Origin: Thauera propionica
GTDB taxonomy: Bacteria > Pseudomonadota > Gammaproteobacteria > Burkholderiales > Rhodocyclaceae
NCBI RefSeq assembly: GCF_002245655.1
Contig: NZ_NOIH01000015.1
Location: 124,001-188,000, forward strand
Reading direction: 5' to 3'
Length of the DNA stretch: 64,000 nucleotides
Position numbers and translations under genes: made by a program. Position 1 is the stretch's first letter. Every line of letters starts with the position of its first letter. The notes below the pieces were generated by a model that searched no databases, was not told the origin of the DNA, and saw only the letters and a list, made by a program, of their open reading frames with translations. Shown piece by piece: positions 1 to 64,000 of this stretch.

Positions 1-2
1 AG

Positions 3-254
3 GAGATCGTGCTCCAGCCCGTTCAGGGCAGGCTGCGCACGTCGAGCGGCGCAGCCTGCCGCGATGCCGCCGAAGCCTTCGCCGGGCAGTTGATCGGTAC
101 CCTCGCGGCGTTCAGCGCCGAACCGATGCGGGCGGGCCCGATGACCGACGAGCACTCACTGCGATTCGCGGGCGGCGCCCGCGTGTCCGCGCGCTGGTTC
201 CGCGGCGGTGGCGACTGCGACGTCGCCCTGCATTTCGGCGCGCCGAACGGCTGA
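3..254 (+). CDS. C-terminal end of an unidentified protein, cut by the window edge
   Basis: An open frame runs in from the left edge and stops at 252-254, giving about 83 residues that end in the sequence HFGAPNG. No family is recognised. The last 99 bases lie opposite the low-complexity C-terminal tail of the glycosyltransferase on the minus strand, so the two genes would overlap tail to tail. In GC-rich DNA an open frame of this length can arise by chance, so this is only a possible partial gene; the sequence left of the window would decide it. Confidence 0.25.
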   Translation, partial: EIVLQPVQGRLRTSSGAACRDAAEAFAGQLIGTLAAFSAEPMRAGPMTDEHSLRFAGGARVSARWFRGGGDCDVALHFGAPNG

Positions 255-1400
255 GGCGCGCTGCAGCAGACCGGTGTAGAGCTGCGCCATGCGTTGTGCC
301 ATCGCGGTGTCCGACCATTGCTGCGCGTATTTCCGCGCTTCGGCGCCCAGGGCGCGCAGGCGCGGCTCGTCCGCCACCAGGCTGGCCAGTTCGGCGCCGA
401 ACAGCCCAGGGTCGGCGGGCGGCGACACGCTACCGCGTCCGGGCTGGAGAATGTCGATGGTGCCCATCTCCGCCAGCGCCAGGACCGGCACGCCCGCCGC
501 CATCGCCTCGAGCAGGACCAGCCCCTGGGTCTCGGTGCGGGACGCGAAGACGAAGACGTCGGCCGCCGCGTAGCACGACGGCAAGGCCTCACCACGGTCG
601 AGATAGCCGATGAAACGCACCGCGGCGTCCAGCCCCTCGCGACGCACGCGGCGGCGCAGATCCTCCAGCGCCGGCCCCTCGCCCGCAATCAGCAACAGCA
701 GATCGGGACGCGTGCACAAGGCGTGGCGCAGTGCATCGAGCAGGAAACCGATGTTCTTCTCGTGCGCGACGCGACCGACGAAGAGCGCCACCGGCTGATC
801 CGCGGCGATGTCGTGCTCCATGCGAAAGCGCGCGCGATCGCCGCCGCCGAGCGCAGCCAGCGGAATCCCGGTGGGCAGCACGTGCATCGGGGCCTCGACG
901 CCGTAGCCGGCGAGACGCTCGCGCATCGCCGTGGACGGCACCACCACCGCGTCGAGCGCATTGCACTGGCGCCGCGACCAGGCGCGTGCCTGGCCTCTGA
1001 GCCAGCCCGCAGGCAGGAACGGGGCGTAGTGCTGCAGGTATTCCTCGAACAGCGTGTGGTAGGTCGCCAGCACCGGGCGACCGAGCCTGCGCGCGGCCGC
1101 GAGCCCGGCGTAGTGGGCAACGAAGGGCGTCTGGACGTGGATGAGGTCGCAGTCGCGCGCTGCATCCAGCACCGCCGCATGCATCGCCCGCCAGCCTACC
1201 AGCCTGTCCTCGCGGTCGCCTGGCACCGGCCAGCCACGCACGCGGGTCACGCCGTCCTCCGCCGCGTCCTCGCCGTATCCCGGCACCACCAGACGCACTT
1301 CGACGCCGAACGCTGCCAGCGTGCGGCGAAAGGTTTCGATGGAAGTCGAGACCCCATTCACGCGGGGGAAATACACATCGGAAACCATCAGCACACGCAT
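156..1400 (-). CDS. GT4-family glycosyltransferase (GT-B fold)
   Basis: 414 residues from the ATG at 1400, chosen because the classic GT4 N-terminus (MRVLMVSDVYFPRVNGVS) begins there; the open frame extends further upstream but without family-like sequence. The N-terminal half has the acceptor-side Rossmann fold with a glycine-rich N-terminal loop. The C-terminal half carries the nucleotide-sugar site, including LFVGRVAHEKN and an EX7E-like segment (TETQGLVLLEAMAAG). It probably transfers a sugar from a nucleotide or lipid donor to a lipid or polysaccharide acceptor on the cytoplasmic face; the closest known types are mannosyl/glucosyltransferases of the PimB/MgtA kind. The last 30 or so residues are low-complexity and may be dispensable. 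It is transcribed alone, divergent from the DeoR regulator across about 250 bases. Substrate cannot be told from sequence. Confidence 0.85.
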   Translation of the reverse strand: MRVLMVSDVYFPRVNGVSTSIETFRRTLAAFGVEVRLVVPGYGEDAAEDGVTRVRGWPVPGDREDRLVGWRAMHAAVLDAARDCDLIHVQTPFVAHYAGLAAARRLGRPVLATYHTLFEEYLQHYAPFLPAGWLRGQARAWSRRQCNALDAVVVPSTAMRERLAGYGVEAPMHVLPTGIPLAALGGGDRARFRMEHDIAADQPVALFVGRVAHEKNIGFLLDALRHALCTRPDLLLLIAGEGPALEDLRRRVRREGLDAAVRFIGYLDRGEALPSCYAAADVFVFASRTETQGLVLLEAMAAGVPVLALAEMGTIDILQPGRGSVSPPADPGLFGAELASLVADEPRLRALGAEARKYAQQWSDTAMAQRMAQLYTGLLQRASAVRRAEMQGDVAVATAAEPARGHAGAARESQ

Positions 1401-1585
1401 CGGCGCCACTCCTTGGTCGGTTGGGCGGCACGTCGTGCAAGGAAGACCGCTCGCCCGGCTGGCAGTCGCGGCCCACGCCGTGCCTGCCTGGACGGTACAG
1501 CCTAGGTGACGCACATGAAGCCCGCGTGACGACGTCCGGTGGCGCGCCACAACGCCTCCACCTGCGGTTTCACACAGCGATCACA

Positions 1586-1651
1586 TTCGTGCAAACGAAC
1601 GGCAACACGGGCCGTTCAGGATTCGAATGAAAACCGACTCCATTCGAATCC
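1586..1651. promoter_or_regulatory. TTCG-rich operator region in front of the DeoR-family regulator
   Basis: Two copies of the palindrome ATTCGAAT sit inside a perfect 11-bp inverted repeat (1619-1629 and 1641-1651) whose halves are 22 bp apart centre to centre, two turns of the helix. A further inverted repeat TTCGT-GCAA-ACGAA lies at 1586-1599. GlpR-type DeoR regulators are known to bind TTCG-containing repeats, so this is the likely autoregulatory operator. The right half ends three bases before the ATG at 1655, leaving no room for a Shine-Dalgarno sequence, so bound repressor would cover the translation start. Confidence 0.6.
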
Positions 1652-1654
1652 GCG

Positions 1655-2464
1655 ATGACCCCACCCACCCTTGATGCCCGCGAACGTCAGATCCTCGAGC
1701 AGGTCCTGCGCTGCGGCTTCGCCGGCATCGACGATCTGGCGCAGCGCTTTGACGTCACCCCGCAGACGATCCGGCGCAGCGTCAACCGCCTGTGCGAACA
1801 GGGCCTGCTGCGGCGCGTCCATGGCGGCGTCGACTCGCCCCGCCATGGCAACCTGCCCTACCCGCGCCGCCAGATCCTCAACCTCGACGCCAAGCGCCGC
1901 ATCGCTAATGCGGTGGCGGCCTTCATTCCCGATGGCGCCAGCGTATCGATCGGCATCGGTACCACGCCGGCCCAGGTCGCGGTGGCGCTGCGCGCCCACA
2001 GCCGGCTGCGGGTGATCACCAACAGCCTCAACGTCGCCACCGCGCTCGGTGGCAGCCCGGGCATCGAGGTGACGATCGCCGGCGGCCCCTTGCGCCCGAC
2101 CGACCTCGACGTCGTCGGCAGCGGCGCGGTGAGCTGCTTCTCGGCCTTCAAGACCGACTTCGCGGTGTTCGGCGTCGGCGGCATCGACCGCGACGGCACA
2201 CTGCTCGACTTCGATGTCGCCGAAGTCGCCACCCGCCAGGCCATGGCGGACAACTGCCGCACCAGCCTGCTAGTGGCCGACGCGAGCAAGTTCGGCCGCC
2301 CCGCGATTGCCCGCGGCGGCCGGCTCGGCGACGCCGACCACCTATTCATCGACGGACCGGTCCCGACCGACTACCTCGGCGCACTCGATGCCGACCGACC
2401 CCGCGTGCAGGTCGCAGCCAGTGCCGAAACACCCGCCCGTCAAACCGGAGAAACCTGCTCATGA
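1655..2464 (+). CDS. DeoR/GlpR-family transcriptional repressor
   Basis: 269 residues. The N-terminal DeoR helix-turn-helix covers roughly residues 5-60 (ARERQILEQVLR, then DLAQRFDVTPQTIRRSVNRL and the usual LLRRVHGGV turn). The C-terminal DeoRC sensor domain (about 75-235) has the ribose-isomerase-like fold with SIGIGTTPAQVA, VITNSLNVA, GG and FGVGGID motifs that bind phosphorylated sugars or polyols. It overlaps the ABC ATPase gene by four bases (ATGA), so it leads the operon it presumably controls. With a UgpCBAE-like importer downstream, glycerol-3-phosphate or a related sugar phosphate is the likely inducer, as for GlpR. The ATG directly follows the inverted-repeat operator and has no Shine-Dalgarno sequence. 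Confidence 0.88.
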   Translation: MTPPTLDARERQILEQVLRCGFAGIDDLAQRFDVTPQTIRRSVNRLCEQGLLRRVHGGVDSPRHGNLPYPRRQILNLDAKRRIANAVAAFIPDGASVSIGIGTTPAQVAVALRAHSRLRVITNSLNVATALGGSPGIEVTIAGGPLRPTDLDVVGSGAVSCFSAFKTDFAVFGVGGIDRDGTLLDFDVAEVATRQAMADNCRTSLLVADASKFGRPAIARGGRLGDADHLFIDGPVPTDYLGALDADRPRVQVAASAETPARQTGETCS

Positions 2465-3480
2465 GCGACGTTCATCTGAACGCGGTCGTCAAGAACTGGG
2501 GCACGACGCGCGCTGTCGATCGCGTCAGCCTGCACGTCAATTCGGGCGAACTCGTCGCCCTGCTCGGGCCTTCGGGCTGCGGCAAGTCGACGACGCTGCG
2601 CCTGATCGCCGGCCTCGAGGGCGCGGACGAAGGCGAGATCCACATCGGCGGACGCGACGTCACCCGCCTGCCGCCGGCCCAGCGCGGTGTCGCCATGGTG
2701 TTCCAGTCCTACGCGCTGTTCCCGCATCTCACGGTCGCCGAGAACATCGTGTTCGGGCTGCAGGTCCGGCGCGTGCCGGTGGCCGAGCGCAAGCGCCGGC
2801 TCGACGCCGCCGCCGAGCTGCTGGGCCTGGGCGCGCTGCTCGACCGCCGTCCGGCACAGCTGTCGGGCGGCCAGCGGCAGCGCGTGGCGCTCGGGCGCGC
2901 GATCGTCGCCGAGGCGGCGGTGTGCCTGATGGACGAGCCGCTGTCCAACCTCGACGCCCAGCTCCGCCAGCAGATGCGACAGGAGATCCGCGCGCTGCAG
3001 CAGCACCTGGGCATGACCCTGATCTACGTCACGCACGACCAGACCGAAGCCATGACCATGGCCGACAAGGTCGTGCTGATGCGCGCCGGCCGCATCGAGC
3101 AGCATGGCAGCCCGGCCGAACTCTACGAGCGCCCGGCCAGCACCTTCGTCGCCGGCTTCATCGGCTGCCCGGCGATGAACCTGCTGCCCGGCAGCGCCGC
3201 GCGCGCCGGCGATCCGGCGGACTCGATCCTGATCGGCGTGCGCCCCGAGCACATCGCCGTATGCGAACCCGGACGCGGACTGCCTGCGCAGCTCGAAACC
3301 ATCGAATACCTCGGCGCCGAATCCATGCTGATCTGCCGCCACGACGACGCGCACCGCATCACCGTGCGCATGCCCGGCCGCGTCACCGCTGGCATCGGCG
3401 AACGCGTCGGCCTCGTCTGGCCGGCCGACGCCGAGCACCGCTTTGCCCGCGAACACGGGCACCGCGTGGCAAGCACATGA
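2461..3480 (+). CDS. ugpC: ABC transporter ATPase, UgpC/MalK type
   Basis: 339 residues, a full-length CUT1-family ATPase. Walker A is GPSGCGKST (about 37-45), the Q-loop is VFQSYALFPHLTV, the signature is LSGGQRQRVALGRAI, Walker B is CLMDEPLSNLD and the H-loop is VTHDQTEAMTMADK. The C-terminal TOBE/OB region after about residue 235 (FIGCPAMNLLPG, GVRPEHIAV) is typical of MalK/UgpC and is shorter than in MalK. It hydrolyses ATP at the cytoplasmic face to drive the importer formed by the two permeases encoded downstream. It starts inside the stop of the regulator gene (ATGA) and is followed by the binding protein after 59 bases. Confidence 0.9.
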   Translation: MSDVHLNAVVKNWGTTRAVDRVSLHVNSGELVALLGPSGCGKSTTLRLIAGLEGADEGEIHIGGRDVTRLPPAQRGVAMVFQSYALFPHLTVAENIVFGLQVRRVPVAERKRRLDAAAELLGLGALLDRRPAQLSGGQRQRVALGRAIVAEAAVCLMDEPLSNLDAQLRQQMRQEIRALQQHLGMTLIYVTHDQTEAMTMADKVVLMRAGRIEQHGSPAELYERPASTFVAGFIGCPAMNLLPGSAARAGDPADSILIGVRPEHIAVCEPGRGLPAQLETIEYLGAESMLICRHDDAHRITVRMPGRVTAGIGERVGLVWPADAEHRFAREHGHRVAST

Positions 3481-3539
3481 ACGCGCGCGCACTTCCTCCC
3501 GACTTCCCCTCCCGTTCCATCCACCAGGAGCTTCCCCGC

Positions 3540-4832
3540 ATGAGAAAGCTGTTCTCCGGACTCAACCAGATCGCTGCCGGCCTCGGCATCGCCCTCAGTG
3601 TCGCGGCCGCGCCGGCCATAGCGACCGATCTCACCTTCTTCTACCCGGTCGCTGTCGGCGGGCCGGTGACGAAGATCGTCGACGACATGGCTGCCGCGTT
3701 CGAGAAGGAGCACCCCGGCATCCGTATCAAGCCGGTGTATTCCGGCAGCTACCAGGACACCATCACCAAGGTGCTGACCGCCAACAAGGGCGGCGATGCA
3801 CCCCATGTGTCGGTGCTGCTGTCGACCGACATGTACACCCTGATCGACGAAGACGCCATCGTGCCCTTCGACGAACTCGCCCGCAGCGACGAGGACCGCG
3901 CCTGGATGCAGGGCTTCTTCCCCGGCTTCATGAAGAACAGCCAGACCGGCGGCAAGACCTGGGGCATTCCCTTCCAGCGCTCCACCGTTGTGATGTACTG
4001 GAACAAGGACCTGTTCAAGGCCGCCGGCCTCGATCCGGAGCGTCCGCCCCAGAACTGGCAGGAACTCGTCGACTACGGCCGGAAGCTGACCCAGCGCGAC
4101 GCCAGCGGCAAGGTCACCACCTGGGGCGTGCAGGTGCCGTCCTCCGGCTTCCCCTACTGGCTGTTCCAGACCTTCACCACGCAGGCCGGCGTCGAGCTGA
4201 TGAACGCCGCGGGCACCCAGACCTACTTCGACAAGCCCGAGGTGATCGAAGCGCTGCAGTACTGGGTCGACCTGTCGCGCAAGCACGGCGTGCATCCGCA
4301 GGGCGTGGTCGAGTGGGGCACGACGCCGAAGGACTTCTTCGAGCGCAAGGCGGCAATCATCTACACCACCACCGGCAACCTCACCAACATCCGCAACAAC
4401 GCCGGCTTCGACTTCGGCGTCGCGATGCTGCCCGCCGGCAAGCAGCGCGGCACGCCCACCGGCGGCGGCAACTTCCATATTTTCAAGCGCGCCACGGCCG
4501 AGGAACGCGAAGCCGCGATGAAGTTCGTCAAGTGGATGACCGCGCCGCAGCGCGCCGCCGAATGGGCGATTGCCACCGGCTACGTGGCGGTGTCGCCAGC
4601 GGCCTGGGAAACCGAGACGATGAAGAAGTACGTGGCGGACTTCCCCGCGCCCACCGTCGCGCGCGACCAGCTGCAGTACGCGGTGGCGGAGCTGTCGACG
4701 CACGAGAACCAGCGTGTGACGAAGGCGCTCAACGACGGCCTGCAGGCCGCGCTGACCGGCACCAAGACCCCGGCCCAGGCCATGCAGGACGCACAGCGCG
4801 AAGCCGAGCGCATCCTGCGCGCCTACCGCTGA
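3540..4832 (+). CDS. ugpB: Extracellular solute-binding protein, UgpB-like
   Basis: 430 residues from the ATG at 3540, preceded by AGGAG (3527-3531); an open frame continues far upstream but overlaps the ATPase gene and is not coding. Residues 1-30 form a Sec signal peptide (basic MRKLFS, hydrophobic GLGIALSVAAA, cleavage after AIA-T). The mature part is a family-1 solute-binding protein with the PVYSGSYQDTITK stretch near the N-terminus, which matches the glycerol-phosphate-binding UgpB group. It binds solute in the periplasm and delivers it to the permease pair. Placement between the ATPase and permease genes is unusual only in order. Glycerol-3-phosphate is the best guess; glycerophosphodiesters or another sugar phosphate cannot be excluded. 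Confidence 0.8.
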   Translation: MRKLFSGLNQIAAGLGIALSVAAAPAIATDLTFFYPVAVGGPVTKIVDDMAAAFEKEHPGIRIKPVYSGSYQDTITKVLTANKGGDAPHVSVLLSTDMYTLIDEDAIVPFDELARSDEDRAWMQGFFPGFMKNSQTGGKTWGIPFQRSTVVMYWNKDLFKAAGLDPERPPQNWQELVDYGRKLTQRDASGKVTTWGVQVPSSGFPYWLFQTFTTQAGVELMNAAGTQTYFDKPEVIEALQYWVDLSRKHGVHPQGVVEWGTTPKDFFERKAAIIYTTTGNLTNIRNNAGFDFGVAMLPAGKQRGTPTGGGNFHIFKRATAEEREAAMKFVKWMTAPQRAAEWAIATGYVAVSPAAWETETMKKYVADFPAPTVARDQLQYAVAELSTHENQRVTKALNDGLQAALTGTKTPAQAMQDAQREAERILRAYR

Positions 4833-4860
4833 CGCGAACCCGCCCGCGGAGCCTGCAAGC

Positions 4861-5757
4861 ATGACTGCACACCCCCTCGGCAACGGCGGTCGCCTGGCCG
4901 CGATACACGGCTGGCTGCTGCTGTTGCCGGCGGCGGTGCTGCTCGCCGCCTTCACCCACTACCCGGCCGTCGCCACCTTCTGGCACAGCCTGTTCACCAC
5001 CCCGCGCGGCAACCGTCCGGCGCGCTTCATCGGCGCCGACCACTACCGCGACATGCTGGCCGATCCGATCTTCTGGACCGCGCTGCAGAACAACCTGGTG
5101 TTCGCCGCCGGCACCATCCTGCCCTCGATCGCGCTCGCCATGGCGATGGCGCTGTGGGTCAACGCCCGCATCGCCGGCCGCGGCCTGCTGCGCCTGGCCT
5201 ATTTCACCCCCACGGTGCTGCCGATGATCGCCGTCGCCAACATCTGGCTGTTCTTCTACACCCCCGACTACGGTCTGTTCGATCAGGTGCGCGGCCTGTT
5301 CGGCCTGCCGGCGGTCAACTGGCTCGGCAGTGGCGACACCGCGCTGGGCGCGGTCATCGTGGTCACGGTGTGGAAGGAAGCCGGCTTCTTCATGATCTTC
5401 TACCTCGCCGCCTTGCAGCAGATCCCGCCCGAACTGGGCGAGGCCGCGCAGCTCGAAGGCGCCAGCCGCTGGCAGCGCTTCTGGCGCGTGACCTTTCCGC
5501 TGCTGATGCCGACCACGCTGTTCGTGCTGATCAACGCCACCATCAACGCCTTCCGCCTCGTCGACCATCTGTTCGTGATGACGCGCGGCGGCCCGGACAA
5601 CGCCACGTCGCTGCTGCTCTATTACATCTACGAGGTCGGCTTCAAGTTCTGGGACCAGGGCTATGCCGCGGCGCTGACGATGGTGTTGCTGTCGCTGCTC
5701 GCGACGGTAGCGCTGCTCAAGTTCTTCTGGCTGGAACGCAAGGTGCACTACCAATGA
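4861..5757 (+). CDS. ugpA: ABC transporter permease, UgpA-like
   Basis: 298 residues with six predicted membrane segments (for example LLLLPAAVLLAAF, LVFAAGTILPSIALAMAMALW and the last one near residues 270-288). The cytoplasmic EAA loop that docks on the ATPase reads ELGEAAQLEGASRWQRFWRV (about 197-216). This is the standard first permease of a CUT1 importer. It starts 28 bases after ugpB and its stop overlaps the start of ugpE (ATGA at 5754-5757), so the two permeases are translationally coupled. Confidence 0.85.
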   Translation: MTAHPLGNGGRLAAIHGWLLLLPAAVLLAAFTHYPAVATFWHSLFTTPRGNRPARFIGADHYRDMLADPIFWTALQNNLVFAAGTILPSIALAMAMALWVNARIAGRGLLRLAYFTPTVLPMIAVANIWLFFYTPDYGLFDQVRGLFGLPAVNWLGSGDTALGAVIVVTVWKEAGFFMIFYLAALQQIPPELGEAAQLEGASRWQRFWRVTFPLLMPTTLFVLINATINAFRLVDHLFVMTRGGPDNATSLLLYYIYEVGFKFWDQGYAAALTMVLLSLLATVALLKFFWLERKVHYQ

Positions 5758-6638
5758 GCGAATCCGTCCAACTCACCCGCGCCCTCGTGCGCCCCATCGC
5801 CTCGCCGGCCCCATCGGGCCTGCTTGCCGACGGCCGCATCGACCGCCTGCTGAACACCACCGGCGCCTGGGCACTGGGCATCCTGTGGCTGGCCCCCCTG
5901 CTGTACGCCGTGTGGACGGCCTTCCATCCCAGCGCCTACTCGACGCGCTTCGACCTCTTCGCGCCGCTGACGCTGGAGAACTTCCGCGCCGCCTGGGCAG
6001 CTGCGCCCTTTCCGCGCTACTTCCTCAACACCAGCATCCTGGTCGCCACCATCCTCGCCGGCCAGCTGGTGCTGGGCACGCTGGCCGCCTATGCCTTCGC
6101 CCGCTTCAGCTTCCCCGGGCGCGACATCGCCTTCGCCCTGGTGCTGATCCAGCTCATGATCATGCCCGACGTGCTGGTGGTGGAGAACTACCGCAGCATC
6201 CACGCGCTCGGCCTGGTCGACACGATCCCGGCGATGGCGCTGCCCTACATGGCCTCGGCCTTCGGCATCTTCCTGCTGCGCCAGACCTTCAAGACGATCC
6301 CGCGCGAACTGGAAGAAGCCGCGCGCATAGAGGGCTGCGGCACGCTCGGCATCCTGTGGCGGGTGTATGTGCCGCTGGCCAAACCCACCTACCTCGCCTA
6401 CGCGCTGGTGTCGGTGAGCCATCACTGGAACAATTTCCTGTGGCCGCTGATCGTCACCAACACCGTCGAGACGCGCCCGCTCACGGTCGGCCTGGCTGTC
6501 TTCGCCGGCACCGACCAGGGCATCGACTGGGCGATCATCACCGCCGCCACGCTGCTGGCATCCGGCCCGCTGCTCATCGCCTTCCTGCTGTTCCAGCGCC
6601 AGTTCGTGCAGAGCTTCCTGCGCGCCGGCATCCGCTGA
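5754..6638 (+). CDS. ugpE: ABC transporter permease, UgpE-like
   Basis: 294 residues from the ATG at 5754 that overlaps the ugpA stop. A non-conserved N-terminal tail of about 35 residues precedes the first membrane segment (WALGILWLAPLLYAVWTAF). The EAA loop is ELEEAARIEGCGTLGILWRV (about 186-205). Six membrane segments are expected, making the second half of the transport channel. The last segment ends in the usual FQRQFVQSFLRAGIR motif of the MalG/UgpE group. It is followed after 25 bases by a HAD phosphatase in the same direction. Confidence 0.85.
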   Translation: MSESVQLTRALVRPIASPAPSGLLADGRIDRLLNTTGAWALGILWLAPLLYAVWTAFHPSAYSTRFDLFAPLTLENFRAAWAAAPFPRYFLNTSILVATILAGQLVLGTLAAYAFARFSFPGRDIAFALVLIQLMIMPDVLVVENYRSIHALGLVDTIPAMALPYMASAFGIFLLRQTFKTIPRELEEAARIEGCGTLGILWRVYVPLAKPTYLAYALVSVSHHWNNFLWPLIVTNTVETRPLTVGLAVFAGTDQGIDWAIITAATLLASGPLLIAFLLFQRQFVQSFLRAGIR

Positions 6639-6663
6639 CTCGCCGCACCCGACCAAGCCCTCC

Positions 6664-7449
6664 ATGCCCAGCCCCGAAACCCCTTCCGCCTCGATCGCGC
6701 TCTTCGACCTCGACCACACCCTGCTCGCCGGCGACTCCAACGCGCTCTGGCTGGGCTTCCTCGCGGAACGCGGCCTGATCGACGGCGCCGCGGTCATGGC
6801 CCGCCAGGCGCACTACCTGGCCGACTACGCGGCAGGACGGCTCGACATCCTCACCTACCTCGAATTCCAGCTCGAGCCGCTCGCCGGCCGCACGCTCGAA
6901 TCGCTGCACCCGCTGCGCGAGGCCTTCGCCGCCACCCAGCTCGCGCCGCGCATCGCACCGGGTGCCGCCCCCCTGATCGCGCACCACCGTGCGCAAGGGC
7001 AGCGCTGCGCCATCGTCTCGGCCACCCATCGCTTCCTCGCCGAACCGAGCGCCCGCCTGCTCGGCATCGACAACCTGATCTGTACCGAAGCCGAAGTGGT
7101 CGACGGCTGCTTCACCGGCCGGATCAGCGGCGAACCCTGCTTTCGCGAGCGCAAGATCGGACACGTGCACCGCTGGCTGGCGACACTCGGCCTCGATCCC
7201 GCAAACACGCTTTCGCACGCCGGGTTCTACTCCGACTCCGCCAACGACCTGCCCCTGCTCGAGGCCGTGGGCTGTCCGGTGGCGGTGGATGCCGATGCGA
7301 GACTGACCGATGTCGCACGCGAACGCGGCTGGCCGCAGCTCTCTCTCGGCGGCGAGGCGGCGTCAACCCCCTCCTCGTTCGCGGCGTCCGCCAACCGGGC
7401 CGGCGGCAGCGCCCCGCCTCGTAGGACGGCGCCGGCCATCAGCCGTTGA
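6664..7449 (+). CDS. HAD-superfamily phosphatase, subfamily IB (SerB-like)
   Basis: 261 residues. HAD motif I is FDLDHTLL with the nucleophile pair Asp15/Asp17; motif II is in CAIVSATHRF; motif III/IV lies in HAGFYSDSANDLPLLEAVG. The helical cap between motifs I and II is of the IB type found in phosphoserine phosphatase and similar small-molecule phosphatases. The C-terminal 35 residues are low-complexity. It lies 25 bases behind ugpE, so it belongs to the importer operon and may dephosphorylate the imported substrate or a product of it. It converges with the next gene, five bases apart. Confidence 0.75.
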   Translation: MPSPETPSASIALFDLDHTLLAGDSNALWLGFLAERGLIDGAAVMARQAHYLADYAAGRLDILTYLEFQLEPLAGRTLESLHPLREAFAATQLAPRIAPGAAPLIAHHRAQGQRCAIVSATHRFLAEPSARLLGIDNLICTEAEVVDGCFTGRISGEPCFRERKIGHVHRWLATLGLDPANTLSHAGFYSDSANDLPLLEAVGCPVAVDADARLTDVARERGWPQLSLGGEAASTPSSFAASANRAGGSAPPRRTAPAISR

Positions 7450-7454
7450 TTGGA

Positions 7455-7937
7455 TCAGGCCAGCGCCAGCATCCTGCGCAGGGAACCCAACAGCACATCC
7501 GCCTCCCGATGACCGTCGCGTGAGGCACGCATCGCCATATGCCACCGGGCACTCAGGAACAGGAGTTCGCCGCGGCTCTCGGCCGACTCGATCTCGCGCG
7601 CAAGGGTCTTCCCAAGCAGGCCGAGGTGGCGCATCGCGCTGTCGCACATCAGCGCGCGGGCATGCTGCAGCACCGACGGATCAACCACCGGCGCGGCGTC
7701 GGGCTTGCTGACCTGAGGTGGCGCCGAAGGGTTCATGATCAGGCCGGCGGCCTCGAGTTCGGCGAGTTGCGCGGCGACCGCATCCGCGCCAAGCAGGTTC
7801 GCGAGTTGCGCCGCATCGCGCTCGCCATCGATCAGGATCAGCAGGCGGCGCAGGTTCGCAGGCAGGCGCAGGCTGCGTGCGGCAACTTCACGCACGCCGG
7901 CCTCGGTCTTGACATAGGTAACCCGCAGCGCTGACAT
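7455..7937 (-). CDS. Conserved protein of unknown function
   Basis: 160 residues. The N-terminal half (TYVKTEAGVREVAARSLRLP, then LRRLLILIDGERDAAQLANLLG) looks like a small winged-helix-like unit of the sort seen in betaproteobacterial regulatory or response proteins. A proline-rich linker follows around residue 75, and the C-terminal half is helical (ESAESRGELLFLSARWHMAM). No catalytic or membrane features are visible. It is transcribed alone, convergent with the HAD phosphatase and divergent from sstT. No function is proposed. Confidence 0.6.
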   Translation of the reverse strand: MSALRVTYVKTEAGVREVAARSLRLPANLRRLLILIDGERDAAQLANLLGADAVAAQLAELEAAGLIMNPSAPPQVSKPDAAPVVDPSVLQHARALMCDSAMRHLGLLGKTLAREIESAESRGELLFLSARWHMAMRASRDGHREADVLLGSLRRMLALA

Positions 7938-8131
7938 GCCCCGACTCCCAATGAATGCACAAACGGCGGGGAGCCTAGGCGGCCAAGGTTACGGGCGTTT
8001 TGCGCTGCAGTTGGCGGGGCGTGAGAGCCCCTCGGATTTCACGCATTCGGCGCGCATTCCGCCCCGAATACGGCTTCTGCGTCGCACAATTCTGTTCTTT
8101 GAACGGTTCCCGCCTCGTGCGGCCTCTCTCC

Positions 8132-9367
8132 ATGAACATGGCAGCCCCTTCCTTCCTGCAGCGCATCGCGCGCGCAAGCCTCATCGCCCAGATCGCAGCG
8201 AGCCTGGTGCTCGGCATCCTTCTCGCCGTCGTCGCCCCGGCCGCCGCGGCCTCTGTCGGTCTGCTCGGCGACATTTTCGTCTCGGCGCTAAAGGCGGTCG
8301 CGCCGGTGCTCGTCTTCGTGCTCGTGATGTCGGCCATCGCCAGCCATCGCCACGGCCAGCCCACGCACATCCGCCCGGTACTGATGCTCTACCTGCTGGG
8401 CACGCTCGGCGCGGCGCTGGTGGCGGTGGTCGCCAGCTTCGCCTTTCCGACCACACTGATCCTCGATGCGCCGCAGGCCACGGGCACGCCGCCGGGTGGT
8501 ATCGTCGGCGTACTCAGGAACCTGCTGCTGAGCGCAGTCGCCAATCCGGTCAAAGCGCTGATGGAGGCCAACTACATCGGCATCCTCGCCTGGGCCACCG
8601 CGCTTGGCATCGGTCTGCGCCACGCCACCGAGAGCACGCGGACGCTGCTCGTCGATGTCGCCGACGCGGTGTCCGGCATCGTGCGCATGGTCATCCGCCT
8701 GGCACCACTGGGCATCTTCGGCCTGGTTGCGAGCACGCTGGCCGACACCGGCCTGGGCGCCCTGCTTGACTACGGCCGCCTGCTGCTGCTGATCGTCGGC
8801 TGCATGCTGTTCGTGGCGCTGGTGCTGAACCCGCTGATCGTGTTCTGGAAAATCCGCCGCAATCCCTACCCGCTGGTGTTCACCTGCCTGCGCGAGAGCG
8901 CGACCACCGCCTTCTTCACCCGCAGCTCGGCCGCCAACATCCCGATCAACCTCGATCTGTGCCGTCGCCTCGACCTGCACGAGGACACCTACTCGATCTC
9001 GATCCCGCTCGGCGCCACCATCAACATGGCCGGCGCAGCCATCACGATCACGGTGATGACGCTCGCCGCCGCGCACACGCTGGGCATCCAGGTCGACCTG
9101 CCCACCGCCCTGCTGTTGAGCGTGGTGTCCTCGCTGGCGGCCTGCGGCGTGTCGGGCGTGGCGGGCGGTTCGCTGCTGCTGATCCCGATGGCCTGCGCGC
9201 TGTTCGGCATCAACGGCGACGTGGCGATGCAGGTCGTGGCGATTGGCTTCATCATCAGCGTGGTGCAGGATTCGGTCGAGACCGCGCTCAATTCCTCCAC
9301 CGACGTGCTCTTCACTGCGGCCGCATGCACGGCGCCGGCGCTGAAGGGCGCGCCCGAAACCGCCTGA
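8132..9367 (+). CDS. sstT: Sodium:serine/threonine symporter, SstT type (DAACS family)
   Basis: 411 residues from the ATG at 8132 ([12 protein letters not shown]); the upstream in-frame stretch is not family-like. Motifs of the dicarboxylate/amino acid:cation symporters are clear: re-entrant loop [16 protein letters not shown], then [14 protein letters not shown] and a late hydrophobic helix with [15 protein letters not shown]. Eight membrane helices and two hairpins are expected in the inner membrane. The length and motif wording fit SstT rather than glutamate carriers. The threonine aldolase gene starts nine bases later, which suggests coordinated uptake and cleavage of threonine. No Shine-Dalgarno sequence is obvious at this start. 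Confidence 0.9.
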
Positions 9368-9376
9368 GACCTCAAG

Positions 9377-10402
9377 ATGCAGCACTTCGCCAGTGACAAC
9401 TACGCCGGCATCTGCCCCGAAGCGCTCGCCGCGCTGCAGGCGGCAAACGCCGGCCATGCTCCCGCCTATGGCGAGGACGAATGGACGCAGCGCGTGTCGG
9501 ACCGGCTGCGCGACCTGTTCGAGACCGACTGCGACGTCTATTTCGTCTTCAACGGCACCGCAGCCAACTCGTTGGCGCTGGCATCGCTGTGCCAGAGCTA
9601 CCAGAGCGTGATCTGCCACGAGATCGCCCACGTCGATACCGACGAGTGCGGCGCGCCCGAGTTCTTCTCAAACGGTTCGAAACTGCTGCCGGCACGCGGC
9701 GACAACGGCAAGCTCACGGTCGATGCGGTGCGCGAGCTGATCACGCGGCGCGACGACATCCACTATCCGCGCCCGCGCGCCCTCACGCTGACGCAGGCCA
9801 CCGAAGTCGGCACGCTGTACCGCCCGGACGAGATCGCCGCGCTCGCCGACCTGGCACATCGCCACGGGCTGCACATGCACATGGACGGCGCACGCTTCGC
9901 CAACGCCACCGCATCCCTGGGCCTTGCGCCGGCGGAATTCACCTGGCGCGCCGGCGTCGACGTGCTGTGCTTCGGCGGCACCAAGATGGGCCTGCCGGTG
10001 GGTGAAGCCGTGGTGTTCTTCGACCGCAAGCTGTCGGAGGACTTCGCCTGGCGCTGCAAGCAGGCGGGCCAGCTCGCGTCCAAGATGCGCTTCCTGTCGG
10101 CGCCCTGGCTCGGCATGCTGGAGGACGGCGCCTGGCTGCGCCACGCTGCCCATGCCAACGCAATGGCGCAGCGCCTCGCTGCCGGCCTGCAAGGCATTTC
10201 CGGCATCCGCCTGCTGTTCGAGGTGCAGGCCAACGGCGTCTTCTGCAGCCTGCCGGCGCCGGTGATGACCGGCCTGCGCGAACGTGGCTGGCGCTTCTAC
10301 ACCTTCATCGGCACCGACGGCGCCCGCTTCATGTGCGGCTGGGACACCCTGCCCGAGAGCGTCGACGCCCTGCTCGCGGACATCCGGGCGCTGGCGCGCT
10401 GA
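9377..10402 (+). CDS. ltaE: Low-specificity L-threonine aldolase
   Basis: 341 residues. A fold-type I PLP enzyme that cleaves L-threonine or L-allo-threonine to glycine and acetaldehyde in the cytoplasm. Landmarks are the N-terminal FASDNYAGICPEAL, the PLP-binding FVFNGTAANSLA, the His in VICHEIAHVDTDE, the Asp in HMHMDGARFANA and the lysine of CFGGTKMGLPVGEAV, which should form the Schiff base. It lies nine bases behind the serine/threonine symporter, so the two almost certainly form one transcript. The acetaldehyde product could also feed acetyl-CoA by enzymes like the DmpF encoded nearby, though nothing links their regulation. Confidence 0.9.
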   Translation: MQHFASDNYAGICPEALAALQAANAGHAPAYGEDEWTQRVSDRLRDLFETDCDVYFVFNGTAANSLALASLCQSYQSVICHEIAHVDTDECGAPEFFSNGSKLLPARGDNGKLTVDAVRELITRRDDIHYPRPRALTLTQATEVGTLYRPDEIAALADLAHRHGLHMHMDGARFANATASLGLAPAEFTWRAGVDVLCFGGTKMGLPVGEAVVFFDRKLSEDFAWRCKQAGQLASKMRFLSAPWLGMLEDGAWLRHAAHANAMAQRLAAGLQGISGIRLLFEVQANGVFCSLPAPVMTGLRERGWRFYTFIGTDGARFMCGWDTLPESVDALLADIRALAR

Positions 10403-10577
10403 GCCCGTACCCGGCTCCACGCAAGGGGGTACGCCCCTCCCCGCTGCGATGCGACCCGGCCTGCAGGGCGCGCCGTCCCGATTCGAGATGATCGAATGGC
10501 GGCTGACACCCGCGTCTCTGGCAGAATGCAGCCCTTATGCGAAGTGGATTGCACGTCGTCATCCCCGTGAGGTGAGT

Positions 10578-11267
10578 GTGGAGCAGTACATCGAACCCTA
10601 TGTCCAGCCGATCGTCACGCCGGAGAACAGCACCTATGCCCTCGAAGCGCTGTTCCGGCTCAAGGGCTCGGACGAGTTGCCCGTCCGCCTCTTCCGCCAA
10701 TGGAAGGACAGCGGCTATGTGAGGACGATCGACCTCGCCATGGTGACGGCGCTGAGATCCGCCCTGAGCGCCACACGCAAGCGGATGCGCGTCGCAATGA
10801 ACGTATCCGCCCTCACGCTCGAAACCGCGCCGGATGAGTATCTCGCCGAACTGGGCGCACTGTCCGACGTCACCCGCCGGGTGATCGTGGAGATCACGGA
10901 CATGGCCTCCACCGACAACCTCACCACCCTGGTGGGCTTCGCCCATCGCTGCTCGACGCGGGGGATCTACGTGGCGCTGGACGACGGCGGCCTTTGTCGC
11001 GACACGCTGCTTGCAGTCCGGCCGAACTTCGTGAAGATCGGGGCCGGCATCGTGGACGAGGCCTTCTCGGCAAACGATCCGGACGCCCTGCGGGACGCCG
11101 TCAAGGGGGCGCACAGCCTCGGGGCCGCGGTGATCGCGAAGAACGTGGACAGCGCGCAGAAGCTGGACTTCGTCAGAACGGCGGGCGTTGACCTGATCCA
11201 GGGCCATTGCATCAGCCACCCGATGCCGCTCACGAGCTGGCTGGACCCTGCCGTGCGCAAGACCTGA
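10578..11267 (+). CDS. Degenerate EAL-domain protein (probable c-di-GMP effector, not enzyme)
   Basis: 229 residues from GTG 10578, which has a GAGGTGA purine run just upstream; an alternative in-frame ATG at 10488 would add 30 residues. The whole protein is one EAL domain: EALFR at residues 23-27, Asn75 in MNVSA, the DD pair at 135-136 and Lys153 in FVKIG. However, the catalytic Glu of the ITE motif is Asp (ITD, residue 108), the DDFGTG loop reads DDGGLC, and the Glu of the VIAEGVE motif is Lys188 (VIAKNVD). Active EAL phosphodiesterases need these residues, so this copy is probably inactive and may bind c-di-GMP or a protein partner. No other domain is attached. Confidence 0.75.
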   Translation: MEQYIEPYVQPIVTPENSTYALEALFRLKGSDELPVRLFRQWKDSGYVRTIDLAMVTALRSALSATRKRMRVAMNVSALTLETAPDEYLAELGALSDVTRRVIVEITDMASTDNLTTLVGFAHRCSTRGIYVALDDGGLCRDTLLAVRPNFVKIGAGIVDEAFSANDPDALRDAVKGAHSLGAAVIAKNVDSAQKLDFVRTAGVDLIQGHCISHPMPLTSWLDPAVRKT

Positions 11268-11288
11268 CGCCCCGGCGCCGGACCCCGC

Positions 11289-11867
11289 TCAGTCGCGCCG
11301 CCCCGGATTCAGCCAGCCGCGCATCAGCCGCGTCAGCCGCGGCATCACCAGCCAGGTCATGGTCATGACGATGAGCGCCGTCAACAGCGCCGTGCGCAGC
11401 AGGAAAGGCAGACCTTGCAGCCAGGGGGCGACGAACCAGAGGAAGAAGGACACCGTCGGGAAGATACCGAGCCAGGTCACCAGCGCCATCCGCGCACGCG
11501 GCGGATGCATGCTGGCCGGTACGACGGCGGGCTCGAACCAGGCCTCGAGGCCGCTCAGCTTGCGGAACTCGGGCTCGCCCTCGGCGACCTCGCGCAGGCG
11601 TTCGAGGCAATGGGCGCGCGCGGGGCTGCGGTCCCATTCGTCGAGGTCGGCCTCTGAGGCGAAGCGGGTCACGATCTGATACTCGCCGTCGGGCGCTTCG
11701 GGCGGAATGATGTCACCGCCGAGGAAGCCCTTGTGGGCACGCATCTTCGCCAGCATCTCGCGCAGCCGCTCCTCGTATTCCTGCTCGCGTCCGGGCTGCG
11801 CGCGTCGGCGGGCGATACGGGTGACGCGGGCGGCGGAGGCTTCGACGGGCGTGCTCATGGGCGCCAT
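11289..11867 (-). CDS. Antibiotic-biosynthesis-monooxygenase (ABM) domain protein with C-terminal membrane segments
   Basis: 192 residues. Residues about 14-105 form an ABM ferredoxin-like dimer fold (REQEYEERLREMLAKM, GGDIIPP, YQIVTRFASEADLDEWDRS). The C-terminal part has two hydrophobic helices (MALVTWLGIFPTVSFFLWFV and LLRTALLTALIVMTMTWLVM), so the ABM domain is tethered to the inner membrane. It starts 34 bases behind dmpI and is the likely last gene of the meta-pathway operon. It converges with the EAL gene. The second ATG (11858) is an alternative start. The role in aromatic degradation is unknown; scavenging of a reactive quinone or signalling are only possibilities. Confidence 0.7.
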   Translation of the reverse strand: MAPMSTPVEASAARVTRIARRRAQPGREQEYEERLREMLAKMRAHKGFLGGDIIPPEAPDGEYQIVTRFASEADLDEWDRSPARAHCLERLREVAEGEPEFRKLSGLEAWFEPAVVPASMHPPRARMALVTWLGIFPTVSFFLWFVAPWLQGLPFLLRTALLTALIVMTMTWLVMPRLTRLMRGWLNPGRRD

Positions 11868-11901
11868 CTCTCCTGGTCGGTCTTCACACAGGATCGGCGC
11901 A

Positions 11902-12093
11902 TTAGCGCCCGAGGTCCTTCGCCGACACGCCGCCGATACCCCAGTTGCCTTTCGGCACCTCGCTGATCAGCACACGCACGGCCTGCGGCGGCGCATCGAG
12001 CGCCTCGACCAGCGCCTGGGTGACCTTTTCGATCACGGCGCGTTTCTGTTCTTCGGTACGGCCTTCGAGAATGTGAATCTGTGCGAACGGCAT
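11902..12093 (-). CDS. dmpI: 4-oxalocrotonate tautomerase
   Basis: 63 residues, the normal length for this tiny hexameric enzyme. The initiator Met is followed by the catalytic N-terminal proline (MPFAQIHILEGRT), and Arg12 and the conserved GNWGIGG loop are present. It converts the enol 2-hydroxymuconate (4-oxalocrotonate) to its 2-oxo-3-ene form in the dehydrogenase branch of catechol meta-cleavage, feeding DmpH. It is translated after a 54-base gap containing a strong hairpin downstream of dmpH. Confidence 0.95.
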   Translation of the reverse strand: MPFAQIHILEGRTEEQKRAVIEKVTQALVEALDAPPQAVRVLISEVPKGNWGIGGVSAKDLGR

Positions 12094-12113
12094 TGCCTTC
12101 TCCCGGACTGAGG

Positions 12114-12137
12114 CCGGGGCGCCAGTGGGCGCCCCGG
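12114..12137 (-). terminator. Hairpin between dmpH and dmpI
   Basis: Perfect 10-bp inverted repeat CCGGGGCGCC / GGCGCCCCGG with a four-base loop (AGTG). There is no T-tract, and genes of the same pathway follow, so it may attenuate or protect the operon transcript rather than end it. Confidence 0.45.
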
Positions 12138-12147
12138 AGGGTTCGAT

Positions 12148-12936
12148 TTACTTGAAGCGGACGGACACCGAGCCGAGGTCCTGCACCCGCAGCGTGACAT
12201 CGTCGCCCGGCTCCACGGCCACCGCCTCTGTGATGCCGCCCGACAGGATCAGCGTGCCGGCGGGGATCTCCTCACCGCGCTCGCCCAGCATGTTGGCCAG
12301 CATGGCGATGGCTGCCGCCGGGTGCCCCAGCACCGCGGCCCCGGCGCCGAAGGCCACCGGTTCGCCGTTCTTCTCCAGCACGATGCCGGTGGTGCGCAAG
12401 TTGAGGTCGGCCACGTTGCCCATCCGGCCACCGACGACGAAACGGCTCGACGAGCAGTTGTCGGCGACCACGCTCTTCAGGTCGAACTTGAAGTCGCGGT
12501 AGCGGCTGTCGATGACCTCGATGGCGGGAATCACGAAGTCAGTCGCTGCCAGAACGGCACCGATATGGCAGCCGGGTCCGCGCAGCGGCGCCTTGGTGAC
12601 GAAGGCGATCTCGGGCTCGACCTTGGGATGGATCAGCTTCGTGGTGTCGATCTCGCCGCCCTCGGGCACGCTGAAGTAGTCCACCAGGAAGCCGAATACC
12701 GGCGTCTCGACGCCCATCTGCTTCATCTTGGCGTGCGAGGTCAGGCCGGCCTTGAGGCCGATGACCCGGTTGCCGCGGGCGACCTTGCGCCGCTTGATCT
12801 CGTCCTGGATCGCGTAGGCGTCGTCCCAGTCCATGTCGGGATGCGCGTCGGTGATCTTGGGCGTGTCCTTCGCCTCCAGCTCGCAGGTCTCGAGATGGAT
12901 GGCGAGTTGTTCGATGACTTCGCGTGACAGTTTCAT
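12148..12936 (-). CDS. dmpH: 4-oxalocrotonate decarboxylase
   Basis: 262 residues from the ATG at 12936. It belongs to the fumarylacetoacetate-hydrolase-like hydratase/decarboxylase family: the metal-binding EPEIAF region (about 107-112), the [16 protein letters not shown] stretch and the C-terminal [18 protein letters not shown] are all present. It decarboxylates the oxo form of 4-oxalocrotonate to 2-oxopent-4-enoate, working in a complex with the paralogous hydratase DmpE. It overlaps dmpG by four bases. Its sister dmpE lies upstream in the operon; identity as decarboxylase is assigned from gene order (G-H-I) and closer match to XylI/DmpH. Confidence 0.9.
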
Positions 12937-13964
12937 GCTGCAATCCCCTTCGCCCGCGCCAGATTCAGCGCCGTATCCTCGATCATGTCCTCCTGCCCGC
13001 CGACCATGCCGCGCCGGCCCATCTCGACCAGGATCTCGCGCGCGGGCACGCCGTACTTCTTCTCGGCGCGCTTGGCGAACAGCAGGAAGGAGCCATACAC
13101 GCCGGCATAGCCCAGCGTGAGCGCATCGCGGTCGATGCGGATCGGGAAGTCCATGATCGGCACCACCAGGTCCTCGGCCACGTCCTGGATCCTGAACACA
13201 TCCACGCCGGTCTCGATTCCCATCAGGTCGCACACCGCAATGAAGACTTCCATCGGGGTGTTGCCCGCACCGGCGCCCAGCCCGGCGGCGGCCGCGTCGA
13301 TGCGGGTGGCACCGACTTCGAGCGCCGCGAGGCTGTTGGCCACGCCCATGGCGAGGTTGTGGTGGCCGTGAAAGCCGAGTTCCGTTTCCGGTTTCAGCGC
13401 GTCCCGCACGGCACTGAGGCGCGACTTGACCGTGTCGGGCAGCAGGTGCCCGGCCGAGTCGGTGACGTAAATGCAGTTGGCGCCGTAGCTCTCCATCAGC
13501 TTGGCTTGCTTGACCAGGCCCTCGGGGCTGTTCATGTGCGCCATCATCAGGAAGCCGACGGTGTCCATGCCGAGCTTGCGGGCCATGCCGATGTGTTGCT
13601 CGGAGACGTCGGCCTCGGTGCAGTGGGTGGCGACGCGAATCGTCGACACGCCGATCTCGTGCGCCATCTTCAGGTGATCCACCGTGCCGATGCCCGGCAG
13701 CAGCAGCGCCGAGACCTTGGCCTGCTTCATCAGCGGGATCACCGCGCCGAGGTATTCCTCGTCGCTGTGGGCGGGGAAACCGTAGTTCACCGAGCTGCCC
13801 CCGAGGCCGTCGCCGTGGGTGACCTCGATCAGCGGGATGCCCGCTTCGTCCAGGCCGACGGCGATGGTCTTCATCTGCTCGAGCGTCATCAGGTGACGCT
13901 TGGGGTGCATGCCGTCACGCAGGGTCATGTCGTGGACGGTGATCTTCTTGCCGCGAAGTTCCAT
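12933..13964 (-). CDS. dmpG: 4-hydroxy-2-oxovalerate aldolase
   Basis: 343 residues from the ATG at 13964 ([18 protein letters not shown]). The upstream ATG at 13973 abuts the AAGGAG ribosome site, which is ideally spaced for 13964, so the inner start is preferred. HMG-CoA-lyase-like TIM barrel: [11 protein letters not shown] gives the metal Asp and catalytic His, [11 protein letters not shown] gives metal-binding His pair. The C-terminal communication domain (about 285-343) docks DmpF. It cleaves 4-hydroxy-2-oxovalerate to pyruvate and acetaldehyde, and acetaldehyde is channelled to DmpF. Confidence 0.95.
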
Positions 13965-13993
13965 GTTCTTCATCTCCTTCGTCTGGTCGCCGC

Positions 13994-14917
13994 TCAGGCC
14001 ACCATCGTGGCGCGGTTGGATTCGAGTTTCAGGCGCCCGGCGAGGATCTCCTCGGCGAACATCTCGGCGGTGCGCGCACCGGCCGCGGTCATGATGTCGA
14101 GGTTGCCGGCGTACTTGGGCAGGTAGTCGCCCAGGCCTTCGACTTCCAGGAAGACCGAGACGCGGTTGCCGTCGAACACCGGGCCATTCACCAGGCGGTA
14201 ACCGGGCACGTACTTCTGCACTTCGCGGATCATGGCGTGGATGGATTCGGTGATCGCGGCCTGGTCCGGTTCGGTCTCGGTGAGGCAATGCACCGTGTCG
14301 CGCATGATCAGCGGCGGTTCGGCCGGGTTGAGGATGATGATGGCCTTGCCTTTCTTGGCGCCGCCCACCTTCTCGACCGCACCGGCAGTGGTGCGGGTGA
14401 ATTCGTCGATGTTCTTGCGCGTGCCCGGACCGGCACTCTTGGAGGACACCGTGGCGACGATCTCGCCGTAGGCCACCGGCTGCACGCGCGACACCGCCGC
14501 GACCATCGGGATCGTGGCCTGGCCGCCGCAGGTGACCATGTTCACGTTCATTTCGCCCTTGCCGACGTGCTCGACGAGATTGACCGGCGGCACGCAGAAG
14601 GGGCCGATGGCCGCGGGCGTGAGGTCGATCATCAGCACGCCGAGCTCATTGAGCTTGCGGCTGTTCTCGGCATGGACGTAGGCCGAGGTGGCATCGAAGG
14701 CGATCTGCACGCCGTCGGCCAGCACATGCGGCAGCAGGCCGTCGACGCCCTCGGCGGTGGTCTTGAGCCCCATCTCGCGCGCACGCGCCAGGCCCTCGGA
14801 AGTGGCGTCGATCCCCACCATCCACACCGGCTCCAGCACCGGGCTACGCTTCAACTTGTACAGCAGGTCGGTGCCGATGTTGCCCGGACCGATCAGGGCG
14901 CATTTGATCTTGTTCAT
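13994..14917 (-). CDS. dmpF: Acetaldehyde dehydrogenase (CoA-acylating)
   Basis: 307 residues from the ATG at 14917, with AAGGAAG upstream. The NAD-binding loop is [11 protein letters not shown] (residues 9-19) and the catalytic cysteine lies in [11 protein letters not shown] (Cys130). It oxidises acetaldehyde from DmpG to acetyl-CoA, forming the DmpFG channelling complex. This is the last energy-yielding step of the phenol route. About 100 bases separate it from dmpE, the largest gap inside this operon, containing a GCACGGC/GCCGTGC inverted repeat (14957-14994). Confidence 0.95.
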
Positions 14918-15017
14918 GAGAGCTTCCTTGCAAGGAGTGGCGTGAGGACGCAGACCGCACGGCCCCCGGAGAAAGTGGGAGACGGGAGCCGTGCAGTTGC
15001 GAACCGGACACGCGCAA

Positions 15018-15800
15018 TCAGACGAAACGCACCGAACAACTGCCGATGCCGCCGATCGTGACGCGCAGGTTGTCGCCCGCCTGTACCGGCACCATGATCG
15101 CGAGCGAACCCGAAAGCACGACCTCGCCCGCCTTAAGCGGGATGTCGAGCGCCCCCAGCGTATTCGCCAGCCAGGCCACGGCGTTGGCCGGCGCACCCAG
15201 CGCCGCTGCCCCCGAGCCGGTGGCGACGATCTCGCCGTTCTTCTCCAGCACCATGCCGCAGGTGTTCAGGTCGACCTTGCGCGGATCGACCAGGCTGTCG
15301 CCCAGCACGAACACGCCGCACGAGGCGTTGTCCGCGACGGTGTCCTGGATCTTGATCTTCCAGTCGCGGATGCGCGAATCGACGATCTCGAAGCAGGTCA
15401 TGACGCCTTCGGTGGCGGCCAGCACGTCGGCCGCAGTCACGCCCGGCCCCTTGAGATCCTTCTTCAGCACGAAGGCGATCTCGCCTTCGGCCTTGGGCTG
15501 GATCAGAGTGTCGGCGGGGATGGCCTCGCCTTCGTTGTAGAGCATGCCGTCGGTGAGCATGCCGAAGTCGGGCTGGTACACGCCGAGCATGTTCATCACC
15601 GCCTTGCTGGTCACGCCGATCTTCTTGCCGACGATACGCTCGCCAGCCTCCAGGCGGCGCGCGATCATGCGCTGCTGGATGCGGTAGGCGTCCTCGATGG
15701 TGATGTCCGGATGACGCTCGGTGAGCGGCGCCAGCACCTCACGCTTCACCAGTGCGTGGTAGAGCTCGTCGCCGAGTTGTTCGATGGTGTTCTTGTCCAT
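15018..15800 (-). CDS. dmpE: 2-oxopent-4-enoate hydratase (2-hydroxypentadienoate hydratase)
   Basis: 260 residues from the ATG at 15800. FAH-like hydratase family, clearly paralogous to DmpH (shared [25 protein letters not shown] and ITIGG-type C-terminus). It adds water to 2-hydroxypenta-2,4-dienoate to make 4-hydroxy-2-oxovalerate for DmpG. It starts 11 bases behind dmpC, where dmpD would normally sit between C and E; no hydrolase is found here. Confidence 0.93.
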
Positions 15801-15811
15801 GGCAGCGGTCC

Positions 15812-17266
15812 TCACAGCTTGATGCAGACGTTCTTGAGCTCGGTGTAGAACTCGAGCGAATGCACGCCGCCTTCGCGGCCGATGCCCGATTGCTTGGAAC
15901 CGCCGAAGGGGGTACGCAGGTCGCGCAGGAACCAGGAGTTCACCCACACCAGGCCGGCTTCGATCTGGCCGGCGACGCGGTGCGCACGCGCCAGGTCCTT
16001 GGTCCACACCGAGCAGGCGAGGCCGTACTCGGTGTCGTTGGCGCGACGGATGACCTCGTCCTCGGCATCGAACGGCTGGATCAGCGTGCAGGGGCCGAAG
16101 ATCTCCTCGCGCGCGATCGGCGAGCTGTCGTCGAGGCCGGTCCAGATGGTGGGCTGCACCCAGGCGCCGTTGGCGAGCTCGCCCGGCATGTCGGGCACGC
16201 CGCCGCCGGTGACCACGGTGGCGCCCAGCGCCCTGGCCTTGTCGTAGTACGACAGCACCTTGCGCTTGTGCTCCTGCGAGATCAGCGGGCCGAGCCCGGT
16301 GGCCGCATCCTCGGGCCGGCCGAGCCGCAGGCCTTCCGCTCCCCTCTTCAGCGCCTCGACGAAGCGGTCGAAAATCGGGCGTTCGACATAGACCCGCTCC
16401 GTGCCCAAGCAGACCTGGCCGCAGTTGGCGAACACCGAGCGCATCGTGCCTTCGATGGCGGCATCGAAGTCGCAGTCGGCGAAGACGATGGCAGGGTTCT
16501 TGCCACCCATCTCCAGCGACACCGGGCGCGCACCGTCGGACGCCGCCTTCATGATCGCCGCCCCCGTGCGCGTCTCGCCGGTGAAGGTGATGGCATTGAC
16601 GCCGGGGTGGGTGGTGACGAACTCGCCCGCCGAGCCGGGGCCGAAACCATGCACCACGTTGTACACGCCCTTGGGCATGCCGACCTCGTTCATGACTTCA
16701 CCCAGCAGCGTCGCGGTCTGCGGGGTTTCCTCCGAGGGCTTCACCACCACGGTGTTGCCGCAAGCCAGCGCCGGACCGACCTTCCAGGTCATCAGCAGCA
16801 GCGGCAGGTTCCACGGGCAGATCACGCCGACCACGCCCACCGGGCGACGCACTGCGTAGTTCAGCGCACCGCGGCCGTCAGGGGTGGCCATCTCGAAGAA
16901 CTCGGTCGGGACGCTCTTGATGACGTCGGCGAACACCTTGAAGTTGGCCGCACCGCGCGGGATGTCGATATGGCTGGCGAGGCTGCGCGGCTTGCCGGTG
17001 TCGGCGCATTCGGCCGCGAGGAAATCGTCGAAGCGCTTGTTGATGCCGTCGGCCACCGCATTGAGCAGGTCGACGCGCTCGGCCACGGTCATTCGGCCCC
17101 AGGGCCCGTTCAGCGCGGCGCGTGCCGCCGCGACGGCGGCATCGACCTCGGCCTTGCCCGCCTCATGCACCGTGGCGATCAACGCGTTGTCCAGCGGCGA
17201 GAACTTGTCGAAGGACTTGGCCGTGGCGACGAACTCGCCGTTGATGAAGTTGTGGATCTGTTTCAT
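15812..17266 (-). CDS. dmpC: 2-hydroxymuconic semialdehyde dehydrogenase
   Basis: 484 residues from the ATG at 17266; the open frame upstream runs into the preceding gene. Aldehyde-dehydrogenase family: the NAD site includes ITFTGETRTGAAI, the general base Glu lies in LEMGGKNPAIVF and the catalytic Cys in NCGQVCLGTERV. It oxidises 2-hydroxymuconic semialdehyde to 2-hydroxymuconate. With dmpD missing, this dehydrogenase branch appears to be the only exit for the ring-cleavage product in this cluster. Confidence 0.95.
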   Translation of the reverse strand: MKQIHNFINGEFVATAKSFDKFSPLDNALIATVHEAGKAEVDAAVAAARAALNGPWGRMTVAERVDLLNAVADGINKRFDDFLAAECADTGKPRSLASHIDIPRGAANFKVFADVIKSVPTEFFEMATPDGRGALNYAVRRPVGVVGVICPWNLPLLLMTWKVGPALACGNTVVVKPSEETPQTATLLGEVMNEVGMPKGVYNVVHGFGPGSAGEFVTTHPGVNAITFTGETRTGAAIMKAASDGARPVSLEMGGKNPAIVFADCDFDAAIEGTMRSVFANCGQVCLGTERVYVERPIFDRFVEALKRGAEGLRLGRPEDAATGLGPLISQEHKRKVLSYYDKARALGATVVTGGGVPDMPGELANGAWVQPTIWTGLDDSSPIAREEIFGPCTLIQPFDAEDEVIRRANDTEYGLACSVWTKDLARAHRVAGQIEAGLVWVNSWFLRDLRTPFGGSKQSGIGREGGVHSLEFYTELKNVCIKL

Positions 17267-17279
17267 TGACTGCGCTCCC

Positions 17280-17717
17280 TCACGCTTCACTTGTGTCGGC
17301 ACCGATTGCGCGCAGGCCGGCCTGCGCGCAGATGCCATCCTGTTCTTCCGAAGCACCGGACACACCGATGCCGCCAAGCAGTGCGCCGCCACTGCGGATG
17401 GGCAGGCCGCCGCCGAAGACGATGAGCCGCGGCTGGGCGGAGAAACCGAGCTTCATGCCCTCGTTGTCGCCCACAACCTTCATCCAGTCACCGGTCGGGA
17501 AGCCGAAACCACCCGCGGTGTAGGCCTTGTCGATGGCGATCGCGATCGACTGCGGGAAGGCGCCCGGCATGCGCAGGAAGGCCACCAGGTTGCCCGAGGC
17601 ATCGGCGACGGCGACGTTGATGCGCACGCCCAGCCGCTGCGCTTCCTGCACGGCGGCTTCCACCGCCGCATGTGCGGCTTCCCAGCTGATCGTGTTCTGC
17701 GTGACGGCAAGCTTCAT
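17280..17717 (-). CDS. GlcG/HbpS-like (DUF336) protein of the meta-pathway operon
   Basis: 145 residues from the ATG at 17717. The Roadblock-like GlcG/HbpS fold is recognised by VAVADASGNLVAFLRMPGA, AIDKAYTAGGFGFPT and GGLPIRSGGALLGGIGVSGA. Members occur in many aromatic-degradation operons (often called orfX) and some bind haem or protect against oxidative damage; the role here is unproven. It is the first gene of the second dmp transcription unit, with a good sigma-70 promoter (17760-17788) and the TTCTCGAGATTT element just upstream. Confidence 0.8.
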   Translation of the reverse strand: MKLAVTQNTISWEAAHAAVEAAVQEAQRLGVRINVAVADASGNLVAFLRMPGAFPQSIAIAIDKAYTAGGFGFPTGDWMKVVGDNEGMKLGFSAQPRLIVFGGGLPIRSGGALLGGIGVSGASEEQDGICAQAGLRAIGADTSEA

Positions 17718-17759
17718 TCTCTCGACTCCCAATTCGCACTGCTGCGTCTGACCCATGTG

Positions 17760-17788
17760 AAGTTAGACCAGCTTATTCTCGACGTCAA
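17760..17788 (-). promoter_or_regulatory. Sigma-70-type promoter of the hbpS-dmpCEFGHI unit
   Basis: Read on the minus strand: TTGACG (17788-17783), a 17-base spacer and TAACTT (17765-17760). The transcription start would fall near 17753, about 36 bases before the first gene. The -35 box overlaps a TCGAGAA half-site and lies seven bases from the full palindrome at 17795-17806, a layout that suits repression. Confidence 0.6.
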
Positions 17789-17794
17789 TATATT

Positions 17795-17806
17795 TTCTCG
17801 AGATTT
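17795..17806. promoter_or_regulatory. TTCTCGAGATTT element, copy A (dmp lower operon / gntR)
   Basis: First of three exact copies of this 12-mer, built on the palindrome TCTCGAGA. It lies between the divergent hbpS-dmpC operon and the gntR gene, next to the -35 box of the former. A second half-site (TTCTCGA) lies at 17776-17782. It is a candidate operator for the GntR-family protein encoded alongside. Confidence 0.6.
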
Positions 17807-17877
17807 TAGACAATCTGCCGTAAAGGCTGCCGTCAGCTAGAATGCAAGCGAAATTGCCCTTCGGACCCCGCACCACC

Positions 17878-18597
17878 ATGAGCGAAAACGCCCTCACCCA
17901 AGCCCCGGAAGCCCTGGAACCCAAGACCCTGGTCGAAGGCGCCTACCAGCGTCTGCGCCGCGACATCATCGAGGGCGTGCATGCACCGGGCGAGAAGCTG
18001 CGCGTCGAGCACCTCAAGGACCGCTACGACGTCGGCGCCGGCACGCTGCGCGAGGCGCTCCTGCTGCTGGTGACCGACGCCCTGGTCGTCGCGCAGGGCC
18101 AGCGTGGCTTCCGTGTCGCACCGATCTCGATCGCCGACTTCGAGGACATCACCCGCACCCGCGTACTGCTCGAGACCGAAGCGCTCAGGCAATCGATCGC
18201 CTCGGGTGGCGAGGAATGGGAAGCCGCGATCGTCGCCGCCTTCCACCGCCTGTCGCGTGCCGAGCAGCGCCTGGCCGATCACGACGTCGGCACCACGCAG
18301 GAATGGGAGGTCCGCAACCGCGCCTTCCATGAAGCCCTCATCTCCGCCTCCGGCTCGCGCTGGATCCGTCATTTCCAGCGCATCCTCTACCAGCAGTCCG
18401 AGCGGTATCGCCGCATCAGCCTGTTCCGCCAGCCCATCGCCCGCGACATTCATGCCGAGCACCAGGCCTTGTTCGAGGCAACGCTGGCACGCGATGCGAC
18501 CCGCGCCACCTCCATCCTGACCGAGCACATCCTGCGCACCCTGGATGCCGTCAGGCGCATGCCGGCAGACTTCTTCACCGGCAAGGGCAAGCACTGA
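17878..18597 (+). CDS. GntR-family regulator with FCD domain, candidate repressor of phenol genes
   Basis: 239 residues from the ATG at 17878; an alternative ATG at 17842 would add 12, and neither has a clear Shine-Dalgarno sequence. The winged helix covers about residues 17-85 (EGAYQRLRRDIIEGVHAPGEKL, then GTLREALLLLVTDALV). The all-helical FCD effector domain follows (FEDITRTRVLLE, the metal-type His in RAFHEALI, and HAEHQALFEATL). FCD regulators bind small carboxylates or aromatic intermediates. AphS of Comamonas, a GntR repressor of a phenol operon, is the nearest functional parallel. It is inserted between the upper and lower pathway units on the opposite strand. Confidence 0.8.
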   Translation: MSENALTQAPEALEPKTLVEGAYQRLRRDIIEGVHAPGEKLRVEHLKDRYDVGAGTLREALLLLVTDALVVAQGQRGFRVAPISIADFEDITRTRVLLETEALRQSIASGGEEWEAAIVAAFHRLSRAEQRLADHDVGTTQEWEVRNRAFHEALISASGSRWIRHFQRILYQQSERYRRISLFRQPIARDIHAEHQALFEATLARDATRATSILTEHILRTLDAVRRMPADFFTGKGKH

Positions 18598-18601
18598 GAC
18601 C

Positions 18602-18630
18602 CGGCCACGGCAGCGACGCTGCCGTGGCCG
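18602..18630. terminator. Bidirectional hairpin between gntR and dmpB
   Basis: Perfect 13-bp inverted repeat (CGGCCACGGCAGC / GCTGCCGTGGCCG) with a three-base loop, exactly in the 40-base gap between two convergent stop codons. It has no T-tract but its place and symmetry suit a terminator for both genes. Confidence 0.65.
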
Positions 18631-18637
18631 CTGCCGC

Positions 18638-19567
18638 TTACGACACCACGGTCAGGAAGCGCTCGTTGAGCTTGCGGTCGTGGTAGAAGATGCCCGCACC
18701 GACCTCATCCCAGGTCCAGCGGATCGGCTTCCAGTCCGGGTAGCACTGATAACCGCCGCAGAAGGTTTCGAAGCGGTTGCCCGACGGATCGAAGGCGTAG
18801 ATCGTGGTGCCGCGCGTAATGCCATGGCGGGTCGGACCGATGTCGATCGACACCCGGTTCATCGACATGATGTCGGCCGCCCGCAGCACCTTCTCCCAGC
18901 TTTCGAGCAGGAAGGAGACGTGGTGCAGCTTGCCCGGCTCGGGATGGCGGACGAAGGCGATGTCATGCGCCTTGATCGAGCACGACAGCCAGATCGCCAG
19001 ATCGGTCTTGCCGTCTTCCATGATCACGTGCTCGACGAGGTAGAAGCCGAGCACGTTCACGAAGATGTCCTGCACCTTCTCGATGTCGGGACCGTAGAGC
19101 AGGCAATGGTCGAGGCGGATGGGGGCGATGCCGCGCTCGGCGTCGTCGGTCCAGGGCGGCGGGTTGGTGTAGGTGTCGTCGTTGCCGTAGTCGCTCTTTT
19201 CCCAGTACAGCTCGATCAGGTGGCCGGAGGGCACCTCGAAGCGCACGCGCTCGCCCGTCTCCAGCAGCTCGCCGGCCGGAATGCGCTCAGTCTTGACGCC
19301 GTAGGCCTGCAGGTCGCGGTCGAGCTTGTCGAGCGTGGCCTGGTCCGACACCTTGAAACCGAAGAAGTCGATGCCGGCGCTGTCGGCCTCGCGCAGGACG
19401 ACGCTATGGTGGTCGCGCTCGTCCCAGGCCTTGAAGTACACGCGGCCCTGGCTGTCGCGGCCGGTCTCGATCAGGCCGAGCACCTTGCCGTAGTGTTTGA
19501 CCCCTTCCTCGATGTTGAGCACGCGGATCTGGGCGTGGCCCGGACGCAGAACACCAGTCATTGCCAT
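18638..19567 (-). CDS. dmpB: Catechol 2,3-dioxygenase
   Basis: 309 residues, full length for an extradiol type I dioxygenase. The start ATG at 19567 follows AGGAG with six-base spacing. Two vicinal-oxygen-chelate modules are present; Fe(II) ligands are His154 (RLDHCLLYG), a His of LHHVSFLLE (215/216) and Glu267 (RFETFCGGYQ). It cleaves catechol between C2 and C3 to 2-hydroxymuconic semialdehyde. It ends the phenol hydroxylase unit after a gap of 104 bases from dmpP; in Pseudomonas dmpQ would lie in that gap, but here dmpQ is placed upstream of the operon. Confidence 0.96.
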   Translation of the reverse strand: MAMTGVLRPGHAQIRVLNIEEGVKHYGKVLGLIETGRDSQGRVYFKAWDERDHHSVVLREADSAGIDFFGFKVSDQATLDKLDRDLQAYGVKTERIPAGELLETGERVRFEVPSGHLIELYWEKSDYGNDDTYTNPPPWTDDAERGIAPIRLDHCLLYGPDIEKVQDIFVNVLGFYLVEHVIMEDGKTDLAIWLSCSIKAHDIAFVRHPEPGKLHHVSFLLESWEKVLRAADIMSMNRVSIDIGPTRHGITRGTTIYAFDPSGNRFETFCGGYQCYPDWKPIRWTWDEVGAGIFYHDRKLNERFLTVVS

Positions 19568-19671
19568 GATTGTCTCCTCTCCATATTGATTGCCGGGGTG
19601 GATTCCCGCGGCGGTTTGAAATCGTCACGACACAGGCCGGCAGCCGGGCAGGCGCCGCCGGCCAGAGAACA

Positions 19672-20727
19672 CTAGATGCGCTTGAACAGGGGGCTGCGGA
19701 CCTGCTGGACATCGGCTGCGGAGAAGAACTTCTCCATGAAGATGTCCCGCTCGAACAGGCGGCCCTGCATCAGCGCGGTGATGCACGCGTCGATCATCAG
19801 CGGCGGGCCGCACAGGTAGGCCTTGTGTCCGCGGAAGTCATTGTCGAAGTGCGCCGTCGCCGCCTCGTGGACATAGCCGCGGAAGCCGTCCCAGCCGGAG
19901 TCGGCCGGCTCGTCCGACAGGGCCGGGACGTAGCTGAAGTTCGGGTACTTCGCGGCGAGCGCGAGGAACGCGTCGTGGTAATACAGCTCGCCCCGGTTGC
20001 GCTGGCCGTACACCAAGGTCATCGGTCGCGTGTCGCCGGCTTCGAGCAGGTCGAGGATCATCGAGCGCGGGCTCGACAGCCCCGAGCCACCGGCCATGAA
20101 CAGCAGCGCTTCGGGCGCCGACTTGCGCACGAAGAAGCGACCGTAGGGACCGGACAGGCGCACACGCTCGCCGACCTTGAGTTGCTCGTGGATCCACGTG
20201 GTGCCGCGGCCGCCCGGGACGACGCGGATGTTGAGTTCCACCTCGCGTCCGGTCGACGGCGGATTCGCCAGCGAAAAGGCCCGGCTGTACTCGCCGCCTT
20301 CGAGGAAGAAGTTGATGTACTGGCCGGCCTGGAAGTGCATCGGCTCGTCGGTCTCGATGAACACCGCCTTGATCGTGGGCGTGAGCGCCTCGATGCGGGT
20401 CACGGTGCCAGGGAAGTCGCGCACCGGGATCGACTCCGCGTCCGCCTCCTCCTCGATCTCGGCCTCGATCGTCACGTCCGACTCGAGGCGTGCACAGCAC
20501 GCCAGCGTCTTGCCCTCGTCGCGCTCGAAATCCATCAGCGCGAAGCTCGACGCCTCGCCGTGGTCTACCTCGCCGTCAAGGACCTGCACCTTGCAGGTGG
20601 CGCACAGGCCGTGACAGCAGGCATGGGGCAGCCAGATTCCGGCGCGCAGGGCAGCGTCGAGGATGGTCTGGCCCTCCTCCACTTCGATCGTCTGGCCGAT
20701 CGGTTCAATGGTCAGTTCGTAGCTCAT
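19672..20727 (-). CDS. dmpP: Phenol hydroxylase P5, FAD/[2Fe-2S] reductase component
   Basis: 351 residues from the ATG at 20727. The N-terminal plant-type ferredoxin domain binds [2Fe-2S] through Cys37, Cys42, Cys45 and Cys77 (CCHGLCATC and ACCARL). The FAD domain has RAFSLANPP and the NAD domain has MAGGSGLSSPRSM and the C-terminal CGPPLM. It passes electrons from NADH to the diiron oxygenase encoded by dmpL, N and O. Length and all cofactor residues match the family, so it should be active. Confidence 0.95.
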   Translation of the reverse strand: MSYELTIEPIGQTIEVEEGQTILDAALRAGIWLPHACCHGLCATCKVQVLDGEVDHGEASSFALMDFERDEGKTLACCARLESDVTIEAEIEEEADAESIPVRDFPGTVTRIEALTPTIKAVFIETDEPMHFQAGQYINFFLEGGEYSRAFSLANPPSTGREVELNIRVVPGGRGTTWIHEQLKVGERVRLSGPYGRFFVRKSAPEALLFMAGGSGLSSPRSMILDLLEAGDTRPMTLVYGQRNRGELYYHDAFLALAAKYPNFSYVPALSDEPADSGWDGFRGYVHEAATAHFDNDFRGHKAYLCGPPLMIDACITALMQGRLFERDIFMEKFFSAADVQQVRSPLFKRI

Positions 20728-20806
20728 GATGCGTTTCCGTTCTTTTCCCTTCTCCGCCGGGCGAAGTTGGCGACCCACCGCAGCGGGCCGCTGCCCGCAC
20801 GCAGCT

Positions 20807-21166
20807 TCAGTTGCACGAACCCTTGATGCCGGTGAGACCGGGCGTGCGGAAGCGGATCACGTCCTTGTGCCTGAGGCCGTTGTCGGCGAGCGACTTGTCG
20901 AAGTCGGGCGCGAACGGCTTGCCGGACTTCAACCACTCGACCTTCGTCCAGTCGATCTGGGCGAAGTCCGGGTGGTAACCGAAGGCGGCTTTCATCGGCC
21001 CGGCAACCACGTCACCGAAGCGCATCGTCGGCGGAAAGGGGAAGCAGAACGGGGCGCAGAAAAGCAGATGGTCTTCCCAGCCGATGTAGAGCAGTTGCGC
21101 GCCGTGGAACTTGTCCTGGGTGTCGGCGGGCGCGAAGTCGTACTTGGAAATGGCGGCTACAGCCAT
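20807..21166 (-). CDS. dmpO: Phenol hydroxylase P4, small oxygenase subunit
   Basis: 119 residues from the ATG at 21166, seven bases behind GGAG. The family-typical N-terminus (AISKYDFAPADTQDKFHG) and the segment FCAPFCFPFPPTMRFGDVV are present. It is the gamma subunit of the (alpha-beta-gamma)2 phenol hydroxylase and is not catalytic itself. The gap to dmpN is 62 bases and to dmpP 79 bases, larger than between the first genes of the operon. Confidence 0.93.
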   Translation of the reverse strand: MAVAAISKYDFAPADTQDKFHGAQLLYIGWEDHLLFCAPFCFPFPPTMRFGDVVAGPMKAAFGYHPDFAQIDWTKVEWLKSGKPFAPDFDKSLADNGLRHKDVIRFRTPGLTGIKGSCN

Positions 21167-21228
21167 GTCATGTCTCCTGGTGTCTTGTCGTCGGCCGCGG
21201 ACCGAGGCAGGCCCGCGGCATCGAGGGC

Positions 21229-22782
21229 TCAGATGTTCTTCGTCGCCTGGCCGCGCCACTCGGCGAAGTTCTTCTTGTCTTCCGAGATGTCGAAGTCGAG
21301 GTTGTCGCGGCCATGCTCGAGGTTGTAGTACTTCAGCACCGCGCCAAGCGCGTCGAAGCCCTCGACCGTCGGGTCGGTGCCCTCGGGGAAGCAGTTGCCC
21401 TGGTAGATCTGGTGCACCGGCAGCCAGGCCTGGACATACTTCTCCGGCTCGTGCTCGAAGATCTCTTTGCAGTGATCCGAACAGAAGTGATACTTGTCGC
21501 CCTTGTAGTCGACCTCGCGGTAGCAGATCTTGGTCGGGTCGCCCGGCTCGGTGAACAGCATCGGGATCTGGCAGGTCTGGCACAGCATGGGCAGCGTCTT
21601 GTTGTAGAAGCGGTTGCCCTTGGCGGCCTGCTCGCGCCAGAACTCGTAGCGCGGGCGGTAGTGTTTGTCGAAGCTGTTCGGGTACTTCGCCGACAGCCAC
21701 GCCATCTCGTCTTCGTCCGGCATCCAGGTGTGGAAGTTGGCGGCGGCGGCGTAGTTGTAGAAGGTGCTCCAGGCCTGGTGAGACAGGTGGTCCTTCTCGA
21801 GCGCGATCTGCTCGGCGCACTTCGGCATCTTGATGCCATAGCGGGCGAGGTCCTTGAACAGCGCGCCGCCGTTCTCTTCGAAGTACACCTCCCAGGCTTC
21901 CTTCCAGCTCATCGTGCGCTTGGGCAGCATGTAGTCCATCATCATTGCCACCAGGGTCAGCACGCGATAGCCGCGCCAGGTCCACTTGTCGATCCAGCGC
22001 TGCACGATGGGCACGTTGGCGGGGTCCTGCTCGAGGATGAACTTGATCACCTCCAGGCCCAGCGTCATGTGGCGTGCTTCGTCGGACTGCGCCGAGAAGC
22101 CGAAGGTCATCGTGCCCATGTCGCCGTTGTAGGCTGCGCCCGAGACGAAGGGCACGAACAGCAGGTTGGTCAGCACGTACTCGAACGAGAAGCCGATCGA
22201 GACCATGAACTCGAACGGGCCGGCGGTGATGGCATCGTCGAAGAAACTCTTCGGCACCGACAGGAACCACACGCGGTCGTGCATGTGATGGAAGTCGTGC
22301 ATGCCGTTGTAGTACTTGTTGTAGTTCGAGATCGCGTGCACCTGCGTCTGCGCGTGGCGGATCTCGTCGAGCGACTGCATCAGGCAGGCGACGCGCGGAC
22401 CAGGGCCGGGGAAAGCCCTGCCGGCATGGGCGAAGCCGCGGTGGGCGACGTACTCGAGCGGGCTGATGCCGCTGATAAAGAGCTTGACGGTATTGATGTA
22501 GCGCGCGTCAGTGACGTTGAGGTGGCCGTTGTTCTGGTTGAAGGCGTCGATGATCGCGTACAGCTTGCGTTCCTTCTCGGCCTGGTACTTCCAGTAGGCA
22601 TCCATGGTCAGGCGGAAGGGGTCCTCCCACTTGTCCCAGTCGTGGATCTTGATCCCCTCGTAGGCGATGTAGGGGTAGATGTCTTCCATCTTCTGGTAGG
22701 ACGGGGTCCAGTCGAGGCCCCGGGTCATCACCGAATAGCGCTCTTTCAGGCCGAGCTTCTTCTTGGCAACTTGCATGTCCAT
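21229..22782 (-). CDS. dmpN: Phenol hydroxylase P3, diiron oxygenase alpha subunit
   Basis: 517 residues from the ATG at 22782. The carboxylate-bridged diiron site is complete: Glu110, Glu140 and His143 (SLDEIRHAQ), Glu201, Glu235 and His238 (QSDEARHMT). A zinc-finger-like segment with CQTCQIPM and CSDHCKEIF lies near residue 400-450, as in other phenol hydroxylases. It inserts oxygen into phenol to give catechol, together with DmpL and DmpO, controlled by DmpM. Length equals that of DmpN of Pseudomonas strain CF600. Confidence 0.97.
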   Translation of the reverse strand: MDMQVAKKKLGLKERYSVMTRGLDWTPSYQKMEDIYPYIAYEGIKIHDWDKWEDPFRLTMDAYWKYQAEKERKLYAIIDAFNQNNGHLNVTDARYINTVKLFISGISPLEYVAHRGFAHAGRAFPGPGPRVACLMQSLDEIRHAQTQVHAISNYNKYYNGMHDFHHMHDRVWFLSVPKSFFDDAITAGPFEFMVSIGFSFEYVLTNLLFVPFVSGAAYNGDMGTMTFGFSAQSDEARHMTLGLEVIKFILEQDPANVPIVQRWIDKWTWRGYRVLTLVAMMMDYMLPKRTMSWKEAWEVYFEENGGALFKDLARYGIKMPKCAEQIALEKDHLSHQAWSTFYNYAAAANFHTWMPDEDEMAWLSAKYPNSFDKHYRPRYEFWREQAAKGNRFYNKTLPMLCQTCQIPMLFTEPGDPTKICYREVDYKGDKYHFCSDHCKEIFEHEPEKYVQAWLPVHQIYQGNCFPEGTDPTVEGFDALGAVLKYYNLEHGRDNLDFDISEDKKNFAEWRGQATKNI

Positions 22783-22802
22783 CGTCTTGTCTCCTCGGGG
22801 TC

Positions 22803-23072
22803 TCAGGATTTCCAGAACAGGGTGATCTCGTCGTCGGTCTGATCGAGGTTGCCCGACATGGTGATCATGTTGACCTGCAGCTCCTGCAGGTCGTACGCGC
22901 GGCCGGTGATCTCCTCGATCGTCTCGCGGCGCACGACGAGGCGGCCGTCGGCGTTGATCTTCACCATCGCGGGCTGCTCGTCCACGACTGCCGAAGGGTT
23001 GTCCTGCAGGATCGCCTCGATGATCGGGCGGGTGTCTTCGTTGGTCTGCAACGCAAGGAATACGGTCGACAT
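22803..23072 (-). CDS. dmpM: Phenol hydroxylase P2, regulatory (effector) protein
   Basis: 89 residues, the standard size for the cofactor-free coupling protein of bacterial multicomponent monooxygenases. It starts MSTVFLALQTNEDTRPIIEA and ends in the typical DDEITLFWKS. It binds the DmpN active-site face and is needed for coupled turnover. It is 12 bases from dmpL and 20 bases from dmpN. Confidence 0.95.
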   Translation of the reverse strand: MSTVFLALQTNEDTRPIIEAILQDNPSAVVDEQPAMVKINADGRLVVRRETIEEITGRAYDLQELQVNMITMSGNLDQTDDEITLFWKS

Positions 23073-23084
23073 TGGGTGCTCCGC

Positions 23085-24080
23085 TCAGAGGGTGACGCCG
23101 GCCTTGGCCATGCGTGCGTTGAATTGCTGGACGACTTCGGCGAGAACCTCGTCCGAGCGATTGCCGAGGGCGATGCGCGCCACCGGCAACAGTGCCGAGG
23201 CCGAACGATCGCGCCACTGACTCAGCCAGCGCGCCATGACCTCCTTGTTCTCGGGCGACTCGGCCGCCGCGATCTTCACCGTGGCATCGACCCATTTCCT
23301 GGTCTCGGCAAACCAGTCGGTCATGAACTGGGTGAGCATCGCCACCGCGGTACCGCCCTGGGACGAGAGCACGTCATCGACGATGGTTTCGTACACCAGC
23401 GGATACAGCAGGCCATCGAGCGCGACGTTCTGCGCCACGAAGAGCTCCACCGGGTCCTTGATCACGAAGGAGTCCTCGACGTAGCGGCGCAGGCCCTGCC
23501 AGGCGTCGTCCTCCATCCAGGCGCGCTTGGCTTCGTCCAGCGATTCGACATCGCCGAGCAGCAGCCCGACGCGGGTGAGGTACTGGGCGATGCCGAGCTG
23601 GTCCATCGCCTGGTAGATGTGCGGCTGCGAGAAACCGGTGCCATAGCTGTAGGCACAGACACTCGCGTTGTTCATGTTCGAGCCCCAGGCCACGTGGCGC
23701 AGTGGCAGCAGCAGCTTGAGTACGGTATCGCGCACCGACTCGGGCAGGGTCGCAGCGAGACCGCGGTTCTCGACGAAGTCGAAGTTGGCCTCCGCGGTGT
23801 CCTGCTGCTTGGCGCGCGCCATGGTGTAGGCGCCGTAGTAGAACTGGCGCGGATCCTTGAACGCGTACCAGTCGGCCATCCTGATCGCGGTGCGCGAGGC
23901 ATCGTAGATGTCGTGCTCGGGGTCCCAGGTCGGCCGGTAATGGAAATTGGCCGTCTGCTGCATGTCCAGCGTGCCCTCCTGGTAACGCGACGCCGGCTTG
24001 TCGCCACCGATGCGCCGGGCGATGTTGTCGAACGTCTGTCGCAGCGGCTTGATGGTGACGGTACGCAAATCGATCTGCAT
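23085..24080 (-). CDS. dmpL: Phenol hydroxylase P1, oxygenase beta subunit
   Basis: 331 residues from the ATG at 24080. Ferritin-like helical subunit related to DmpN but without the diiron ligands; typical segments are FDNIARRIGGDKPASRY, NFHYRPTWDPE and DPRQFYYGAY. It forms the dimer core of the oxygenase. The length is that of DmpL. It starts 31 bases behind dmpK. Confidence 0.95.
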   Translation of the reverse strand: MQIDLRTVTIKPLRQTFDNIARRIGGDKPASRYQEGTLDMQQTANFHYRPTWDPEHDIYDASRTAIRMADWYAFKDPRQFYYGAYTMARAKQQDTAEANFDFVENRGLAATLPESVRDTVLKLLLPLRHVAWGSNMNNASVCAYSYGTGFSQPHIYQAMDQLGIAQYLTRVGLLLGDVESLDEAKRAWMEDDAWQGLRRYVEDSFVIKDPVELFVAQNVALDGLLYPLVYETIVDDVLSSQGGTAVAMLTQFMTDWFAETRKWVDATVKIAAAESPENKEVMARWLSQWRDRSASALLPVARIALGNRSDEVLAEVVQQFNARMAKAGVTL

Positions 24081-24111
24081 GGGTTCTCCTCCTTGTGCTT
24101 GTGGGTCACGC

Positions 24112-24375
24112 TCAGCGGAACCGCTGGTGCGTGGCTTGATGCAGGTTCCAGTTCCAGTCCTCCGTTGCGCCCGTGCCGCCATCGTCACGGGGCTCGAGGA
24201 AGACCACGCCATTGACCTCGCAGAACGATGCGTAGGCCTCCGACGGGAGCAACATCTCGGCGTAGAGCTCGGGGTCGCCGATCGCGAACTCGAACTCCAC
24301 GAAGCCGTCAGGCCTGCGCTCGATCAGGCGCACGAACTTCCGGCTGAGGTCGATTTCGGGCTCTGTACGCTTCAT
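24112..24375 (-). CDS. dmpK: Phenol hydroxylase P0, assembly protein
   Basis: 87 residues. DmpK-like (TmoF/TouF-group neighbour) protein: RKFVRLIERRPDGFVEFEFAIGD and the C-terminal WNWNLHQATHQRF. In Pseudomonas it helps incorporate iron into or assemble the oxygenase and is not needed in the assay itself. It is the first gene of the operon, about 55 bases behind the sigma-54 promoter at 24428-24443. Confidence 0.93.
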   Translation of the reverse strand: MKRTEPEIDLSRKFVRLIERRPDGFVEFEFAIGDPELYAEMLLPSEAYASFCEVNGVVFLEPRDDGGTGATEDWNWNLHQATHQRFR

Positions 24376-24427
24376 CCCTCACTCTCCTTCGGTTTGATCA
24401 ACACGGGCTTGCCACGGGGAAGGCAGT

Positions 24428-24443
24428 AACAACTTCCGTGCCA
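24428..24443 (-). promoter_or_regulatory. Sigma-54 promoter of the phenol hydroxylase operon
   Basis: On the minus strand the sequence TTGGCACG-N4-TTGT fits the -24/-12 consensus TGGCACG-N4-TTGC, with both the GG at -24 and the correct spacing; only the last -12 base differs (T for C). Pseudomonas dmp, phl and pox operons also use sigma-54 promoters. Paired upstream sites for a DmpR-like activator lie 80-120 bp away. Confidence 0.8.
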
Positions 24444-24481
24444 ATCTCATTCAATCGCCGCATTGACGCTATTTATCATTA

Positions 24482-24493
24482 TTCTCGAGATTT
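24482..24493. promoter_or_regulatory. TTCTCGAGATTT element, copy B (dmpK promoter)
   Basis: Second exact copy, lying between the sigma-54 box (38 bp away) and the activator sites. A protein bound here would sit in the loop between activator and polymerase. Confidence 0.6.
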
Positions 24494-24520
24494 CTTCGCC
24501 ATCTCAAGCCGACGCAGCAC

Positions 24521-24565
24521 TTAACCAAATGATCACTTAATGCATTTCATTGATTATTTGATTCA
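24521..24565. promoter_or_regulatory. Paired XylR/DmpR-like upstream activating sites
   Basis: Two imperfect inverted repeats resembling the XylR/DmpR consensus TTGANCAATTGATCAA: TTAACCAAATGATCAC at 24521-24536 (13 of 16) and TTGATTATTTGATTCA at 24550-24565 (12 of 16). They are 29 bp apart, close to three helical turns, as in the Po and Pu promoters, and are well placed to activate the dmpK sigma-54 promoter. Confidence 0.65.
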
Positions 24566-24604
24566 CTCCCTTTATTGCCATGCACAACACGCCCCCCGAT
24601 AACG

Positions 24605-24639
24605 GAACGGGCCGGGGACTCTCGTCCGCCGGCCCGTTC
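24605..24639 (-). terminator. Hairpin downstream of dmpQ
   Basis: Perfect 11-bp inverted repeat (GAACGGGCCGG / CCGGCCCGTTC) with a 13-base loop, 30 bases after the dmpQ stop. It has no T-tract. It would separate dmpQ transcription from the control region of dmpK. Confidence 0.5.
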
Positions 24640-24669
24640 GGTGCCTTGCCAGTGATCGATGTGCGGGGT

Positions 24670-24990
24670 TCAGTCACGCCGGCCCGCACAGACCGACTTC
24701 GCCATCTTGCCCACCACCTTCAGGCTCAGGTCGCTGTCGGGGAAGAGCTTGCATGCCAGCACCACGCCGTCCGCCTCCTCTGCTTCGGACACGCAGGCGC
24801 GGCTCATCTTGCGCGTGTGGTAGGCGCCCCCGGTGACCCGCACCTTGCAAACGCCACAGCCGCCTCCGCGACAGCCCACCGGGATACCCTTTCGCCCGAG
24901 GGCCTCCATCGCACGCAGCACGCTGTCCTGCTCGGCGCACGCGACCCGTTCCCCGCTGTCCTCGATCGTCACCGCGAATCTCTGCCCCAT
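24670..24990 (-). CDS. dmpQ: Plant-type [2Fe-2S] ferredoxin, catechol dioxygenase reactivation
   Basis: 106 residues from the ATG at 24990, preceded by GAGGAGA. The [2Fe-2S] ligands are Cys40, Cys45, Cys48 (GCRGGGCGVC) and Cys80 (LACK). DmpQ/XylT ferredoxins reduce the inactive ferric form of catechol 2,3-dioxygenase. In Pseudomonas the gene lies between dmpP and dmpB; here it is a separate unit upstream of the operon with its own sigma-54-type promoter at 25094-25109, so the repair factor can be made from a different promoter but under the same activator. Confidence 0.9.
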   Translation of the reverse strand: MGQRFAVTIEDSGERVACAEQDSVLRAMEALGRKGIPVGCRGGGCGVCKVRVTGGAYHTRKMSRACVSEAEEADGVVLACKLFPDSDLSLKVVGKMAKSVCAGRRD

Positions 24991-25093
24991 CCCTACGGTC
25001 TCCTCTCTCGATGTGCCTGTCGTCGATGTGCGTAGCACCGCGCCCGTACACGATCAGCAATTGGTCGCTCATGACGGCGATACGGCACATCGA

Positions 25094-25109
25094 TACAAGA
25101 ATCGTGCCA
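25094..25109 (-). promoter_or_regulatory. Sigma-54 promoter of dmpQ
   Basis: On the minus strand TTGGCACG-N4-TTGTA has the same -24/-12 form as the dmpK promoter, including the same deviation (TTGT). The start would lie about 95 bases ahead of dmpQ. No clear XylR/DmpR-type upstream site is seen beyond it, so activation may come from the sites at 24521-24565 or from a weaker site. Confidence 0.7.
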
Positions 25110-25113
25110 ATCA

Positions 25114-25142
25114 TTTATTTTTCTCGAGATTTTCACTATGAT
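25114..25142 (+). promoter_or_regulatory. Possible promoter of the dmpR-like gene
   Basis: TATGAT at 25137-25142 is a fair -10 box; the -35 position 17 bases upstream reads only TTTATT. The TTCTCGAGATTT element fills the spacer, so a bound factor would block this promoter. Confidence 0.35.
25121..25132. promoter_or_regulatory. TTCTCGAGATTT element, copy C (dmpQ / dmpR)
   Basis: Third exact copy of the 12-mer, in the divergent region between dmpQ and the regulator gene, 11 bp upstream of the dmpQ -24 box. All three copies have the same orientation on the plus strand. Confidence 0.6.
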
Positions 25143-25269
25143 CGCCGGACGGCCCCGCTCCCTGAACAGGCGCCGCCTCGGTTAAGCTTTGGTCTCGATC
25201 CGGGCAACGCCGAGGTGTCCGGGGAACGACCCGCCGCAGAGCGGAGCGACATGAACCTGGAGGAGACCC

Positions 25270-26937
25270 TTGGCCACTATCCATTACCCGGAGAGCGCGG
25301 ACCTGCGCAGCCTGCTCCGGTTCGCGCCGGAAGACGGGCACATCTGGCTGGCGGAGAACCGTATGCTGCTCCTGCACGCCGGCGCCATGTCCGAGCTGCG
25401 CAAGGAGCTGATCTCGTCGGTGGGCCAGCAACAGGCACGCCGAATTCTCACGCGCATGGGCTTTGCCTCCGGCATGCGGGACGCCGAACTGGCGCGCAAG
25501 ACACGCGGCACCAGCGGACCGGCCGATGCCTTCGTGGTCGGGCCGCAACTGCACATGCTCGAGGGCTGTGCGCGGGTCGAACCGGTACGGATCGAGTTCG
25601 GCGGACCGGACAACGGCTTCTACGGCGAATTCCTATGGCACAACGCCTGGGAGGCCGAGGTGCACGTGCAGGCCTTCGGCGAGGTGGACCACCCGGTGTG
25701 CTGGATGATGATCGGCTATGCCTCGGGCTATACCAGCGCCTTCATGGGGCGCTTCATCCTGTTCAAGGAAGTCGAGTGTGCCGCCACCGGCTGCGAGCAC
25801 TGCCGCATCGTCGGCAAGCCCGCCGAGGAATGGCCCGACGCGGACGAACTACGGCCGTACTTCGAGGCCGACTCGATCGTCGGCCGCCTGCTCGAACTGC
25901 GCGACGAGATCGAGGCAATGCGCCACACGATCGCCTGTCCGCGCCGAACCGCCGATCTCATCGGTAACTCGTCGGCCTTCCTCCACGCCTACGACCTCGT
26001 CAGCCGCGCCGCCTCGACCAACGTCTCGGTACTGCTGCTCGGCGAAACCGGCGTCGGCAAGGAGCGCTTCGCCCGCACGCTGCACGAGATGAGCCCGCGC
26101 AAGGACGAGCCCTTCGTCGCGGTCAACTGCGCCGCCCTGCCCCACGAGCTGATCGAATCCGAATTGTTCGGGGTGGAGCGCGGCGCCTTCACGGGCGCCC
26201 ACGCATCGCGCGCGGGCAAGTTCGAGCGCGCACATGGCGGCACCCTGTTCCTGGACGAGGTCGGCGAATTGCCGCTGCCCGCACAGGCCAAACTGCTGCG
26301 AGTACTGCAGGAAGGGGAAATCGAACGGCTGGGCGACGAACGCACGCGCAAGGTGAATGTCCGGCTGGTCGCCGCCACCAACGTCGACCTGCAAAAGGCC
26401 GTCCACGCCGGCACCTTCCGCCGCGACCTGTTCTACCGGCTCAACGTCTATCCGGTGACGATCCCGCCGCTGCGCGAACGGACCGGCGACATCCCTGCCC
26501 TGGTCGACGCCATGGTCCGCCGCTTCGAGACCCTGCACGGCAAACGCATCGCCGGCATCAGCGACAAGGCCATGCACGCACTCAAGCTCCATGCCTGGCC
26601 TGGCAACGTGCGCGAACTCGAGAACGTGCTCGAACGCGGCGTGATCCTCGCGCCGCAGAACGGGCTGATCGAGGTCGAGCATCTTTTCATCGGCAACTTT
26701 AGCGACACCGCCCAGCAACACTCGCTGAGCGCGCAGGGCGCGCTCGAAGTCACACGGCAGCCGGAGCAAGATCTCGTCGCAGCGGTACTCGACTCAGGGG
26801 TGTCGCTCGAGGCCTTCGAGCAAAGCCTCCTGCAACGCGCCGTCGAGCAGGCCAACGGCAACCTCGCAGCCGCCGCACGCCTCCTCGGCATGACCCGGCC
26901 GCAGCTCAACTACCGGATCAAGAAGCAGGCCGACTGA
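25270..26937 (+). CDS. dmpR: Sigma-54-dependent phenol-responsive activator (DmpR/MopR/PoxR type)
   Basis: 555 residues starting at TTG 25270, preceded by GGAGGAGA; an in-frame stop at 25252 excludes a longer start. Domain order: V4R-type sensor (about 20-205), B linker, AAA+ domain (about 228-460) with Walker A GETGVGKE and sigma-54 loop GAFTGA (305-310), and a Fis-type HTH at the C-terminus (NLAAAARLLGMTRPQLNYRI). With a shift of 11, the phenol-binding residues His106 and Trp134 and the zinc ligands Cys155, Glu178, Cys181 and Cys189 of MopR all match here (His95, Trp123, Cys144, Glu167, Cys170, Cys178). It should therefore sense phenol and drive the dmpK and dmpQ promoters. Confidence 0.93.
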   Translation: MATIHYPESADLRSLLRFAPEDGHIWLAENRMLLLHAGAMSELRKELISSVGQQQARRILTRMGFASGMRDAELARKTRGTSGPADAFVVGPQLHMLEGCARVEPVRIEFGGPDNGFYGEFLWHNAWEAEVHVQAFGEVDHPVCWMMIGYASGYTSAFMGRFILFKEVECAATGCEHCRIVGKPAEEWPDADELRPYFEADSIVGRLLELRDEIEAMRHTIACPRRTADLIGNSSAFLHAYDLVSRAASTNVSVLLLGETGVGKERFARTLHEMSPRKDEPFVAVNCAALPHELIESELFGVERGAFTGAHASRAGKFERAHGGTLFLDEVGELPLPAQAKLLRVLQEGEIERLGDERTRKVNVRLVAATNVDLQKAVHAGTFRRDLFYRLNVYPVTIPPLRERTGDIPALVDAMVRRFETLHGKRIAGISDKAMHALKLHAWPGNVRELENVLERGVILAPQNGLIEVEHLFIGNFSDTAQQHSLSAQGALEVTRQPEQDLVAAVLDSGVSLEAFEQSLLQRAVEQANGNLAAAARLLGMTRPQLNYRIKKQAD

Positions 26938-26967
26938 GGCTGGCGTCAGCGCCTCACCGCCTTTCGA

Positions 26968-27792
26968 TCAGCCGCGTTCGGGCTCGACCGACGTGACCGC
27001 CTTGCGCACAAAGGCACCTTGTTGTCGTGCATAGTCCCACTGCTCGATAAGGCAGTCCTTTCCTGCATCGGCGCCGCGCCTACCCTGCTCACCGCGCGAC
27101 TCGCCCCAGCGCAGGATATTTACGGAATTGGGCGCCTCGAGGCGTATGCGTGACGACACCGCGGTTCCCGCCTGCACGACCCAGAGTCGCCGCGCCAAAC
27201 CATGCTGCGCCAGCGTGTAGGGCAGATGAATATGCCCACCCAGCACCAGGTCCGCCCCGGCCGCCGCCCAAGCCCGCAAAGCCGCATGGTGGCCGCGCAA
27301 CTGGTCGGCACGATCCTCAGCCCTGATGACGGCCGCAGGCTGGTGCACCACTACCACGCGCAACTGCTGTGCTCTGGCGCCTGCCAGCCAGGTCGCCACG
27401 CGATCGATCTGCGCCGCGGACACTTCTCCGTTCTTGAACCGCCATGGGCGCGTGGTGTTGACGCCAATGACGAGGAGATCCTGCGAAGCGTGAACGGGCT
27501 CGAGATCGGATCCGAACGCCTTGGCGTAGCGCGCGTACGGGCGGGTGAAGCGCGCCCATAGATCGAACAGTGCGATGTCGTGGTTGCCCGGCACAGCCAG
27601 AACCCGAGCCCCCAGTCGATCGGCGAAGGCCTTTGCAGCGCGAAACTGGACGGGCCGCGCACGCTGCGTGATGTCGCCCGACAGCACCACCACATCCGGG
27701 CGCTGCTGGGCGGCCAGGGTGACCAGGGCCTCGACCACCCGCGGCTCTTCGGTACCGAAATGGGTGTCGGAAATGTGCAGCAGGACACTCAT
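26968..27792 (-). CDS. Calcineurin-like metallophosphoesterase
   Basis: 274 residues. All metallophosphoesterase motifs are present: HISDTHFG, VVLSGDITQ, AVPGNHD, then VVVHQ and GGHIHLP near residues 170-210. Such enzymes hydrolyse phosphomonoesters or phosphodiesters (the CpdA cAMP phosphodiesterase group is similar in size and N-terminus). It overlaps the upstream lipid-kinase-like gene by four bases, so both are made from one transcript. The physiological substrate is not evident. Confidence 0.85.
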   Translation of the reverse strand: MSVLLHISDTHFGTEEPRVVEALVTLAAQQRPDVVVLSGDITQRARPVQFRAAKAFADRLGARVLAVPGNHDIALFDLWARFTRPYARYAKAFGSDLEPVHASQDLLVIGVNTTRPWRFKNGEVSAAQIDRVATWLAGARAQQLRVVVVHQPAAVIRAEDRADQLRGHHAALRAWAAAGADLVLGGHIHLPYTLAQHGLARRLWVVQAGTAVSSRIRLEAPNSVNILRWGESRGEQGRRGADAGKDCLIEQWDYARQQGAFVRKAVTSVEPERG

Positions 27793-28829
27793 GCCGCAGC
27801 CTCGGGCGCACCTGCCCTGCCGTCTGCGCCCGATACCTGGAGCAGGTACAAAGGCTTGCCCAGCACACGAATGTCGATCGGCGCGCGCATGCGTGTCACT
27901 TCACCGTCAAACGCGACTACGAACACCTTGCGTCTCGTTGCCAGCCTGGGCCTCACCACCATGTGCCGGAACTCGAAGGTTTCCACGCCGGCGGCATCCC
28001 CCAGTCTGCCCATTGCCCCGCGCAGCATCAGTCCGAGCATCGACATCGTACCGATGGGCCGCAGCATCAGCGCGGCCATGCTGCCGTCGCCGGGCGTACC
28101 GTCCAGGGTGTCTTCAGGATCCACTCCGACCTGTTGCAACTGCAGCCGGTTGTTGCCGACGAAGAGCGTCAGGGTCTGCACATCGCGAACCGTGGTAGCC
28201 GTTTCGATGTGCAGCCGCAGTCGGCGTTGCGCACGCAGCAAGGTCGCACAAGCCGCCACGAACGCCACCCAGCGGCTGCGGCCAAAGCGCGCTTTCCAGG
28301 CCTCGCGGTCCTGCAACAGTTCGGGGTAAGCGCCCAGGCTGGCATTGACCAGGAAAATCCGGTCGTTGATGGCCCCCACCTGCACCGGCATCGGGCTCGC
28401 ATTCATCAACTGGCGTGCCGCAGCGTCCGGCTCGGTCGCGATCCCGTGCGTCCGGGCAAAGTAATTGAAGGTGCCGTAAGGGATGACGCCCATTGGGCAA
28501 CCGGCTGCGTGCGCAGCCTGCGCCACCGTGTTGAGGCTTCCATCGCCACCGACCGCCACCACGGACGTCCCGCGCGCCGCCGCCGCCGCAGCGGCCTCGG
28601 TGGCCACCCGTCCCAGATCGGCAGGTTCGCACGCCAACAATTCACCCTTTCGCCCATACTCGGCGAGCGCACGCCGGATCACGGTCTGCTTGGCCTCAAG
28701 GTCGAGCGCACCCGCACCGGCATTGATCACGAACAGCAGGGGCGCCGCGGGGTCGAGTCGCAGAGCCGACATCGCAGCGCGGTGCGCGCTGTCGCCCCCG
28801 ATCCACTGGGACCGGAAATTCTCATCCAT
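27789..28829 (-). CDS. Diacylglycerol/lipid-kinase family protein (DagK_cat)
   Basis: 346 residues from the ATG at 28829; an upstream extension of 63 codons is non-conserved. The nucleotide-binding loop is VAVGGDGSLNTVAQ with the GTFNYFAR segment after it, both hallmarks of the YegS/BmrU/DagK catalytic domain. The C-terminal half is the beta-sandwich with DGEVTRMRAPIDIRV. It probably phosphorylates a lipid (diacylglycerol, sphingoid base or similar) using ATP. It shares four bases with the metallophosphoesterase gene, which suggests a joint lipid phosphorylation and dephosphorylation role, but this is inference. Confidence 0.82.
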   Translation of the reverse strand: MDENFRSQWIGGDSAHRAAMSALRLDPAAPLLFVINAGAGALDLEAKQTVIRRALAEYGRKGELLACEPADLGRVATEAAAAAAARGTSVVAVGGDGSLNTVAQAAHAAGCPMGVIPYGTFNYFARTHGIATEPDAAARQLMNASPMPVQVGAINDRIFLVNASLGAYPELLQDREAWKARFGRSRWVAFVAACATLLRAQRRLRLHIETATTVRDVQTLTLFVGNNRLQLQQVGVDPEDTLDGTPGDGSMAALMLRPIGTMSMLGLMLRGAMGRLGDAAGVETFEFRHMVVRPRLATRRKVFVVAFDGEVTRMRAPIDIRVLGKPLYLLQVSGADGRAGAPEAAA

Positions 28830-29007
28830 GCCACATCCGGACGGCGGTGAGGTTTCGGGTGCTGGGCATGGAATGTGTTCTCCGGAAGATGCTGCTGTAG
28901 AAAGCCTGCGGCGTGCGTCGTTGCGCAACCGGGGCGAAACCTCGGGGAACCGCAGAACCCGATCACGAGTCCGAACTGCCGAATAGTTCAAGCAGGGTCT
29001 ATTGGTC

Positions 29008-29634
29008 ATGAAGGACAAACGACGGGCTACCCTGGAACGGATTGCCGGGGCGCGACTGGCTTCGATGAACGGTACGATGGCCGACGCCGTGGGTCAAAGC
29101 AATCGGCAACGCATGGTCTGGTTGAGCCTGCTGGCAATGCCACTTCTTGTTCCGGTGGCGCTACCGGGGATGGCTTCGGTGGTGGGCGCTTTTTCCATTC
29201 TGATCGCGTTCGGGCTTCTCAGCGGCCAGCCCGTGCCCTTGCCCGCCTGGCTTGCCAGACGAGAGATGAACGATCGCGCCCGGATGCTGCTCGAGCGCAT
29301 GACGAGCCGGGTCATCCAGGTCATCGCACGGTGGGGACGACCGCGCATGCTGCGCTTGAGCGACAAGCCCGCGCGCGTTGTTAACGGGTTGATGCTCTGC
29401 GCCGCGGGACTGTCGATGATGGTCCCCGTCCCCATCATCAGCTTTGACAACGTGCTGCCGGCTCTCGCCATCGTCTTGATCTCCTGGGGGCTGCGTCTAC
29501 GTGACGGCCTGATGTTGGTGGCCGGTTATCTGGTGACGCTGGCCGCGGTCGCTTCGGTCGGGCTGCTGTGGTGGGGCGGCACGGTCGCCGCCACCGAACT
29601 GCTGTCACTGATGGGCCTGACTTTCAGCCAGTAA
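29008..29634 (+). CDS. ExoD-family membrane protein
   Basis: 208 residues from the ATG at 29008 (a TTG two codons earlier is possible). It has the ExoD pattern: an early hydrophobic helix (MVWLSLLAMPLLVPVALPG), the conserved GFSILIAFGLLSGQPVPLPAWL-like region (VVGAFSILIAFGLLSGQPVP) and two or three further C-terminal helices around VVNGLMLCAAGLSMMVPVPI and LVTLAAVASVGLLWWGG. ExoD was named for a role in exopolysaccharide production in rhizobia; its biochemical activity is unknown. It is divergent from the lipid kinase gene across 178 bases. Confidence 0.8.
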   Translation: MKDKRRATLERIAGARLASMNGTMADAVGQSNRQRMVWLSLLAMPLLVPVALPGMASVVGAFSILIAFGLLSGQPVPLPAWLARREMNDRARMLLERMTSRVIQVIARWGRPRMLRLSDKPARVVNGLMLCAAGLSMMVPVPIISFDNVLPALAIVLISWGLRLRDGLMLVAGYLVTLAAVASVGLLWWGGTVAATELLSLMGLTFSQ

Positions 29635-29697
29635 CCTCAACCGCCTCAACCGCCTCAACCGCCTCAACCGCCTCAACCGCCTCAACCGCCTCAACTG
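29635..29697 (+). repeat. Tandem repeat, seven copies of CCTCAACCG
   Basis: Seven head-to-tail 9-mers; the last ends TG instead of CG. They start at the last base region of the ExoD-like stop (TAA at 29632-29634) and lie just ahead of the next small gene. If read in frame the unit would encode a three-residue repeat, but it lies outside both genes. Copy number could vary between strains. Confidence 0.9.
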
Positions 29698-29758
29698 CGG
29701 ATGAGCAACGAAGATCGAATACTCACCGTTCCACGTCAATTCGAAGAATTACACCAAC

Positions 29759-30163
29759 ATGAAAACGATCATCTGGATCCTGTTTTTCGTGACTCTCGCC
29801 GCGTGGACGGGAATGACGGCGATCACTGTTCATGTCGTCGACTGGGTTGCACATAAGTCGGGCACTGCGCTTCAGAACGACCTCAGTACGGTTCTCGACG
29901 CAACAACGCTGCCGTCCTGGTTAGCACTGTGGATTGACCCCACCTGGCTCGAATCTATCCAGGCGGGTCTCGTCGCCACCAACGAAGGGGTCCGTCAGAT
30001 CATGCCTTGGCTTGCCGCAGGCATGGAGTGGCTCAACCCGCTACTCTGGACGCTCTGGGCGCTGGGCTCCCTGAGCTTGCTGATCATCACGGTTATCGGA
30101 CACCGACTGCTTGGTTCGTTCTTCCCGGCAAATCGCCCGAGTCCCCCCGGCATCAATGGCTGA
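29759..30163 (+). CDS. Small membrane protein of unknown function
   Basis: 134 residues. It starts with a hydrophobic helix (IIWILFFVTLAAWTGMTAI), has a middle soluble stretch with several Trp residues, and a second helix near the C-terminus (LWTLWALGSLSLLIITVIGH). It ends with a Pro-rich tail. No family is recognised. It is the last host gene before the prophage boundary. Confidence 0.55.
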   Translation: MKTIIWILFFVTLAAWTGMTAITVHVVDWVAHKSGTALQNDLSTVLDATTLPSWLALWIDPTWLESIQAGLVATNEGVRQIMPWLAAGMEWLNPLLWTLWALGSLSLLIITVIGHRLLGSFFPANRPSPPGING

Positions 30164-30378
30164 TCTCGTTGGGCGAACTTCTTGAGTACATCCCGCAAGG
30201 TCGACGGATGCGCCGGGCTGCAGCACGGATCGCAGCACAAGGAATCGCGAAGCCAAGGGGACGTCGAGAACGCTCCGCCGGCATCACACCGGCTGGGCAA
30301 AACTGCATGGCAGCACGGCAATGAGCACCGACCAATGTCGGCGCCCTGGGCACAAGATGGGCAACGCACCCAAGATGC

Positions 30379-30408
30379 AAAAAAGCCAACCACCTTTAAG
30401 TGATTGGC
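30379..30408 (-). terminator. Rho-independent terminator next to attL
   Basis: On the minus strand a hairpin with stem GCCAA-x-CAC / GTG-x-TTGGC and a six-base loop is followed by six T residues. It lies 15 bases beyond the 3' end of the tRNA fragment on the same strand, so it is probably the original terminator of the interrupted tRNA gene. Confidence 0.75.
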
Positions 30409-30422
30409 TTTAATGACTTTTT

Positions 30423-30442
30423 TGGTTGCGGGGGCCCGATTC
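30423..30442 (-). other. Probable attL: duplicated tRNA 3' end
   Basis: On the minus strand GAATC-x-GGCCCCCGCAACCA matches the T-arm and acceptor 3' end of bacterial initiator tRNA-Met except for one base. No anticodon or D arm follows to the right, so the tRNA is cut here. Many phages integrate at tRNA 3' ends and duplicate this piece; the intact tRNA is then expected at attR. The orientation (3' end facing host DNA, body on the phage side) is right for that. Confidence 0.65.
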
Positions 30443-30499
30443 ACGACCAAGAGACGAACGCTGGTCTCGTAGCGCGATCGCAAATCCCAGAAGCCACAA

Positions 30500-30523
30500 G
30501 CCGCCTACCTTGGCGGCTTTTTT
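30500..30523 (+). terminator. Rho-independent terminator at the phage left arm
   Basis: Stem GCCGCC / GGCGGC with a six-base loop, followed by six T residues on the plus strand. No gene ends just upstream in the integrated form. In the circular phage it would follow the integrase-side arm, so it may insulate the left arm from that transcription. Confidence 0.6.
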
Positions 30524-30603
30524 GTGTCCGCGCCGTGCTCCGCGAGCATGAATGGGGGCGCCATGCGTAGGCGTTTCTATAATTTGTGGGGGCTTCGGAA
30601 AAA

Positions 30604-30877
30604 GGTAACCAAGGTAACCAGCAGACAAAAACGGACCGAAAACCCGCGCCGATACAGGATTTAAGCGATTTGCAAGAAGGTAACTTATAGGTAATCAGAG
30701 AGTAATCAGGTTACCTCTACTTTCTGTCACCTCGCCATAAATCCCGCCCTTACAAATCAAGCACTTGCGGCTGATTACCTTTGACGTTACCTCTCGTGAC
30801 CTCTCAAAGGTAATCAGCGGCGGCCATATATATCAAAGGCTTACAGATCGATTCAGCGACCGGTTACCGTGGTTACC
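30604..30877. repeat. Cluster of GGTAAYC iterons (candidate phage origin or att arm sites)
   Basis: At least ten copies of GGTAA(C/T)C or its complement, within 275 bases: plus at 30604, 30613, 30679 (GGTAACT), 30690, 30701 (AGTAATC) and 30809; minus at 30709, 30773, 30862 and 30871. Four carry the longer form GGTAAYCAG. A related GTNACCTC unit recurs at 30710, 30726, 30786 and 30796. The stretch is clearly poorer in GC than its surroundings. Such arrays suit binding by a replication initiator or by integrase arm-binding domains. Confidence 0.75.
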
Positions 30878-31171
30878 TTTTTCAGCAGACCCACCCCGGA
30901 AAACTCGTATATCCGCCCTCCTCCTAGGCGATCGAAAACGCCTGCAGTCCGCGCCCCTTATGGCTTCTGCCCCGCTTGATACAGTTGAACGAACCGTTCC
31001 GAGGCCCGCACCATCACCCACCGACGCGCCAGACCGCCAGGCGGGGCGCCACATCACGCCGATTGAGGCGACGAACGATTTCTATTGCCCGAAGCGGGCA
31101 GGCGGGGCGGGGTGCCGACGGCGCGCGCTGGGGGTCTGGGGTGGGGTTTCTTGCGGCGCTGGGCAGGGGCG

Positions 31172-31195
31172 AAAAAAAGCCGCCCAGGGGGCGGC
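31172..31195 (-). terminator. Rho-independent terminator of the P-Q operon
   Basis: On the minus strand the stem GCCGCCC / GGGCGGC with a three-base loop is followed by seven T residues, 28 bases after the Q stop codon. Confidence 0.85.
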
Positions 31196-31223
31196 GGTGG
31201 CGCTCTGAGCGGCTTGGGCTGGG

Positions 31224-32294
31224 CTATGGCGTGGGGAGCATCAGCGTGTCGTTGCGGCCGCTGCTGGTCGGCGTGGTGCCGCTGGGAAGGCTGTAGGCAT
31301 CGAAGGCGATCACCTCCTCGCCCAGCCACTCGTTGAGCTCGAGCATGCGAGCCTGCAGTGGGGCAATCTCGTTGCGGGCGAAGACCTCGGCGGCCTTGCT
31401 GGCGTCGCCGAAGCCGGCGGTGTTGTTCGGGATGATGCCCATGAGCTGGGGCGGCACGCGGTGGGCTGCGAGCATGTCGTCGCGGGTCACGCCCTTGATG
31501 TTGAAGAACTCGTCCTTAGCGGCGACCTCGGCCACAGGGATGATCTGGATGCCCTCCTTCTTGCCGTTCGGCGCATAGACGAAGAGGTTGCGGAAGTTGC
31601 CCGGCCCCTTCGAGGCCTTCAGCGCCTCGCGCAGCGCGTCGATGTCTTCAGGGTTCTGCGCGGCATCCGTCATGTACATGATGAAGCCGGCGTGGCTGCC
31701 GTTGAGGTAGTACTTGCGCCGGAAGAGCGTACTGCTCTCGTTGAGCCAGGCGGACTGCAGCGCGCTGAGGTACTCGGGCAGGCCATAGACCTCCTGATTG
31801 GGGTCGGGCTCGTACAGGTGGAACACGGCGCCCGGCTGAAACTCGTGCTCCTGCATGTAGCCGCGGACGAAAAAGTACTTGTCCAGGCGCTCCGACGATC
31901 GGCGGGCGAACTTGGCCGGCACCGGATCCAGCCGCAGCAGCCGGCCCGATCGCGCGCGCAGCCGCTCGAGGTAGGCGTTGCCGAAGATGAGGTAGTCCAG
32001 GGCGAAGCGAGAGAATGCCGCCCGCGACAGCGCAGGGTGCGGCCGGAAGGTGCTGGCGAGCACGTTGCGCTTAAAGTAGAGCGGCGAGCTGTGGTGCACC
32101 GCCGCCCGGAAGCTGCGGGCCAGCGCGTCGAAGCTCACGGGCGGCTCGTACCAGCGGCCCATGTTTGCCGCCTCGAGGTAATCGAGGATCTCGCGCCCAT
32201 CGAGCACCGGCACCGGATCGCCGAAGGTGAAAGCCTGTGCGCCTGGTGCGGCAGCAACGACCGCGCCTTCGGCGGCCTGCGTTGTCTGGTCCAT
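31224..32294 (-). CDS. Q: Phage portal protein (P2 gpQ family)
   Basis: 356 residues, close to the 344 of P2 gpQ. PBSX/P2-type portal landmarks are FTFGDPVPVLDGREILDYLE near the N-terminus, the YFKRN and FALDYLIFGNAYLERLR segments and GVTRDDMLAAHRVPPQLMGI in the C-terminal half. Twelve copies form the DNA-entry vertex of the head. It is transcribed leftward with gpP (one base between stop and start), opposite to the other late genes, exactly as in P2. Confidence 0.95.
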   Translation of the reverse strand: MDQTTQAAEGAVVAAAPGAQAFTFGDPVPVLDGREILDYLEAANMGRWYEPPVSFDALARSFRAAVHHSSPLYFKRNVLASTFRPHPALSRAAFSRFALDYLIFGNAYLERLRARSGRLLRLDPVPAKFARRSSERLDKYFFVRGYMQEHEFQPGAVFHLYEPDPNQEVYGLPEYLSALQSAWLNESSTLFRRKYYLNGSHAGFIMYMTDAAQNPEDIDALREALKASKGPGNFRNLFVYAPNGKKEGIQIIPVAEVAAKDEFFNIKGVTRDDMLAAHRVPPQLMGIIPNNTAGFGDASKAAEVFARNEIAPLQARMLELNEWLGEEVIAFDAYSLPSGTTPTSSGRNDTLMLPTP

Positions 32295-32295
32295 C

Positions 32296-34095
32296 TTAGG
32301 AAATCTCCATGAAGCCGCTGTTGGCAGCCGTTACGCCCTCGAGGGGCTCGTTGAGTAGCGCGTGCATCGTTGCCCACGCGATATCGGCATGGCTGGCGTC
32401 CTCGCTGCGGCTCGCCTGGTAGGTCGCCTGTCGGCCGCTGGCGGTCATCGCCTTGCGGATCGCCATGAAGCTCGCCGGGATGTCGGTGTAGCCGGCGTCC
32501 CACTCCAGGCGCCCCTTGCTGATCACGTCCTGCGCCTTGAGCACCATCCGCGTCTTGAGCTCGACGTTGTACGAGTAGCTCACCGCATCCGGCCTGAACT
32601 GGTTCACCAGCTGGAACACACCAATGCCCAAGCCCGACACATCGATGCCGATGAATGTCACGTTGAAGCGCGCGCAGGTCTTGCGGATGAACTCCGCCTG
32701 GTCGGCGAAGTCCGCGCCCTTGAACTGGTGGCGCTCGAGAATGCGGAACTTGCCATCCGGCACTGCAGGCGGCGCCAGCACCACCAGGGCAGCGCTATCG
32801 CCCGTGCTGCTCGGGTCATACCCCAGCCACACCGGGCGAGCACCGAACGGCCGCGGCATGAACGGCTTCCAGTCCGTCCAAAGCTCCCAGCTATCCACCC
32901 CACAGCGCTGCAGCACCGAAAGCGGGAACACGCTGTTGCCGTCATCCATGAACTGGCACATGAACAGCTGCGCGAACTCGTCGGGCGAGTACTCCCGCCT
33001 GAGCTGGTCGATATCGAACAGGTCGCACCCGCTCGCCTGCGCGTCCTCAATCGTCACGATCTGGCGCCACTGGCCGTCGGCGCAATGCACGCCACGGGCA
33101 AGCGCCTGGTGCGACACGTCGATGCTCACCCGCTCCGCCTTCGGTCGGCCGCGGTTGAACAACGCCCCCGTCCAGAACGGATACGCCTCGTGCGAGATCG
33201 CCGACGGCGTGCTGAAGTAGGTCTGCCGCCACCGCTTTTGCGACGCCATGCCCGACGCCACCTTGCGCAGCTCCTGGTAGCGCGGGATCCAGAAAACCTC
33301 ATCCACGTACAGGTTGCCGTGGTAGCTCTGCGCGGTGCGCGAGTTCGTGCCGAGGAAGATCAGCTCGGCATCGTTGAACAGCTTGATGTTTTCGCCGCGC
33401 AGCTCGACGTCGACCTCCTTCGCAAAGTCCAGGATGTACGACCGGAACTGGAAGGCCTGCGACTTCGATGCGGAAAGGAAGATCTGATTACGCCCCGTCC
33501 TCAGCGCATCCACCAGCGCCTCACGCGCAAAGAAGAAGGTCGCCCCGATCTGGCGTGACTTCAGGATGTTGCGGATCCGCTCCGCCAGGCCCGCGTCGTA
33601 CCAGGTGCGCTGATAGCCGAACATGCCGGCCTCGAGCTTGCGCACCAGCTCGTCAATCTCCTCCTCGCTGAAGAAGTTGCGCGACGGCTTCTTCTTCGGC
33701 CCCGCGTTGCGGTTGGCCACGGTGGGGTTCAGGTCCGCCTCGTTGCCGCCAGCCTCGTACCGTCGCACGCGCGCCATGCGCTCGATCTGGCGGCCCAGCA
33801 GGTCAAGCTCCTTGAAGTCCCGCCCCTCCTTCGCCTCCTTCGCCACTAGCACCGCCCAGCGCAGCTCCAGCGCGCTCTCCATCCGCACCATCGTGTCCGC
33901 ATCGTCCCAGCGCATTCGCGCCTTCCAGTTGCGGACCGAGTGATACGGCACGTCCAGGTGCTCGGCGATCGCCGTCAGCGACCAGCCCTGCCAGTACAGC
34001 GCCCGCGCACGTCGGCGCGGGTCGATATCGTCAGCAGAGAAAGGGGGCGGCGCCAGCGCCGGCAGGCCTGGCGAATTGGCGGTACTCGCAGTCAT
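32296..34095 (-). CDS. P: Terminase large subunit, ATPase and nuclease (P2 gpP family)
   Basis: 599 residues from the ATG at 34095. An N-terminal helix-turn-helix (ARALYWQGWSLTAIAEHLDV) is followed by the packaging ATPase with the deviant Walker A SRQIGATFFFARE (about 180-192) and Walker B NLYVDEVFWI. The C-terminal RNase H-like nuclease contains VWLGYDPSSTGDSAALVVL and TFIGIDVSGLGIGV. It cuts concatemeric or circular DNA at cos and pumps it into the head. The CG-repeat late motif lies 16 bases upstream of the start. Confidence 0.95.
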   Translation of the reverse strand: MTASTANSPGLPALAPPPFSADDIDPRRRARALYWQGWSLTAIAEHLDVPYHSVRNWKARMRWDDADTMVRMESALELRWAVLVAKEAKEGRDFKELDLLGRQIERMARVRRYEAGGNEADLNPTVANRNAGPKKKPSRNFFSEEEIDELVRKLEAGMFGYQRTWYDAGLAERIRNILKSRQIGATFFFAREALVDALRTGRNQIFLSASKSQAFQFRSYILDFAKEVDVELRGENIKLFNDAELIFLGTNSRTAQSYHGNLYVDEVFWIPRYQELRKVASGMASQKRWRQTYFSTPSAISHEAYPFWTGALFNRGRPKAERVSIDVSHQALARGVHCADGQWRQIVTIEDAQASGCDLFDIDQLRREYSPDEFAQLFMCQFMDDGNSVFPLSVLQRCGVDSWELWTDWKPFMPRPFGARPVWLGYDPSSTGDSAALVVLAPPAVPDGKFRILERHQFKGADFADQAEFIRKTCARFNVTFIGIDVSGLGIGVFQLVNQFRPDAVSYSYNVELKTRMVLKAQDVISKGRLEWDAGYTDIPASFMAIRKAMTASGRQATYQASRSEDASHADIAWATMHALLNEPLEGVTAANSGFMEIS

Positions 34096-34111
34096 GGCCG
34101 CAACACTGCCC

Positions 34112-34125
34112 GCCGCGCGCGCGCG
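34112..34125 (-). promoter_or_regulatory. CG-repeat motif upstream of P (late promoter candidate)
   Basis: On the minus strand CGCGCGCGCGCGGC ends 16 bases before the P start. The same 14-mer precedes V and FI. A shorter form (CGCGCGCGGCAT, minus strand) lies at 34183-34194 in the same divergent region. Confidence 0.45.
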
Positions 34126-34235
34126 AAAGTTGCCGCGCATGTTCTAGCGCACGCAGCTCAAAACCGGGCGTCATTGGGCGCCATGCCGCGCGCGTCGATC
34201 ATGGCCGCAATCCCGTACCCGAGGCAACGCCAGCC

Positions 34236-35141
34236 ATGGCAGCAAAGAGCAAATTCTTCCGAGTCGGCACCGAAGGCGACACCACCGACGGCCGCAAGAT
34301 CGAGCGCAGCTGGATCCAGGACATGGCCGCGCACTTCAACCGCGACCTGTACGGCGCCCGCGTCTGGCTCGAACACCTGCGCGGCCTCTACCCCGACAGC
34401 ACCTTCCGCGCCTACGGCGACGTCATCGCCCTCGAAGCCCGCGAAGTCGAAGACGGCAAGCTCGCCCTGTTCGCGCAAATCGACCCCACCGACGACCTGG
34501 TCGCCATGAACAAGGCCCGGCAGAAGCTCTACACGAGCATGGAAGTCGACCCCAACTTCGCCCGTCGCGGCCACGCCTACCTCATCGGCCTCGCAGTCAC
34601 CGACACCCCCGCCAGCCTCGGCACCGAAATGCTCGCCTTCTCGGCCGCCAACCCCGACGCATCCCCCCTCAAGGCCCGCAAGGTCTCCCCGGACAACATC
34701 TTCACGGCCGCCATCCCCACCACCATCGAATTCGAGGACGAAATGGACCCGAAGAACCCGCAGAACAAGCCCGCCGCCACCACCACCCCGCCGGCCGAAG
34801 ACAAGACCCTCCTCGCCCGCATCAAGGAACTCGTCGGCGTCAAGCCCGAGCCCCAGCCCGCCCCGGCAGCGCCCCAGTTCAGCGCCGACGACATCGCCGG
34901 CAGCTTCACCGCCCTGGCCGAAGCCCACGCCAAGCAAGTCGCCGCATTCAGCGCCGCACGCACCGAAGACGCCGCAACCATCAAGGCCCTGCAAGACCAG
35001 GTCACCGCCCTCACCGCCGGCCTGGAAGAAGTCTCCAAGGCCTTCGACGCCTTCCGCGCCCAGCTCGACGCCGAACCCGCCCCCAACAACCAGCGCCCGG
35101 CAGCAACCGGCGGCGACGGCAAGGTCGTCACCGACTGCTGA
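34236..35141 (+). CDS. O: Capsid scaffold and maturation protease (P2 gpO family)
   Basis: 301 residues; P2 gpO has 284. The N-terminal serine-protease half has KFFRVGTEGDTTDGR, the YGDVIALEAREVEDGKLAL strand pair and DPTDDLVAMNKARQKLYTS. The C-terminal half is Ala/Pro-rich and helical (TALAEAHAKQVAAFSAARTEDAATIKALQDQV), which would be the scaffolding core. It guides shell assembly and then trims gpN, gpQ and gpL. It leads the rightward head operon. Confidence 0.95.
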   Translation: MAAKSKFFRVGTEGDTTDGRKIERSWIQDMAAHFNRDLYGARVWLEHLRGLYPDSTFRAYGDVIALEAREVEDGKLALFAQIDPTDDLVAMNKARQKLYTSMEVDPNFARRGHAYLIGLAVTDTPASLGTEMLAFSAANPDASPLKARKVSPDNIFTAAIPTTIEFEDEMDPKNPQNKPAATTTPPAEDKTLLARIKELVGVKPEPQPAPAAPQFSADDIAGSFTALAEAHAKQVAAFSAARTEDAATIKALQDQVTALTAGLEEVSKAFDAFRAQLDAEPAPNNQRPAATGGDGKVVTDC

Positions 35142-35192
35142 CCGCCCACGGCCGCCACACCCAACACCAGAACCCGCCCCCGGAGCCCACCC

Positions 35193-36197
35193 ATGCGCCT
35201 CGAAACCCGCCAGGCCTTCAACGCCTACCTGCAGCAGATTGCCCAGCTCAACGGCGTCCCGTCCGCCGCTGAAAAGTTCGCCGTCACCAACCCCGTCCAG
35301 CAGACGCTCGAAAGAAAGATGCAGGACACGTCCGACTTCCTGCAGCGCATCAACGTCGTGCCGGTCACCGAGCAAATCGGCCAGGTGCTCGGCCTGGGCG
35401 TCAGCGGCCCCATCGCCGGCCGCACCGACACTACCGGTGCAGACCGCTCAACCACCGACGTCAGCGCGCTCGATGGCATCGACTACGTCTGCAAGCAGAC
35501 CAACTACGACACCCACATCCGCTACGCCACGCTCGACCTCTGGGCCAAGTTCCACGACTTCCAGACCCGCCTGCGCGACGCCATCCTGCGCCGCCAAGCG
35601 CTCGACCGCATCATGATCGGCTTCAACGGCACCAGCGCCGCCGCCACCACCAACAAGGGCACCAACCCCCTGCTGCAGGACGTGAACATCGGCTGGATCC
35701 AGAAGTGGACCGCCGACAAGCCCGCCAACGTCGTCACCGGCGGCGCCACGGCTGGCACGGTCAAGGTCGGCGCCACTGGCGACTACAAGAACATGGACGC
35801 CCTCGTCTACGACGTCGTCAATAGCCTCATCGACCCCTGGTACCGCATGGACCCGGGCCTCGTCGTCGTCATCAGCCGCGACCTGCTCGCCGACAAGTAC
35901 TTCCCCATGCTCAACCAGTCGCTCGCCCCCAGCGAGCAACTGTCGGCCGACCTGGTCATCAGCCAGAAGCGCATGGGCGGCCTGCAGGCGGTCGCCGTGC
36001 CGTTCATGCCCACGAACGCGCTCATGGTCACCACCCTGGACAACCTCTCCATCTACTACCAGGAAGGCGCCCGCCGCCGCACGGTCATCGACAACGCCAA
36101 GCGCGACCGCATCGAGAACTACGAGTCCTCCAACGACGCCTACGTCGTCGAAGACTACGGCCGCGGCTGCGTCGTCAAGAACATCGCCCTGGTGTAA
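35193..36197 (+). CDS. N: Major capsid protein (P2 gpN family)
   Basis: 334 residues from the ATG at 35193 (MRLETRQAFNAYLQQIA). HK97-fold capsid of the P2 family: DFLQRINVVPVTEQIGQVLGLGV and DLLADKYFPMLNQ are typical. P2 gpN (357) is cleaved after residue 31 by gpO; the corresponding early segment here ends near PVQQTLERKM. It builds the icosahedral shell. Confidence 0.95.
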   Translation: MRLETRQAFNAYLQQIAQLNGVPSAAEKFAVTNPVQQTLERKMQDTSDFLQRINVVPVTEQIGQVLGLGVSGPIAGRTDTTGADRSTTDVSALDGIDYVCKQTNYDTHIRYATLDLWAKFHDFQTRLRDAILRRQALDRIMIGFNGTSAAATTNKGTNPLLQDVNIGWIQKWTADKPANVVTGGATAGTVKVGATGDYKNMDALVYDVVNSLIDPWYRMDPGLVVVISRDLLADKYFPMLNQSLAPSEQLSADLVISQKRMGGLQAVAVPFMPTNALMVTTLDNLSIYYQEGARRRTVIDNAKRDRIENYESSNDAYVVEDYGRGCVVKNIALV

Positions 36198-36260
36198 CCA
36201 CCGCCGCCGCCCCGCAACGCCCGGCCGCCACCGCCGGGCGTTGCCCCACCGGAGTCCGCC

Positions 36261-37100
36261 ATGCGCCACAACCGCACCCCGTATGACGGCGAGCCCACCA
36301 CCCAGGCCGCCATCACCCCCGCCCGCGCCCACCTGCAGGCCCACATCGCCGCCGCCCGTGCCGCCGCCGAATCCGGCGACCGCATCGACCCCGCGCTTGC
36401 CAACGGCTACGAGCTCATGCTCGCCCAGCTCGCCGAGCACCGCCGCCAGCTCAAGCAAATCCAGTCGGTCGAACGCAAGATCGAGCACAAGCGCAAGCTG
36501 CTGCCCGAATACGCCCCATACATCGCCGGCGCCCTCGAAGCCAACCGCGGTGGGCAGGATGACGTCCTCGTCACCCTCCTCGTCTGGCACATCGACTGCG
36601 GCCAGCTCGCCACCGCCGTCCCGCTCGCCGCCTACTGCATCGCGCACGGCCTCGTCATGCCCGACCACTACCAGCGCAGCGTCGCCACCCTGGTTGCCGA
36701 AGAAGCCGCCGAGCTCGCCCTGCGCCAGCTCGCCGCCGGCGAAGCCGCAGACGTTGGCGCGCTCGAAACCATCCAGGCCATGACCGCCAGCAGCGACATG
36801 CCCGACGAAGTCCGCGCCAAGCTCGAAAAGGCCATCGGCTACGCCCTGCGCGACACCCACCCCGGCGTCGCCCTCCTGCACCTCGAGCGCGCCCTGCAGC
36901 TCAACGCCAAGGTCGGCGTCAAGAAAGACATTGAGCGGCTCCAGCGCGAAATCAAGAAAGCCACCGAAGCCGAACCCGCGCAGGTCGGCGCCCTTGTGCA
37001 AGACCGCGCAGCCCCCGGCGGCGACTTCACCGTCGTGCAAAAGGGCGCCGACTTCGACGTCATCCCCAACACCGCCGGCAGCGCCCCCGCAGCCGGCTAA
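36261..37100 (+). CDS. M: Terminase small subunit (P2 gpM family)
   Basis: 279 residues. The N-terminal MRHNRTPYDGEPTTQAAITPARAHL and the EAA-rich body with RVERKIEHKRKLLPEYAPYI-like stretch (RKIEHKRKLLPEYAPYI) and VLVTLLVWHIDCGQL match gpM. It binds cos and directs gpP. In P2, gpL follows gpM directly; here six extra genes (37209-41048) separate them. Confidence 0.93.
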   Translation: MRHNRTPYDGEPTTQAAITPARAHLQAHIAAARAAAESGDRIDPALANGYELMLAQLAEHRRQLKQIQSVERKIEHKRKLLPEYAPYIAGALEANRGGQDDVLVTLLVWHIDCGQLATAVPLAAYCIAHGLVMPDHYQRSVATLVAEEAAELALRQLAAGEAADVGALETIQAMTASSDMPDEVRAKLEKAIGYALRDTHPGVALLHLERALQLNAKVGVKKDIERLQREIKKATEAEPAQVGALVQDRAAPGGDFTVVQKGADFDVIPNTAGSAPAAG

Positions 37101-37208
37101 CCGAGCGTACCCCGCAGCCTGGCGGCGGGCGTGGGCCAAGGGGTCCGACTCCTCCCCTGTAACCCACGCCCCCACCGCCACCTACCCCGCACCGGAGCCC
37201 CGCACACC

Positions 37209-37739
37209 ATGAACATCGTCCGCCGCGCCCTCGTCGCCCTGCTCGTCACCGTCGCCGCACTCATCGGCAGCCTTGCGCCGACCGTCGCCACCGCCGCCGA
37301 CCTCACCAACTACGGCGAAAACAAGACCCTCGACGCCCTCTTCCGCGGCCAAACCCTCAGCGCCCCCGCAAGCTGGCACCTCGGCCTGTACACCGACACC
37401 TGCACCGACGCCGGCCCTGGCACCGAAGTCTCCACCTCCGGCACCGCCTACGCCCGCCAAGCCGTCGCCGCCAGCCTCACCGCCTGGGCAGGCACCCAGT
37501 CGGCCGGCAGCACCACCGCATCCACCGGCACCACCGGCACCACCAGCAACAACGCGGTCATCAGCTGTCCCGAATCCACCGCAGCGTGGGGAACCATCCA
37601 GTCCGTCGGCTTCAACGACGCCAGCACCGCCGGCAACCGCTGGATCTGCATCAACCTCAGCGCCCCATTTGCCGTCAGTGGCGCCGGCATCACCGTCAAG
37701 TTCAACGCCGGCACCCTCACCTTCCAGATCGACAACTGA
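37209..37739 (+). CDS. Phage structural-type protein with an N-terminal signal peptide
   Basis: 176 residues from the ATG at 37209. The region after residue 33 (LTNYGENKTLDALFRGQTL, then ASWHLGLYT) is of the kind annotated as phage tail-fibre or structural protein, usually starting SDYxENxLLDxxxG. Unusually a strong signal peptide precedes it (MNIVRRALVALLVTVAALIG, cleavage near ATA-AD). A secreted or membrane-anchored form of a virion-type domain is odd for a gene inside a head operon. Four cysteines (CTDA, SCPES, WICIN) could form disulfides after export. Confidence 0.6.
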   Translation: MNIVRRALVALLVTVAALIGSLAPTVATAADLTNYGENKTLDALFRGQTLSAPASWHLGLYTDTCTDAGPGTEVSTSGTAYARQAVAASLTAWAGTQSAGSTTASTGTTGTTSNNAVISCPESTAAWGTIQSVGFNDASTAGNRWICINLSAPFAVSGAGITVKFNAGTLTFQIDN

Positions 37740-37758
37740 TCGCGCAGGCCACGCCGCC

Positions 37759-38220
37759 ATGACCCGCATCGCGCTTGCCGCCTACACCCCGCACCGGCCC
37801 CAGGACGCCCTCGGCCACCTCACCGCCTGGTGGACCGACCGCAACCCCGCGCGCCGCACCCCACCCGGGCGCCCGCCGGTCTCGCACGTCGAGGTCGTCA
37901 TCGACGGCATGTGCCACAGCAGCAGCCTGCGCGACGGCGGCGTGCGCCGCAAACTCATCGACCTCGACCGCCCCCACTGGCGCGTCATCCCCATCACCTG
38001 GCGCAGCCCCGATGCCGCCCTCAAGGTCTTCGCCCGCCACAACGGCGAGCCCTACGCCTGGGGCGACCTCATCGCCCAGCACGTCCTGCGCCTGCCCATC
38101 GACTTCCGCGGCCCCACCTGCTCCGAGCTCTGCGCCCTCATGCTCGGCATCCCGCGCGCCGAGCGCATCGACCCGGCGTGGCTGACGGACTACTGCGAAT
38201 CCCGAAGGACAACCCCATGA
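37759..38220 (+). CDS. Phage protein, possible NlpC/P60-like fold
   Basis: 153 residues. Segments SHVEVVIDGMCHSSSLRDGGV, EPYAWGDLIAQHVL and GPTCSELCALMLGIP resemble papain-like NlpC/P60 or related amidase folds used by phages, with candidate His (SHVE) and Cys (TCSELC) residues. The assignment is by motif only. It overlaps the next gene by four bases. Confidence 0.5.
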   Translation: MTRIALAAYTPHRPQDALGHLTAWWTDRNPARRTPPGRPPVSHVEVVIDGMCHSSSLRDGGVRRKLIDLDRPHWRVIPITWRSPDAALKVFARHNGEPYAWGDLIAQHVLRLPIDFRGPTCSELCALMLGIPRAERIDPAWLTDYCESRRTTP

Positions 38221-38672
38221 CGCCCGCCCAACAAGCTGCGCTCGAAGCCCTCGTCGCCCGCCCGCTCACGGCGGGCGAAGTCGCGGCAATCGACCCGCTA
38301 TTGCCCAACCGCAACGATGTAAAGATTGCAGCACTGCTCAGCACCGGACGCACCCGTCTGCGCTCACACATGATTGGCATCGGCACCATCCTTGCCGAGC
38401 TGGCACCAGCAGGCGGCGCCTTCCTCGACGCCCTCGAGCAGATCGGCGCCACCGACCCCAACGTCAAGTGGCTGCTCAAGCTCATCGAGCGCGGCGCTTT
38501 TGACGTCGGCCTCGCCGCCAGCCGCGCGCAAATGCAGGCCTACGCCACCGCCATGCCCGACATTGCCGGCGGCATCAACGCACTCCTGCAGCTCGGCACC
38601 GAACCCGACCCCATCGACTACAACTCCGTCAGCCGCGCACTCAACATCGCAGAAGGGAGGGCCGTGCTATGA
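38217..38672 (+). CDS. Phage protein of unknown function
   Basis: 151 residues. N-terminal RPLTAGEVAAIDPLLPNRNDVKIAALLS is a recurring opening of small proteins in phage structural clusters. The rest is helical (GAFLDALEQIGATDPNVKWLL, NIAEGRAVL). It overlaps its neighbours by four bases on both sides, so it is tightly coupled within the inserted module. Confidence 0.6.
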   Translation: MTPAQQAALEALVARPLTAGEVAAIDPLLPNRNDVKIAALLSTGRTRLRSHMIGIGTILAELAPAGGAFLDALEQIGATDPNVKWLLKLIERGAFDVGLAASRAQMQAYATAMPDIAGGINALLQLGTEPDPIDYNSVSRALNIAEGRAVL

Positions 38673-39112
38673 GCGGCGAAACAACGGTCGTCTTCGGCAC
38701 CACGAAAACGCTCGAAGCCAACGGTGCAGCGATCGCCAACGGCGCCGTCGTGCAGGCCGACGACGCCAGTTACGACCAGGTCGCAGACGGCGCCGGCTTC
38801 ATCTACGCCGACTTCGTCCTGTCCTTCGCCTTCGCCACCGCGCCCACCGAAAACGCCGTCCTCGCGCTCTACGCCCGCCCGCTCGACATCGACGTCACCG
38901 CCGACGCCGAGGTACCCGAGGCCACACGCCCCACCATGTTCATCGGCTCGGTCCCGGTGAACAACGTCACCACCACGCAATACGCCACCCTCATCGAGCG
39001 CCAGGTGCCAGCAAAGGCCGAGTACTACCTGCACAACAGTGGCACTGGGCAAACCGTGTCCGCTGGCTGGACGCTCAAGGTCACCCCGCGGAGCTACAAG
39101 GCGGCTGCGTAA
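38669..39112 (+). CDS. Phage structural protein of unknown function
   Basis: 147 residues, beta-rich with many Ala, Val and Thr (TTVVFGTTKTLEANGAAIANG, FIYADFVLSFAFATAPTENA, YYLHNSGTGQTVSAGWTLKV). It looks like a single-domain beta-sandwich such as a head decoration or fibre-base protein. It directly precedes the LamG-domain gene with no gap. Confidence 0.55.
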   Translation: MSGETTVVFGTTKTLEANGAAIANGAVVQADDASYDQVADGAGFIYADFVLSFAFATAPTENAVLALYARPLDIDVTADAEVPEATRPTMFIGSVPVNNVTTTQYATLIERQVPAKAEYYLHNSGTGQTVSAGWTLKVTPRSYKAAA

Positions 39113-40729
39113 ATGACCGCCATCATCATCCCGCGGCGCCATCATCGACAGCCGCTATCCGCACACCGCATTGACTGGGCTAACCCGCTCACGATGGGGC
39201 TGCACAGCGCCGTCGTTGCGGGAAACCTGCGGGATCTTGTCTCTGGTGAGCTGCTGACGACAGTCCGCCCGGAATTCATCGTCGACGTTCCTGATGCGGC
39301 CGGGGTGGCCACTGATGTCAGAGGCACAACAACCAGCGGAACTGTCTCGCTAACCGTCCCTGCGAGCGGACTGTCTACCCGCTCTTTCACGTTTGCGGCA
39401 GGAATCAACCGCGTCTCCGGCAACGGGGTGGGCGGCCGTGCGGGCTTGTCGAACATCCTGCTATGGCATGTGTCTGGTCAGTGGGATCTACGCCTGGGCG
39501 GCACGAACTACACGCAGGCAGGCATAGCGAACCCGGAAACGTGGTACGACATTGCGATAACTGGCAGCCCAAGCGCCGCTCGGCTGTACGTCGACGGTGA
39601 AGCCGTTATCGCCGGCGGGGCTCCGGCAGCAGGCACGATGTCAGATTTCGTCCTCGGCTCTGACCCCGGTGGCGGCGGAAGCTGGAATGCCGCATTCACC
39701 TGGCTCGCCTTCTGGCGGAGGGATCTTTCTGCGGAAGAACTCGCCGAGGTCCGTCGCAACCCGTGGCAGCTATTCCGCGCCGAGCCCCTGCGCATCTACA
39801 GCTTGCCCAGCACCGGCACCGAGCAAGCCATCGCCGCATCCGGCACCGCCACCGCATCCGCCACCGCCCAGCTCGCCGCCTCCATTGCGCTGGCCGGCGT
39901 CGGCGTCGCCCTGGCCAGCGGCAGCGGCACGCTCTCCGGCACCCAGTCCGCGCCCATCGCGGCAGACGGCGCAGCCACCGCATCCGGCACCGCCGCCCCG
40001 CGCATCGACATCACCCTGTCCGCTCTGGGCCTTGCCGTGGCCACCGGCACCGCCACGCCCGATGCAGCCACCGCCGGCAGCCTCGCCGCATCTGGCGCCG
40101 CCACAGCAACCGGCAGCGCCGGCCAGGTCGCCAGCGTCACCATCGCCGCCGAGGGCCTTGCACAGGCCGCCGCCACGGCCGGCCTGTCTGCAAACATCCT
40201 GCGCGCCGGCGCCGGTGCAGCTCAGGCCGCAGGCAATGCCGCACTCGCCGCCCAGCTCGCCGCGCTCGCCCAGGGCGCAGCGCAAGCCAGCGGCACGGCC
40301 AGCATCGCCGCCACGTCCGACGGCTCGCTGCTCGCCGCCGGTGGGGCCACCGCATCCGGCACCGCCGCCCTGGTGCTCGAGGTGCGCCTGCAGGCAGCCG
40401 GCAGCTCGGCGGCCAGCGGCAGCGCCGCGCCCACCACCGGCACGGCCGGCAGCCTCGACGCCCCCGGCGCCGGCTTGGCCACCGGCGCCGCACAGCTCTC
40501 CGCCATCGTCACCCTCACCGCCGCAGGCTTTGCCCACGCCATGGGCGCAGGCGCCGTCACCCTGCAAGTGCCGCTCGCCGCCTTCGGCTCGGCCGAAGCC
40601 AGCGGCACCGCCGTCATCTACCAGCCCCCCGCACTGCTGCGCCTGGCTGCCACTGCCCAGCGCATCGGCACGCTGCTGGCCGGCGTGCGCCCCGTCGCTA
40701 CCCTCACCGCGAGCGTCCGCCATGTCTGA
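39113..40729 (+). CDS. LamG-domain protein with a long Ala-Thr-Gly-rich repeat tail
   Basis: 538 residues in two parts. Residues about 1-225 form a LamG/concanavalin-like sandwich (WDLRLGGTNYTQAGIANPETWYDIAITG, RLYVDGEAV, WLAFWRRDLSAEELAEVRRNP). The rest is a low-complexity array in which ASGTA/ATGTA units recur about every 35-40 residues, each with alternating small residues and occasional Val/Leu. The first part is less GC-rich in codon use than the repeats and the neighbours. It may be a head fibre or receptor-binding protein; the repeat could be a beta-solenoid stalk. Confidence 0.6.
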   Translation: MTAIIIPRRHHRQPLSAHRIDWANPLTMGLHSAVVAGNLRDLVSGELLTTVRPEFIVDVPDAAGVATDVRGTTTSGTVSLTVPASGLSTRSFTFAAGINRVSGNGVGGRAGLSNILLWHVSGQWDLRLGGTNYTQAGIANPETWYDIAITGSPSAARLYVDGEAVIAGGAPAAGTMSDFVLGSDPGGGGSWNAAFTWLAFWRRDLSAEELAEVRRNPWQLFRAEPLRIYSLPSTGTEQAIAASGTATASATAQLAASIALAGVGVALASGSGTLSGTQSAPIAADGAATASGTAAPRIDITLSALGLAVATGTATPDAATAGSLAASGAATATGSAGQVASVTIAAEGLAQAAATAGLSANILRAGAGAAQAAGNAALAAQLAALAQGAAQASGTASIAATSDGSLLAAGGATASGTAALVLEVRLQAAGSSAASGSAAPTTGTAGSLDAPGAGLATGAAQLSAIVTLTAAGFAHAMGAGAVTLQVPLAAFGSAEASGTAVIYQPPALLRLAATAQRIGTLLAGVRPVATLTASVRHV

Positions 40730-41048
40730 CCCCTGCCGCCTGTCGCCCCCGCCGCCCTTCCTCCTGGGCGACGCCGCCCGCGTGTCCCTCGTCATCGCCG
40801 GCCCCGACGGCGCCCACGCCGACCCCATCAGCCTCACCCTGCGCACCCTCAACCCGCAGGGCGCCGCCACAACGCTGCGCTACCCCGACGACGCGGCCAT
40901 CGTCCGCGACGCGCTGGGCCACTACCACGCCGACATCGTCCTCACCCAGCCCGGCACCTGGTACTGGCGCTGGCAGTCCGGCCACCCCAGCCTGGGCGTT
41001 GCCGAAGGTCGCATCACCGTCCAGCCGTCCCGCTTCGACCCGGAGTAA
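40722..41048 (+). CDS. Phage protein of unknown function
   Basis: 108 residues from the ATG at 40722, overlapping the LamG gene by eight bases. An Ig-like beta pattern is suggested (RVSLVIAGPDGAHADPISLTL, HYHADIVLTQPGTWYWRWQS). It is the last gene of the extra head module before L. Confidence 0.5.
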   Translation: MSDPCRLSPPPPFLLGDAARVSLVIAGPDGAHADPISLTLRTLNPQGAATTLRYPDDAAIVRDALGHYHADIVLTQPGTWYWRWQSGHPSLGVAEGRITVQPSRFDPE

Positions 41049-41054
41049 CGCCCC

Positions 41055-41522
41055 ATGTCCTTCGTCGCCACCACGCCCCCGCGCTTCGAGCACGAGCCAC
41101 CCATCGCCAACGACGGCTTCTGGCCCGACATCGACCCCGCCGAAGCCCGCACACGCATGCGTATCGACGGCACCGTCACCGCGGCCCGCCTGCGCGCCGC
41201 GCTGGTCGAAGCCATCGCAGCCACCAACGCCCAGCTCACCGCCTGGCAAGCCATGCAAATCGCTGCCGGCCACGCCACCCTCGCTGCCGTGCCCGCGCCC
41301 AGCATCGACGGCACCAGCGCCCACGTCCACCGCTACCAGCGCGCCGTCGCCTGCACCGCCGCCGCAAATCTCATCGAGCGCCACCGCAGTTTCGACGCCA
41401 CAAACGACGGCCACCAGTACGCCGACAAGCTCGAAAGCCCCATCGACGACCTGCGCCGCGACGCCCACTGGGCCATCGCCGACATCCTCGGCCGCGCCCG
41501 CACCACGGTGGAACTCATCTGA
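41055..41522 (+). CDS. L: Head completion protein (P2 gpL family)
   Basis: 155 residues; P2 gpL has 169. It has NDGFWPDIDPAEARTRMRIDG, the central VHRYQRAVACTAAANLIERH and AIADILGRARTTVELI at the C-terminus. It forms the connector to which the tail attaches. The stop overlaps the X start by one base (ATGATGG region at 41519-41524). Confidence 0.9.
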   Translation: MSFVATTPPRFEHEPPIANDGFWPDIDPAEARTRMRIDGTVTAARLRAALVEAIAATNAQLTAWQAMQIAAGHATLAAVPAPSIDGTSAHVHRYQRAVACTAAANLIERHRSFDATNDGHQYADKLESPIDDLRRDAHWAIADILGRARTTVELI

Positions 41523-41743
41523 TGGCAGCCGCCGCCACCCAAGTCCGCAGCGTGCAGGGCGACACCGTCGACCTCATATGCTGGCGCTACTACGGCCGCA
41601 CCGCCGGCATCACCGAGCAAGTGCTCGAGGCCAACCCCGGCCTGGCAGATCTCGGCGCCGAGCTGCCCATCGGCACCCTCGTCACCCTGCCCGCACAACC
41701 CGCCACCCCCACCCAGGCCACCCGCCTGCAACTTTGGGACTGA
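41522..41743 (+). CDS. X: Tail protein X (P2 gpX, LysM-like)
   Basis: 73 residues, the usual size (P2 gpX 67). The LysM-like VRSVQGDTVDLICWRYYGRT and the closing NPGLADLGAELPIGTLVTLP are typical. It is part of the tail tip or baseplate hub. The endolysin gene follows immediately. Confidence 0.92.
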   Translation: MAAAATQVRSVQGDTVDLICWRYYGRTAGITEQVLEANPGLADLGAELPIGTLVTLPAQPATPTQATRLQLWD

Positions 41744-41745
41744 TC

Positions 41746-42591
41746 ATGCTCAAACTGGGCAGCCACGGCGCCGCCGTCCGCACCCTGCAGGCCCTGCTCA
41801 AGGCCGACGGCGCACGCATCGCCGTCGACGGCTGGTTCGGCCCCGCCACGCTTGCCGCCGTGCGCGACGCCCAGCGCCGCTACGGCCTCGTCATCGACGG
41901 CATTGCCGGCCCCAAGACGCTCGCCGCCCTGCAGTCAGACCACCGCACCCCGCGCCACCTATCCGCGCTCGACCTCGAGCACGCCGCGCAAGACCTCGGC
42001 GTCCCGCTCGCCGCCGTCCGCGCCGTGAATGAGGTCGAATCCCGCGGCACCGGCTTCCTGCCCGACGACCGCCCCGTCATCCTCTACGAGCGCCACATCA
42101 TGCACCGCCGCCTCAAGGCCCGCGGCGTGCAGCCCGACACCCTCGCCGCCCTCGTCGCCCGCCACCCCGACCTCATCAACCCCCAGCGCGGCGGCTACCT
42201 CGGCGGCACCGCAGAACACGCCCGCCTCACCGCCGCCAGCCGCATCCACCCCGACGCCGCCATCGAATCCTGCAGCTGGGGGCTGTTCCAGATCATGGGC
42301 TGGCACTGGCAGGCCCTCGGCTACGCGAGCCCCCAGCGCTGGGCCGAGCTCATGAGCACCACCGAGGGCTACCAGCTCCGCGCCTTCGTCGCCTTCGTCC
42401 AGGCCGACCCCGCACTGCACGCCGCCCTGCGCGAGCTGCGCTGGGCCACCTTCGCCCGCCTCTACAACGGCCCCGACTACCGCGCCAACCTCTACGACGT
42501 GCGCCTGGCGCGCGCCTACGCCCGCTACGCCCTCGAGGGCGACATGCCCATCGCCGCGCCCCCCTCGTCGACCACCCCCGCCACCGCCTGA
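41746..42591 (+). CDS. Endolysin: peptidoglycan-binding plus N-acetylmuramidase domains
   Basis: 281 residues from the ATG at 41746. Residues 1-65 are a PG_binding_1 domain (GSHGAAVRTLQALLKADG, VDGWFGPATLAAV). Residues about 72-265 are the N-acetylmuramidase (DUF3380) domain with VNEVESRGTGFLPDDRPVIL (catalytic Glu), YERHIMHRR and SCSWGLFQIMGWHW. No signal peptide or SAR helix is seen, so it depends on a holin. It sits where P2 has X, Y, K; the holin candidates are 6 kb downstream. Confidence 0.9.
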   Translation: MLKLGSHGAAVRTLQALLKADGARIAVDGWFGPATLAAVRDAQRRYGLVIDGIAGPKTLAALQSDHRTPRHLSALDLEHAAQDLGVPLAAVRAVNEVESRGTGFLPDDRPVILYERHIMHRRLKARGVQPDTLAALVARHPDLINPQRGGYLGGTAEHARLTAASRIHPDAAIESCSWGLFQIMGWHWQALGYASPQRWAELMSTTEGYQLRAFVAFVQADPALHAALRELRWATFARLYNGPDYRANLYDVRLARAYARYALEGDMPIAAPPSSTTPATA

Positions 42592-42606
42592 CCCAGGAGC
42601 CCCAAT

Positions 42607-43074
42607 GTGCTGCCCGCCCACCTCGACATCGTCATGCCTGCCGCTGCTCGCCTCAAGATCCTTGCCCTTGGCCTGCTGGCTCTCGCTGCTGCTGCCGGCC
42701 TGGGCGCTGTCGCAGGCTACCGCCACGGCGTGGACGTTGAGCGCGGCCGCCATGCGATCGGCAAGGCCGCTACCCTCGAGCGCGCTGCTCAAGATGCACG
42801 TGCGCTCACTGCGGCTGAGTCCGACCGCCGGCAAGCGGCAGCCCTACACGATGCGCATGTCGCCGCTGCGGCTCGTGCCGCGCGCATAGAGGGCCAAGCC
42901 CATGCACTGCAAACCGCTCGCCCTGACGATCGCCACCTGTCTGCTGACCACCTCGTGCGCCTCGAGGCTGCCATCGGCATCGCCAACCACGGCACCGCTA
43001 CCGCCGCCGGAAGCCTGCATGGCCCCGTGCCCAACGCTGCCCAGCCCGCCCGCCCCGGCAACCCAAGCCCATGA
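42607..43074 (+). CDS. Inner-membrane spanin (Rz/LysB-like)
   Basis: 155 residues from the GTG at 42607, seven bases behind AGGAG; a later ATG at 42634 is possible. One N-terminal membrane helix ([23 protein letters not shown]) is followed by a long Ala/Arg-rich periplasmic coiled-coil-like helix (ERGRHAIGKAATLERAAQDARAL). It forms a spanin complex with the nested outer-membrane lipoprotein to disrupt the envelope at lysis. Confidence 0.75.
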   Translation: MLPAHLDIVMPAAARLKILALGLLALAAAAGLGAVAGYRHGVDVERGRHAIGKAATLERAAQDARALTAAESDRRQAAALHDAHVAAAARAARIEGQAHALQTARPDDRHLSADHLVRLEAAIGIANHGTATAAGSLHGPVPNAAQPARPGNPSP

Positions 43075-43204
43075 CAAGCCCGGCCGCATCCCAGAATCCG
43101 CCCTTGTCGTCTGGCTGCACGACCTCATCGATGCCGCCGGAACCTGCCGTCGCCTGCACGACACCTGCCGCGCCAGCCACCCCGGCCTGCCAGGCGGCAG
43201 ATAA
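42902..43204 (+). CDS. Outer-membrane spanin lipoprotein (Rz1/LysC-like), overlapping in another frame
   Basis: 100 residues in a different frame from the i-spanin and starting inside it. It begins MHCKPLALTIATCLLTTSCAS, a lipoprotein signal with a lipobox-like TTSC, followed by a Pro-rich stretch (PTTAPLPPPEACMAPCP) as in Rz1 proteins. Nested, out-of-frame o-spanin genes are common in phages. It also overlaps the start of the next small gene. Confidence 0.65.
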   Translation: MHCKPLALTIATCLLTTSCASRLPSASPTTAPLPPPEACMAPCPTLPSPPAPATQAHDKPGRIPESALVVWLHDLIDAAGTCRRLHDTCRASHPGLPGGR

Positions 43205-43409
43205 CCCGCCCGACGACGGCTGGCAGCGCATCGGACTCGGCCAGATCGGCCGCGGCCCCTACCGCATCAGCAAAGCCTTCGTCGATCGCCGTCACATCGG
43301 CATCAGCCCCATCTACCACCTCTTCCACCGCTTCGCCTTCCTCGGCGCGTTCCCAGAAATCGCCCAGGCCAAGCACTACGCCACCACCCACGAGGCCCGC
43401 CATGCTTAA
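43071..43409 (+). CDS. Small phage protein of unknown function
   Basis: 112 residues. The ATG overlaps the i-spanin stop (ATGA). The first 45 residues share DNA with the o-spanin and are low-complexity; the rest (DDGWQRIGLGQIGRGPYRIS, then HIGISPIYHLFHRFAFLGAF) is more distinctive and includes many His and Tyr. It ends inside the start of R. No family is recognised. Confidence 0.4.
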   Translation: MTSPAASQNPPLSSGCTTSSMPPEPAVACTTPAAPATPACQAADNPPDDGWQRIGLGQIGRGPYRISKAFVDRRHIGISPIYHLFHRFAFLGAFPEIAQAKHYATTHEARHA

Positions 43410-43908
43410 GCCCGCCAGCCTGCGCGCCGCGCTCGAATGCGCCCTCCCCGAGCTCGCCGCCAACCCCGACCGCCTCATCATCTACATCGACGAAGGCCGC
43501 ATCCACAGCCGCTACGGCGACAGCCTCAGCTTCGAATACCGCTACCGGCTCAACGTCGTCATGCTCGACTACGCCCACCACGCCAGCGCCGCCATCGTCC
43601 CGCTGCTCGCCTGGCTGCGCGTGCACCAGCCCGAGATCGGCCTCAACCCCGACTTGGCCGACCAGGCCGTCACGTTCGAGGCCGAGATCCTCAACCACAG
43701 CAGCATGGACTTCGCCGTCCGCCTGCAGCTCTCCGAGCGCGTCATCGTCACCCAAGACCCCGCAACCGGCGAAACCCACGCCCGCCACGTCGGCGAGCCC
43801 GACCCGGCCGGCTCGGAACTGGGCGCACCAACCGGCCCGTGGGAGCTCGTCTTCGTCAAACCCAACACCGCCCCCGGCTGGACAACGCCCACCCCCGCCC
43901 CGGTGTAA
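43402..43908 (+). CDS. R: Tail completion protein (P2 gpR family)
   Basis: 168 residues; P2 gpR has 155. Recognised by LKPASLRAALECALPELAANPDRL, the FEYRYRLNVVMLDY core and DFAVRLQLSERVIV. It caps the tail end that joins the head. Confidence 0.9.
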   Translation: MLKPASLRAALECALPELAANPDRLIIYIDEGRIHSRYGDSLSFEYRYRLNVVMLDYAHHASAAIVPLLAWLRVHQPEIGLNPDLADQAVTFEAEILNHSSMDFAVRLQLSERVIVTQDPATGETHARHVGEPDPAGSELGAPTGPWELVFVKPNTAPGWTTPTPAPV

Positions 43909-43910
43909 GC

Positions 43911-44372
43911 ATGGCCACCCTGACCTCCCCCCTCGAAGCCTGGCTGCGCACCGTGCTGGCCAGCGCCGCGCCCGCCCAGCGCCGCGCCCTCATGCGCAAC
44001 CTGGTGCAGCAGCTGCGCCGCAGCCAGGCCGACCGCATCGCCGCCCAGCGCAACCCAGACGGCAGCCCCTTCGAACCCCGCAAGCCACAGCCCACGCTGC
44101 GCGAAGCCCGCGGCCGCCTGCGCCGCACCATGTTCGAGCGCCTGCGCACCCCATCGCACCTCAAGGCCAGCGCCACCGCAGAAGCGGGCGAACTCCACAT
44201 CAGCGGCGAATCCGGCCGCATCGCCCGCGTGCATCAGTTCGGCCTGCAAGACCGCGTGCAACGCGGCCGCGGCCTCACCATCCGCTACCCCGTGCGCGAG
44301 CTGCTCGGCTTCACCGACGACGACAAGCGCGACACCCTGCAGGCCCTGCTCGAGCACTTCACGCCACGTTGA
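43911..44372 (+). CDS. S: Tail completion / sheath-terminating protein (P2 gpS family)
   Basis: 153 residues; P2 gpS has 150. Typical sequence is LRRSQADRIAAQRNPDGSPFEPRK and RVHQFGLQDRVQRG. It helps finish the tail. The stop overlaps the first unit of a short tandem repeat. Confidence 0.9.
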   Translation: MATLTSPLEAWLRTVLASAAPAQRRALMRNLVQQLRRSQADRIAAQRNPDGSPFEPRKPQPTLREARGRLRRTMFERLRTPSHLKASATAEAGELHISGESGRIARVHQFGLQDRVQRGRGLTIRYPVRELLGFTDDDKRDTLQALLEHFTPR

Positions 44373-44400
44373 TCGGCATGGATCGGCATGGATCGGAATA
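44371..44400 (+). repeat. Three tandem copies of GATCGGCATG
   Basis: Two exact and one diverged (GATCGGAATA) 10-mers follow the S stop. They lie in the putative PV late-promoter region, about 50-100 bases before V. Confidence 0.7.
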
Positions 44401-44447
44401 GATTGGTTTTGACTGGCGCCGCGAAGAACCGCCCCACCGGCCAGCGT

Positions 44448-44461
44448 CGCGCGCGCGCGGC
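44448..44461 (+). promoter_or_regulatory. CG-repeat motif upstream of V (late promoter candidate)
   Basis: The 14-mer CGCGCGCGCGCGGC followed by ATCCTG, 12 bases before the V start. Twenty consecutive bases match the copy upstream of FI with one mismatch. Confidence 0.5.
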
Positions 44462-44473
44462 ATCCTGCCGCCC

Positions 44474-45100
44474 ATGCACCCCGACACCGCCCACCTCGAC
44501 ACCCTGCGCCGGCTCGACAACCTCGTCCGCCTCGGCCGCATCGCCGCCGTCGACCACGACGCCGCACGCTGCCGTGTCCAGACCGGCGGCAACCTCACCG
44601 GCTGGCTGCCCTGGCTCACCCAGCGCGCAGGCACCACCCGCACCTGGTGCCCGCCAACCGTCGGCGAGCAAGTCATCATCCTCAGCCCCAGCGGCGAGCC
44701 CGCCGGCGGCATCGTGCTCACCGGCCTGTACTCGGAGCTGGTGGAAGCTCCGAGCACAACGAGCTCCGAGCACATCACCGACTACCCCGACGGCGCCCGC
44801 ATCACGTACAACCACGCCACCGGCCACCTGCACGCCAGCGGCGTCAATACCGCCACCCTGCAAGCGGCCGTAAAGGTCACCATCGACTGCCCGCACACCC
44901 ACTGCACCGGCAAGCTCACCGTCGACGACCTCCTCACCTACGGCAACGGCATCACCGGCACCGGCGGCAGCAACGGCAACGTCATCACCGGCCCGCTCAC
45001 CCACACCGGCGGCAACCTCAGCAGCAACGGCATCGTCCTGCACACCCACAAGCACACCGGCGTGCAGTCCGGCGGTAGCCAGACGGGGACTCCGCTATGA
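44474..45100 (+). CDS. V: Baseplate spike protein (P2 gpV family)
   Basis: 208 residues; P2 gpV has 211. The N-terminal OB part has LDNLVRLGRIAAVDHDAARCRV and GWLPWLTQRAGTTRTWCPPTVGEQVI; the C-terminal beta-helix ends in the HTHKHTGVQSGGSQTG, with His pairs that bind iron at the spike tip in P2-like phages. It punctures the outer membrane. It is the first gene of the V-W-J-I group. Confidence 0.93.
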   Translation: MHPDTAHLDTLRRLDNLVRLGRIAAVDHDAARCRVQTGGNLTGWLPWLTQRAGTTRTWCPPTVGEQVIILSPSGEPAGGIVLTGLYSELVEAPSTTSSEHITDYPDGARITYNHATGHLHASGVNTATLQAAVKVTIDCPHTHCTGKLTVDDLLTYGNGITGTGGSNGNVITGPLTHTGGNLSSNGIVLHTHKHTGVQSGGSQTGTPL

Positions 45101-45453
45101 GCTACCAGGGCCTCAACGCCGCCACCGGCCGCCCCATCGCCGACCTCGAGCACATCCGGCAAAGCATCGCCGACATCCTCGCCACGCCCGTCGGCACCCG
45201 CGTCATGCGCCGCAGCTACGGCAGCCTGCTGCCCGAGCTCATCGACCAGCCCATGCACGGCGCCACCCTGCTGCGCCTGGTCGCCGCCACCTACCACGCC
45301 CTGCTGCAGTGGGAGCCGCGCGTGCGCATCACCCGCGCCCGCTTCGCCCCCGACGCCACCCAGCCCGGCCGCATCGTCGTCGACCTGCAGCTCGTGCGCA
45401 CCGACCAACCCGGCGCCGAGCTTGCCCTCGCCGTGCCGATCGCCTTCGCCTGA
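45097..45453 (+). CDS. W: Baseplate protein (P2 gpW family)
   Basis: 118 residues. gp25-like fold: NAATGRPIADLEHIRQSIADILATPVGTRVMRRSYGS is the standard opening. P2 gpW has 115. It overlaps V by four bases. Confidence 0.94.
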   Translation: MSYQGLNAATGRPIADLEHIRQSIADILATPVGTRVMRRSYGSLLPELIDQPMHGATLLRLVAATYHALLQWEPRVRITRARFAPDATQPGRIVVDLQLVRTDQPGAELALAVPIAFA

Positions 45454-45461
45454 GCCCGGCC

Positions 45462-46373
45462 ATGACCACGCTGATCGACCTCTCCCTGCTGCCCGCCCCC
45501 AACGTCATCGAGCCGCTCGACTACGAGACCCTGCTCGCCGACCGCAAGGCCCGCCTGCTCGCCCTGGCCCCCACCGCCCAGCAGGCCGATCTCGCCGCCG
45601 TGCTCGCGCTCGAATCCGAGCCCCTCACCCAGTTCCTGCAGGAGACTGCCTACCGCGAGCTGCTGCTGCGCTCCCGCATCAACGACGCCGCTCGTGCCTG
45701 CATGCTCCCCTGGGCCACCGGCGCCGACCTCGACAACCTCGGCGCCCTCTACGGCGTCACCCGGCTCACCATCACCCCGGCCAACTCCGCCACCGTGCCG
45801 CCCACCCCCGCGGTGCTCGAGCCCGACGCCGACTTCCGCCGCCGCATCCAGCTCGCCCCAGAAGGGCTCACCGTCGCCGGCAGCCGCGGCGCCTACCTGT
45901 TCCACACCCTGTCCGCCGACGCCGACGTCAAGGACGCCAACATCAGCAACCCCACGCCCGGCCTCGTGCGCGTCGCCGTGCTCTCGCGCACGGGCAACGG
46001 CACCGCCCCCGCGCCGCTGCTCGGCGCCGTCAATGCCGCCCTCAACGCCGAAACCGTCCGCCCCCTGTGCGACAGCGTCGATGTCGTCACCGCCACCGTC
46101 ATCACCTACAGCATCACCGCCACCATCAACGTCCTGCCGGGCCCCTCGCCCCAGGCCGTGCTCGACGCCGCCCAGGCCGCCGTCGAGGCGCTCGTCGACG
46201 AGCTGCACCAGTGCGGCCGCGACGTCACCCGCTCTGCGCTCTTCGCCGCCCTGCACCAGCCCGGCGCCCTGCGCGTCGACCTCACCGCCCCCGCGGCCGA
46301 CATCGAGGTCGAACCCGACGAGGCCGCCTACTGCACCGGCATCACGCTCAGCCTTGGCATCACCGGCGAGTAA
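45462..46373 (+). CDS. J: Baseplate wedge protein (P2 gpJ family)
   Basis: 303 residues from the ATG at 45462; P2 gpJ has 302. Typical are IDLSLLPAPNVIEPLDYETL, the WATGADLDNLGALYGV segment and FRRRIQLAPEGLTVAGS. It forms the baseplate wedge with W and I. Confidence 0.94.
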   Translation: MTTLIDLSLLPAPNVIEPLDYETLLADRKARLLALAPTAQQADLAAVLALESEPLTQFLQETAYRELLLRSRINDAARACMLPWATGADLDNLGALYGVTRLTITPANSATVPPTPAVLEPDADFRRRIQLAPEGLTVAGSRGAYLFHTLSADADVKDANISNPTPGLVRVAVLSRTGNGTAPAPLLGAVNAALNAETVRPLCDSVDVVTATVITYSITATINVLPGPSPQAVLDAAQAAVEALVDELHQCGRDVTRSALFAALHQPGALRVDLTAPAADIEVEPDEAAYCTGITLSLGITGE

Positions 46374-46379
46374 CCCGGC

Positions 46380-46958
46380 ATGACCGACCGCAGCCTGCTC
46401 CCCCCATCCGCCACGGCACTCGAGCGCGCCATCACCGAGGCCGCCGCCCCGCTCGGCGCGCTGCCAGTGCCGCGCCTGTGGGACCCATGGGCCTGCCCCG
46501 CGGCCGCACTGCCCGCGCTCGCCTGGGCCCTATCTGTCGATGAGTGGGATGACGCCTGGCCCGAAGAGGTCAAGCGCCAGGTCTGCGCCGACTCACTGCC
46601 AGTGCACGCGCGCAAAGGCACCGTGGACAGCGTGCGCCAGGTGCTGCGCTCGGTCGGCCTCATCGACGAGGCGCGCGGCTACACCGCCCACATCGTCGAA
46701 GGGATCAGCGCCTTCGTGCGCGACGGCACCGCCACCCACAACGGCACCCGCACCCGCGGCGAGACCGCCGAATGGGCCGCTTATAGCGTCACCCTCAACC
46801 GCCCCATCACCATCGCACAGGCCGCCCTCGCCCGCCGCCAGCTCGACGCCACCGCCCCCGCGCGCTGCACCCTCGACGAACTCACTTTCACTGCCACCGC
46901 CTGGCTGCGCAACGGCACCCGCCTGCGCGACGGCACCATCACCTACGGAGCAGCCTGA
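46380..46958 (+). CDS. I: Baseplate / tail fibre connector (P2 gpI family)
   Basis: 192 residues; P2 gpI has 176. Recognised by DRSLLPPSATALERAITEAA, PWACPAAALPALAWALSVDEWD and the HARKGTVDSVRQVLRSVGL helix. It links fibres to the baseplate. Confidence 0.93.
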   Translation: MTDRSLLPPSATALERAITEAAAPLGALPVPRLWDPWACPAAALPALAWALSVDEWDDAWPEEVKRQVCADSLPVHARKGTVDSVRQVLRSVGLIDEARGYTAHIVEGISAFVRDGTATHNGTRTRGETAEWAAYSVTLNRPITIAQAALARRQLDATAPARCTLDELTFTATAWLRNGTRLRDGTITYGAA

Positions 46959-46960
46959 CC

Positions 46961-47746
46961 ATGGCCAACCTCACCGAAACCCCAACCTACGAGGCGGGCA
47001 TCTATCGCTTCGAAACCACCGACCCCGTCCAGGGCGGCCCCGGCGGCATCGACAACCTGCCCACCAACCAGCTCGCCAACCGCACGGCGTGGCTCAAGGC
47101 ACAGGTCGAAGCACTCGCACTCGAAATCGCGGCGATCGAATCCGGGTATGCCACCGCCGCAAGCCTTGCCGGGCACACCGGCAACACCAACAACCCGCAC
47201 GGCGTCACCAAGGCGCAAGTGGGTCTGGGCAGCGTGCTCAACTACGGCATCGCCACCCAGGCAGAGGCAGAAGCCGGTGAGACTGACTCAAAGTACATGA
47301 CGCCGCTGCGGGCCTGGCAATCGTTCACGAAATGGCTCAAGGCCGCCACGGAAAGCGTGGCCGGCGTACTGCGCATTGCTTCGCAGGCAGAGACAAACGC
47401 CGGGACAGCGGATGATCGGATCGTCACGCCCAAGAAGCTGCGGATGGGGTTTTCGATCAGTCTGGCCGCCAATGGGTACATCGTTTTCCCGACGTGGATG
47501 GGCGGCCTGATCATTCAATGGGGGATCTCTCCGATTGGGCCGTCTGCAAACGGCATTGCAACCCTGACATTCCCAATCAGTTACCCAACAGCATTCTTGA
47601 CTGGCGTGGCAAGCGACGTCTCGAACGACCTCAACAAGAACTGCATCGGCGTGGTCGCGCTGTCGCAGTCTCAAATGCAGCTGAGCTGGTCAAGGGTCTA
47701 CGGCACCGGGACTCAGAACGCCCGCTGGATCGCGCTGGGATACTGA
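46961..47746 (+). CDS. H: Tail fibre protein (short gpH-like)
   Basis: 261 residues, much shorter than P2 gpH (669). The N-terminal part (residues 1-100) attaches to the baseplate (ETPTYEAGIYRFETTDPVQGG, TGNTNNPHGVTKAQVGLGSV). The C-terminal third (from about 150, GYIVFPTWMGGLIIQWG) is a compact knob of the kind seen in short fibres and ends in WSRVYGTGTQNARWIALGY. This third and the next gene start are visibly lower in GC than flanking DNA, suggesting an exchanged receptor-binding tip. Confidence 0.85.
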   Translation: MANLTETPTYEAGIYRFETTDPVQGGPGGIDNLPTNQLANRTAWLKAQVEALALEIAAIESGYATAASLAGHTGNTNNPHGVTKAQVGLGSVLNYGIATQAEAEAGETDSKYMTPLRAWQSFTKWLKAATESVAGVLRIASQAETNAGTADDRIVTPKKLRMGFSISLAANGYIVFPTWMGGLIIQWGISPIGPSANGIATLTFPISYPTAFLTGVASDVSNDLNKNCIGVVALSQSQMQLSWSRVYGTGTQNARWIALGY

Positions 47747-47772
47747 GCGCATCAGATATCGAGAGAGGAAAA

Positions 47773-48252
47773 ATGAAATACTCAAAAACGACGAACGGCT
47801 TCTATGCTGAATCAATCCACGGTGCGGCTACACCCTCCGATGCCATCGAAATCACTACTGCGCAGCACGCTGCCTTGCTCGCCGCGCAGTCCGCCGGAAA
47901 GGTCATCGCGCCCGACGCCAACGGCTACCCCGTCGCGCAAGACCCGCCCCCGCCGCCGGCCCCCACCGCCGAGCAGATCCGCGCCGACCGCGTCGCCGCC
48001 GTCTACGCCCACCTCAACACCGCCGCCCAGGCGCTCGGCTACGACGACATCCGCGCCGCAGTCACCTACGCCGACGAGCCCGCCGTGCCCAAGTTCCAGG
48101 CCGAAGGCCGCGCCTTCCGTGCCTGGCGCTCGCTCGTGTGGGCGCACTGCTACCAGGTGCTCGACGACGTGCAAGCCGGCTTGCGCCCTATCCCAACTGC
48201 GGAAGACCTGATTGCCGAGCTGCCCGAGCTGTCGATCACCTACCCCGAATAA
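47773..48252 (+). CDS. Tail fibre assembly protein (gpG-like)
   Basis: 159 residues from the ATG at 47773, behind the strong site GAGAGAGGAA. The N-terminus MKYSKTTNGFYAESIHG is that of tail fibre assembly chaperones. A Pro-rich linker (PPPPPAPT) leads to a helical C-terminal domain (RAWRSLVWAHCYQVLDDVQAG). It helps fold the fibre encoded just upstream. Confidence 0.75.
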   Translation: MKYSKTTNGFYAESIHGAATPSDAIEITTAQHAALLAAQSAGKVIAPDANGYPVAQDPPPPPAPTAEQIRADRVAAVYAHLNTAAQALGYDDIRAAVTYADEPAVPKFQAEGRAFRAWRSLVWAHCYQVLDDVQAGLRPIPTAEDLIAELPELSITYPE

Positions 48253-48265
48253 GCCAAGGCCACTC

Positions 48266-48637
48266 ATGACCGACCCCATCAGCCCGCCCGCCATTGGCCT
48301 CACCGCTGCCGGCATCACGCTCTTTGGCGTGGCCACTGGCCTCGACCCCGTGCTGCTGTTTGCCGGCGCCGGCGGCGGCTGGTGGGCCATGACGTACCAG
48401 CCCGTACTCGGCGCCCTCGACCGCCTCTCGCGCATCGGCATCAGCGCGCTGGTGGGGGGCTGGGGCTCTCCGTTGGCCGTGGGCTACGCCGCCGGCGCCG
48501 GCTGGTTGCCCGAGGCCGTGCCGCAGCAGGCCGCCGGCTTCCCTGTGGCCCTGGGCATCGGCCTGCTGGCCGTCGACGTCATCGGCCGCGGCGTGCTGCG
48601 CCTTGCCCAGCGCAAGGCCGAGGAGATCGCAAAATGA
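48266..48637 (+). CDS. Small membrane protein, holin candidate
   Basis: 123 residues from the ATG at 48266. Three hydrophobic segments are visible (AIGLTAAGITLFGVATGL, ALVGGWGSPLAVGYAAG and AGFPVALGIGLLAVDVIGRG) with a charged C-terminal tail (RLAQRKAEEIAK), a layout like class I holins. It lies after the fibre genes rather than beside the endolysin. Confidence 0.55.
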   Translation: MTDPISPPAIGLTAAGITLFGVATGLDPVLLFAGAGGGWWAMTYQPVLGALDRLSRIGISALVGGWGSPLAVGYAAGAGWLPEAVPQQAAGFPVALGIGLLAVDVIGRGVLRLAQRKAEEIAK

Positions 48638-48942
48638 TCCCGCTGCTACTGACCCTGCTGCCGTCCATTGCCTCCGCCCTGGCCTGCGTCATCATCCTGT
48701 GGCGTGCCGAGCCCGCCCTCAACCGCATGACCCCCGGCACCCACTTCACCGTGCGCCTGGCCATGTGGCTGCTCGTCGTCGGCGCCGCTGCGCAGCTGCT
48801 CGCGCTGGCCATGGGCACCGTGCCGCAATGGCCCACCGTGGTGCTCGAGCTCGGCGTGGCCTGCCTGCTCTACTGCGAGCGCCGCCTGCGCGTGCTCATC
48901 CCCCGCCCGCGAAAGCCCGCAGCAGACCCCCACCTGTTCTAA
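48634..48942 (+). CDS. Small membrane protein, holin/antiholin candidate
   Basis: 102 residues from the ATG at 48634, overlapping the previous gene by four bases. Three hydrophobic segments (LLLTLLPSIASALACVIIL, LAMWLLVVGAAAQLLALAMG and VVLELGVACLLYC) and a basic tail (RRLRVLIPRPRKPA). The coupled pair could be holin and antiholin. Confidence 0.5.
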   Translation: MIPLLLTLLPSIASALACVIILWRAEPALNRMTPGTHFTVRLAMWLLVVGAAAQLLALAMGTVPQWPTVVLELGVACLLYCERRLRVLIPRPRKPAADPHLF

Positions 48943-48978
48943 TCGCGCCACCGCAAAACCCGCCGCGCGCCTACCCTC

Positions 48979-48992
48979 CGCGCGCGCGCGGC
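48979..48992 (+). promoter_or_regulatory. CG-repeat motif upstream of FI (late promoter candidate)
   Basis: The 14-mer CGCGCGCGCGCGGC followed by ATTCTG, 46 bases before the FI start, at the place of P2 promoter PF. Confidence 0.5.
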
Positions 48993-49038
48993 ATTCTGCG
49001 CACGTCATCCCTACCGCCCCCAGCCGGAGACGTGCCCC

Positions 49039-50211
49039 ATGGCCACCGATTACCACCACGGCGTGCGAGTCGTCGAAGTCAACGACGGCATCCGCCCCAT
49101 CCGCACCATCGCCACCGCCGTCATCGGCATCGTCTGCACATCCGACGACGCCGACGCCGCCTATTTCCCCCTGAACACCCCGGTGCTCGTCACCAACATC
49201 ATGACCGCCATCGGCAAGGCCGGCGTCGACGGCACCCTGGCCAAGACGCTCGACGCCATCGCCGACCACGGCGCCCCCATCGTCGTCGTGGTGCGCGTGG
49301 CCGAAGGCCTCGACGAAGCCGCCACCACCAGCAACGTCATCGGCTCCGTCACTGTCGGCGGCCAATACACGGGCATGCAGGCCCTGCTCGCCGCCGAGGC
49401 CAAGATCGGGGTGCGCCCGCGCATCCTCGCCTGCCCGGGGCTGGACAACCAGGACGTCGCCGCAGCGCTCGCCACCATCGCCCAAAAGCTGCGCGCCTTC
49501 GCCTACGTCGCCGCGTGGAACTGCGACACCGTCAGCGCGGCAATCGCTTACCGCGCCAACTTCAGCCAGCGCGAGCTCATGCTCATCTGGCCCGACTTCC
49601 TCGCCTTCAACGTCAACACCAGCGCCACTGAGACTGCCTGGGCCACCGCCCGCGCCGTCGGCCTGCGCGCCAAGCTCGACGAAGACATCGGCTGGCACAA
49701 GACCTTGAGCAACATCGGCGTCAATGGCGTCACCGGCATCACCAAGGACGTCTTCTTCGACCTGCAGAACCCCGCCACCGACGCCGGCCTGCTCAACGCC
49801 GAAGAGGTCACCACCCTCGTGCGCCGCGACGGCTTCCGCTTCTGGGGCTCGCGCACCTGCTCGGACGACCCGCTCTTCGCCTTCGAGAACTACACCCGCA
49901 CCGCGCAGATCCTCGCCGACACCATCGCCGAGGCGCACATGTGGGCCGTCGACAAGCCCATGCACCCCAGCCTGGTCAAGGACATCATCGAAGGCATCAA
50001 CGCCAAGTTCCGCGAGCTGCGCGGCCTGGGCTACATCGTCGATGCGCGCGCCTGGTACAACACCGAGGTCAATGACGCCACCACCCTCAAGAGCGGCAAG
50101 CTCTACATCGACTACGACTACACCCCCGTCCCGCCGCTCGAAAACCTCGTCTTCCAGCAGCGCATCACCGACCGCTACCTGGTCGATTTCGCCGACCGCA
50201 TCAACGCCTAA
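49039..50211 (+). CDS. FI: Contractile tail sheath protein (P2 gpFI)
   Basis: 390 residues; P2 gpFI has 396. Sheath landmarks are DYHHGVRVVEVNDGIRPIRT, GGQYTGMQALLAAEAKIGV, ILACPGLDNQDVAAAL and WGSRTCSDDPLFAFENYTRT. It contracts to drive the tube through the envelope. Confidence 0.96.
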   Translation: MATDYHHGVRVVEVNDGIRPIRTIATAVIGIVCTSDDADAAYFPLNTPVLVTNIMTAIGKAGVDGTLAKTLDAIADHGAPIVVVVRVAEGLDEAATTSNVIGSVTVGGQYTGMQALLAAEAKIGVRPRILACPGLDNQDVAAALATIAQKLRAFAYVAAWNCDTVSAAIAYRANFSQRELMLIWPDFLAFNVNTSATETAWATARAVGLRAKLDEDIGWHKTLSNIGVNGVTGITKDVFFDLQNPATDAGLLNAEEVTTLVRRDGFRFWGSRTCSDDPLFAFENYTRTAQILADTIAEAHMWAVDKPMHPSLVKDIIEGINAKFRELRGLGYIVDARAWYNTEVNDATTLKSGKLYIDYDYTPVPPLENLVFQQRITDRYLVDFADRINA

Positions 50212-50218
50212 GCCGCCC

Positions 50219-50250
50219 GCATCATCTTCGTGACGCCACGAAGATGATGC
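50219..50250 (+). terminator. Perfect hairpin between FI and FII
   Basis: A 14-bp perfect inverted repeat (GCATCATCTTCGTG / CACGAAGATGATGC) with a four-base loop, seven bases after the FI stop. No T-tract follows, and FII needs to be made in large amounts, so it may serve RNA stability or processing rather than termination. Confidence 0.55.
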
Positions 50251-50281
50251 GCCGCCACGCCCGCCCACCGAGGACACTGCA

Positions 50282-50788
50282 ATGGCACTCCCCCACAAGC
50301 TCAAGAACTTCAACCTCCTGCTCGACGGCGAGTCCTACGCCGGCGTGGCCTCCGAGGTTGTCCTGCCCAAGCTCACCCGCAAGACCGAAGAATTCCGCGG
50401 CGGCGGCATGAACGGCCCCGTCGCCGCCGACATGGGCCTCGAAGCGCTCAACATGGAATTCACCGTCGGCATGGACGTGCGCGTCTACCGGCAATTCGGC
50501 ATCAGCAAGGTCGACGGCGCGCTGATGCGCTTTGTCGGCGCTTGGCAGCGTGAGGATTCCGACCAGGTCACGTCGGTGGAAGTCGTCGCCCGCGGCCGCT
50601 ACACCGAGCTCGACCCCGGCACCGCCAAGGCTGGCGAAGACGCCCCGCTCAAGGTCATGGCCAACCTCAGCTACTACAAGCTCACCGTCGACGGCCAGGT
50701 GGAGATCGAGATCGACCTCATGAACTTCGTCGAAGTCGTCGGCGGCGTCGATCGCCTGGCCGAACAGCGCAACGCATTGGGGCTGTAA
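50282..50788 (+). CDS. FII: Tail tube protein (P2 gpFII)
   Basis: 168 residues; P2 gpFII has 172. Recognised by LPHKLKNFNLLLDGESYAGV, the GGGMNGPVAADMGLEALNMEF segment and YYKLTVDGQVEIEIDLMNFV. It forms the inner tube. Confidence 0.95.
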   Translation: MALPHKLKNFNLLLDGESYAGVASEVVLPKLTRKTEEFRGGGMNGPVAADMGLEALNMEFTVGMDVRVYRQFGISKVDGALMRFVGAWQREDSDQVTSVEVVARGRYTELDPGTAKAGEDAPLKVMANLSYYKLTVDGQVEIEIDLMNFVEVVGGVDRLAEQRNALGL

Positions 50789-50887
50789 GCCCGCATCAAT
50801 CGGCTCCGCGGGTGACCTCCTGCACCCGTCCATGAGAGCGCCGGACAACGTGGCGTAACCGGCACCCACACATACGGAGTCCCACCC

Positions 50888-51166
50888 ATGTCCGAACCCA
50901 TCACCCTCGAAAAGCCCATCGCCCGCGGCGAGCAAACCATCCCCGCCATCACCCTGCGCAAGCCCGACGCCGGCGCCCTGCGCGGAATCGTCCTCAGCGA
51001 CCTTCTGCGCATGGAAGCCGGCGCCGTCGCCGACCTGCTGCCCCGCATCACCGAGCCCCCGCTGCTGCCGCACGAGGTCGCCCGCATGGACGCCGCCGAC
51101 CTCATGGCCTGCGCCGTGGAGATCTCCAATTTTTTGCTTCCGCGGTCGCTCAAGCCCGCCGGCTGA
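50888..51166 (+). CDS. E: Tail assembly chaperone (P2 gpE)
   Basis: 92 residues; P2 gpE has 91. Sequence EPITLEKPIARGEQTIPAITLRKPDAGALRG is typical. The slippery heptamer T TTT TTG at 51130-51136 near the 3' end allows a -1 shift into the E' frame. The gene overlaps E' in that frame. Confidence 0.93.
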   Translation: MSEPITLEKPIARGEQTIPAITLRKPDAGALRGIVLSDLLRMEAGAVADLLPRITEPPLLPHEVARMDAADLMACAVEISNFLLPRSLKPAG

Positions 51167-51327
51167 CAGAGACCGACCCCGCACCCCCGCGCCGCGTAGA
51201 AGACGCCATGGCCGACATCGCCACCGTGTTTCACTGGCCGCTCTCCGAGCTGGTCACCCTGGAACTGGCCGACCTCATCGCATGGCGCGAGCGCGCCCGC
51301 GTGCGCGCCGAACCCGCCGAGGACTGA
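50888..51327 (+). CDS. E': Tail assembly chaperone E+E' made by -1 frameshift
   Basis: After a -1 slip at T TTT TTG the reading runs without a stop into the E' frame and ends at 51325-51327, giving 146 residues in all (P2 E+E' has 142). The E' part after the ATG at 51208 (MADIATVFHWPLSELVTLEL, 39 residues) is a GpE-family sequence and could also be made alone. Such pairs set the ratio of two chaperones that coat the tape-measure protein. Confidence 0.88.
51130..51136 (+). promoter_or_regulatory. -1 ribosomal frameshift site T TTT TTG in E
   Basis: In-frame heptamer identical to the one used by P2 between E and E'. Confidence 0.85.
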
Positions 51328-51330
51328 CGC

Positions 51331-53508
51331 ATGAGCGCATCCCAAAGCCTGCGGCTCCAGGTCATCCTCGGCGCCGTCGATAAACTCACCCGCCCCCTGC
51401 AGGGCATGCTGCAGGGCAGCCACAAGCTGTCCGGCGCCGTCAAGGAAGCGCGCGACCGCCTGCGCGATCTCGAAGCCCAGCAAAAGCGCATCGGCAACTA
51501 CACCGGCGCCACGCAAGCCCTCACCGACAACGCCCGGGCGCTCGGCACCGCCCGCGACAAGCTGCGCGCCCTGCGCGACCAGATCATCGCCACCGAGCAG
51601 CCCAGCCGCGAACTCAACGAGCAGTACAAGGCCGCCCGGCGTGAAGTCAAGCAGCTCGAGCGCGACAACACCCGCCTCGCCCGCACCCAGGCCGACGCCC
51701 GCGCCCAGATCGAGCGCAGCGGCCTGCCCGTGTCGCAGCTCGCCAGCCGCCAGCGCGAACTCGCCGCCCAGATCGACCGCGCCAACGGCCAGCTCAACGA
51801 GCACGGCCGGCGTCTGGCCGCCGTGCGCGAGCGCCAGCAGCAATGGAACCGCGCCATGGAAGCGCGCAACCAGCTGCTCAACGCCGGCGCCGGCCTGCTC
51901 GCCACCGGCACCGCCATGGGCCTGCCCATCGTCGGCATGGTCAAGGACTTCGCCACCTTCGAAGACGCCATGCTCGGCGTGGCCAAGCAGGTCGAAGGCA
52001 CGCGCGACGCCAACGGCCAGCTCACGCGCACCTACTACGACATGGCCGACGCCATCCGCGCGCTCAGCACCGACGCCCGCATCGGGCAAAGCGCCGTGCA
52101 GATTGCCGCCCTGGTCGAAGCCGGCGCCCGCATGGGCATCCAGGGCGCAGACAACCTGTTGCAGTACGCCCGCACCGCCGGCATGGCCGCCACCGCGTTC
52201 GACGCCATGGCCGACCAGATCGGCGAAAACATCGCCAAGGTCGCCGGCCTGTACAAGATCCCCATCGCCAACATCAGCGAGCTGGGCGACACCATCAACT
52301 GGCTCGACGACAACGCGCAGAGCAAGGGCGCCGACATCATCGAGGTGCTCACCCGTATCGCCGGCATCACGCAAACCGTGAACATGTCGATGCGCGACTC
52401 CGCCGCGCTCGGCAGCACGTTCCTGAGCCTGGGCGCATCGGCCGAAGTGGCAGCCACCGCGACCAACGCCGTCATCCGCGAGCTGGCAATCGCCGCCAAC
52501 CAGCCCGCCCGCTTTCAGGACGCGCTCAACTCGCTGGGCCTGGCGCCCGACGCCGTGCAACTCGGCATGCTCAAGGACAGCACCGGCACCATCATCAAGG
52601 TGCTCGAGGCCATCAAGGCACTGCCCGAGGAGCAACAGCTCGCAGCTACCGTGGGCCTGTTCGGCAAGGAGTACGGCGACGACGTCGCCAAGCTCGCCCA
52701 GAACATGGACGAATACCGCCGCCAGCTCGGCCTCGCCAACGACGAGCAAGCCCGCGGCAGCATGGCCCGCGAAGCCGACGCCCGCGCCATGGCCCTGTCC
52801 GCCCGCTGGCAAGCCGCGATGAACCGCCTGTTCAACGCATCCACGCGCGCCGGCGAAACGCTCAAGGGCACGCTGGTGGGCCTCATCGAATGGGCTGGCC
52901 GCGTGCTCGAGGCGATCGACGGCTGGATGCAGCGCAACCCGGGCCTCGCCTCAGCGCTTATGCACACCGCAGCCGCGGTGGCCGCCATCGTGGCCGGCCT
53001 GGGCGCGCTCGCATTGGGCATGGCGGCCGTCGTCGGTCCGCTGGCCATGCTCAAGATCGGCCTGGGCATCATCGCCCCGCTGCTCGGCGCCATCAGCGCC
53101 CCCGCGCTGGCCGCAGTGGCCGCCGTCGCCGCCGTGGGCGCTGCCGGCGTGCTGCTGTGGCAGAACTGGGACACCGTCAAGGAAAAGCTCGCCGGCATCT
53201 GGGACGGCATCAAGGCCATGTTCAACGCCGGCGTGCAGTACATCGTCGACAAGCTCGCCGCCATCAAGAACGCCGTGTCCATCGACTTCGGCAGCATGTT
53301 CAGCTTCGGCGGTCAAAGCACCGTCCCCGCCCCGCTTCGCGCACCAGGCGCAGGCGGCAGCAGCGTCAGCAACAGCAACACCATCACCGTCAACGCCGCA
53401 CCAGGCCAAAGCGCGCCCGAGATTGCCAAGGAAGTCGACCGCCAGCTCACCGAGCGCGAGCGCTACCGCCAGTCCCGCCGCCGCAGCATCCTGGGCGACG
53501 TCGACTGA
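51331..53508 (+). CDS. T: Tape-measure protein (P2 gpT)
   Basis: 725 residues; P2 gpT has 815. N-terminal coiled coil (LRLQVILGAVDKLTRPLQGM, RDRLRDLEAQQKRIGNYTG and later RELNEQYKAARREVKQLERD), a TP901-type central domain (YYDMADAIRALSTDARIGQS) and a hydrophobic stretch around 540-620 (AAVAAIVAGLGALALGMAAV and LAAVAAVAAVGAAGVLLWQN). Its length sets tail length and it may form a membrane channel. The C-terminus ends RERYRQSRRRSILGDVD. Confidence 0.93.
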   Translation: MSASQSLRLQVILGAVDKLTRPLQGMLQGSHKLSGAVKEARDRLRDLEAQQKRIGNYTGATQALTDNARALGTARDKLRALRDQIIATEQPSRELNEQYKAARREVKQLERDNTRLARTQADARAQIERSGLPVSQLASRQRELAAQIDRANGQLNEHGRRLAAVRERQQQWNRAMEARNQLLNAGAGLLATGTAMGLPIVGMVKDFATFEDAMLGVAKQVEGTRDANGQLTRTYYDMADAIRALSTDARIGQSAVQIAALVEAGARMGIQGADNLLQYARTAGMAATAFDAMADQIGENIAKVAGLYKIPIANISELGDTINWLDDNAQSKGADIIEVLTRIAGITQTVNMSMRDSAALGSTFLSLGASAEVAATATNAVIRELAIAANQPARFQDALNSLGLAPDAVQLGMLKDSTGTIIKVLEAIKALPEEQQLAATVGLFGKEYGDDVAKLAQNMDEYRRQLGLANDEQARGSMAREADARAMALSARWQAAMNRLFNASTRAGETLKGTLVGLIEWAGRVLEAIDGWMQRNPGLASALMHTAAAVAAIVAGLGALALGMAAVVGPLAMLKIGLGIIAPLLGAISAPALAAVAAVAAVGAAGVLLWQNWDTVKEKLAGIWDGIKAMFNAGVQYIVDKLAAIKNAVSIDFGSMFSFGGQSTVPAPLRAPGAGGSSVSNSNTITVNAAPGQSAPEIAKEVDRQLTERERYRQSRRRSILGDVD

Positions 53509-53515
53509 GGCCCCT

Positions 53516-53716
53516 ATGGACATCAGCGACAAAGCCACCGAGCGCGAAGAGCAAGACCGCGCCATCGCCCTTGCCAACCGCCGCCCCACAGGCCCGTCCG
53601 CCACCGGGCTGTGCCTGTTCTGCGACGAGCCCCTGCCTGCAGCCGCAGACGGCCAGCCAGCCCCCCGCTGGTGCAACTGCGACTGCCGCAACGACTGGGA
53701 GCGCGCCCAATCATGA
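53516..53716 (+). CDS. Small C4 zinc-ribbon protein (TraR/DksA-like) between T and U
   Basis: 66 residues from the ATG at 53516. The sequence DKATEREEQDRAIALANRR then CLFCDEPLPA and WCNCDC resembles the C-terminal zinc region of TraR/DksA proteins (CxxC...CxC). Such small proteins modulate host RNA polymerase or act in phage-plasmid transfer. It is not part of the canonical E-T-U-D order and overlaps U by four bases. Confidence 0.75.
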   Translation: MDISDKATEREEQDRAIALANRRPTGPSATGLCLFCDEPLPAAADGQPAPRWCNCDCRNDWERAQS

Positions 53717-54144
53717 TGATGGCCCTGGGCTTCTTCGTCTTCAGCCTGCACACCGCCGCCTATCAGGAAATGCAGCGCCAGCTCGCCTGGCGCCACGCCA
53801 GCGTGCCGCGCATGGGCGACCGCCCCGCCAGCCAGTTCATCGGCCCGGATGACGAAACCATCACCCTAAACGGCGTGCTGCTGCCCGAGCTGGCCGGCGA
53901 ACGCCTCAGCCTCGACGTGCTGCAGGCCATGGCCGACACCGGCGACGCCTGGCCGCTGATCGAAGGCACCGGCCGCATCTACGGCCTGTACGTCATCGAG
54001 TCCCTGCAAACCACCCGCACCCTCTTCTTCCAGGACGGCGCGGCCCGCCGTATCGATTTCGCGATCAGCATCAAGCGCGTCGCCGACACCGGGCTCGAGC
54101 TCGGCAGCGTGCTCGGCGAACTCCTGCTCGACCAGATCCGCTAA
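53713..54144 (+). CDS. U: Tail terminator-type protein (P2 gpU)
   Basis: 143 residues starting in an ATGATGATG run; P2 gpU has 159. MALGFFVFSLHTAAYQEMQR and DDETITLNGVLLPELAGE identify it. It acts late in tail assembly. It starts within the stop of the zinc-ribbon gene. Confidence 0.92.
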   Translation: MMMALGFFVFSLHTAAYQEMQRQLAWRHASVPRMGDRPASQFIGPDDETITLNGVLLPELAGERLSLDVLQAMADTGDAWPLIEGTGRIYGLYVIESLQTTRTLFFQDGAARRIDFAISIKRVADTGLELGSVLGELLLDQIR

Positions 54145-54147
54145 GCC

Positions 54148-54405
54148 ATGGCCAGCAAGCACTTACCGCATGTCGCCCTCATCGATGAGGGCAAGACCCC
54201 GCTCGAAGGCTGCAACAGCCGCCGCAGCGGCGACGCCCGCCCCCGCGGCATCCCCGTCACCTACCCCGTGCAGCACGGCTGGACCGCCGACGGCCGGCGC
54301 AACATGCGCCCGCACACCCACACCCCAGAACCCATCACCTGCGGCCACCTCGGCCGCGCCACCGCGCCCGGCTGTGCCGGCTGCGCCAACCAGCACCGAA
54401 ACTGA
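54148..54405 (+). CDS. Small Cys/His-rich protein of unknown function
   Basis: 85 residues (KHLPHVALIDEGKTPLEGCN, VQHGWTADGRRNMRPHTHTP, CGHLGRATAPGCAGCANQH). The C-terminal C-x2-H ... C-x2-C pattern could bind zinc. It overlaps the methyltransferase start by one base, so they are likely co-translated cargo between U and D. Confidence 0.5.
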   Translation: MASKHLPHVALIDEGKTPLEGCNSRRSGDARPRGIPVTYPVQHGWTADGRRNMRPHTHTPEPITCGHLGRATAPGCAGCANQHRN

Positions 54406-55214
54406 TGCCCTACATGATCAAGAAGACCATCGGCACCGCCACGCTCTACCTGGGCGACAGCATGAAGATCCTGCCCACCCTGCCCACAGTCGCCGCCGTC
54501 ATCACCGACCCACCCTACGCATCCGGCGGCATGTATCGCGCCGACCGCACCATGCCCGTCAAGGACAAGTACGTGCAGAGCGGCGTGCAGCGCGACTGGC
54601 GCGCTTTTGCCGGCGACGCGAAAGACCAGCGTTCGTGGATGTCCTGGTGCCAGGAATGGCTGCAGCGACTGCCGGTGGATGACGGCGCGTACGTGCTCAG
54701 CTTCATCGACTGGCGGCAACTTCCCGCCCTGACCGACGCATTCCAGTGGGCCGGCCTCATGTGGCGCGGCGTTGCCGCCTGGGACAAGGGGCGTGGCTCT
54801 CGCGCTCCCCACAAGGGCTACCTTCGCCACCAGTGCGAGTACATCGTGTGGGGCACCGCAGGCAAATGCCCGATTGCAGAGCACGACGGCCCGTTCCCTG
54901 GCGCCTACACGGCCAAGGTGCTGCAGGCTGACAAACACCACATGACCGGCAAACCCACCGCGCTGATGCGCGAGCTGGCCCGCGTCGTGCCGCCGGGCGC
55001 CACGGTGCTGGATCCCTTCATGGGCAGCGGCACCACAGGCGTGGGGGCGGTACTCGAGGGCCGCAGCTTCATCGGCATCGAGTGCGATCGGGGCCACTTC
55101 GAGACCGCATGCCGGCGCATTGCCGATGCGCAAGGAATCGCGCTCGAGCACGATCCGCGCGACGCCTACGAGATCACCCGCCAGCAAGAGGCCGCGCTCG
55201 AGGGCGGCGCCTGA
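54405..55214 (+). CDS. DNA N4/N6-methyltransferase, beta class
   Basis: 269 residues. The catalytic motif DPPYASGG (35-42) comes before the SAM motif DPFMGSGTTG (about 204-213), the circular order that defines beta-class amino-methyltransferases. The segment YVLSFIDWRQLPALTDAFQW is typical of small phage/plasmid adenine methylases. It may methylate the phage genome to avoid host restriction or to regulate phage genes. It starts inside the stop of the previous gene and overlaps D by one base. Confidence 0.85.
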   Translation: MPYMIKKTIGTATLYLGDSMKILPTLPTVAAVITDPPYASGGMYRADRTMPVKDKYVQSGVQRDWRAFAGDAKDQRSWMSWCQEWLQRLPVDDGAYVLSFIDWRQLPALTDAFQWAGLMWRGVAAWDKGRGSRAPHKGYLRHQCEYIVWGTAGKCPIAEHDGPFPGAYTAKVLQADKHHMTGKPTALMRELARVVPPGATVLDPFMGSGTTGVGAVLEGRSFIGIECDRGHFETACRRIADAQGIALEHDPRDAYEITRQQEAALEGGA

Positions 55215-56245
55215 TGGCCTACCGCCAGCCCGCTTACCGCATCCTGGTCGATGGCCAGGACATCACCCCCACCATCCGGCCGCGGCTCGAATCGCTCAGC
55301 CTCACCGACAACCGCGGGCTGGAAGCGGACACGCTCGACATCACCCTCGACGACACCGACGGCGCGCTGGCTCTGCCGCCGCGTGGCGCCCGCGTGCGTC
55401 TGGCGCTGGGGTGGGCGGGCGAGCCGCTCGAAGACAAGGGCGAATACCTCGTCGACGAGCTCGAGCACACCGGAGCGCCCGATCGCCTCATCATCCGCGC
55501 CCGATCGGCCGACATGCGCAGTGGCATCGCCACCAAGAAAGAGCGCAGCTGGCACGGCGTAACGCTGGGCGACCTGGTGCGCAGCATCGCCGCGCAGAAC
55601 GGCCTGCAGCCCGTCGTCGGCGCGGACTTCGCGGACGAACCGCTCGACCACCTCGACCAGACCGCCGAATCCGACGCCAACCTGCTAACCCGCCTGGCCG
55701 AGGACTTCGGCGCCATCGCCACAGTCAAGGCCGGCCGGCTGCTGTTCGTTCGAGCGGGCCAGGCCACGACGGCAAGCGGCAAGCCCCTGCCGGTGCTCAC
55801 CCTCACCCGCAACCAGGGCGACGGCCACCGCTTTGCCGTAGCCGATCGCGCCGCCTACACCGCCGTGCAGGCCAACTACAACGACGCCCGCAAGGCCGAG
55901 CGCGCCTTTGTGCTGGTGGGCGAAGAGACGATCGACGGCGAAGACGTGCCCGACCCCACCCAGCCCAGCACCGGCAACGTCAAGGTGCTGCGCCACACCT
56001 ACGCCAACCGCACCAACGCCGAGCGCGCAGCCAAGGCCGAATGGCACCGCATCCAGCGCGGCATGGCCAACTTCGAGATCACCCTGGCCTACGGCCGCGC
56101 CGACCTTTTCCCCGAGGTGCCGGTCGACGTGCGCGGCTGGAAGCCCGAGATCGACGGCCAGGGCTGGCTGGCCGTGCGCGTGCAGCACGACGTGGGCGGC
56201 GGCGGATTCACGACCCGTGTGGAGATGGAAAAACGGCCGGAGTGA
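55214..56245 (+). CDS. D: Late control / tail tip protein (P2 gpD)
   Basis: 343 residues from the ATG at 55214; P2 gpD has 387. Baseplate hub fold: YRILVDGQDITPTIRPRLES, DLVRSIAAQNGLQPVVG and LDQTAESDANLLTRLAEDFG. It closes the canonical late gene order. In P2 the activator ogr follows D; here cargo on the opposite strand follows and the Ogr-like gene lies 2.5 kb to the right. Confidence 0.94.
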   Translation: MAYRQPAYRILVDGQDITPTIRPRLESLSLTDNRGLEADTLDITLDDTDGALALPPRGARVRLALGWAGEPLEDKGEYLVDELEHTGAPDRLIIRARSADMRSGIATKKERSWHGVTLGDLVRSIAAQNGLQPVVGADFADEPLDHLDQTAESDANLLTRLAEDFGAIATVKAGRLLFVRAGQATTASGKPLPVLTLTRNQGDGHRFAVADRAAYTAVQANYNDARKAERAFVLVGEETIDGEDVPDPTQPSTGNVKVLRHTYANRTNAERAAKAEWHRIQRGMANFEITLAYGRADLFPEVPVDVRGWKPEIDGQGWLAVRVQHDVGGGGFTTRVEMEKRPE

Positions 56246-56260
56246 TCCGGCCGTCTTGTT

Positions 56261-56623
56261 CTACCTGCCGCCGCAGAGCGACTCGCACGGCACCCCGTCT
56301 CCATCCCGATCGAGGCTTCGCACCCCGCAGCGCGTGAGGTAGTGCCGGGCCTCGTCGCACGAATCCATGTCCTTGCAATACCGCTTGCCGGCGCAGCTCA
56401 GTCCGGCAACGCCAGCCGACTTGGCCGCGCCGGATGCGGCTGCAGCCTGGGTGCATTTCTGCTTGCTTCCGCTGATGCGGCCATCCCTGCAGACGAACTT
56501 GTCTCCCTGGCAGTGCGAAACGCCGCCCGCGCCACGGTCACACGGCTGGCGACCGTTTGCTCGCACGTCCCAAGGCGCAGCAATCACCCCGGCAACCAGC
56601 AGCGCAGCGGCTACCTTCCGCAC
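56261..56623 (-). CDS. Secreted protein with Excalibur calcium-binding domain
   Basis: 120 residues from the GTG at 56623. A signal peptide (MRKVAAALLVAGVIAA) is followed by a Cys-rich region and an Excalibur domain at about 82-118 with YCKDMDSCDEARHYLTRCG and DRDGDGVPCESLC (DxDxDGxxCE). The domain is typical of exported proteins and DNA-modifying or envelope proteins, often in phage or mobile cargo. It overlaps the upstream lipoprotein by 13 bases. It faces D tail-to-tail. Confidence 0.8.
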   Translation of the reverse strand: MRKVAAALLVAGVIAAPWDVRANGRQPCDRGAGGVSHCQGDKFVCRDGRISGSKQKCTQAAAASGAAKSAGVAGLSCAGKRYCKDMDSCDEARHYLTRCGVRSLDRDGDGVPCESLCGGR

Positions 56624-56910
56624 AGCGCCCCCGCACGCTCAATGAAGTCGGCCAGCGGCCCTGGCGTGCCGTCCTTGCGCGCCTGCCCCGCTTCGGGGAA
56701 CCCCGCGCGCAGCGCCGGCCCATTGATGCCGTAGCGGGTGCCATCGACTTCTAGGTAGCGCAGGTCTGGCGGCGAGCAGCCCACCACGGCAACCGGCGCA
56801 CGCAGCGGCCAGCGCTCCCCATAGTCCGCCTGCCGCACTTCCTCGCGCGCCGGATCTGCACAGCCGGCAAGCGCCAGCGTCATTGCGCCAATCAGAATCG
56901 TTGTCTTCAT
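56611..56910 (-). CDS. Small lipoprotein (DUF2511/YebY-like)
   Basis: 99 residues from the ATG at 56910, behind GGGGGAGAGG. The lipobox LALAGC is clear. The body has YGERWPLRAPVAVVGCSPP, YLEVDGTRYGINGPALRAG and FIERAGALCG; the DGTxYGINGPA pattern fits YebY-like proteins of unknown function. It likely anchors to the envelope. With the Excalibur gene it forms a two-gene reverse-strand cargo unit (moron) that could be expressed in the lysogen. An 8-bp inverted repeat (TCGTGATC / GATCACGA, 56922-56946) lies at its promoter. Confidence 0.7.
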   Translation of the reverse strand: MKTTILIGAMTLALAGCADPAREEVRQADYGERWPLRAPVAVVGCSPPDLRYLEVDGTRYGINGPALRAGFPEAGQARKDGTPGPLADFIERAGALCGR

Positions 56911-57139
56911 CCTCTCCCCCTTCGTGATCTTCCTCGTGGATCACGATTTCAGAACAATTCCTACCCAGTAAAACACGCCGATAGGGCTGCTTTACAGGGC
57001 AACTTCATATCCGCAGCGCGCCGAGAATTGGGCCTGCAGCGACCCGGAGAAGGGGCCCGAATTCCGCTCTGATCATCGAAACCGAATATATGCCCGCGAC
57101 CTACAAACGAGACTCCGAACAATAACAGGAGCATCCCGC

Positions 57140-57385
57140 GTGAACACACGTGCGACCAACGTCATACCGATCAACATCCGGCGCCGAACAGAAACGGCGC
57201 GTGCCTTCAAGGCCCTGGCAGACGCCGCAGAGCGCGGCGAGATTGTCGGCGCCGCCTATGCCGTCATCGACTCGACCGGCAACACTCGGCAAGGGGTCAT
57301 TGGTGCCGCGTGCGAGAATCAAGCCCTCGCCCACTACGGGGCGATCCGCTTAGCCGCAACGCTGTTGTGGCCAGATCAGGACTAG
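57140..57385 (+). CDS. Small protein of unknown function next to the phage switch
   Basis: 81 residues from the GTG at 57140, with AGGAG 12 bases upstream. Sequence NTRATNVIPINIRRRTETAR, AYAVIDSTGNTRQGVIGAAC is not recognised. It is the only plus-strand gene between the cargo and the repressor, and it ends in a terminator that overlaps the repressor 3' end. Confidence 0.5.
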   Translation: MNTRATNVIPINIRRRTETARAFKALADAAERGEIVGAAYAVIDSTGNTRQGVIGAACENQALAHYGAIRLAATLLWPDQD

Positions 57386-57396
57386 CGCCAGTCGCA

Positions 57397-57909
57397 TCAT
57401 CTGGTCCCGCTCTTCTGCGGGGCCTTTTTTTCGGGCTTCCCCCTTTCGCCGGGCAGACTTCCTGGCGCTGCGGGTGGCTCAGCGGCCGAGTCATGCAACA
57501 CCAGCGGCGCGGGCAGCGGGTGCGCATACGCACCACCCCCGAAAGTCTCCTCGAAGAATCGCGGCACCACCTTCGCGGCGCCCACCTCTTTCAATCGGTT
57601 CGACATCAACACTGCAAGCGCAGCGCCCCTCAGTTCGTCGCTGCACTGCGAATAGGCGCTGATCAGGTTGCTGTACTCGGCGCCGAGCTCGTTTGCCGAT
57701 CGCTCGCCGACGACGACGAAGTAGATATCGAAGCCCATCTGATCGAGCACAGCCAGGTGGCGCGCGGTGGGCGATGTCTCGCCCGACTCGTACTTGATGT
57801 ACGTGCCCTTCGAGACGACCAGGCGCTGATAAACCGCCGCCTGAGAAAGGCCGAGGCGCTCGCGCTCTATCCGCAGCCGGTCGTGAATGGTCGCGTTTTC
57901 TTCACCCAT
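57397..57909 (-). CDS. Phage repressor, XRE-family (C/CI-like)
   Basis: 170 residues. The N-terminal helix-turn-helix (TIHDRLRIERERLGLSQAAV, VSKGTYIKYESGE) is XRE type, followed by a short stretch with FDIYFVVVGERS and a Pro-rich tail. No LexA-type protease domain is seen, so SOS cleavage is not expected. It faces the early operon across the operator region 57915-57957 and is the probable repressor of lysogeny. Confidence 0.85.
   Translation of the reverse strand: MGEENATIHDRLRIERERLGLSQAAVYQRLVVSKGTYIKYESGETSPTARHLAVLDQMGFDIYFVVVGERSANELGAEYSNLISAYSQCSDELRGAALAVLMSNRLKEVGAAKVVPRFFEETFGGGAYAHPLPAPLVLHDSAAEPPAAPGSLPGERGKPEKKAPQKSGTR
57406..57431 (+). terminator. Terminator after the small gene, overlapping the repressor 3' end
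   Basis: Stem CCCGC / GCGGG with a six-base loop, then GCC and seven T residues on the plus strand. Confidence 0.7.
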
Positions 57910-57914
57910 AGTCG

Positions 57915-57957
57915 TTGACAGGTTCAGTTTTATGAACCAGAATCCGCCTTAAGTTCA
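57915..57957. promoter_or_regulatory. Phage switch: divergent promoters with an 18-bp operator
   Basis: A perfect GGTTCA-N6-TGAACC palindrome at 57921-57938, with another AGTTCA half-site at 57952-57957. Rightward: TTGACA at 57915-57920, 17 bases, CAGAAT at 57938-57943; the operator fills the spacer. Leftward: TTGAAC (57957-57952) and TCATAA on the minus strand, 17 bases apart. So repressor binding would block the early promoter. Confidence 0.65.
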
Positions 57958-57979
57958 ATTGTGTTGCACATCATAACCA

Positions 57980-58225
57980 ATGACCGCCATCGCCACCCCT
58001 GACATCAGCCAGCACCCTCGCAGCCGCGCGCCACGCGGCGTGGATGTCTCGCGCCGCATCGTGGTCTCGTTGATGCCGCACGAACGCAGCGCATTCGACG
58101 CGCTGGCCGCCCGAGACGGCCGAACCAGCAGCAGCATGGCGCGAATCCTGTTGCTGCAGGCCATCGAATCCGACCCGGCTGCCCGTCAGCTGCTGGCCGA
58201 CTGCAAAGCACTCGAGCACGCATGA
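57980..58225 (+). CDS. Small ribbon-helix-helix-like protein, Cox-position gene
   Basis: 81 residues. RRIVVSLMPHERSAFDALAA then RTSSSMARILLLQAIE has the strand-helix-helix pattern of Arc/CopG DNA-binding proteins. It is the first gene rightward from the switch, the place of cox or cro in P2-like phages, so a role as anti-repressor or excision factor is likely. Confidence 0.6.
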   Translation: MTAIATPDISQHPRSRAPRGVDVSRRIVVSLMPHERSAFDALAARDGRTSSSMARILLLQAIESDPAARQLLADCKALEHA

Positions 58226-58276
58226 ATACTGCATCGCTCCGCCGATAAAGACTTCATTCGGATTCAGCCCTAGAAA

Positions 58277-58741
58277 ATGTCCACCGTCCAAGACGCCTTC
58301 TACGCCACCTGCCACGACGCCCCCGGCGGCTGCGAATCCCTCGCGCCGCGCCTGGGCACCTCGCCGGCGGTGCTGCGCAACAAGGCCAACCCGCACAACA
58401 CCGCCAACGTGCCCAGCCTCAAGGACGCCGACCAAGTCATGGGGCTGACGGGCGACTACCGCATCCTGCACGCCCTGTGCGCCAACCACGGCCACGTTGC
58501 GGTGCCGGTGGATGCCCACGGCAACAGCGGCGACATGGCCGTGCTCGAGTTGGTAACCCACGTGTGGGCAGCCAATGGCAACGTGGGCGCTGCGGTCGAT
58601 AACACCCTGGCCGACGGCCGCGTCGAGCTGCGCGAACTCAAGAACGTGCGCGCGGCCATCTACCGCACCCAGCAGGCGCTGCTGAACATGCTGGCCCGGC
58701 TCGAAGAAATGGCCGAGCCCGAGCACCAGGGGGGCCGCTGA
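58277..58741 (+). CDS. Phage regulatory protein, CII family
   Basis: 154 residues. N-terminal DAFYATCHDAPGGCESLAPR and LRNKANPHNTANVPSLKDAD match the phage regulatory protein CII-like family of P2-type prophages. The C-terminal half is helical (ELRELKNVRAAIYRTQQALL). It overlaps the Ogr-like gene by one base. Confidence 0.8.
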   Translation: MSTVQDAFYATCHDAPGGCESLAPRLGTSPAVLRNKANPHNTANVPSLKDADQVMGLTGDYRILHALCANHGHVAVPVDAHGNSGDMAVLELVTHVWAANGNVGAAVDNTLADGRVELRELKNVRAAIYRTQQALLNMLARLEEMAEPEHQGGR

Positions 58742-59091
58742 TGTCATCCCGCCGCTACGTCGCCCAGCACGCCCGCCGCACAGGCAAAGCGACCGCCATG
58801 GCCCACCCGCACATCCCCTGCCCGGTGTGCGGCGGCAACGTCACCGTCTATACCAGCCGCGCCGTGTCCAGCAGCACGCGCGAGCTGTTCTTCCGCTGCA
58901 AAGACCCCGACTGCGACGCCAGCTTCCGCAGCCTGCTGCAGCACGCGAACCTCATCATCGGTTCTAGGCTGCACCCTGAAGACCCCCGGCGCCTGCCTCC
59001 AGATGCCGACATGCCGAAACTACGCAGGCGGCCAGATCCGGCACTCGACCCCCGGCAGCTAAGCCTGCCCGAGCTGCCCGGCGCCGGATAA
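58741..59091 (+). CDS. ogr: Ogr/Delta-like late gene activator
   Basis: 116 residues from the ATG at 58741; a second ATG at 58798 would give a 97-residue form beginning MAHPHIPCPVC. The zinc motif is exactly C-x2-C-x22-C-x4-C (CPVC ... CKDPDC), the signature of P2 Ogr and P4 Delta. It should turn on the late promoters P, O, V and F. In P2 ogr lies after D; here it is in the early operon behind CII, so late gene timing follows early transcription. Confidence 0.85.
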   Translation: MSSRRYVAQHARRTGKATAMAHPHIPCPVCGGNVTVYTSRAVSSSTRELFFRCKDPDCDASFRSLLQHANLIIGSRLHPEDPRRLPPDADMPKLRRRPDPALDPRQLSLPELPGAG

Positions 59092-59193
59092 GACCAGGCC
59101 GCCCCAGCACTCCCCACACAACCCGATTGCACCGATCCCGCTCGCCAGTTTCTGGCGCGCGCGGACCTCTTCACGCCTAAAGAACCTGCCGCC

Positions 59194-61887
59194 ATGGATT
59201 CACGCCTGCACGCCGACATCACAGCCCGCCTCGACCGCGACTTCGAGCTATCGAAGATCGAGAACGGCTGGCTGCGCAAAGGCAAGTGCCCCAACTGCGG
59301 CAAGAAGGAGCTTTACACCCACGCCGAGCACCCTTGGGTGCTGCGCTGCGGTCGCCTGGACAAATGCAGCTACGAGGGCCACGTCAAGGATCTGTACAGC
59401 GAGCTGTTCGAGAGCTGGTCCGACCGCTACCCCAAAGCCCCGGACAACCCCAACGCCGCCGCCGACGCCTACCTGCGCGACAGCCGCGGGTTCGACCTCG
59501 AAAAGATCAAGGGCTGGTACAGCCAGGAAAGCTACTGGGACGGCAAGCAGCAGATCGGCAGCGCCACCGTTCGCTTTGCGCTGCCAGGCGTGGGCTACTG
59601 GGAACGCATCATCGACCGCCCACAGCGCTTCGGTAAGCGCAAGGCCACCTTCAGCGGCCACTACGGCGGCACCTGGTGGAGCGCACCGGGCGCCGACTTG
59701 ACGCAGGCAGACGAGATCTGGATTACCGAGGGCGTGTTCGACGCCATCGCGCTGATTCACGCGGGCCAGGTGGCCGTTTCTGCCCTCACCTGCAGCAACT
59801 ACCCCAGCGCCGCGCTGGAAGCGCTAGCCACCGCTCGGCCGCTGAGCCGCCCGCGGCTGGTGTTCGCCTTCGACGCAGGGCACGCCGGCGAAGGCTTTAC
59901 CCGCAAGTTCGTCGACCGCGCCATCGCCGAGGGCTGGGAGGCCAGCGCCGCACAGCCGCCCACCGGCCGCAGCAAGCTCGACTGGAACGACCTGTGGATG
60001 CGCCGCGAGCTGGGCGCCGAGCAGATCAAGGAAGCGCGCTACCGCGGCGCCCTGCTGCTGGCGAAGTCGCCCGGAGAGAAGGCCACGTTGATGTACAGCA
60101 AGCACGGCTGGGCCACGTTCGCCTTTGATTTCGAGCGCCGCATGTACTGGTGGAAGCTCGACATCGACAAGCTGACCAAGGTGAAACAGGAGCTTGCCGA
60201 GGCCGACCCCGACCGCGACGAGGCCGAACTGCGGGAAGAGGCGCTCAAGCAGTCCAACAGCGTCACCGAGATCTGCAACTGCCAACCGGTGCCGCTCTAC
60301 TACCTCAAGAACGAGGTGACCGACGAGGCCTGGTACTACTTCCGCGTCGACTTCCCCCACGACGGCGCCAGCGTCAAGAACACCTTCAGCGCCGGCCAGC
60401 TCACCGCCGCTGCCGAGTTCAAGAAGCGCCTGCTGCACAGCGGCGCGGGTGCCATGTGGAAGGGCACCGCCGGCCAGCTGGACAACCTGGTGAGCCGCTG
60501 GACCTACAACATCAAGACCGTGGCCACCATCGACTACGTGGGCTACAGCCTCGAGCACAAGGCCTACGTCTACCCCACGCTGGGCGTGCAAGGCGACCGC
60601 GTGGTGCCGATGAACGATGAGGACTACATCGAGTTCGGCAAGCTCGCCATCAAGACGCTGAGCAAGTCGATGAAGCTGGACATCGACACCGACACCAAGG
60701 CGCCCGACAACGGCTGGTTCGATCGGCTCTACCTGTGCTTTGGCCCGAAGGGCGTGGTCGCCCTGGCCGTGTGGATGGGCGCGCTGTTTGCCGAGCAGGT
60801 GCGCCACCGCTTCGAGTCCTTCCCCTTCGTCGAGATCGTCGGCGAGCCGGGCAGCGGCAAAACCACCCTGCTCGAAACCCTGTGGAAGCTGGTGGGCCGC
60901 AACGGCTACGAGGGCTTCGACCCCATGAAAGGCAGCCAGGTGGGCTTCATGCGCACCATGGCCCAGGTCAGCAACCTTCCGGTGGTGCTGATCGAGTCCG
61001 ACCGCGAAGACGACAGCGACGGCAGCAAGGGCCGCCCCAAGCAGGCCTTCCACTGGGACAGCCTCAAGAGCCTGTACAACGGCGGCAGCCTGCGCACCAC
61101 CGGCGTTAAGTCGAGCGGCAACGACACCTACGACCCGCAGTTTCGCGCCGCGCTGGTCATCGCCCAGAACGCACCGGTGCAGGCTTCGCTGCCGATCATG
61201 GAGCGGATCGTGCACCTGAGGTTCGACAAGAGCCGCCAGTCCGAGGCGGGCCGCGAAGCCGCACTCCAGCTGGGCCGCATGTCGGCCGGCGAAGTCTCCG
61301 CCTTCTTGTTGCGCGCCATCACCCGCGAAGCGCAGGTCATGGACATGGTGGAAGAGCGCACCCGTACCTACGAGCGCCGCATCGCCGAGGCCGGCAGCAA
61401 GAACCAGCGCATCCAGAAGAACCACGCGCAAATCATGGTGTTCGTCGACGCGCTGTCGCTGGCCTGCCCCATCACCACCACCCAGCAGGACGAAGCCAAG
61501 GCGCTGCTCATCAACCTGGCGCTGGAACGAGAACAAGCCCTGCAGCGCGAGCACCCCATCGTCGAGGCCTTCTGGGAGGCCTTCCACTACCTGGACAACA
61601 CCGACGACGAAGGCTTTGGCGAGTCGCGCCTCAACCACAGCCGCAGCCCCGACTGGATCGCAATCAACCTGAACCACTTCGTCCAGGTCGCCGCCGAGAA
61701 GCGCCAGCAGGTTCCGCCCATCGCCGACCTCAAGCGCTACCTCAAGACCAGCCGCAGCCCACGGTTCAAGGACGTGTGTTCGGTGAACTCCGCAATCAAC
61801 GGCCGGCACAACGCCCGCTGCGGCGCCAAAGAAGACATGCGCCCGCAAACGGTGAAGTGCTGGGTCTTCGAGTCGACCAAGCGATGA
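59194..61887 (+). CDS. Phage replication protein: zinc-finger/TOPRIM primase with helicase
   Basis: 897 residues. An N-terminal zinc finger (Cys32, Cys35, Cys52, Cys58: KCPNCGKKEL and RCGRLDKCSYE) is followed by a TOPRIM fold (ITEGVFDAIALIHAG with Glu179, and AFDAGH with Asp227). The C-terminal half is an AAA+/superfamily 3-like helicase with Walker A VGEPGSGKTTLLE (about 549-561) and Walker B PVVLIESDRED. One polypeptide primase-helicase that may also bind an origin recalls P4 alpha. P2 itself uses protein A with rolling-circle replication, so this prophage has a different replication module. Confidence 0.8.
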   Translation: MDSRLHADITARLDRDFELSKIENGWLRKGKCPNCGKKELYTHAEHPWVLRCGRLDKCSYEGHVKDLYSELFESWSDRYPKAPDNPNAAADAYLRDSRGFDLEKIKGWYSQESYWDGKQQIGSATVRFALPGVGYWERIIDRPQRFGKRKATFSGHYGGTWWSAPGADLTQADEIWITEGVFDAIALIHAGQVAVSALTCSNYPSAALEALATARPLSRPRLVFAFDAGHAGEGFTRKFVDRAIAEGWEASAAQPPTGRSKLDWNDLWMRRELGAEQIKEARYRGALLLAKSPGEKATLMYSKHGWATFAFDFERRMYWWKLDIDKLTKVKQELAEADPDRDEAELREEALKQSNSVTEICNCQPVPLYYLKNEVTDEAWYYFRVDFPHDGASVKNTFSAGQLTAAAEFKKRLLHSGAGAMWKGTAGQLDNLVSRWTYNIKTVATIDYVGYSLEHKAYVYPTLGVQGDRVVPMNDEDYIEFGKLAIKTLSKSMKLDIDTDTKAPDNGWFDRLYLCFGPKGVVALAVWMGALFAEQVRHRFESFPFVEIVGEPGSGKTTLLETLWKLVGRNGYEGFDPMKGSQVGFMRTMAQVSNLPVVLIESDREDDSDGSKGRPKQAFHWDSLKSLYNGGSLRTTGVKSSGNDTYDPQFRAALVIAQNAPVQASLPIMERIVHLRFDKSRQSEAGREAALQLGRMSAGEVSAFLLRAITREAQVMDMVEERTRTYERRIAEAGSKNQRIQKNHAQIMVFVDALSLACPITTTQQDEAKALLINLALEREQALQREHPIVEAFWEAFHYLDNTDDEGFGESRLNHSRSPDWIAINLNHFVQVAAEKRQQVPPIADLKRYLKTSRSPRFKDVCSVNSAINGRHNARCGAKEDMRPQTVKCWVFESTKR

Positions 61888-62123
61888 GCCCCGACCGCCC
61901 CCCCGCCTCCGACGCCGAGTTGCGCTGGGCCTACCGCCGCAGCCGCTTCCCGGCCATGGGCTTCGACTACGCCCAGGTGCTCGCCGCCCCCGTCCTGCGC
62001 AGCGTGCTCGAGCTGGGCGTCAGCCAGCAGCGCCGCAAGCGCGCCCGCCTTTCCACCACCAACACCGGCGCCGGCATCGAGCGCAGCCAGCCCGAGTTTT
62101 CCGCCAGCGCTCAGCAATCGTGA
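61884..62123 (+). CDS. Small phage early protein, unknown
   Basis: 79 residues from the ATG at 61884, overlapping the replication gene by four bases. Sequence SDAELRWAYRRSRFPAMGFD and VLRSVLELGVSQQRRKRARL is basic and helical. No function is proposed. Confidence 0.5.
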   Translation: MSPDRPPASDAELRWAYRRSRFPAMGFDYAQVLAAPVLRSVLELGVSQQRRKRARLSTTNTGAGIERSQPEFSASAQQS

Positions 62124-62134
62124 GGAGTCACACC

Positions 62135-62488
62135 ATGTCATTCAAGGAAGCCAGCCGCATCACCGCGCACGATGGGACGGTTATCGTCCATTCAGATGCC
62201 TACGAGAAGGTGAAGGCCTACCTGCAGGAATACGCCTGCATTGAGGAGATCAAGGCAGACATTGCCGCACTTAACAGCCAGATCCAGGCGCGGACACCCG
62301 ATCTGAAGAATGCGGAAGTGTCGATGCTCGAGGCGCTGTGGGAGCACTACGACGGCGCGGTGCCCGATTACGTCGAATTCTCTTCGGCGGTCATCCACAT
62401 CGGCGACGAAGGCGACGTGGAAGTGATCCGCCCCCGCTCGTACTGCGACCTGTACCGCATCGAGCGCCCCGAATCGACTGCAGCGTGA
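62135..62488 (+). CDS. Small phage early protein, unknown
   Basis: 117 residues from the ATG at 62135, with GAGGAG nine bases upstream. Acidic, helical first part (YEKVKAYLQEYACIEEIKAD) and a mixed second part (YDGAVPDYVEFSSAVIHIGD). It uses more balanced codons than the late genes. No family is recognised. Confidence 0.55.
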   Translation: MSFKEASRITAHDGTVIVHSDAYEKVKAYLQEYACIEEIKADIAALNSQIQARTPDLKNAEVSMLEALWEHYDGAVPDYVEFSSAVIHIGDEGDVEVIRPRSYCDLYRIERPESTAA

Positions 62489-62496
62489 GGCCCGCC

Positions 62497-62829
62497 ATGA
62501 CCGCCGACATCAAGCAGACAGCCCCGAACACGCACCGCGGCCAGATCCCCCCGAAGCCAGCGCCGGCCCTGCCGGATCGCATGGCTGGCCCGCCGGTCGC
62601 CACGCTCACCGATGCAGAGCTCGCCACCCTCGTCCGCCTCGCCTACGCCGCTACCCAAGTGCACGCCCAATCCAGCAGCGGCGTCCTGTTCGAAGGCTAC
62701 GACGGCGCCGAGCCCCAGCGCACCCAGGCCTGCGCCGCCCTCGACGAGCTCGAGCACGCCACCGACGCCGCCATCGCCGCCCTGAAGGCCATCGGCGACC
62801 GCGCCGCCCGCCAGATCCACCACCTCTGA
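62497..62829 (+). CDS. Small phage early protein, unknown
   Basis: 110 residues. The disordered N-terminus (Pro-rich) is followed by TLTDAELATLVRLAYAATQV and a helical C-terminus (ATDAAIAALKAIGDRAARQI). It is the third of several small genes in one direction. Confidence 0.45.
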   Translation: MTADIKQTAPNTHRGQIPPKPAPALPDRMAGPPVATLTDAELATLVRLAYAATQVHAQSSSGVLFEGYDGAEPQRTQACAALDELEHATDAAIAALKAIGDRAARQIHHL

Positions 62830-62839
62830 GGCCCCACCC

Positions 62840-63091
62840 ATGCGAACCCTCATCAACACCCTGCGCCGCGCCATCACCCGCGGCCGCCTCGCCATCGCCC
62901 AGAACGATCTCGCGTGGATGGAAGCCCGCGCCCCACTCTGCCTGCGCGAACAGCGCGCCCACGTCCGCGCCCTGGCCGACCAGCTCGACACCCTCGAATC
63001 CGGTCTCTGCGCCCCGTCCCAACCCCGCCGCCCTAGCGCCGACGAAGTCCGCGCCCGCGCCGAACGCAAACTGAAGGAGGCCCTGCTGTGA
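62840..63091 (+). CDS. Small basic phage protein, unknown
   Basis: 83 residues, strongly Arg-rich and helical (TLINTLRRAITRGRLAIAQN, LREQRAHVRALADQLDTLES). It overlaps the next gene by four bases. A nucleic-acid- or membrane-associated role is possible but unproved. Confidence 0.45.
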   Translation: MRTLINTLRRAITRGRLAIAQNDLAWMEARAPLCLREQRAHVRALADQLDTLESGLCAPSQPRRPSADEVRARAERKLKEALL

Positions 63092-63552
63092 TCTACGCCG
63101 ACCCTCGCATCACCCCATCGCCCACCGTCGAAGACCTCGCCGCCAAACTCGCCCGCGCCGAGTCCGTCGTCCACGACATGACCGCCGTCATCGCGGCCAA
63201 GTGCGAGCAGGAGATGAAGCTCTCCGAGCAAATCGCCGACGCGATCGGCACCATGCTCGAACTCGACACCAGCGACATGGAGCTGCCCGAGTTGGTCGCC
63301 GCCCTCATCGACGTGGCGCGTATCGAAAAGGCGAGCGCCCAGGTGGCGAGCATGGAGCCCGAAGACGCGCCAGGCGTTTTCATGGTGCTCGACTCCAACG
63401 GGCGCCTCACCGGCCCCACCCACGACACCGCAAAGAAGGCGCGCGATCACGTTGAGCTGCTCGCTGCCAAGCGTGAAGGCCACAGATTCGTGGTCGCCCG
63501 GCGCATCGCCATCTGCAGCACGTCCGTTGCCGTCGACTGGAAGGAGGACTAA
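63088..63552 (+). CDS. Phage early protein, unknown
   Basis: 154 residues from the GTG at 63088, behind GAAGGAGG. Helical N-terminus (VEDLAAKLARAESVVHDMTA) and a compact C-terminal segment (VFMVLDSNGRLTGPTHDTAK, HRFVVARRIAICS). No family is recognised. Confidence 0.5.
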   Translation: MIYADPRITPSPTVEDLAAKLARAESVVHDMTAVIAAKCEQEMKLSEQIADAIGTMLELDTSDMELPELVAALIDVARIEKASAQVASMEPEDAPGVFMVLDSNGRLTGPTHDTAKKARDHVELLAAKREGHRFVVARRIAICSTSVAVDWKED

Positions 63553-63555
63553 GCC

Positions 63556-64000
63556 ATGTCGCAAATCTACCGGCGCTATTTCCGCGTCACCCACGGCCCG
63601 ATCATGGACAAGGCCATCGAGATTGAGGCCGCCAACGCCGAGGCGCGCAAGGCCCTTCACGCCTTCTGCCAAGAGATCGGCGCCAAGGATTCGCTCTCGT
63701 ATCGGGACGGCCGCCGCGCCGGCTTCCGCTTCCCAAGCACCCCCGACCAGTCCGTCTGGAAGCAGCCCAACAGCTTCGGCGCCTACTGGCCGCGCAAGAA
63801 CTCCGCCGCCGGCCGCGAAATGCTGGCGCGCATCGAAGCGCTGCCGCGCATCGTCGATATCTCCCAAGCCCTTGATGTCGCGGGGCTGACGCCGCACGTC
63901 CCCATGCTCATCAGCGATCGCTACGGCCACACCGCGACCATCACCGGCCGCACCAGCCTGGGCGTTCTGTTCGTCAGCGTCCCCTGGCGTGACATCAACC
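63556..64000 (+). CDS. Phage early protein, cut by the window edge
   Basis: At least 148 residues from the ATG at 63556; the frame is open to the end of the window. It starts MSQIYRRYFRVTHGPIMDKA and includes DSLSYRDGRRAGFRFPSTPD, LISDRYGHTATITGRTSLG and VLFVSVPWRDI. No family is recognised. It continues the run of small early genes toward the missing right end. Confidence 0.55.
   Translation, partial: MSQIYRRYFRVTHGPIMDKAIEIEAANAEARKALHAFCQEIGAKDSLSYRDGRRAGFRFPSTPDQSVWKQPNSFGAYWPRKNSAAGREMLARIEALPRIVDISQALDVAGLTPHVPMLISDRYGHTATITGRTSLGVLFVSVPWRDIN

Follow-up and report, generated by a model that had tools for sequence, protein, structure and literature searches.

In Comamonas testosteroni strains TA441 and R5 the phenol hydroxylase genes are governed by a GntR repressor set over a DmpR-type activator, AphS over AphR in the first and PhcS over PhcR in the second, with each repressor holding down the phenol genes (PMC3063778, in the part available; for TA441 also PMC6763649). 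The same part of that source has an AphS site surrounding an IHF site, in the stretch that separates the promoter from the activator sites, and aphS itself just downstream of aphR. BphS of Acidovorax (Pseudomonas) sp. KKS102 and its relatives is likewise a GntR repressor, with operators that lie over the promoter and repression that is lifted by HOPDA, a product of ring cleavage, although it serves the biphenyl pathway and the available portions of its description mention no sigma-54 activator (PMC11448139, PMC10282184). In the available part of PMC6449761 the 14-nt palindrome AAATmTCGAkATTT is described as the operator recognized by AphS for phenol and by BphS for biphenyl. It precedes the aph genes of predicted AphS regulons with or without AphR; AphS control is predicted there for Azoarcus BH72, Dechloromonas aromatica and Thauera MZ1T, and also over other regulators such as the AraC regulator benR. 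The excerpt of PMC3063778 quotes the AphS motif as TATCGTAT, unlike AAATmTCGAkATTT.

The AphS-over-AphR arrangement is therefore already known in Comamonas and predicted for Thauera, and the phenol cluster of Thauera propionica described here adds a case. It differs from Comamonas in that gntR stands apart from dmpR and diverges from the lower operon, and in its operator core, CTCGAG. We find that three exact copies of one 12-mer in the control regions of this cluster are, very probably, operator cores for the product of the gene at 17878-18597, a GntR/FCD repressor of the AphS/BphS type; this reading explains the observations best. The pathway is probably kept off by this repressor until it is needed. 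What is new is that the first copy (A) is one of two sites set 19 bp apart in tandem, that the second (B), which lies in the interval that an AphS site occupies in Comamonas, has a constant spacing to a sigma-54 box, that a constant spacing also separates the third (C) from a conserved -10 box of dmpR, and that in other Thauera the 12-mer is found before further genes as well, cydA among them.

The window, by which we mean the whole stretch of 64,000 nucleotides analysed, contains the 12-mer TTCTCGAGATTT on the plus strand at 17795-17806 (copy A, between the HbpS-like/dmpC operon and gntR), 24482-24493 (copy B, upstream of the dmpK operon) and 25121-25132 (copy C, between the ferredoxin gene and dmpR). 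Each copy forms the core of an imperfect palindrome 14 nt long. The features of the three regions are these:

15812-17269, minus strand: dmpC-like aldehyde dehydrogenase gene (PF00171)
17280-17717, minus strand: HbpS-like gene, the first leftward from region A (PF03928; start by eye)
17760-17765, minus strand: -10-like box TAACTT of the leftward promoter, with a 17-bp spacer (by eye; a similar hexamer at the same place in relatives)
17774-17787, plus strand: weaker candidate operator A1, TATTCTCGACGTCA, its TCGA 19 bp from the TCGA of A2 (exact partner at -19, 23 of 25)
17783-17788, minus strand: -35-like box TTGACG of the leftward promoter, serving the HbpS-like/dmpC operon (TTGAC-N-TCGA, 19 of 20 Thauera loci)
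17793-17806, plus strand: candidate operator A2, TTTTCTCGAGATTT, containing copy A (palindrome match, conservation)
17838-17843, plus strand: predicted -10-like box TAGAAT before gntR (by eye)
17878-18597, plus strand: gntR, predicted AphS/BphS-type GntR/FCD repressor (PF00392, PF07729, alignment; the frame is open from 17842, with 17878 the likely start)
23085-24212, minus strand: open frame with a dmpL-like phenol hydroxylase subunit (PF02332)
24428-24443, minus strand: sigma-54 box TGGCACGGAAGTTGTT, dmpK operon (matches the consensus at 15 of 16 positions)
24480-24493, plus strand: candidate operator B, TATTCTCGAGATTT, containing copy B (palindrome match, conservation)
24521-24565, no strand assigned: two DmpR/AphR-like sites, 24521-24536 and 24550-24565 (12 of 16 each)
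24670-24990, minus strand: ferredoxin gene, dmpQ-like (PF00111; start by eye)
25094-25109, minus strand: sigma-54-like box TGGCACGATTCTTGTA before the ferredoxin gene (15 of 16; not conserved in most relatives)
25119-25132, plus strand: candidate operator C, TTTTCTCGAGATTT, containing copy C (palindrome match, conservation)
25137-25142, plus strand: -10-like box TATGAT of dmpR (fixed offset from the operator, relatives)
25270-26937, plus strand: dmpR, XylR/DmpR-type sigma-54 activator (PF06505, PF00158, PF02830)

The initial annotation had described these copies as lying in the control regions of the phenol cluster, all in one orientation and far beyond chance, and had proposed scanning the whole genome and related phenol clusters; its coordinates and its other points here hold good. 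No further match with up to two mismatches was found in the window, and a scan of the whole genome (3,929,604 bases in 57 contigs) returned no exact copy outside it, where a first-order Markov model expects 0.0018 exact copies per window and 0.11 per genome of such size. The common orientation extends to relatives, in that the stronger half, GATTT, is on the same side in most of their A, B and C sites. There are six one-mismatch copies elsewhere in the genome, against two matches for the reversed control pattern, and the best of them, CAATCTCGAGATTT on contig C12, falls within a 365-aa open frame. As many as 206 12-mers are present at least three times in the window, among which the phenol 12-mer has 8 of 12 positions A/T and the next richest has 5.

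When compared with AAATmTCGAkATTT the copies match exactly in the core and one half and poorly in the other half, with A, B and C scoring 7, 8 and 7 of 10, and such a 14-nt palindrome stands before the presumed target genes, with two sites at A; targets of AphS/BphS repressors often have more than one. We have also examined 27 related clusters from Thauera, Tepidiphilus, a Rhodocyclales, Castellaniella, Pandoraea and Ideonella (a set from which L010-L014 and L017, judged duplicates of G genomes, and L022-L032, L114 and L115 are omitted). Their control DNA (23,815 bp) holds 62 sites scoring at least 7 of 10, and their coding spans matched by tblastn (221,802 bp, a sum of spans of which some overlap) hold none; the clusters are related and not independent. 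Three control cores give 2 sites in all. Orthologous regions carry a site in 24 of 25 cases at A, 18 of 19 at B, 5 of 5 at C and 10 of 17 at the dmpP-dmpB junction. Boundaries could be set for only 19 regions of type B, 5 of type C and 17 of type D, and region B was extended to dmpR if the ferredoxin gene was unmatched, so that C-type sites are included among those counted for B. For the window we also considered, and rejected, a fourth operator at the dmpP-dmpB junction, as in those 10 of 17 relatives, because no TCGA at all is present there.

That the 12-mer is a chance or functionless short repeat is hardly credible on these numbers. While TCTCGAGA is a short palindrome, and shuffles of the window counted at up to two mismatches, a count that says nothing on exact copies, average 1.85 matches and reach at least three in 30 of 100, the Markov expectation, the lack of sites in about 222 kb of the relatives' coding DNA and the fixed promoter distances described below all speak against it. 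A limited search of the related literature, rather than a full one for the word, did not meet TCTCGAGA.

The product of gntR contains a GntR helix-turn-helix (PF00392, 60.8 bits) and an FCD domain (PF07729, 67.3 bits), both above cut-off. It is 52% identical to the product of the gntR gene at the head of the bph operon in Polaromonas naphthalenivorans CJ2, an organism to which a BphS operon of such make-up is assigned (PMC6449761, in part), and this relates it by sequence to the named AphS/BphS proteins; it is 58% identical to an Ideonella protein whose gene comes after a dmpR-like gene and next to genes for phenol hydroxylase, 87-88% identical to its Thauera relatives, and 25-29% identical to three other FCD proteins of its own genome. 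Its recognition helix, GAGTLREA, is common to the aligned relatives from Thauera, Tepidiphilus, Castellaniella, Pandoraea, Ideonella and Paraburkholderia and to two uncultured aphRS-type relatives, while CJ2 BphS has SGGTVREA and other relatives at 37-42% identity have different helices. FCD domains bind metal through Asn/Asp-His-His-His, and residues matching this set are visible in the alignment of the GntR relatives. The dmp cluster flanks gntR on both sides. The aphRS gene order is seen in the Ideonella relative but not here, where gntR is about 6.7 kb from dmpR; that order is only 'usually' found and hence no strict criterion (PMC6449761, in part). Two other ideas about this protein were dropped. 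A CsiR-type regulator is the nearest NCBIfam model, yet it scores 169 bits against a cut-off of 218; and a switch of specificity from ATCGAT to CTCGAG through a changed recognition helix is out because Thauera clusters mix ATCGAG, CTCGAT and CTCGAG cores while the aligned Thauera proteins all have GAGTLREA.

A GntR dimer would be expected to bind the 14-nt imperfect palindrome around TCGA, and region A has two of these. An exact TCGA partner lies 19 bp off at 23 of 25 primary A sites (the window included), and the same spacing precedes the CJ2 BphS gene; because a partner with one mismatch also scores at offset -13 (20 of 25), only the exact count at -19 is telling (23 of 25, the next offset giving 1). 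The weaker site touches the -35-like TTGAC in 19 of 20 Thauera loci. Copy A had been said to abut the -35 box of a sigma-70 promoter, and the TTGACG box (17783-17788, minus strand) does adjoin it, but the leftward promoter is weak by consensus and is absent from the consensus promoter scan of the window, since its -10 TAACTT matches at 3 of 6 positions only. No sigma-54 box was found in the region of copy A and the best DmpR-like site scores 9 of 16; a repressor here would therefore not act on top of DmpR, as had been suggested for all three copies, and the lower operon appears to be under repressor control without DmpR. Two operators 19 bp apart, on and beside the leftward -35 and upstream of gntR, would allow both exclusion of polymerase and autoregulation.

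At region B the operator is flanked by the sigma-54 box and the two DmpR-like sites. It had been placed next to the box, but is instead 47 bp from the GTGCCA. Of the 15 Thauera loci that have a B region, 11 yielded both the operator and [G/A]TGCCA, spaced 47-48 bp apart; the pair was not found in the other 4 (L109-L112). In L015, L016 and L018 the spacing is shorter by about one helical turn, at 36-37 bp, and in L116 it is 31 bp. A dimer bound between the DmpR sites and the sigma-54 box may hinder the DNA bend or the contact with DmpR. The 19-bp spacing does not recur, with exact partners at 3 of 23 B sites and 1 of 6 C sites. A sigma-70 match across copy B was judged to be chance and is not seen by eye in aligned relatives.

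The position of copy B, between DmpR-like sites and a sigma-54 box and at a fixed distance, would also suit a 12-mer that belongs to the DmpR/sigma-54 machinery as an activator site, an IHF site or a promoter element and that binds no repressor. We regard this as very unlikely: at copy A there is no sigma-54 box and no DmpR-like site of good quality, DmpR-like sites differ from the 12-mer (PMC6449761, in the part available), and a scan for IHF sites at the operators gave weak matches, the best 11 of 13, which were set aside.

If the 12-mers are repressor operators, copy C more likely acts on dmpR itself. The sigma-54 box beside which it was placed does lie 20 bp off, but, judged by eye with identical flanks dropped, such a box is present at 5 of 15 dmpR-proximal sites, and the best DmpR-like site at C scores 10 of 16. 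On the other side of the operator, 12 of 15 sites have the dmpR -10-like box at its fixed offset, with four or more of its 6 positions matching, other offsets tested giving at most 4 of 15; this survey took DmpR matches of at least 70% with a site 120-150 bp from the start, and so left out L109 and L110 (173-174 bp). No clear -35 for dmpR was found near operator C, so that a location inside the dmpR promoter rests on position. An operator just upstream of the dmpR -10 would let the repressor limit the activator as well.

The initial annotation suggested testing whether the 12-mer co-occurs with this gntR gene. A repressor homologue at E<=1e-40 is present in 34 of 150 family genomes, and 33 of these 34 contain the pattern WWTMTCGAKATTW (mean 4.7 hits), as do 58 of the 116 others (mean 0.93), which means that single hits of this loose pattern are not specific. 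To remove the effect of the pathway, the comparison was confined to the 40 genomes with a phenol hydroxylase (E<=1e-120). Of the genomes with the repressor, 26 of 29 have the motif no more than 12 kb from the hydroxylase, versus 1 of 11 without the repressor (Fisher p=3e-6); with a limit of 8 kb the result is 24 of 29 versus 1 of 11; for some genomes (such as G064, G087, G121, G136, G159 and G170) not all hits were entered, those omitted being on other contigs, far off, or beside entered ones. The exception without the repressor, G142, has motifs near its phenol hydroxylase and only a far-off 42% homologue (E=2e-38), and three genomes (G042, G060 and G066) have the repressor but lack a motif close to the hydroxylase gene. 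In the 11 repressor-less genomes the hydroxylase is at most 80% identical to that of the window, and in many of the 29 it is closer, so that shared ancestry may contribute to the co-occurrence. A comparison at the level of the genus, in which 21 of 25 genomes that have a close repressor carry the exact 12-mer and 0 of the 4 others do, was set aside as confounded, because the hydroxylase too is missing from those four, of which G002 moreover contains a site of the loose pattern.

These data bear on whether another regulator, encoded elsewhere, owns the operators and the local GntR protein is a bystander. The loose motif in half of the genomes without the repressor is in keeping with this, as is the distribution of the exact 12-mer in 29 Thauera genomes, where 55 copies are found versus 1 for the reversed control and, by our own count, 33 are in phenol clusters and 22 elsewhere. 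We nonetheless consider it unlikely, given that the control region of gntR itself has sites in 24 of 25 orthologous regions, those of Castellaniella and Pandoraea included, that the motif follows the repressor among hydroxylase genomes, and that the motif is assigned to the homologous AphS/BphS in the available part of PMC6449761. The proposal that a repressor, most likely the local GntR/FCD protein, recognizes the 12-mer is thus supported by the fit to the AphS/BphS operator, the kinship of the protein, the sites at its own gene and the co-occurrence.

From sequence, position, conservation and co-occurrence we infer binding and repression by the local protein. Its inducer, by analogy with BphS and HOPDA, would probably be a carboxylate ring-cleavage product of the phenol pathway. 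The resulting operator map for a Thauera phenol cluster suggests that the lower pathway, the upper pathway and the activator gene are under one repressor, and how an activator-driven sigma-54 pathway is held off; the sites also offer a handle for tuning or sensing phenol pathways. A broader and more doubtful interpretation, which we put forward tentatively, is that the Thauera AphS-type repressor is more than a pathway switch: that it represses dmpR from inside its promoter, uses a conserved tandem with 19-bp spacing where its own gene diverges from the lower operon, and has in several species taken over non-aromatic genes (among them the cytochrome bd oxidase cydA/ChaN region, an FAD oxidoreductase and a sulfatase). 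If so, ring cleavage, which demands oxygen, would be linked to the respiratory chain. The main text of PMC6449761 does not contain the word cytochrome. How far the AphS regulon extends can be tested directly at the off-cluster sites of other Thauera.

Certain genes recur after some of the off-cluster copies of the 12-mer; they were identified by Pfam matches or from near-identical flanks, one open-frame listing around the Thauera copies having hidden frames of low GC3. A site precedes cydA and/or a ChaN-like gene in L126, L129 and L132 (Pfam) and L134 (near-identical flank), an aldo/keto reductase gene in L121 (Pfam) and L118, L125 and L130 (near-identical flank), and an FAD oxidoreductase gene in L128, L133 and L140 (Pfam) and L135 (flank). 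Other sites stand before a sulfatase gene in L123, L139 and L143 and before genes for AraC regulators in L120, L122 and L124.

An additional operator-like site lies at the dmpP-dmpB junction in 10 of 17 relatives, and in several of these it is the perfect palindrome AAATCTCGATATTT; TCGA is absent from the window's own dmpP-dmpB junction. The junction sites, by locus (L) in the relatives' genomes, include, among others:

L101, position 9082, operator-like site
L109, position 9692, operator-like site
L111, position 9761, operator-like site

In Oceanisphaera (L028, position 6848) the palindrome is AAATGTCGACATTT and lies upstream of a GntR gene with 38-40% identity, whose product has the recognition helix GVSPLREA, unlike that of the repressor; the two together possibly represent a natural specificity variant.

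Exact copies of the 12-mer also occur upstream of cydA (cytochrome bd oxidase) and/or a ChaN-like gene at L126, L129, L132 and L134, in Thauera genomes G014, G015, G019 and G020, all four of which contain the repressor. At three of these four loci the 12-mer and the TTTTATRG-like stretch that follows it are conserved while the flank is divergent. In other Thauera genomes, further off-cluster copies precede an FAD oxidoreductase gene (L128, L133, L135, L140) or a sulfatase gene (L123, L139, L143) or, in the case of an aldo/keto reductase gene, lie at its start (L118, L121, L125, L130).

Counting of 12-mers also revealed a short tandem repeat at 29637-29693 of the window; its period is 9 bases, one 12-mer recurring six times at that spacing.
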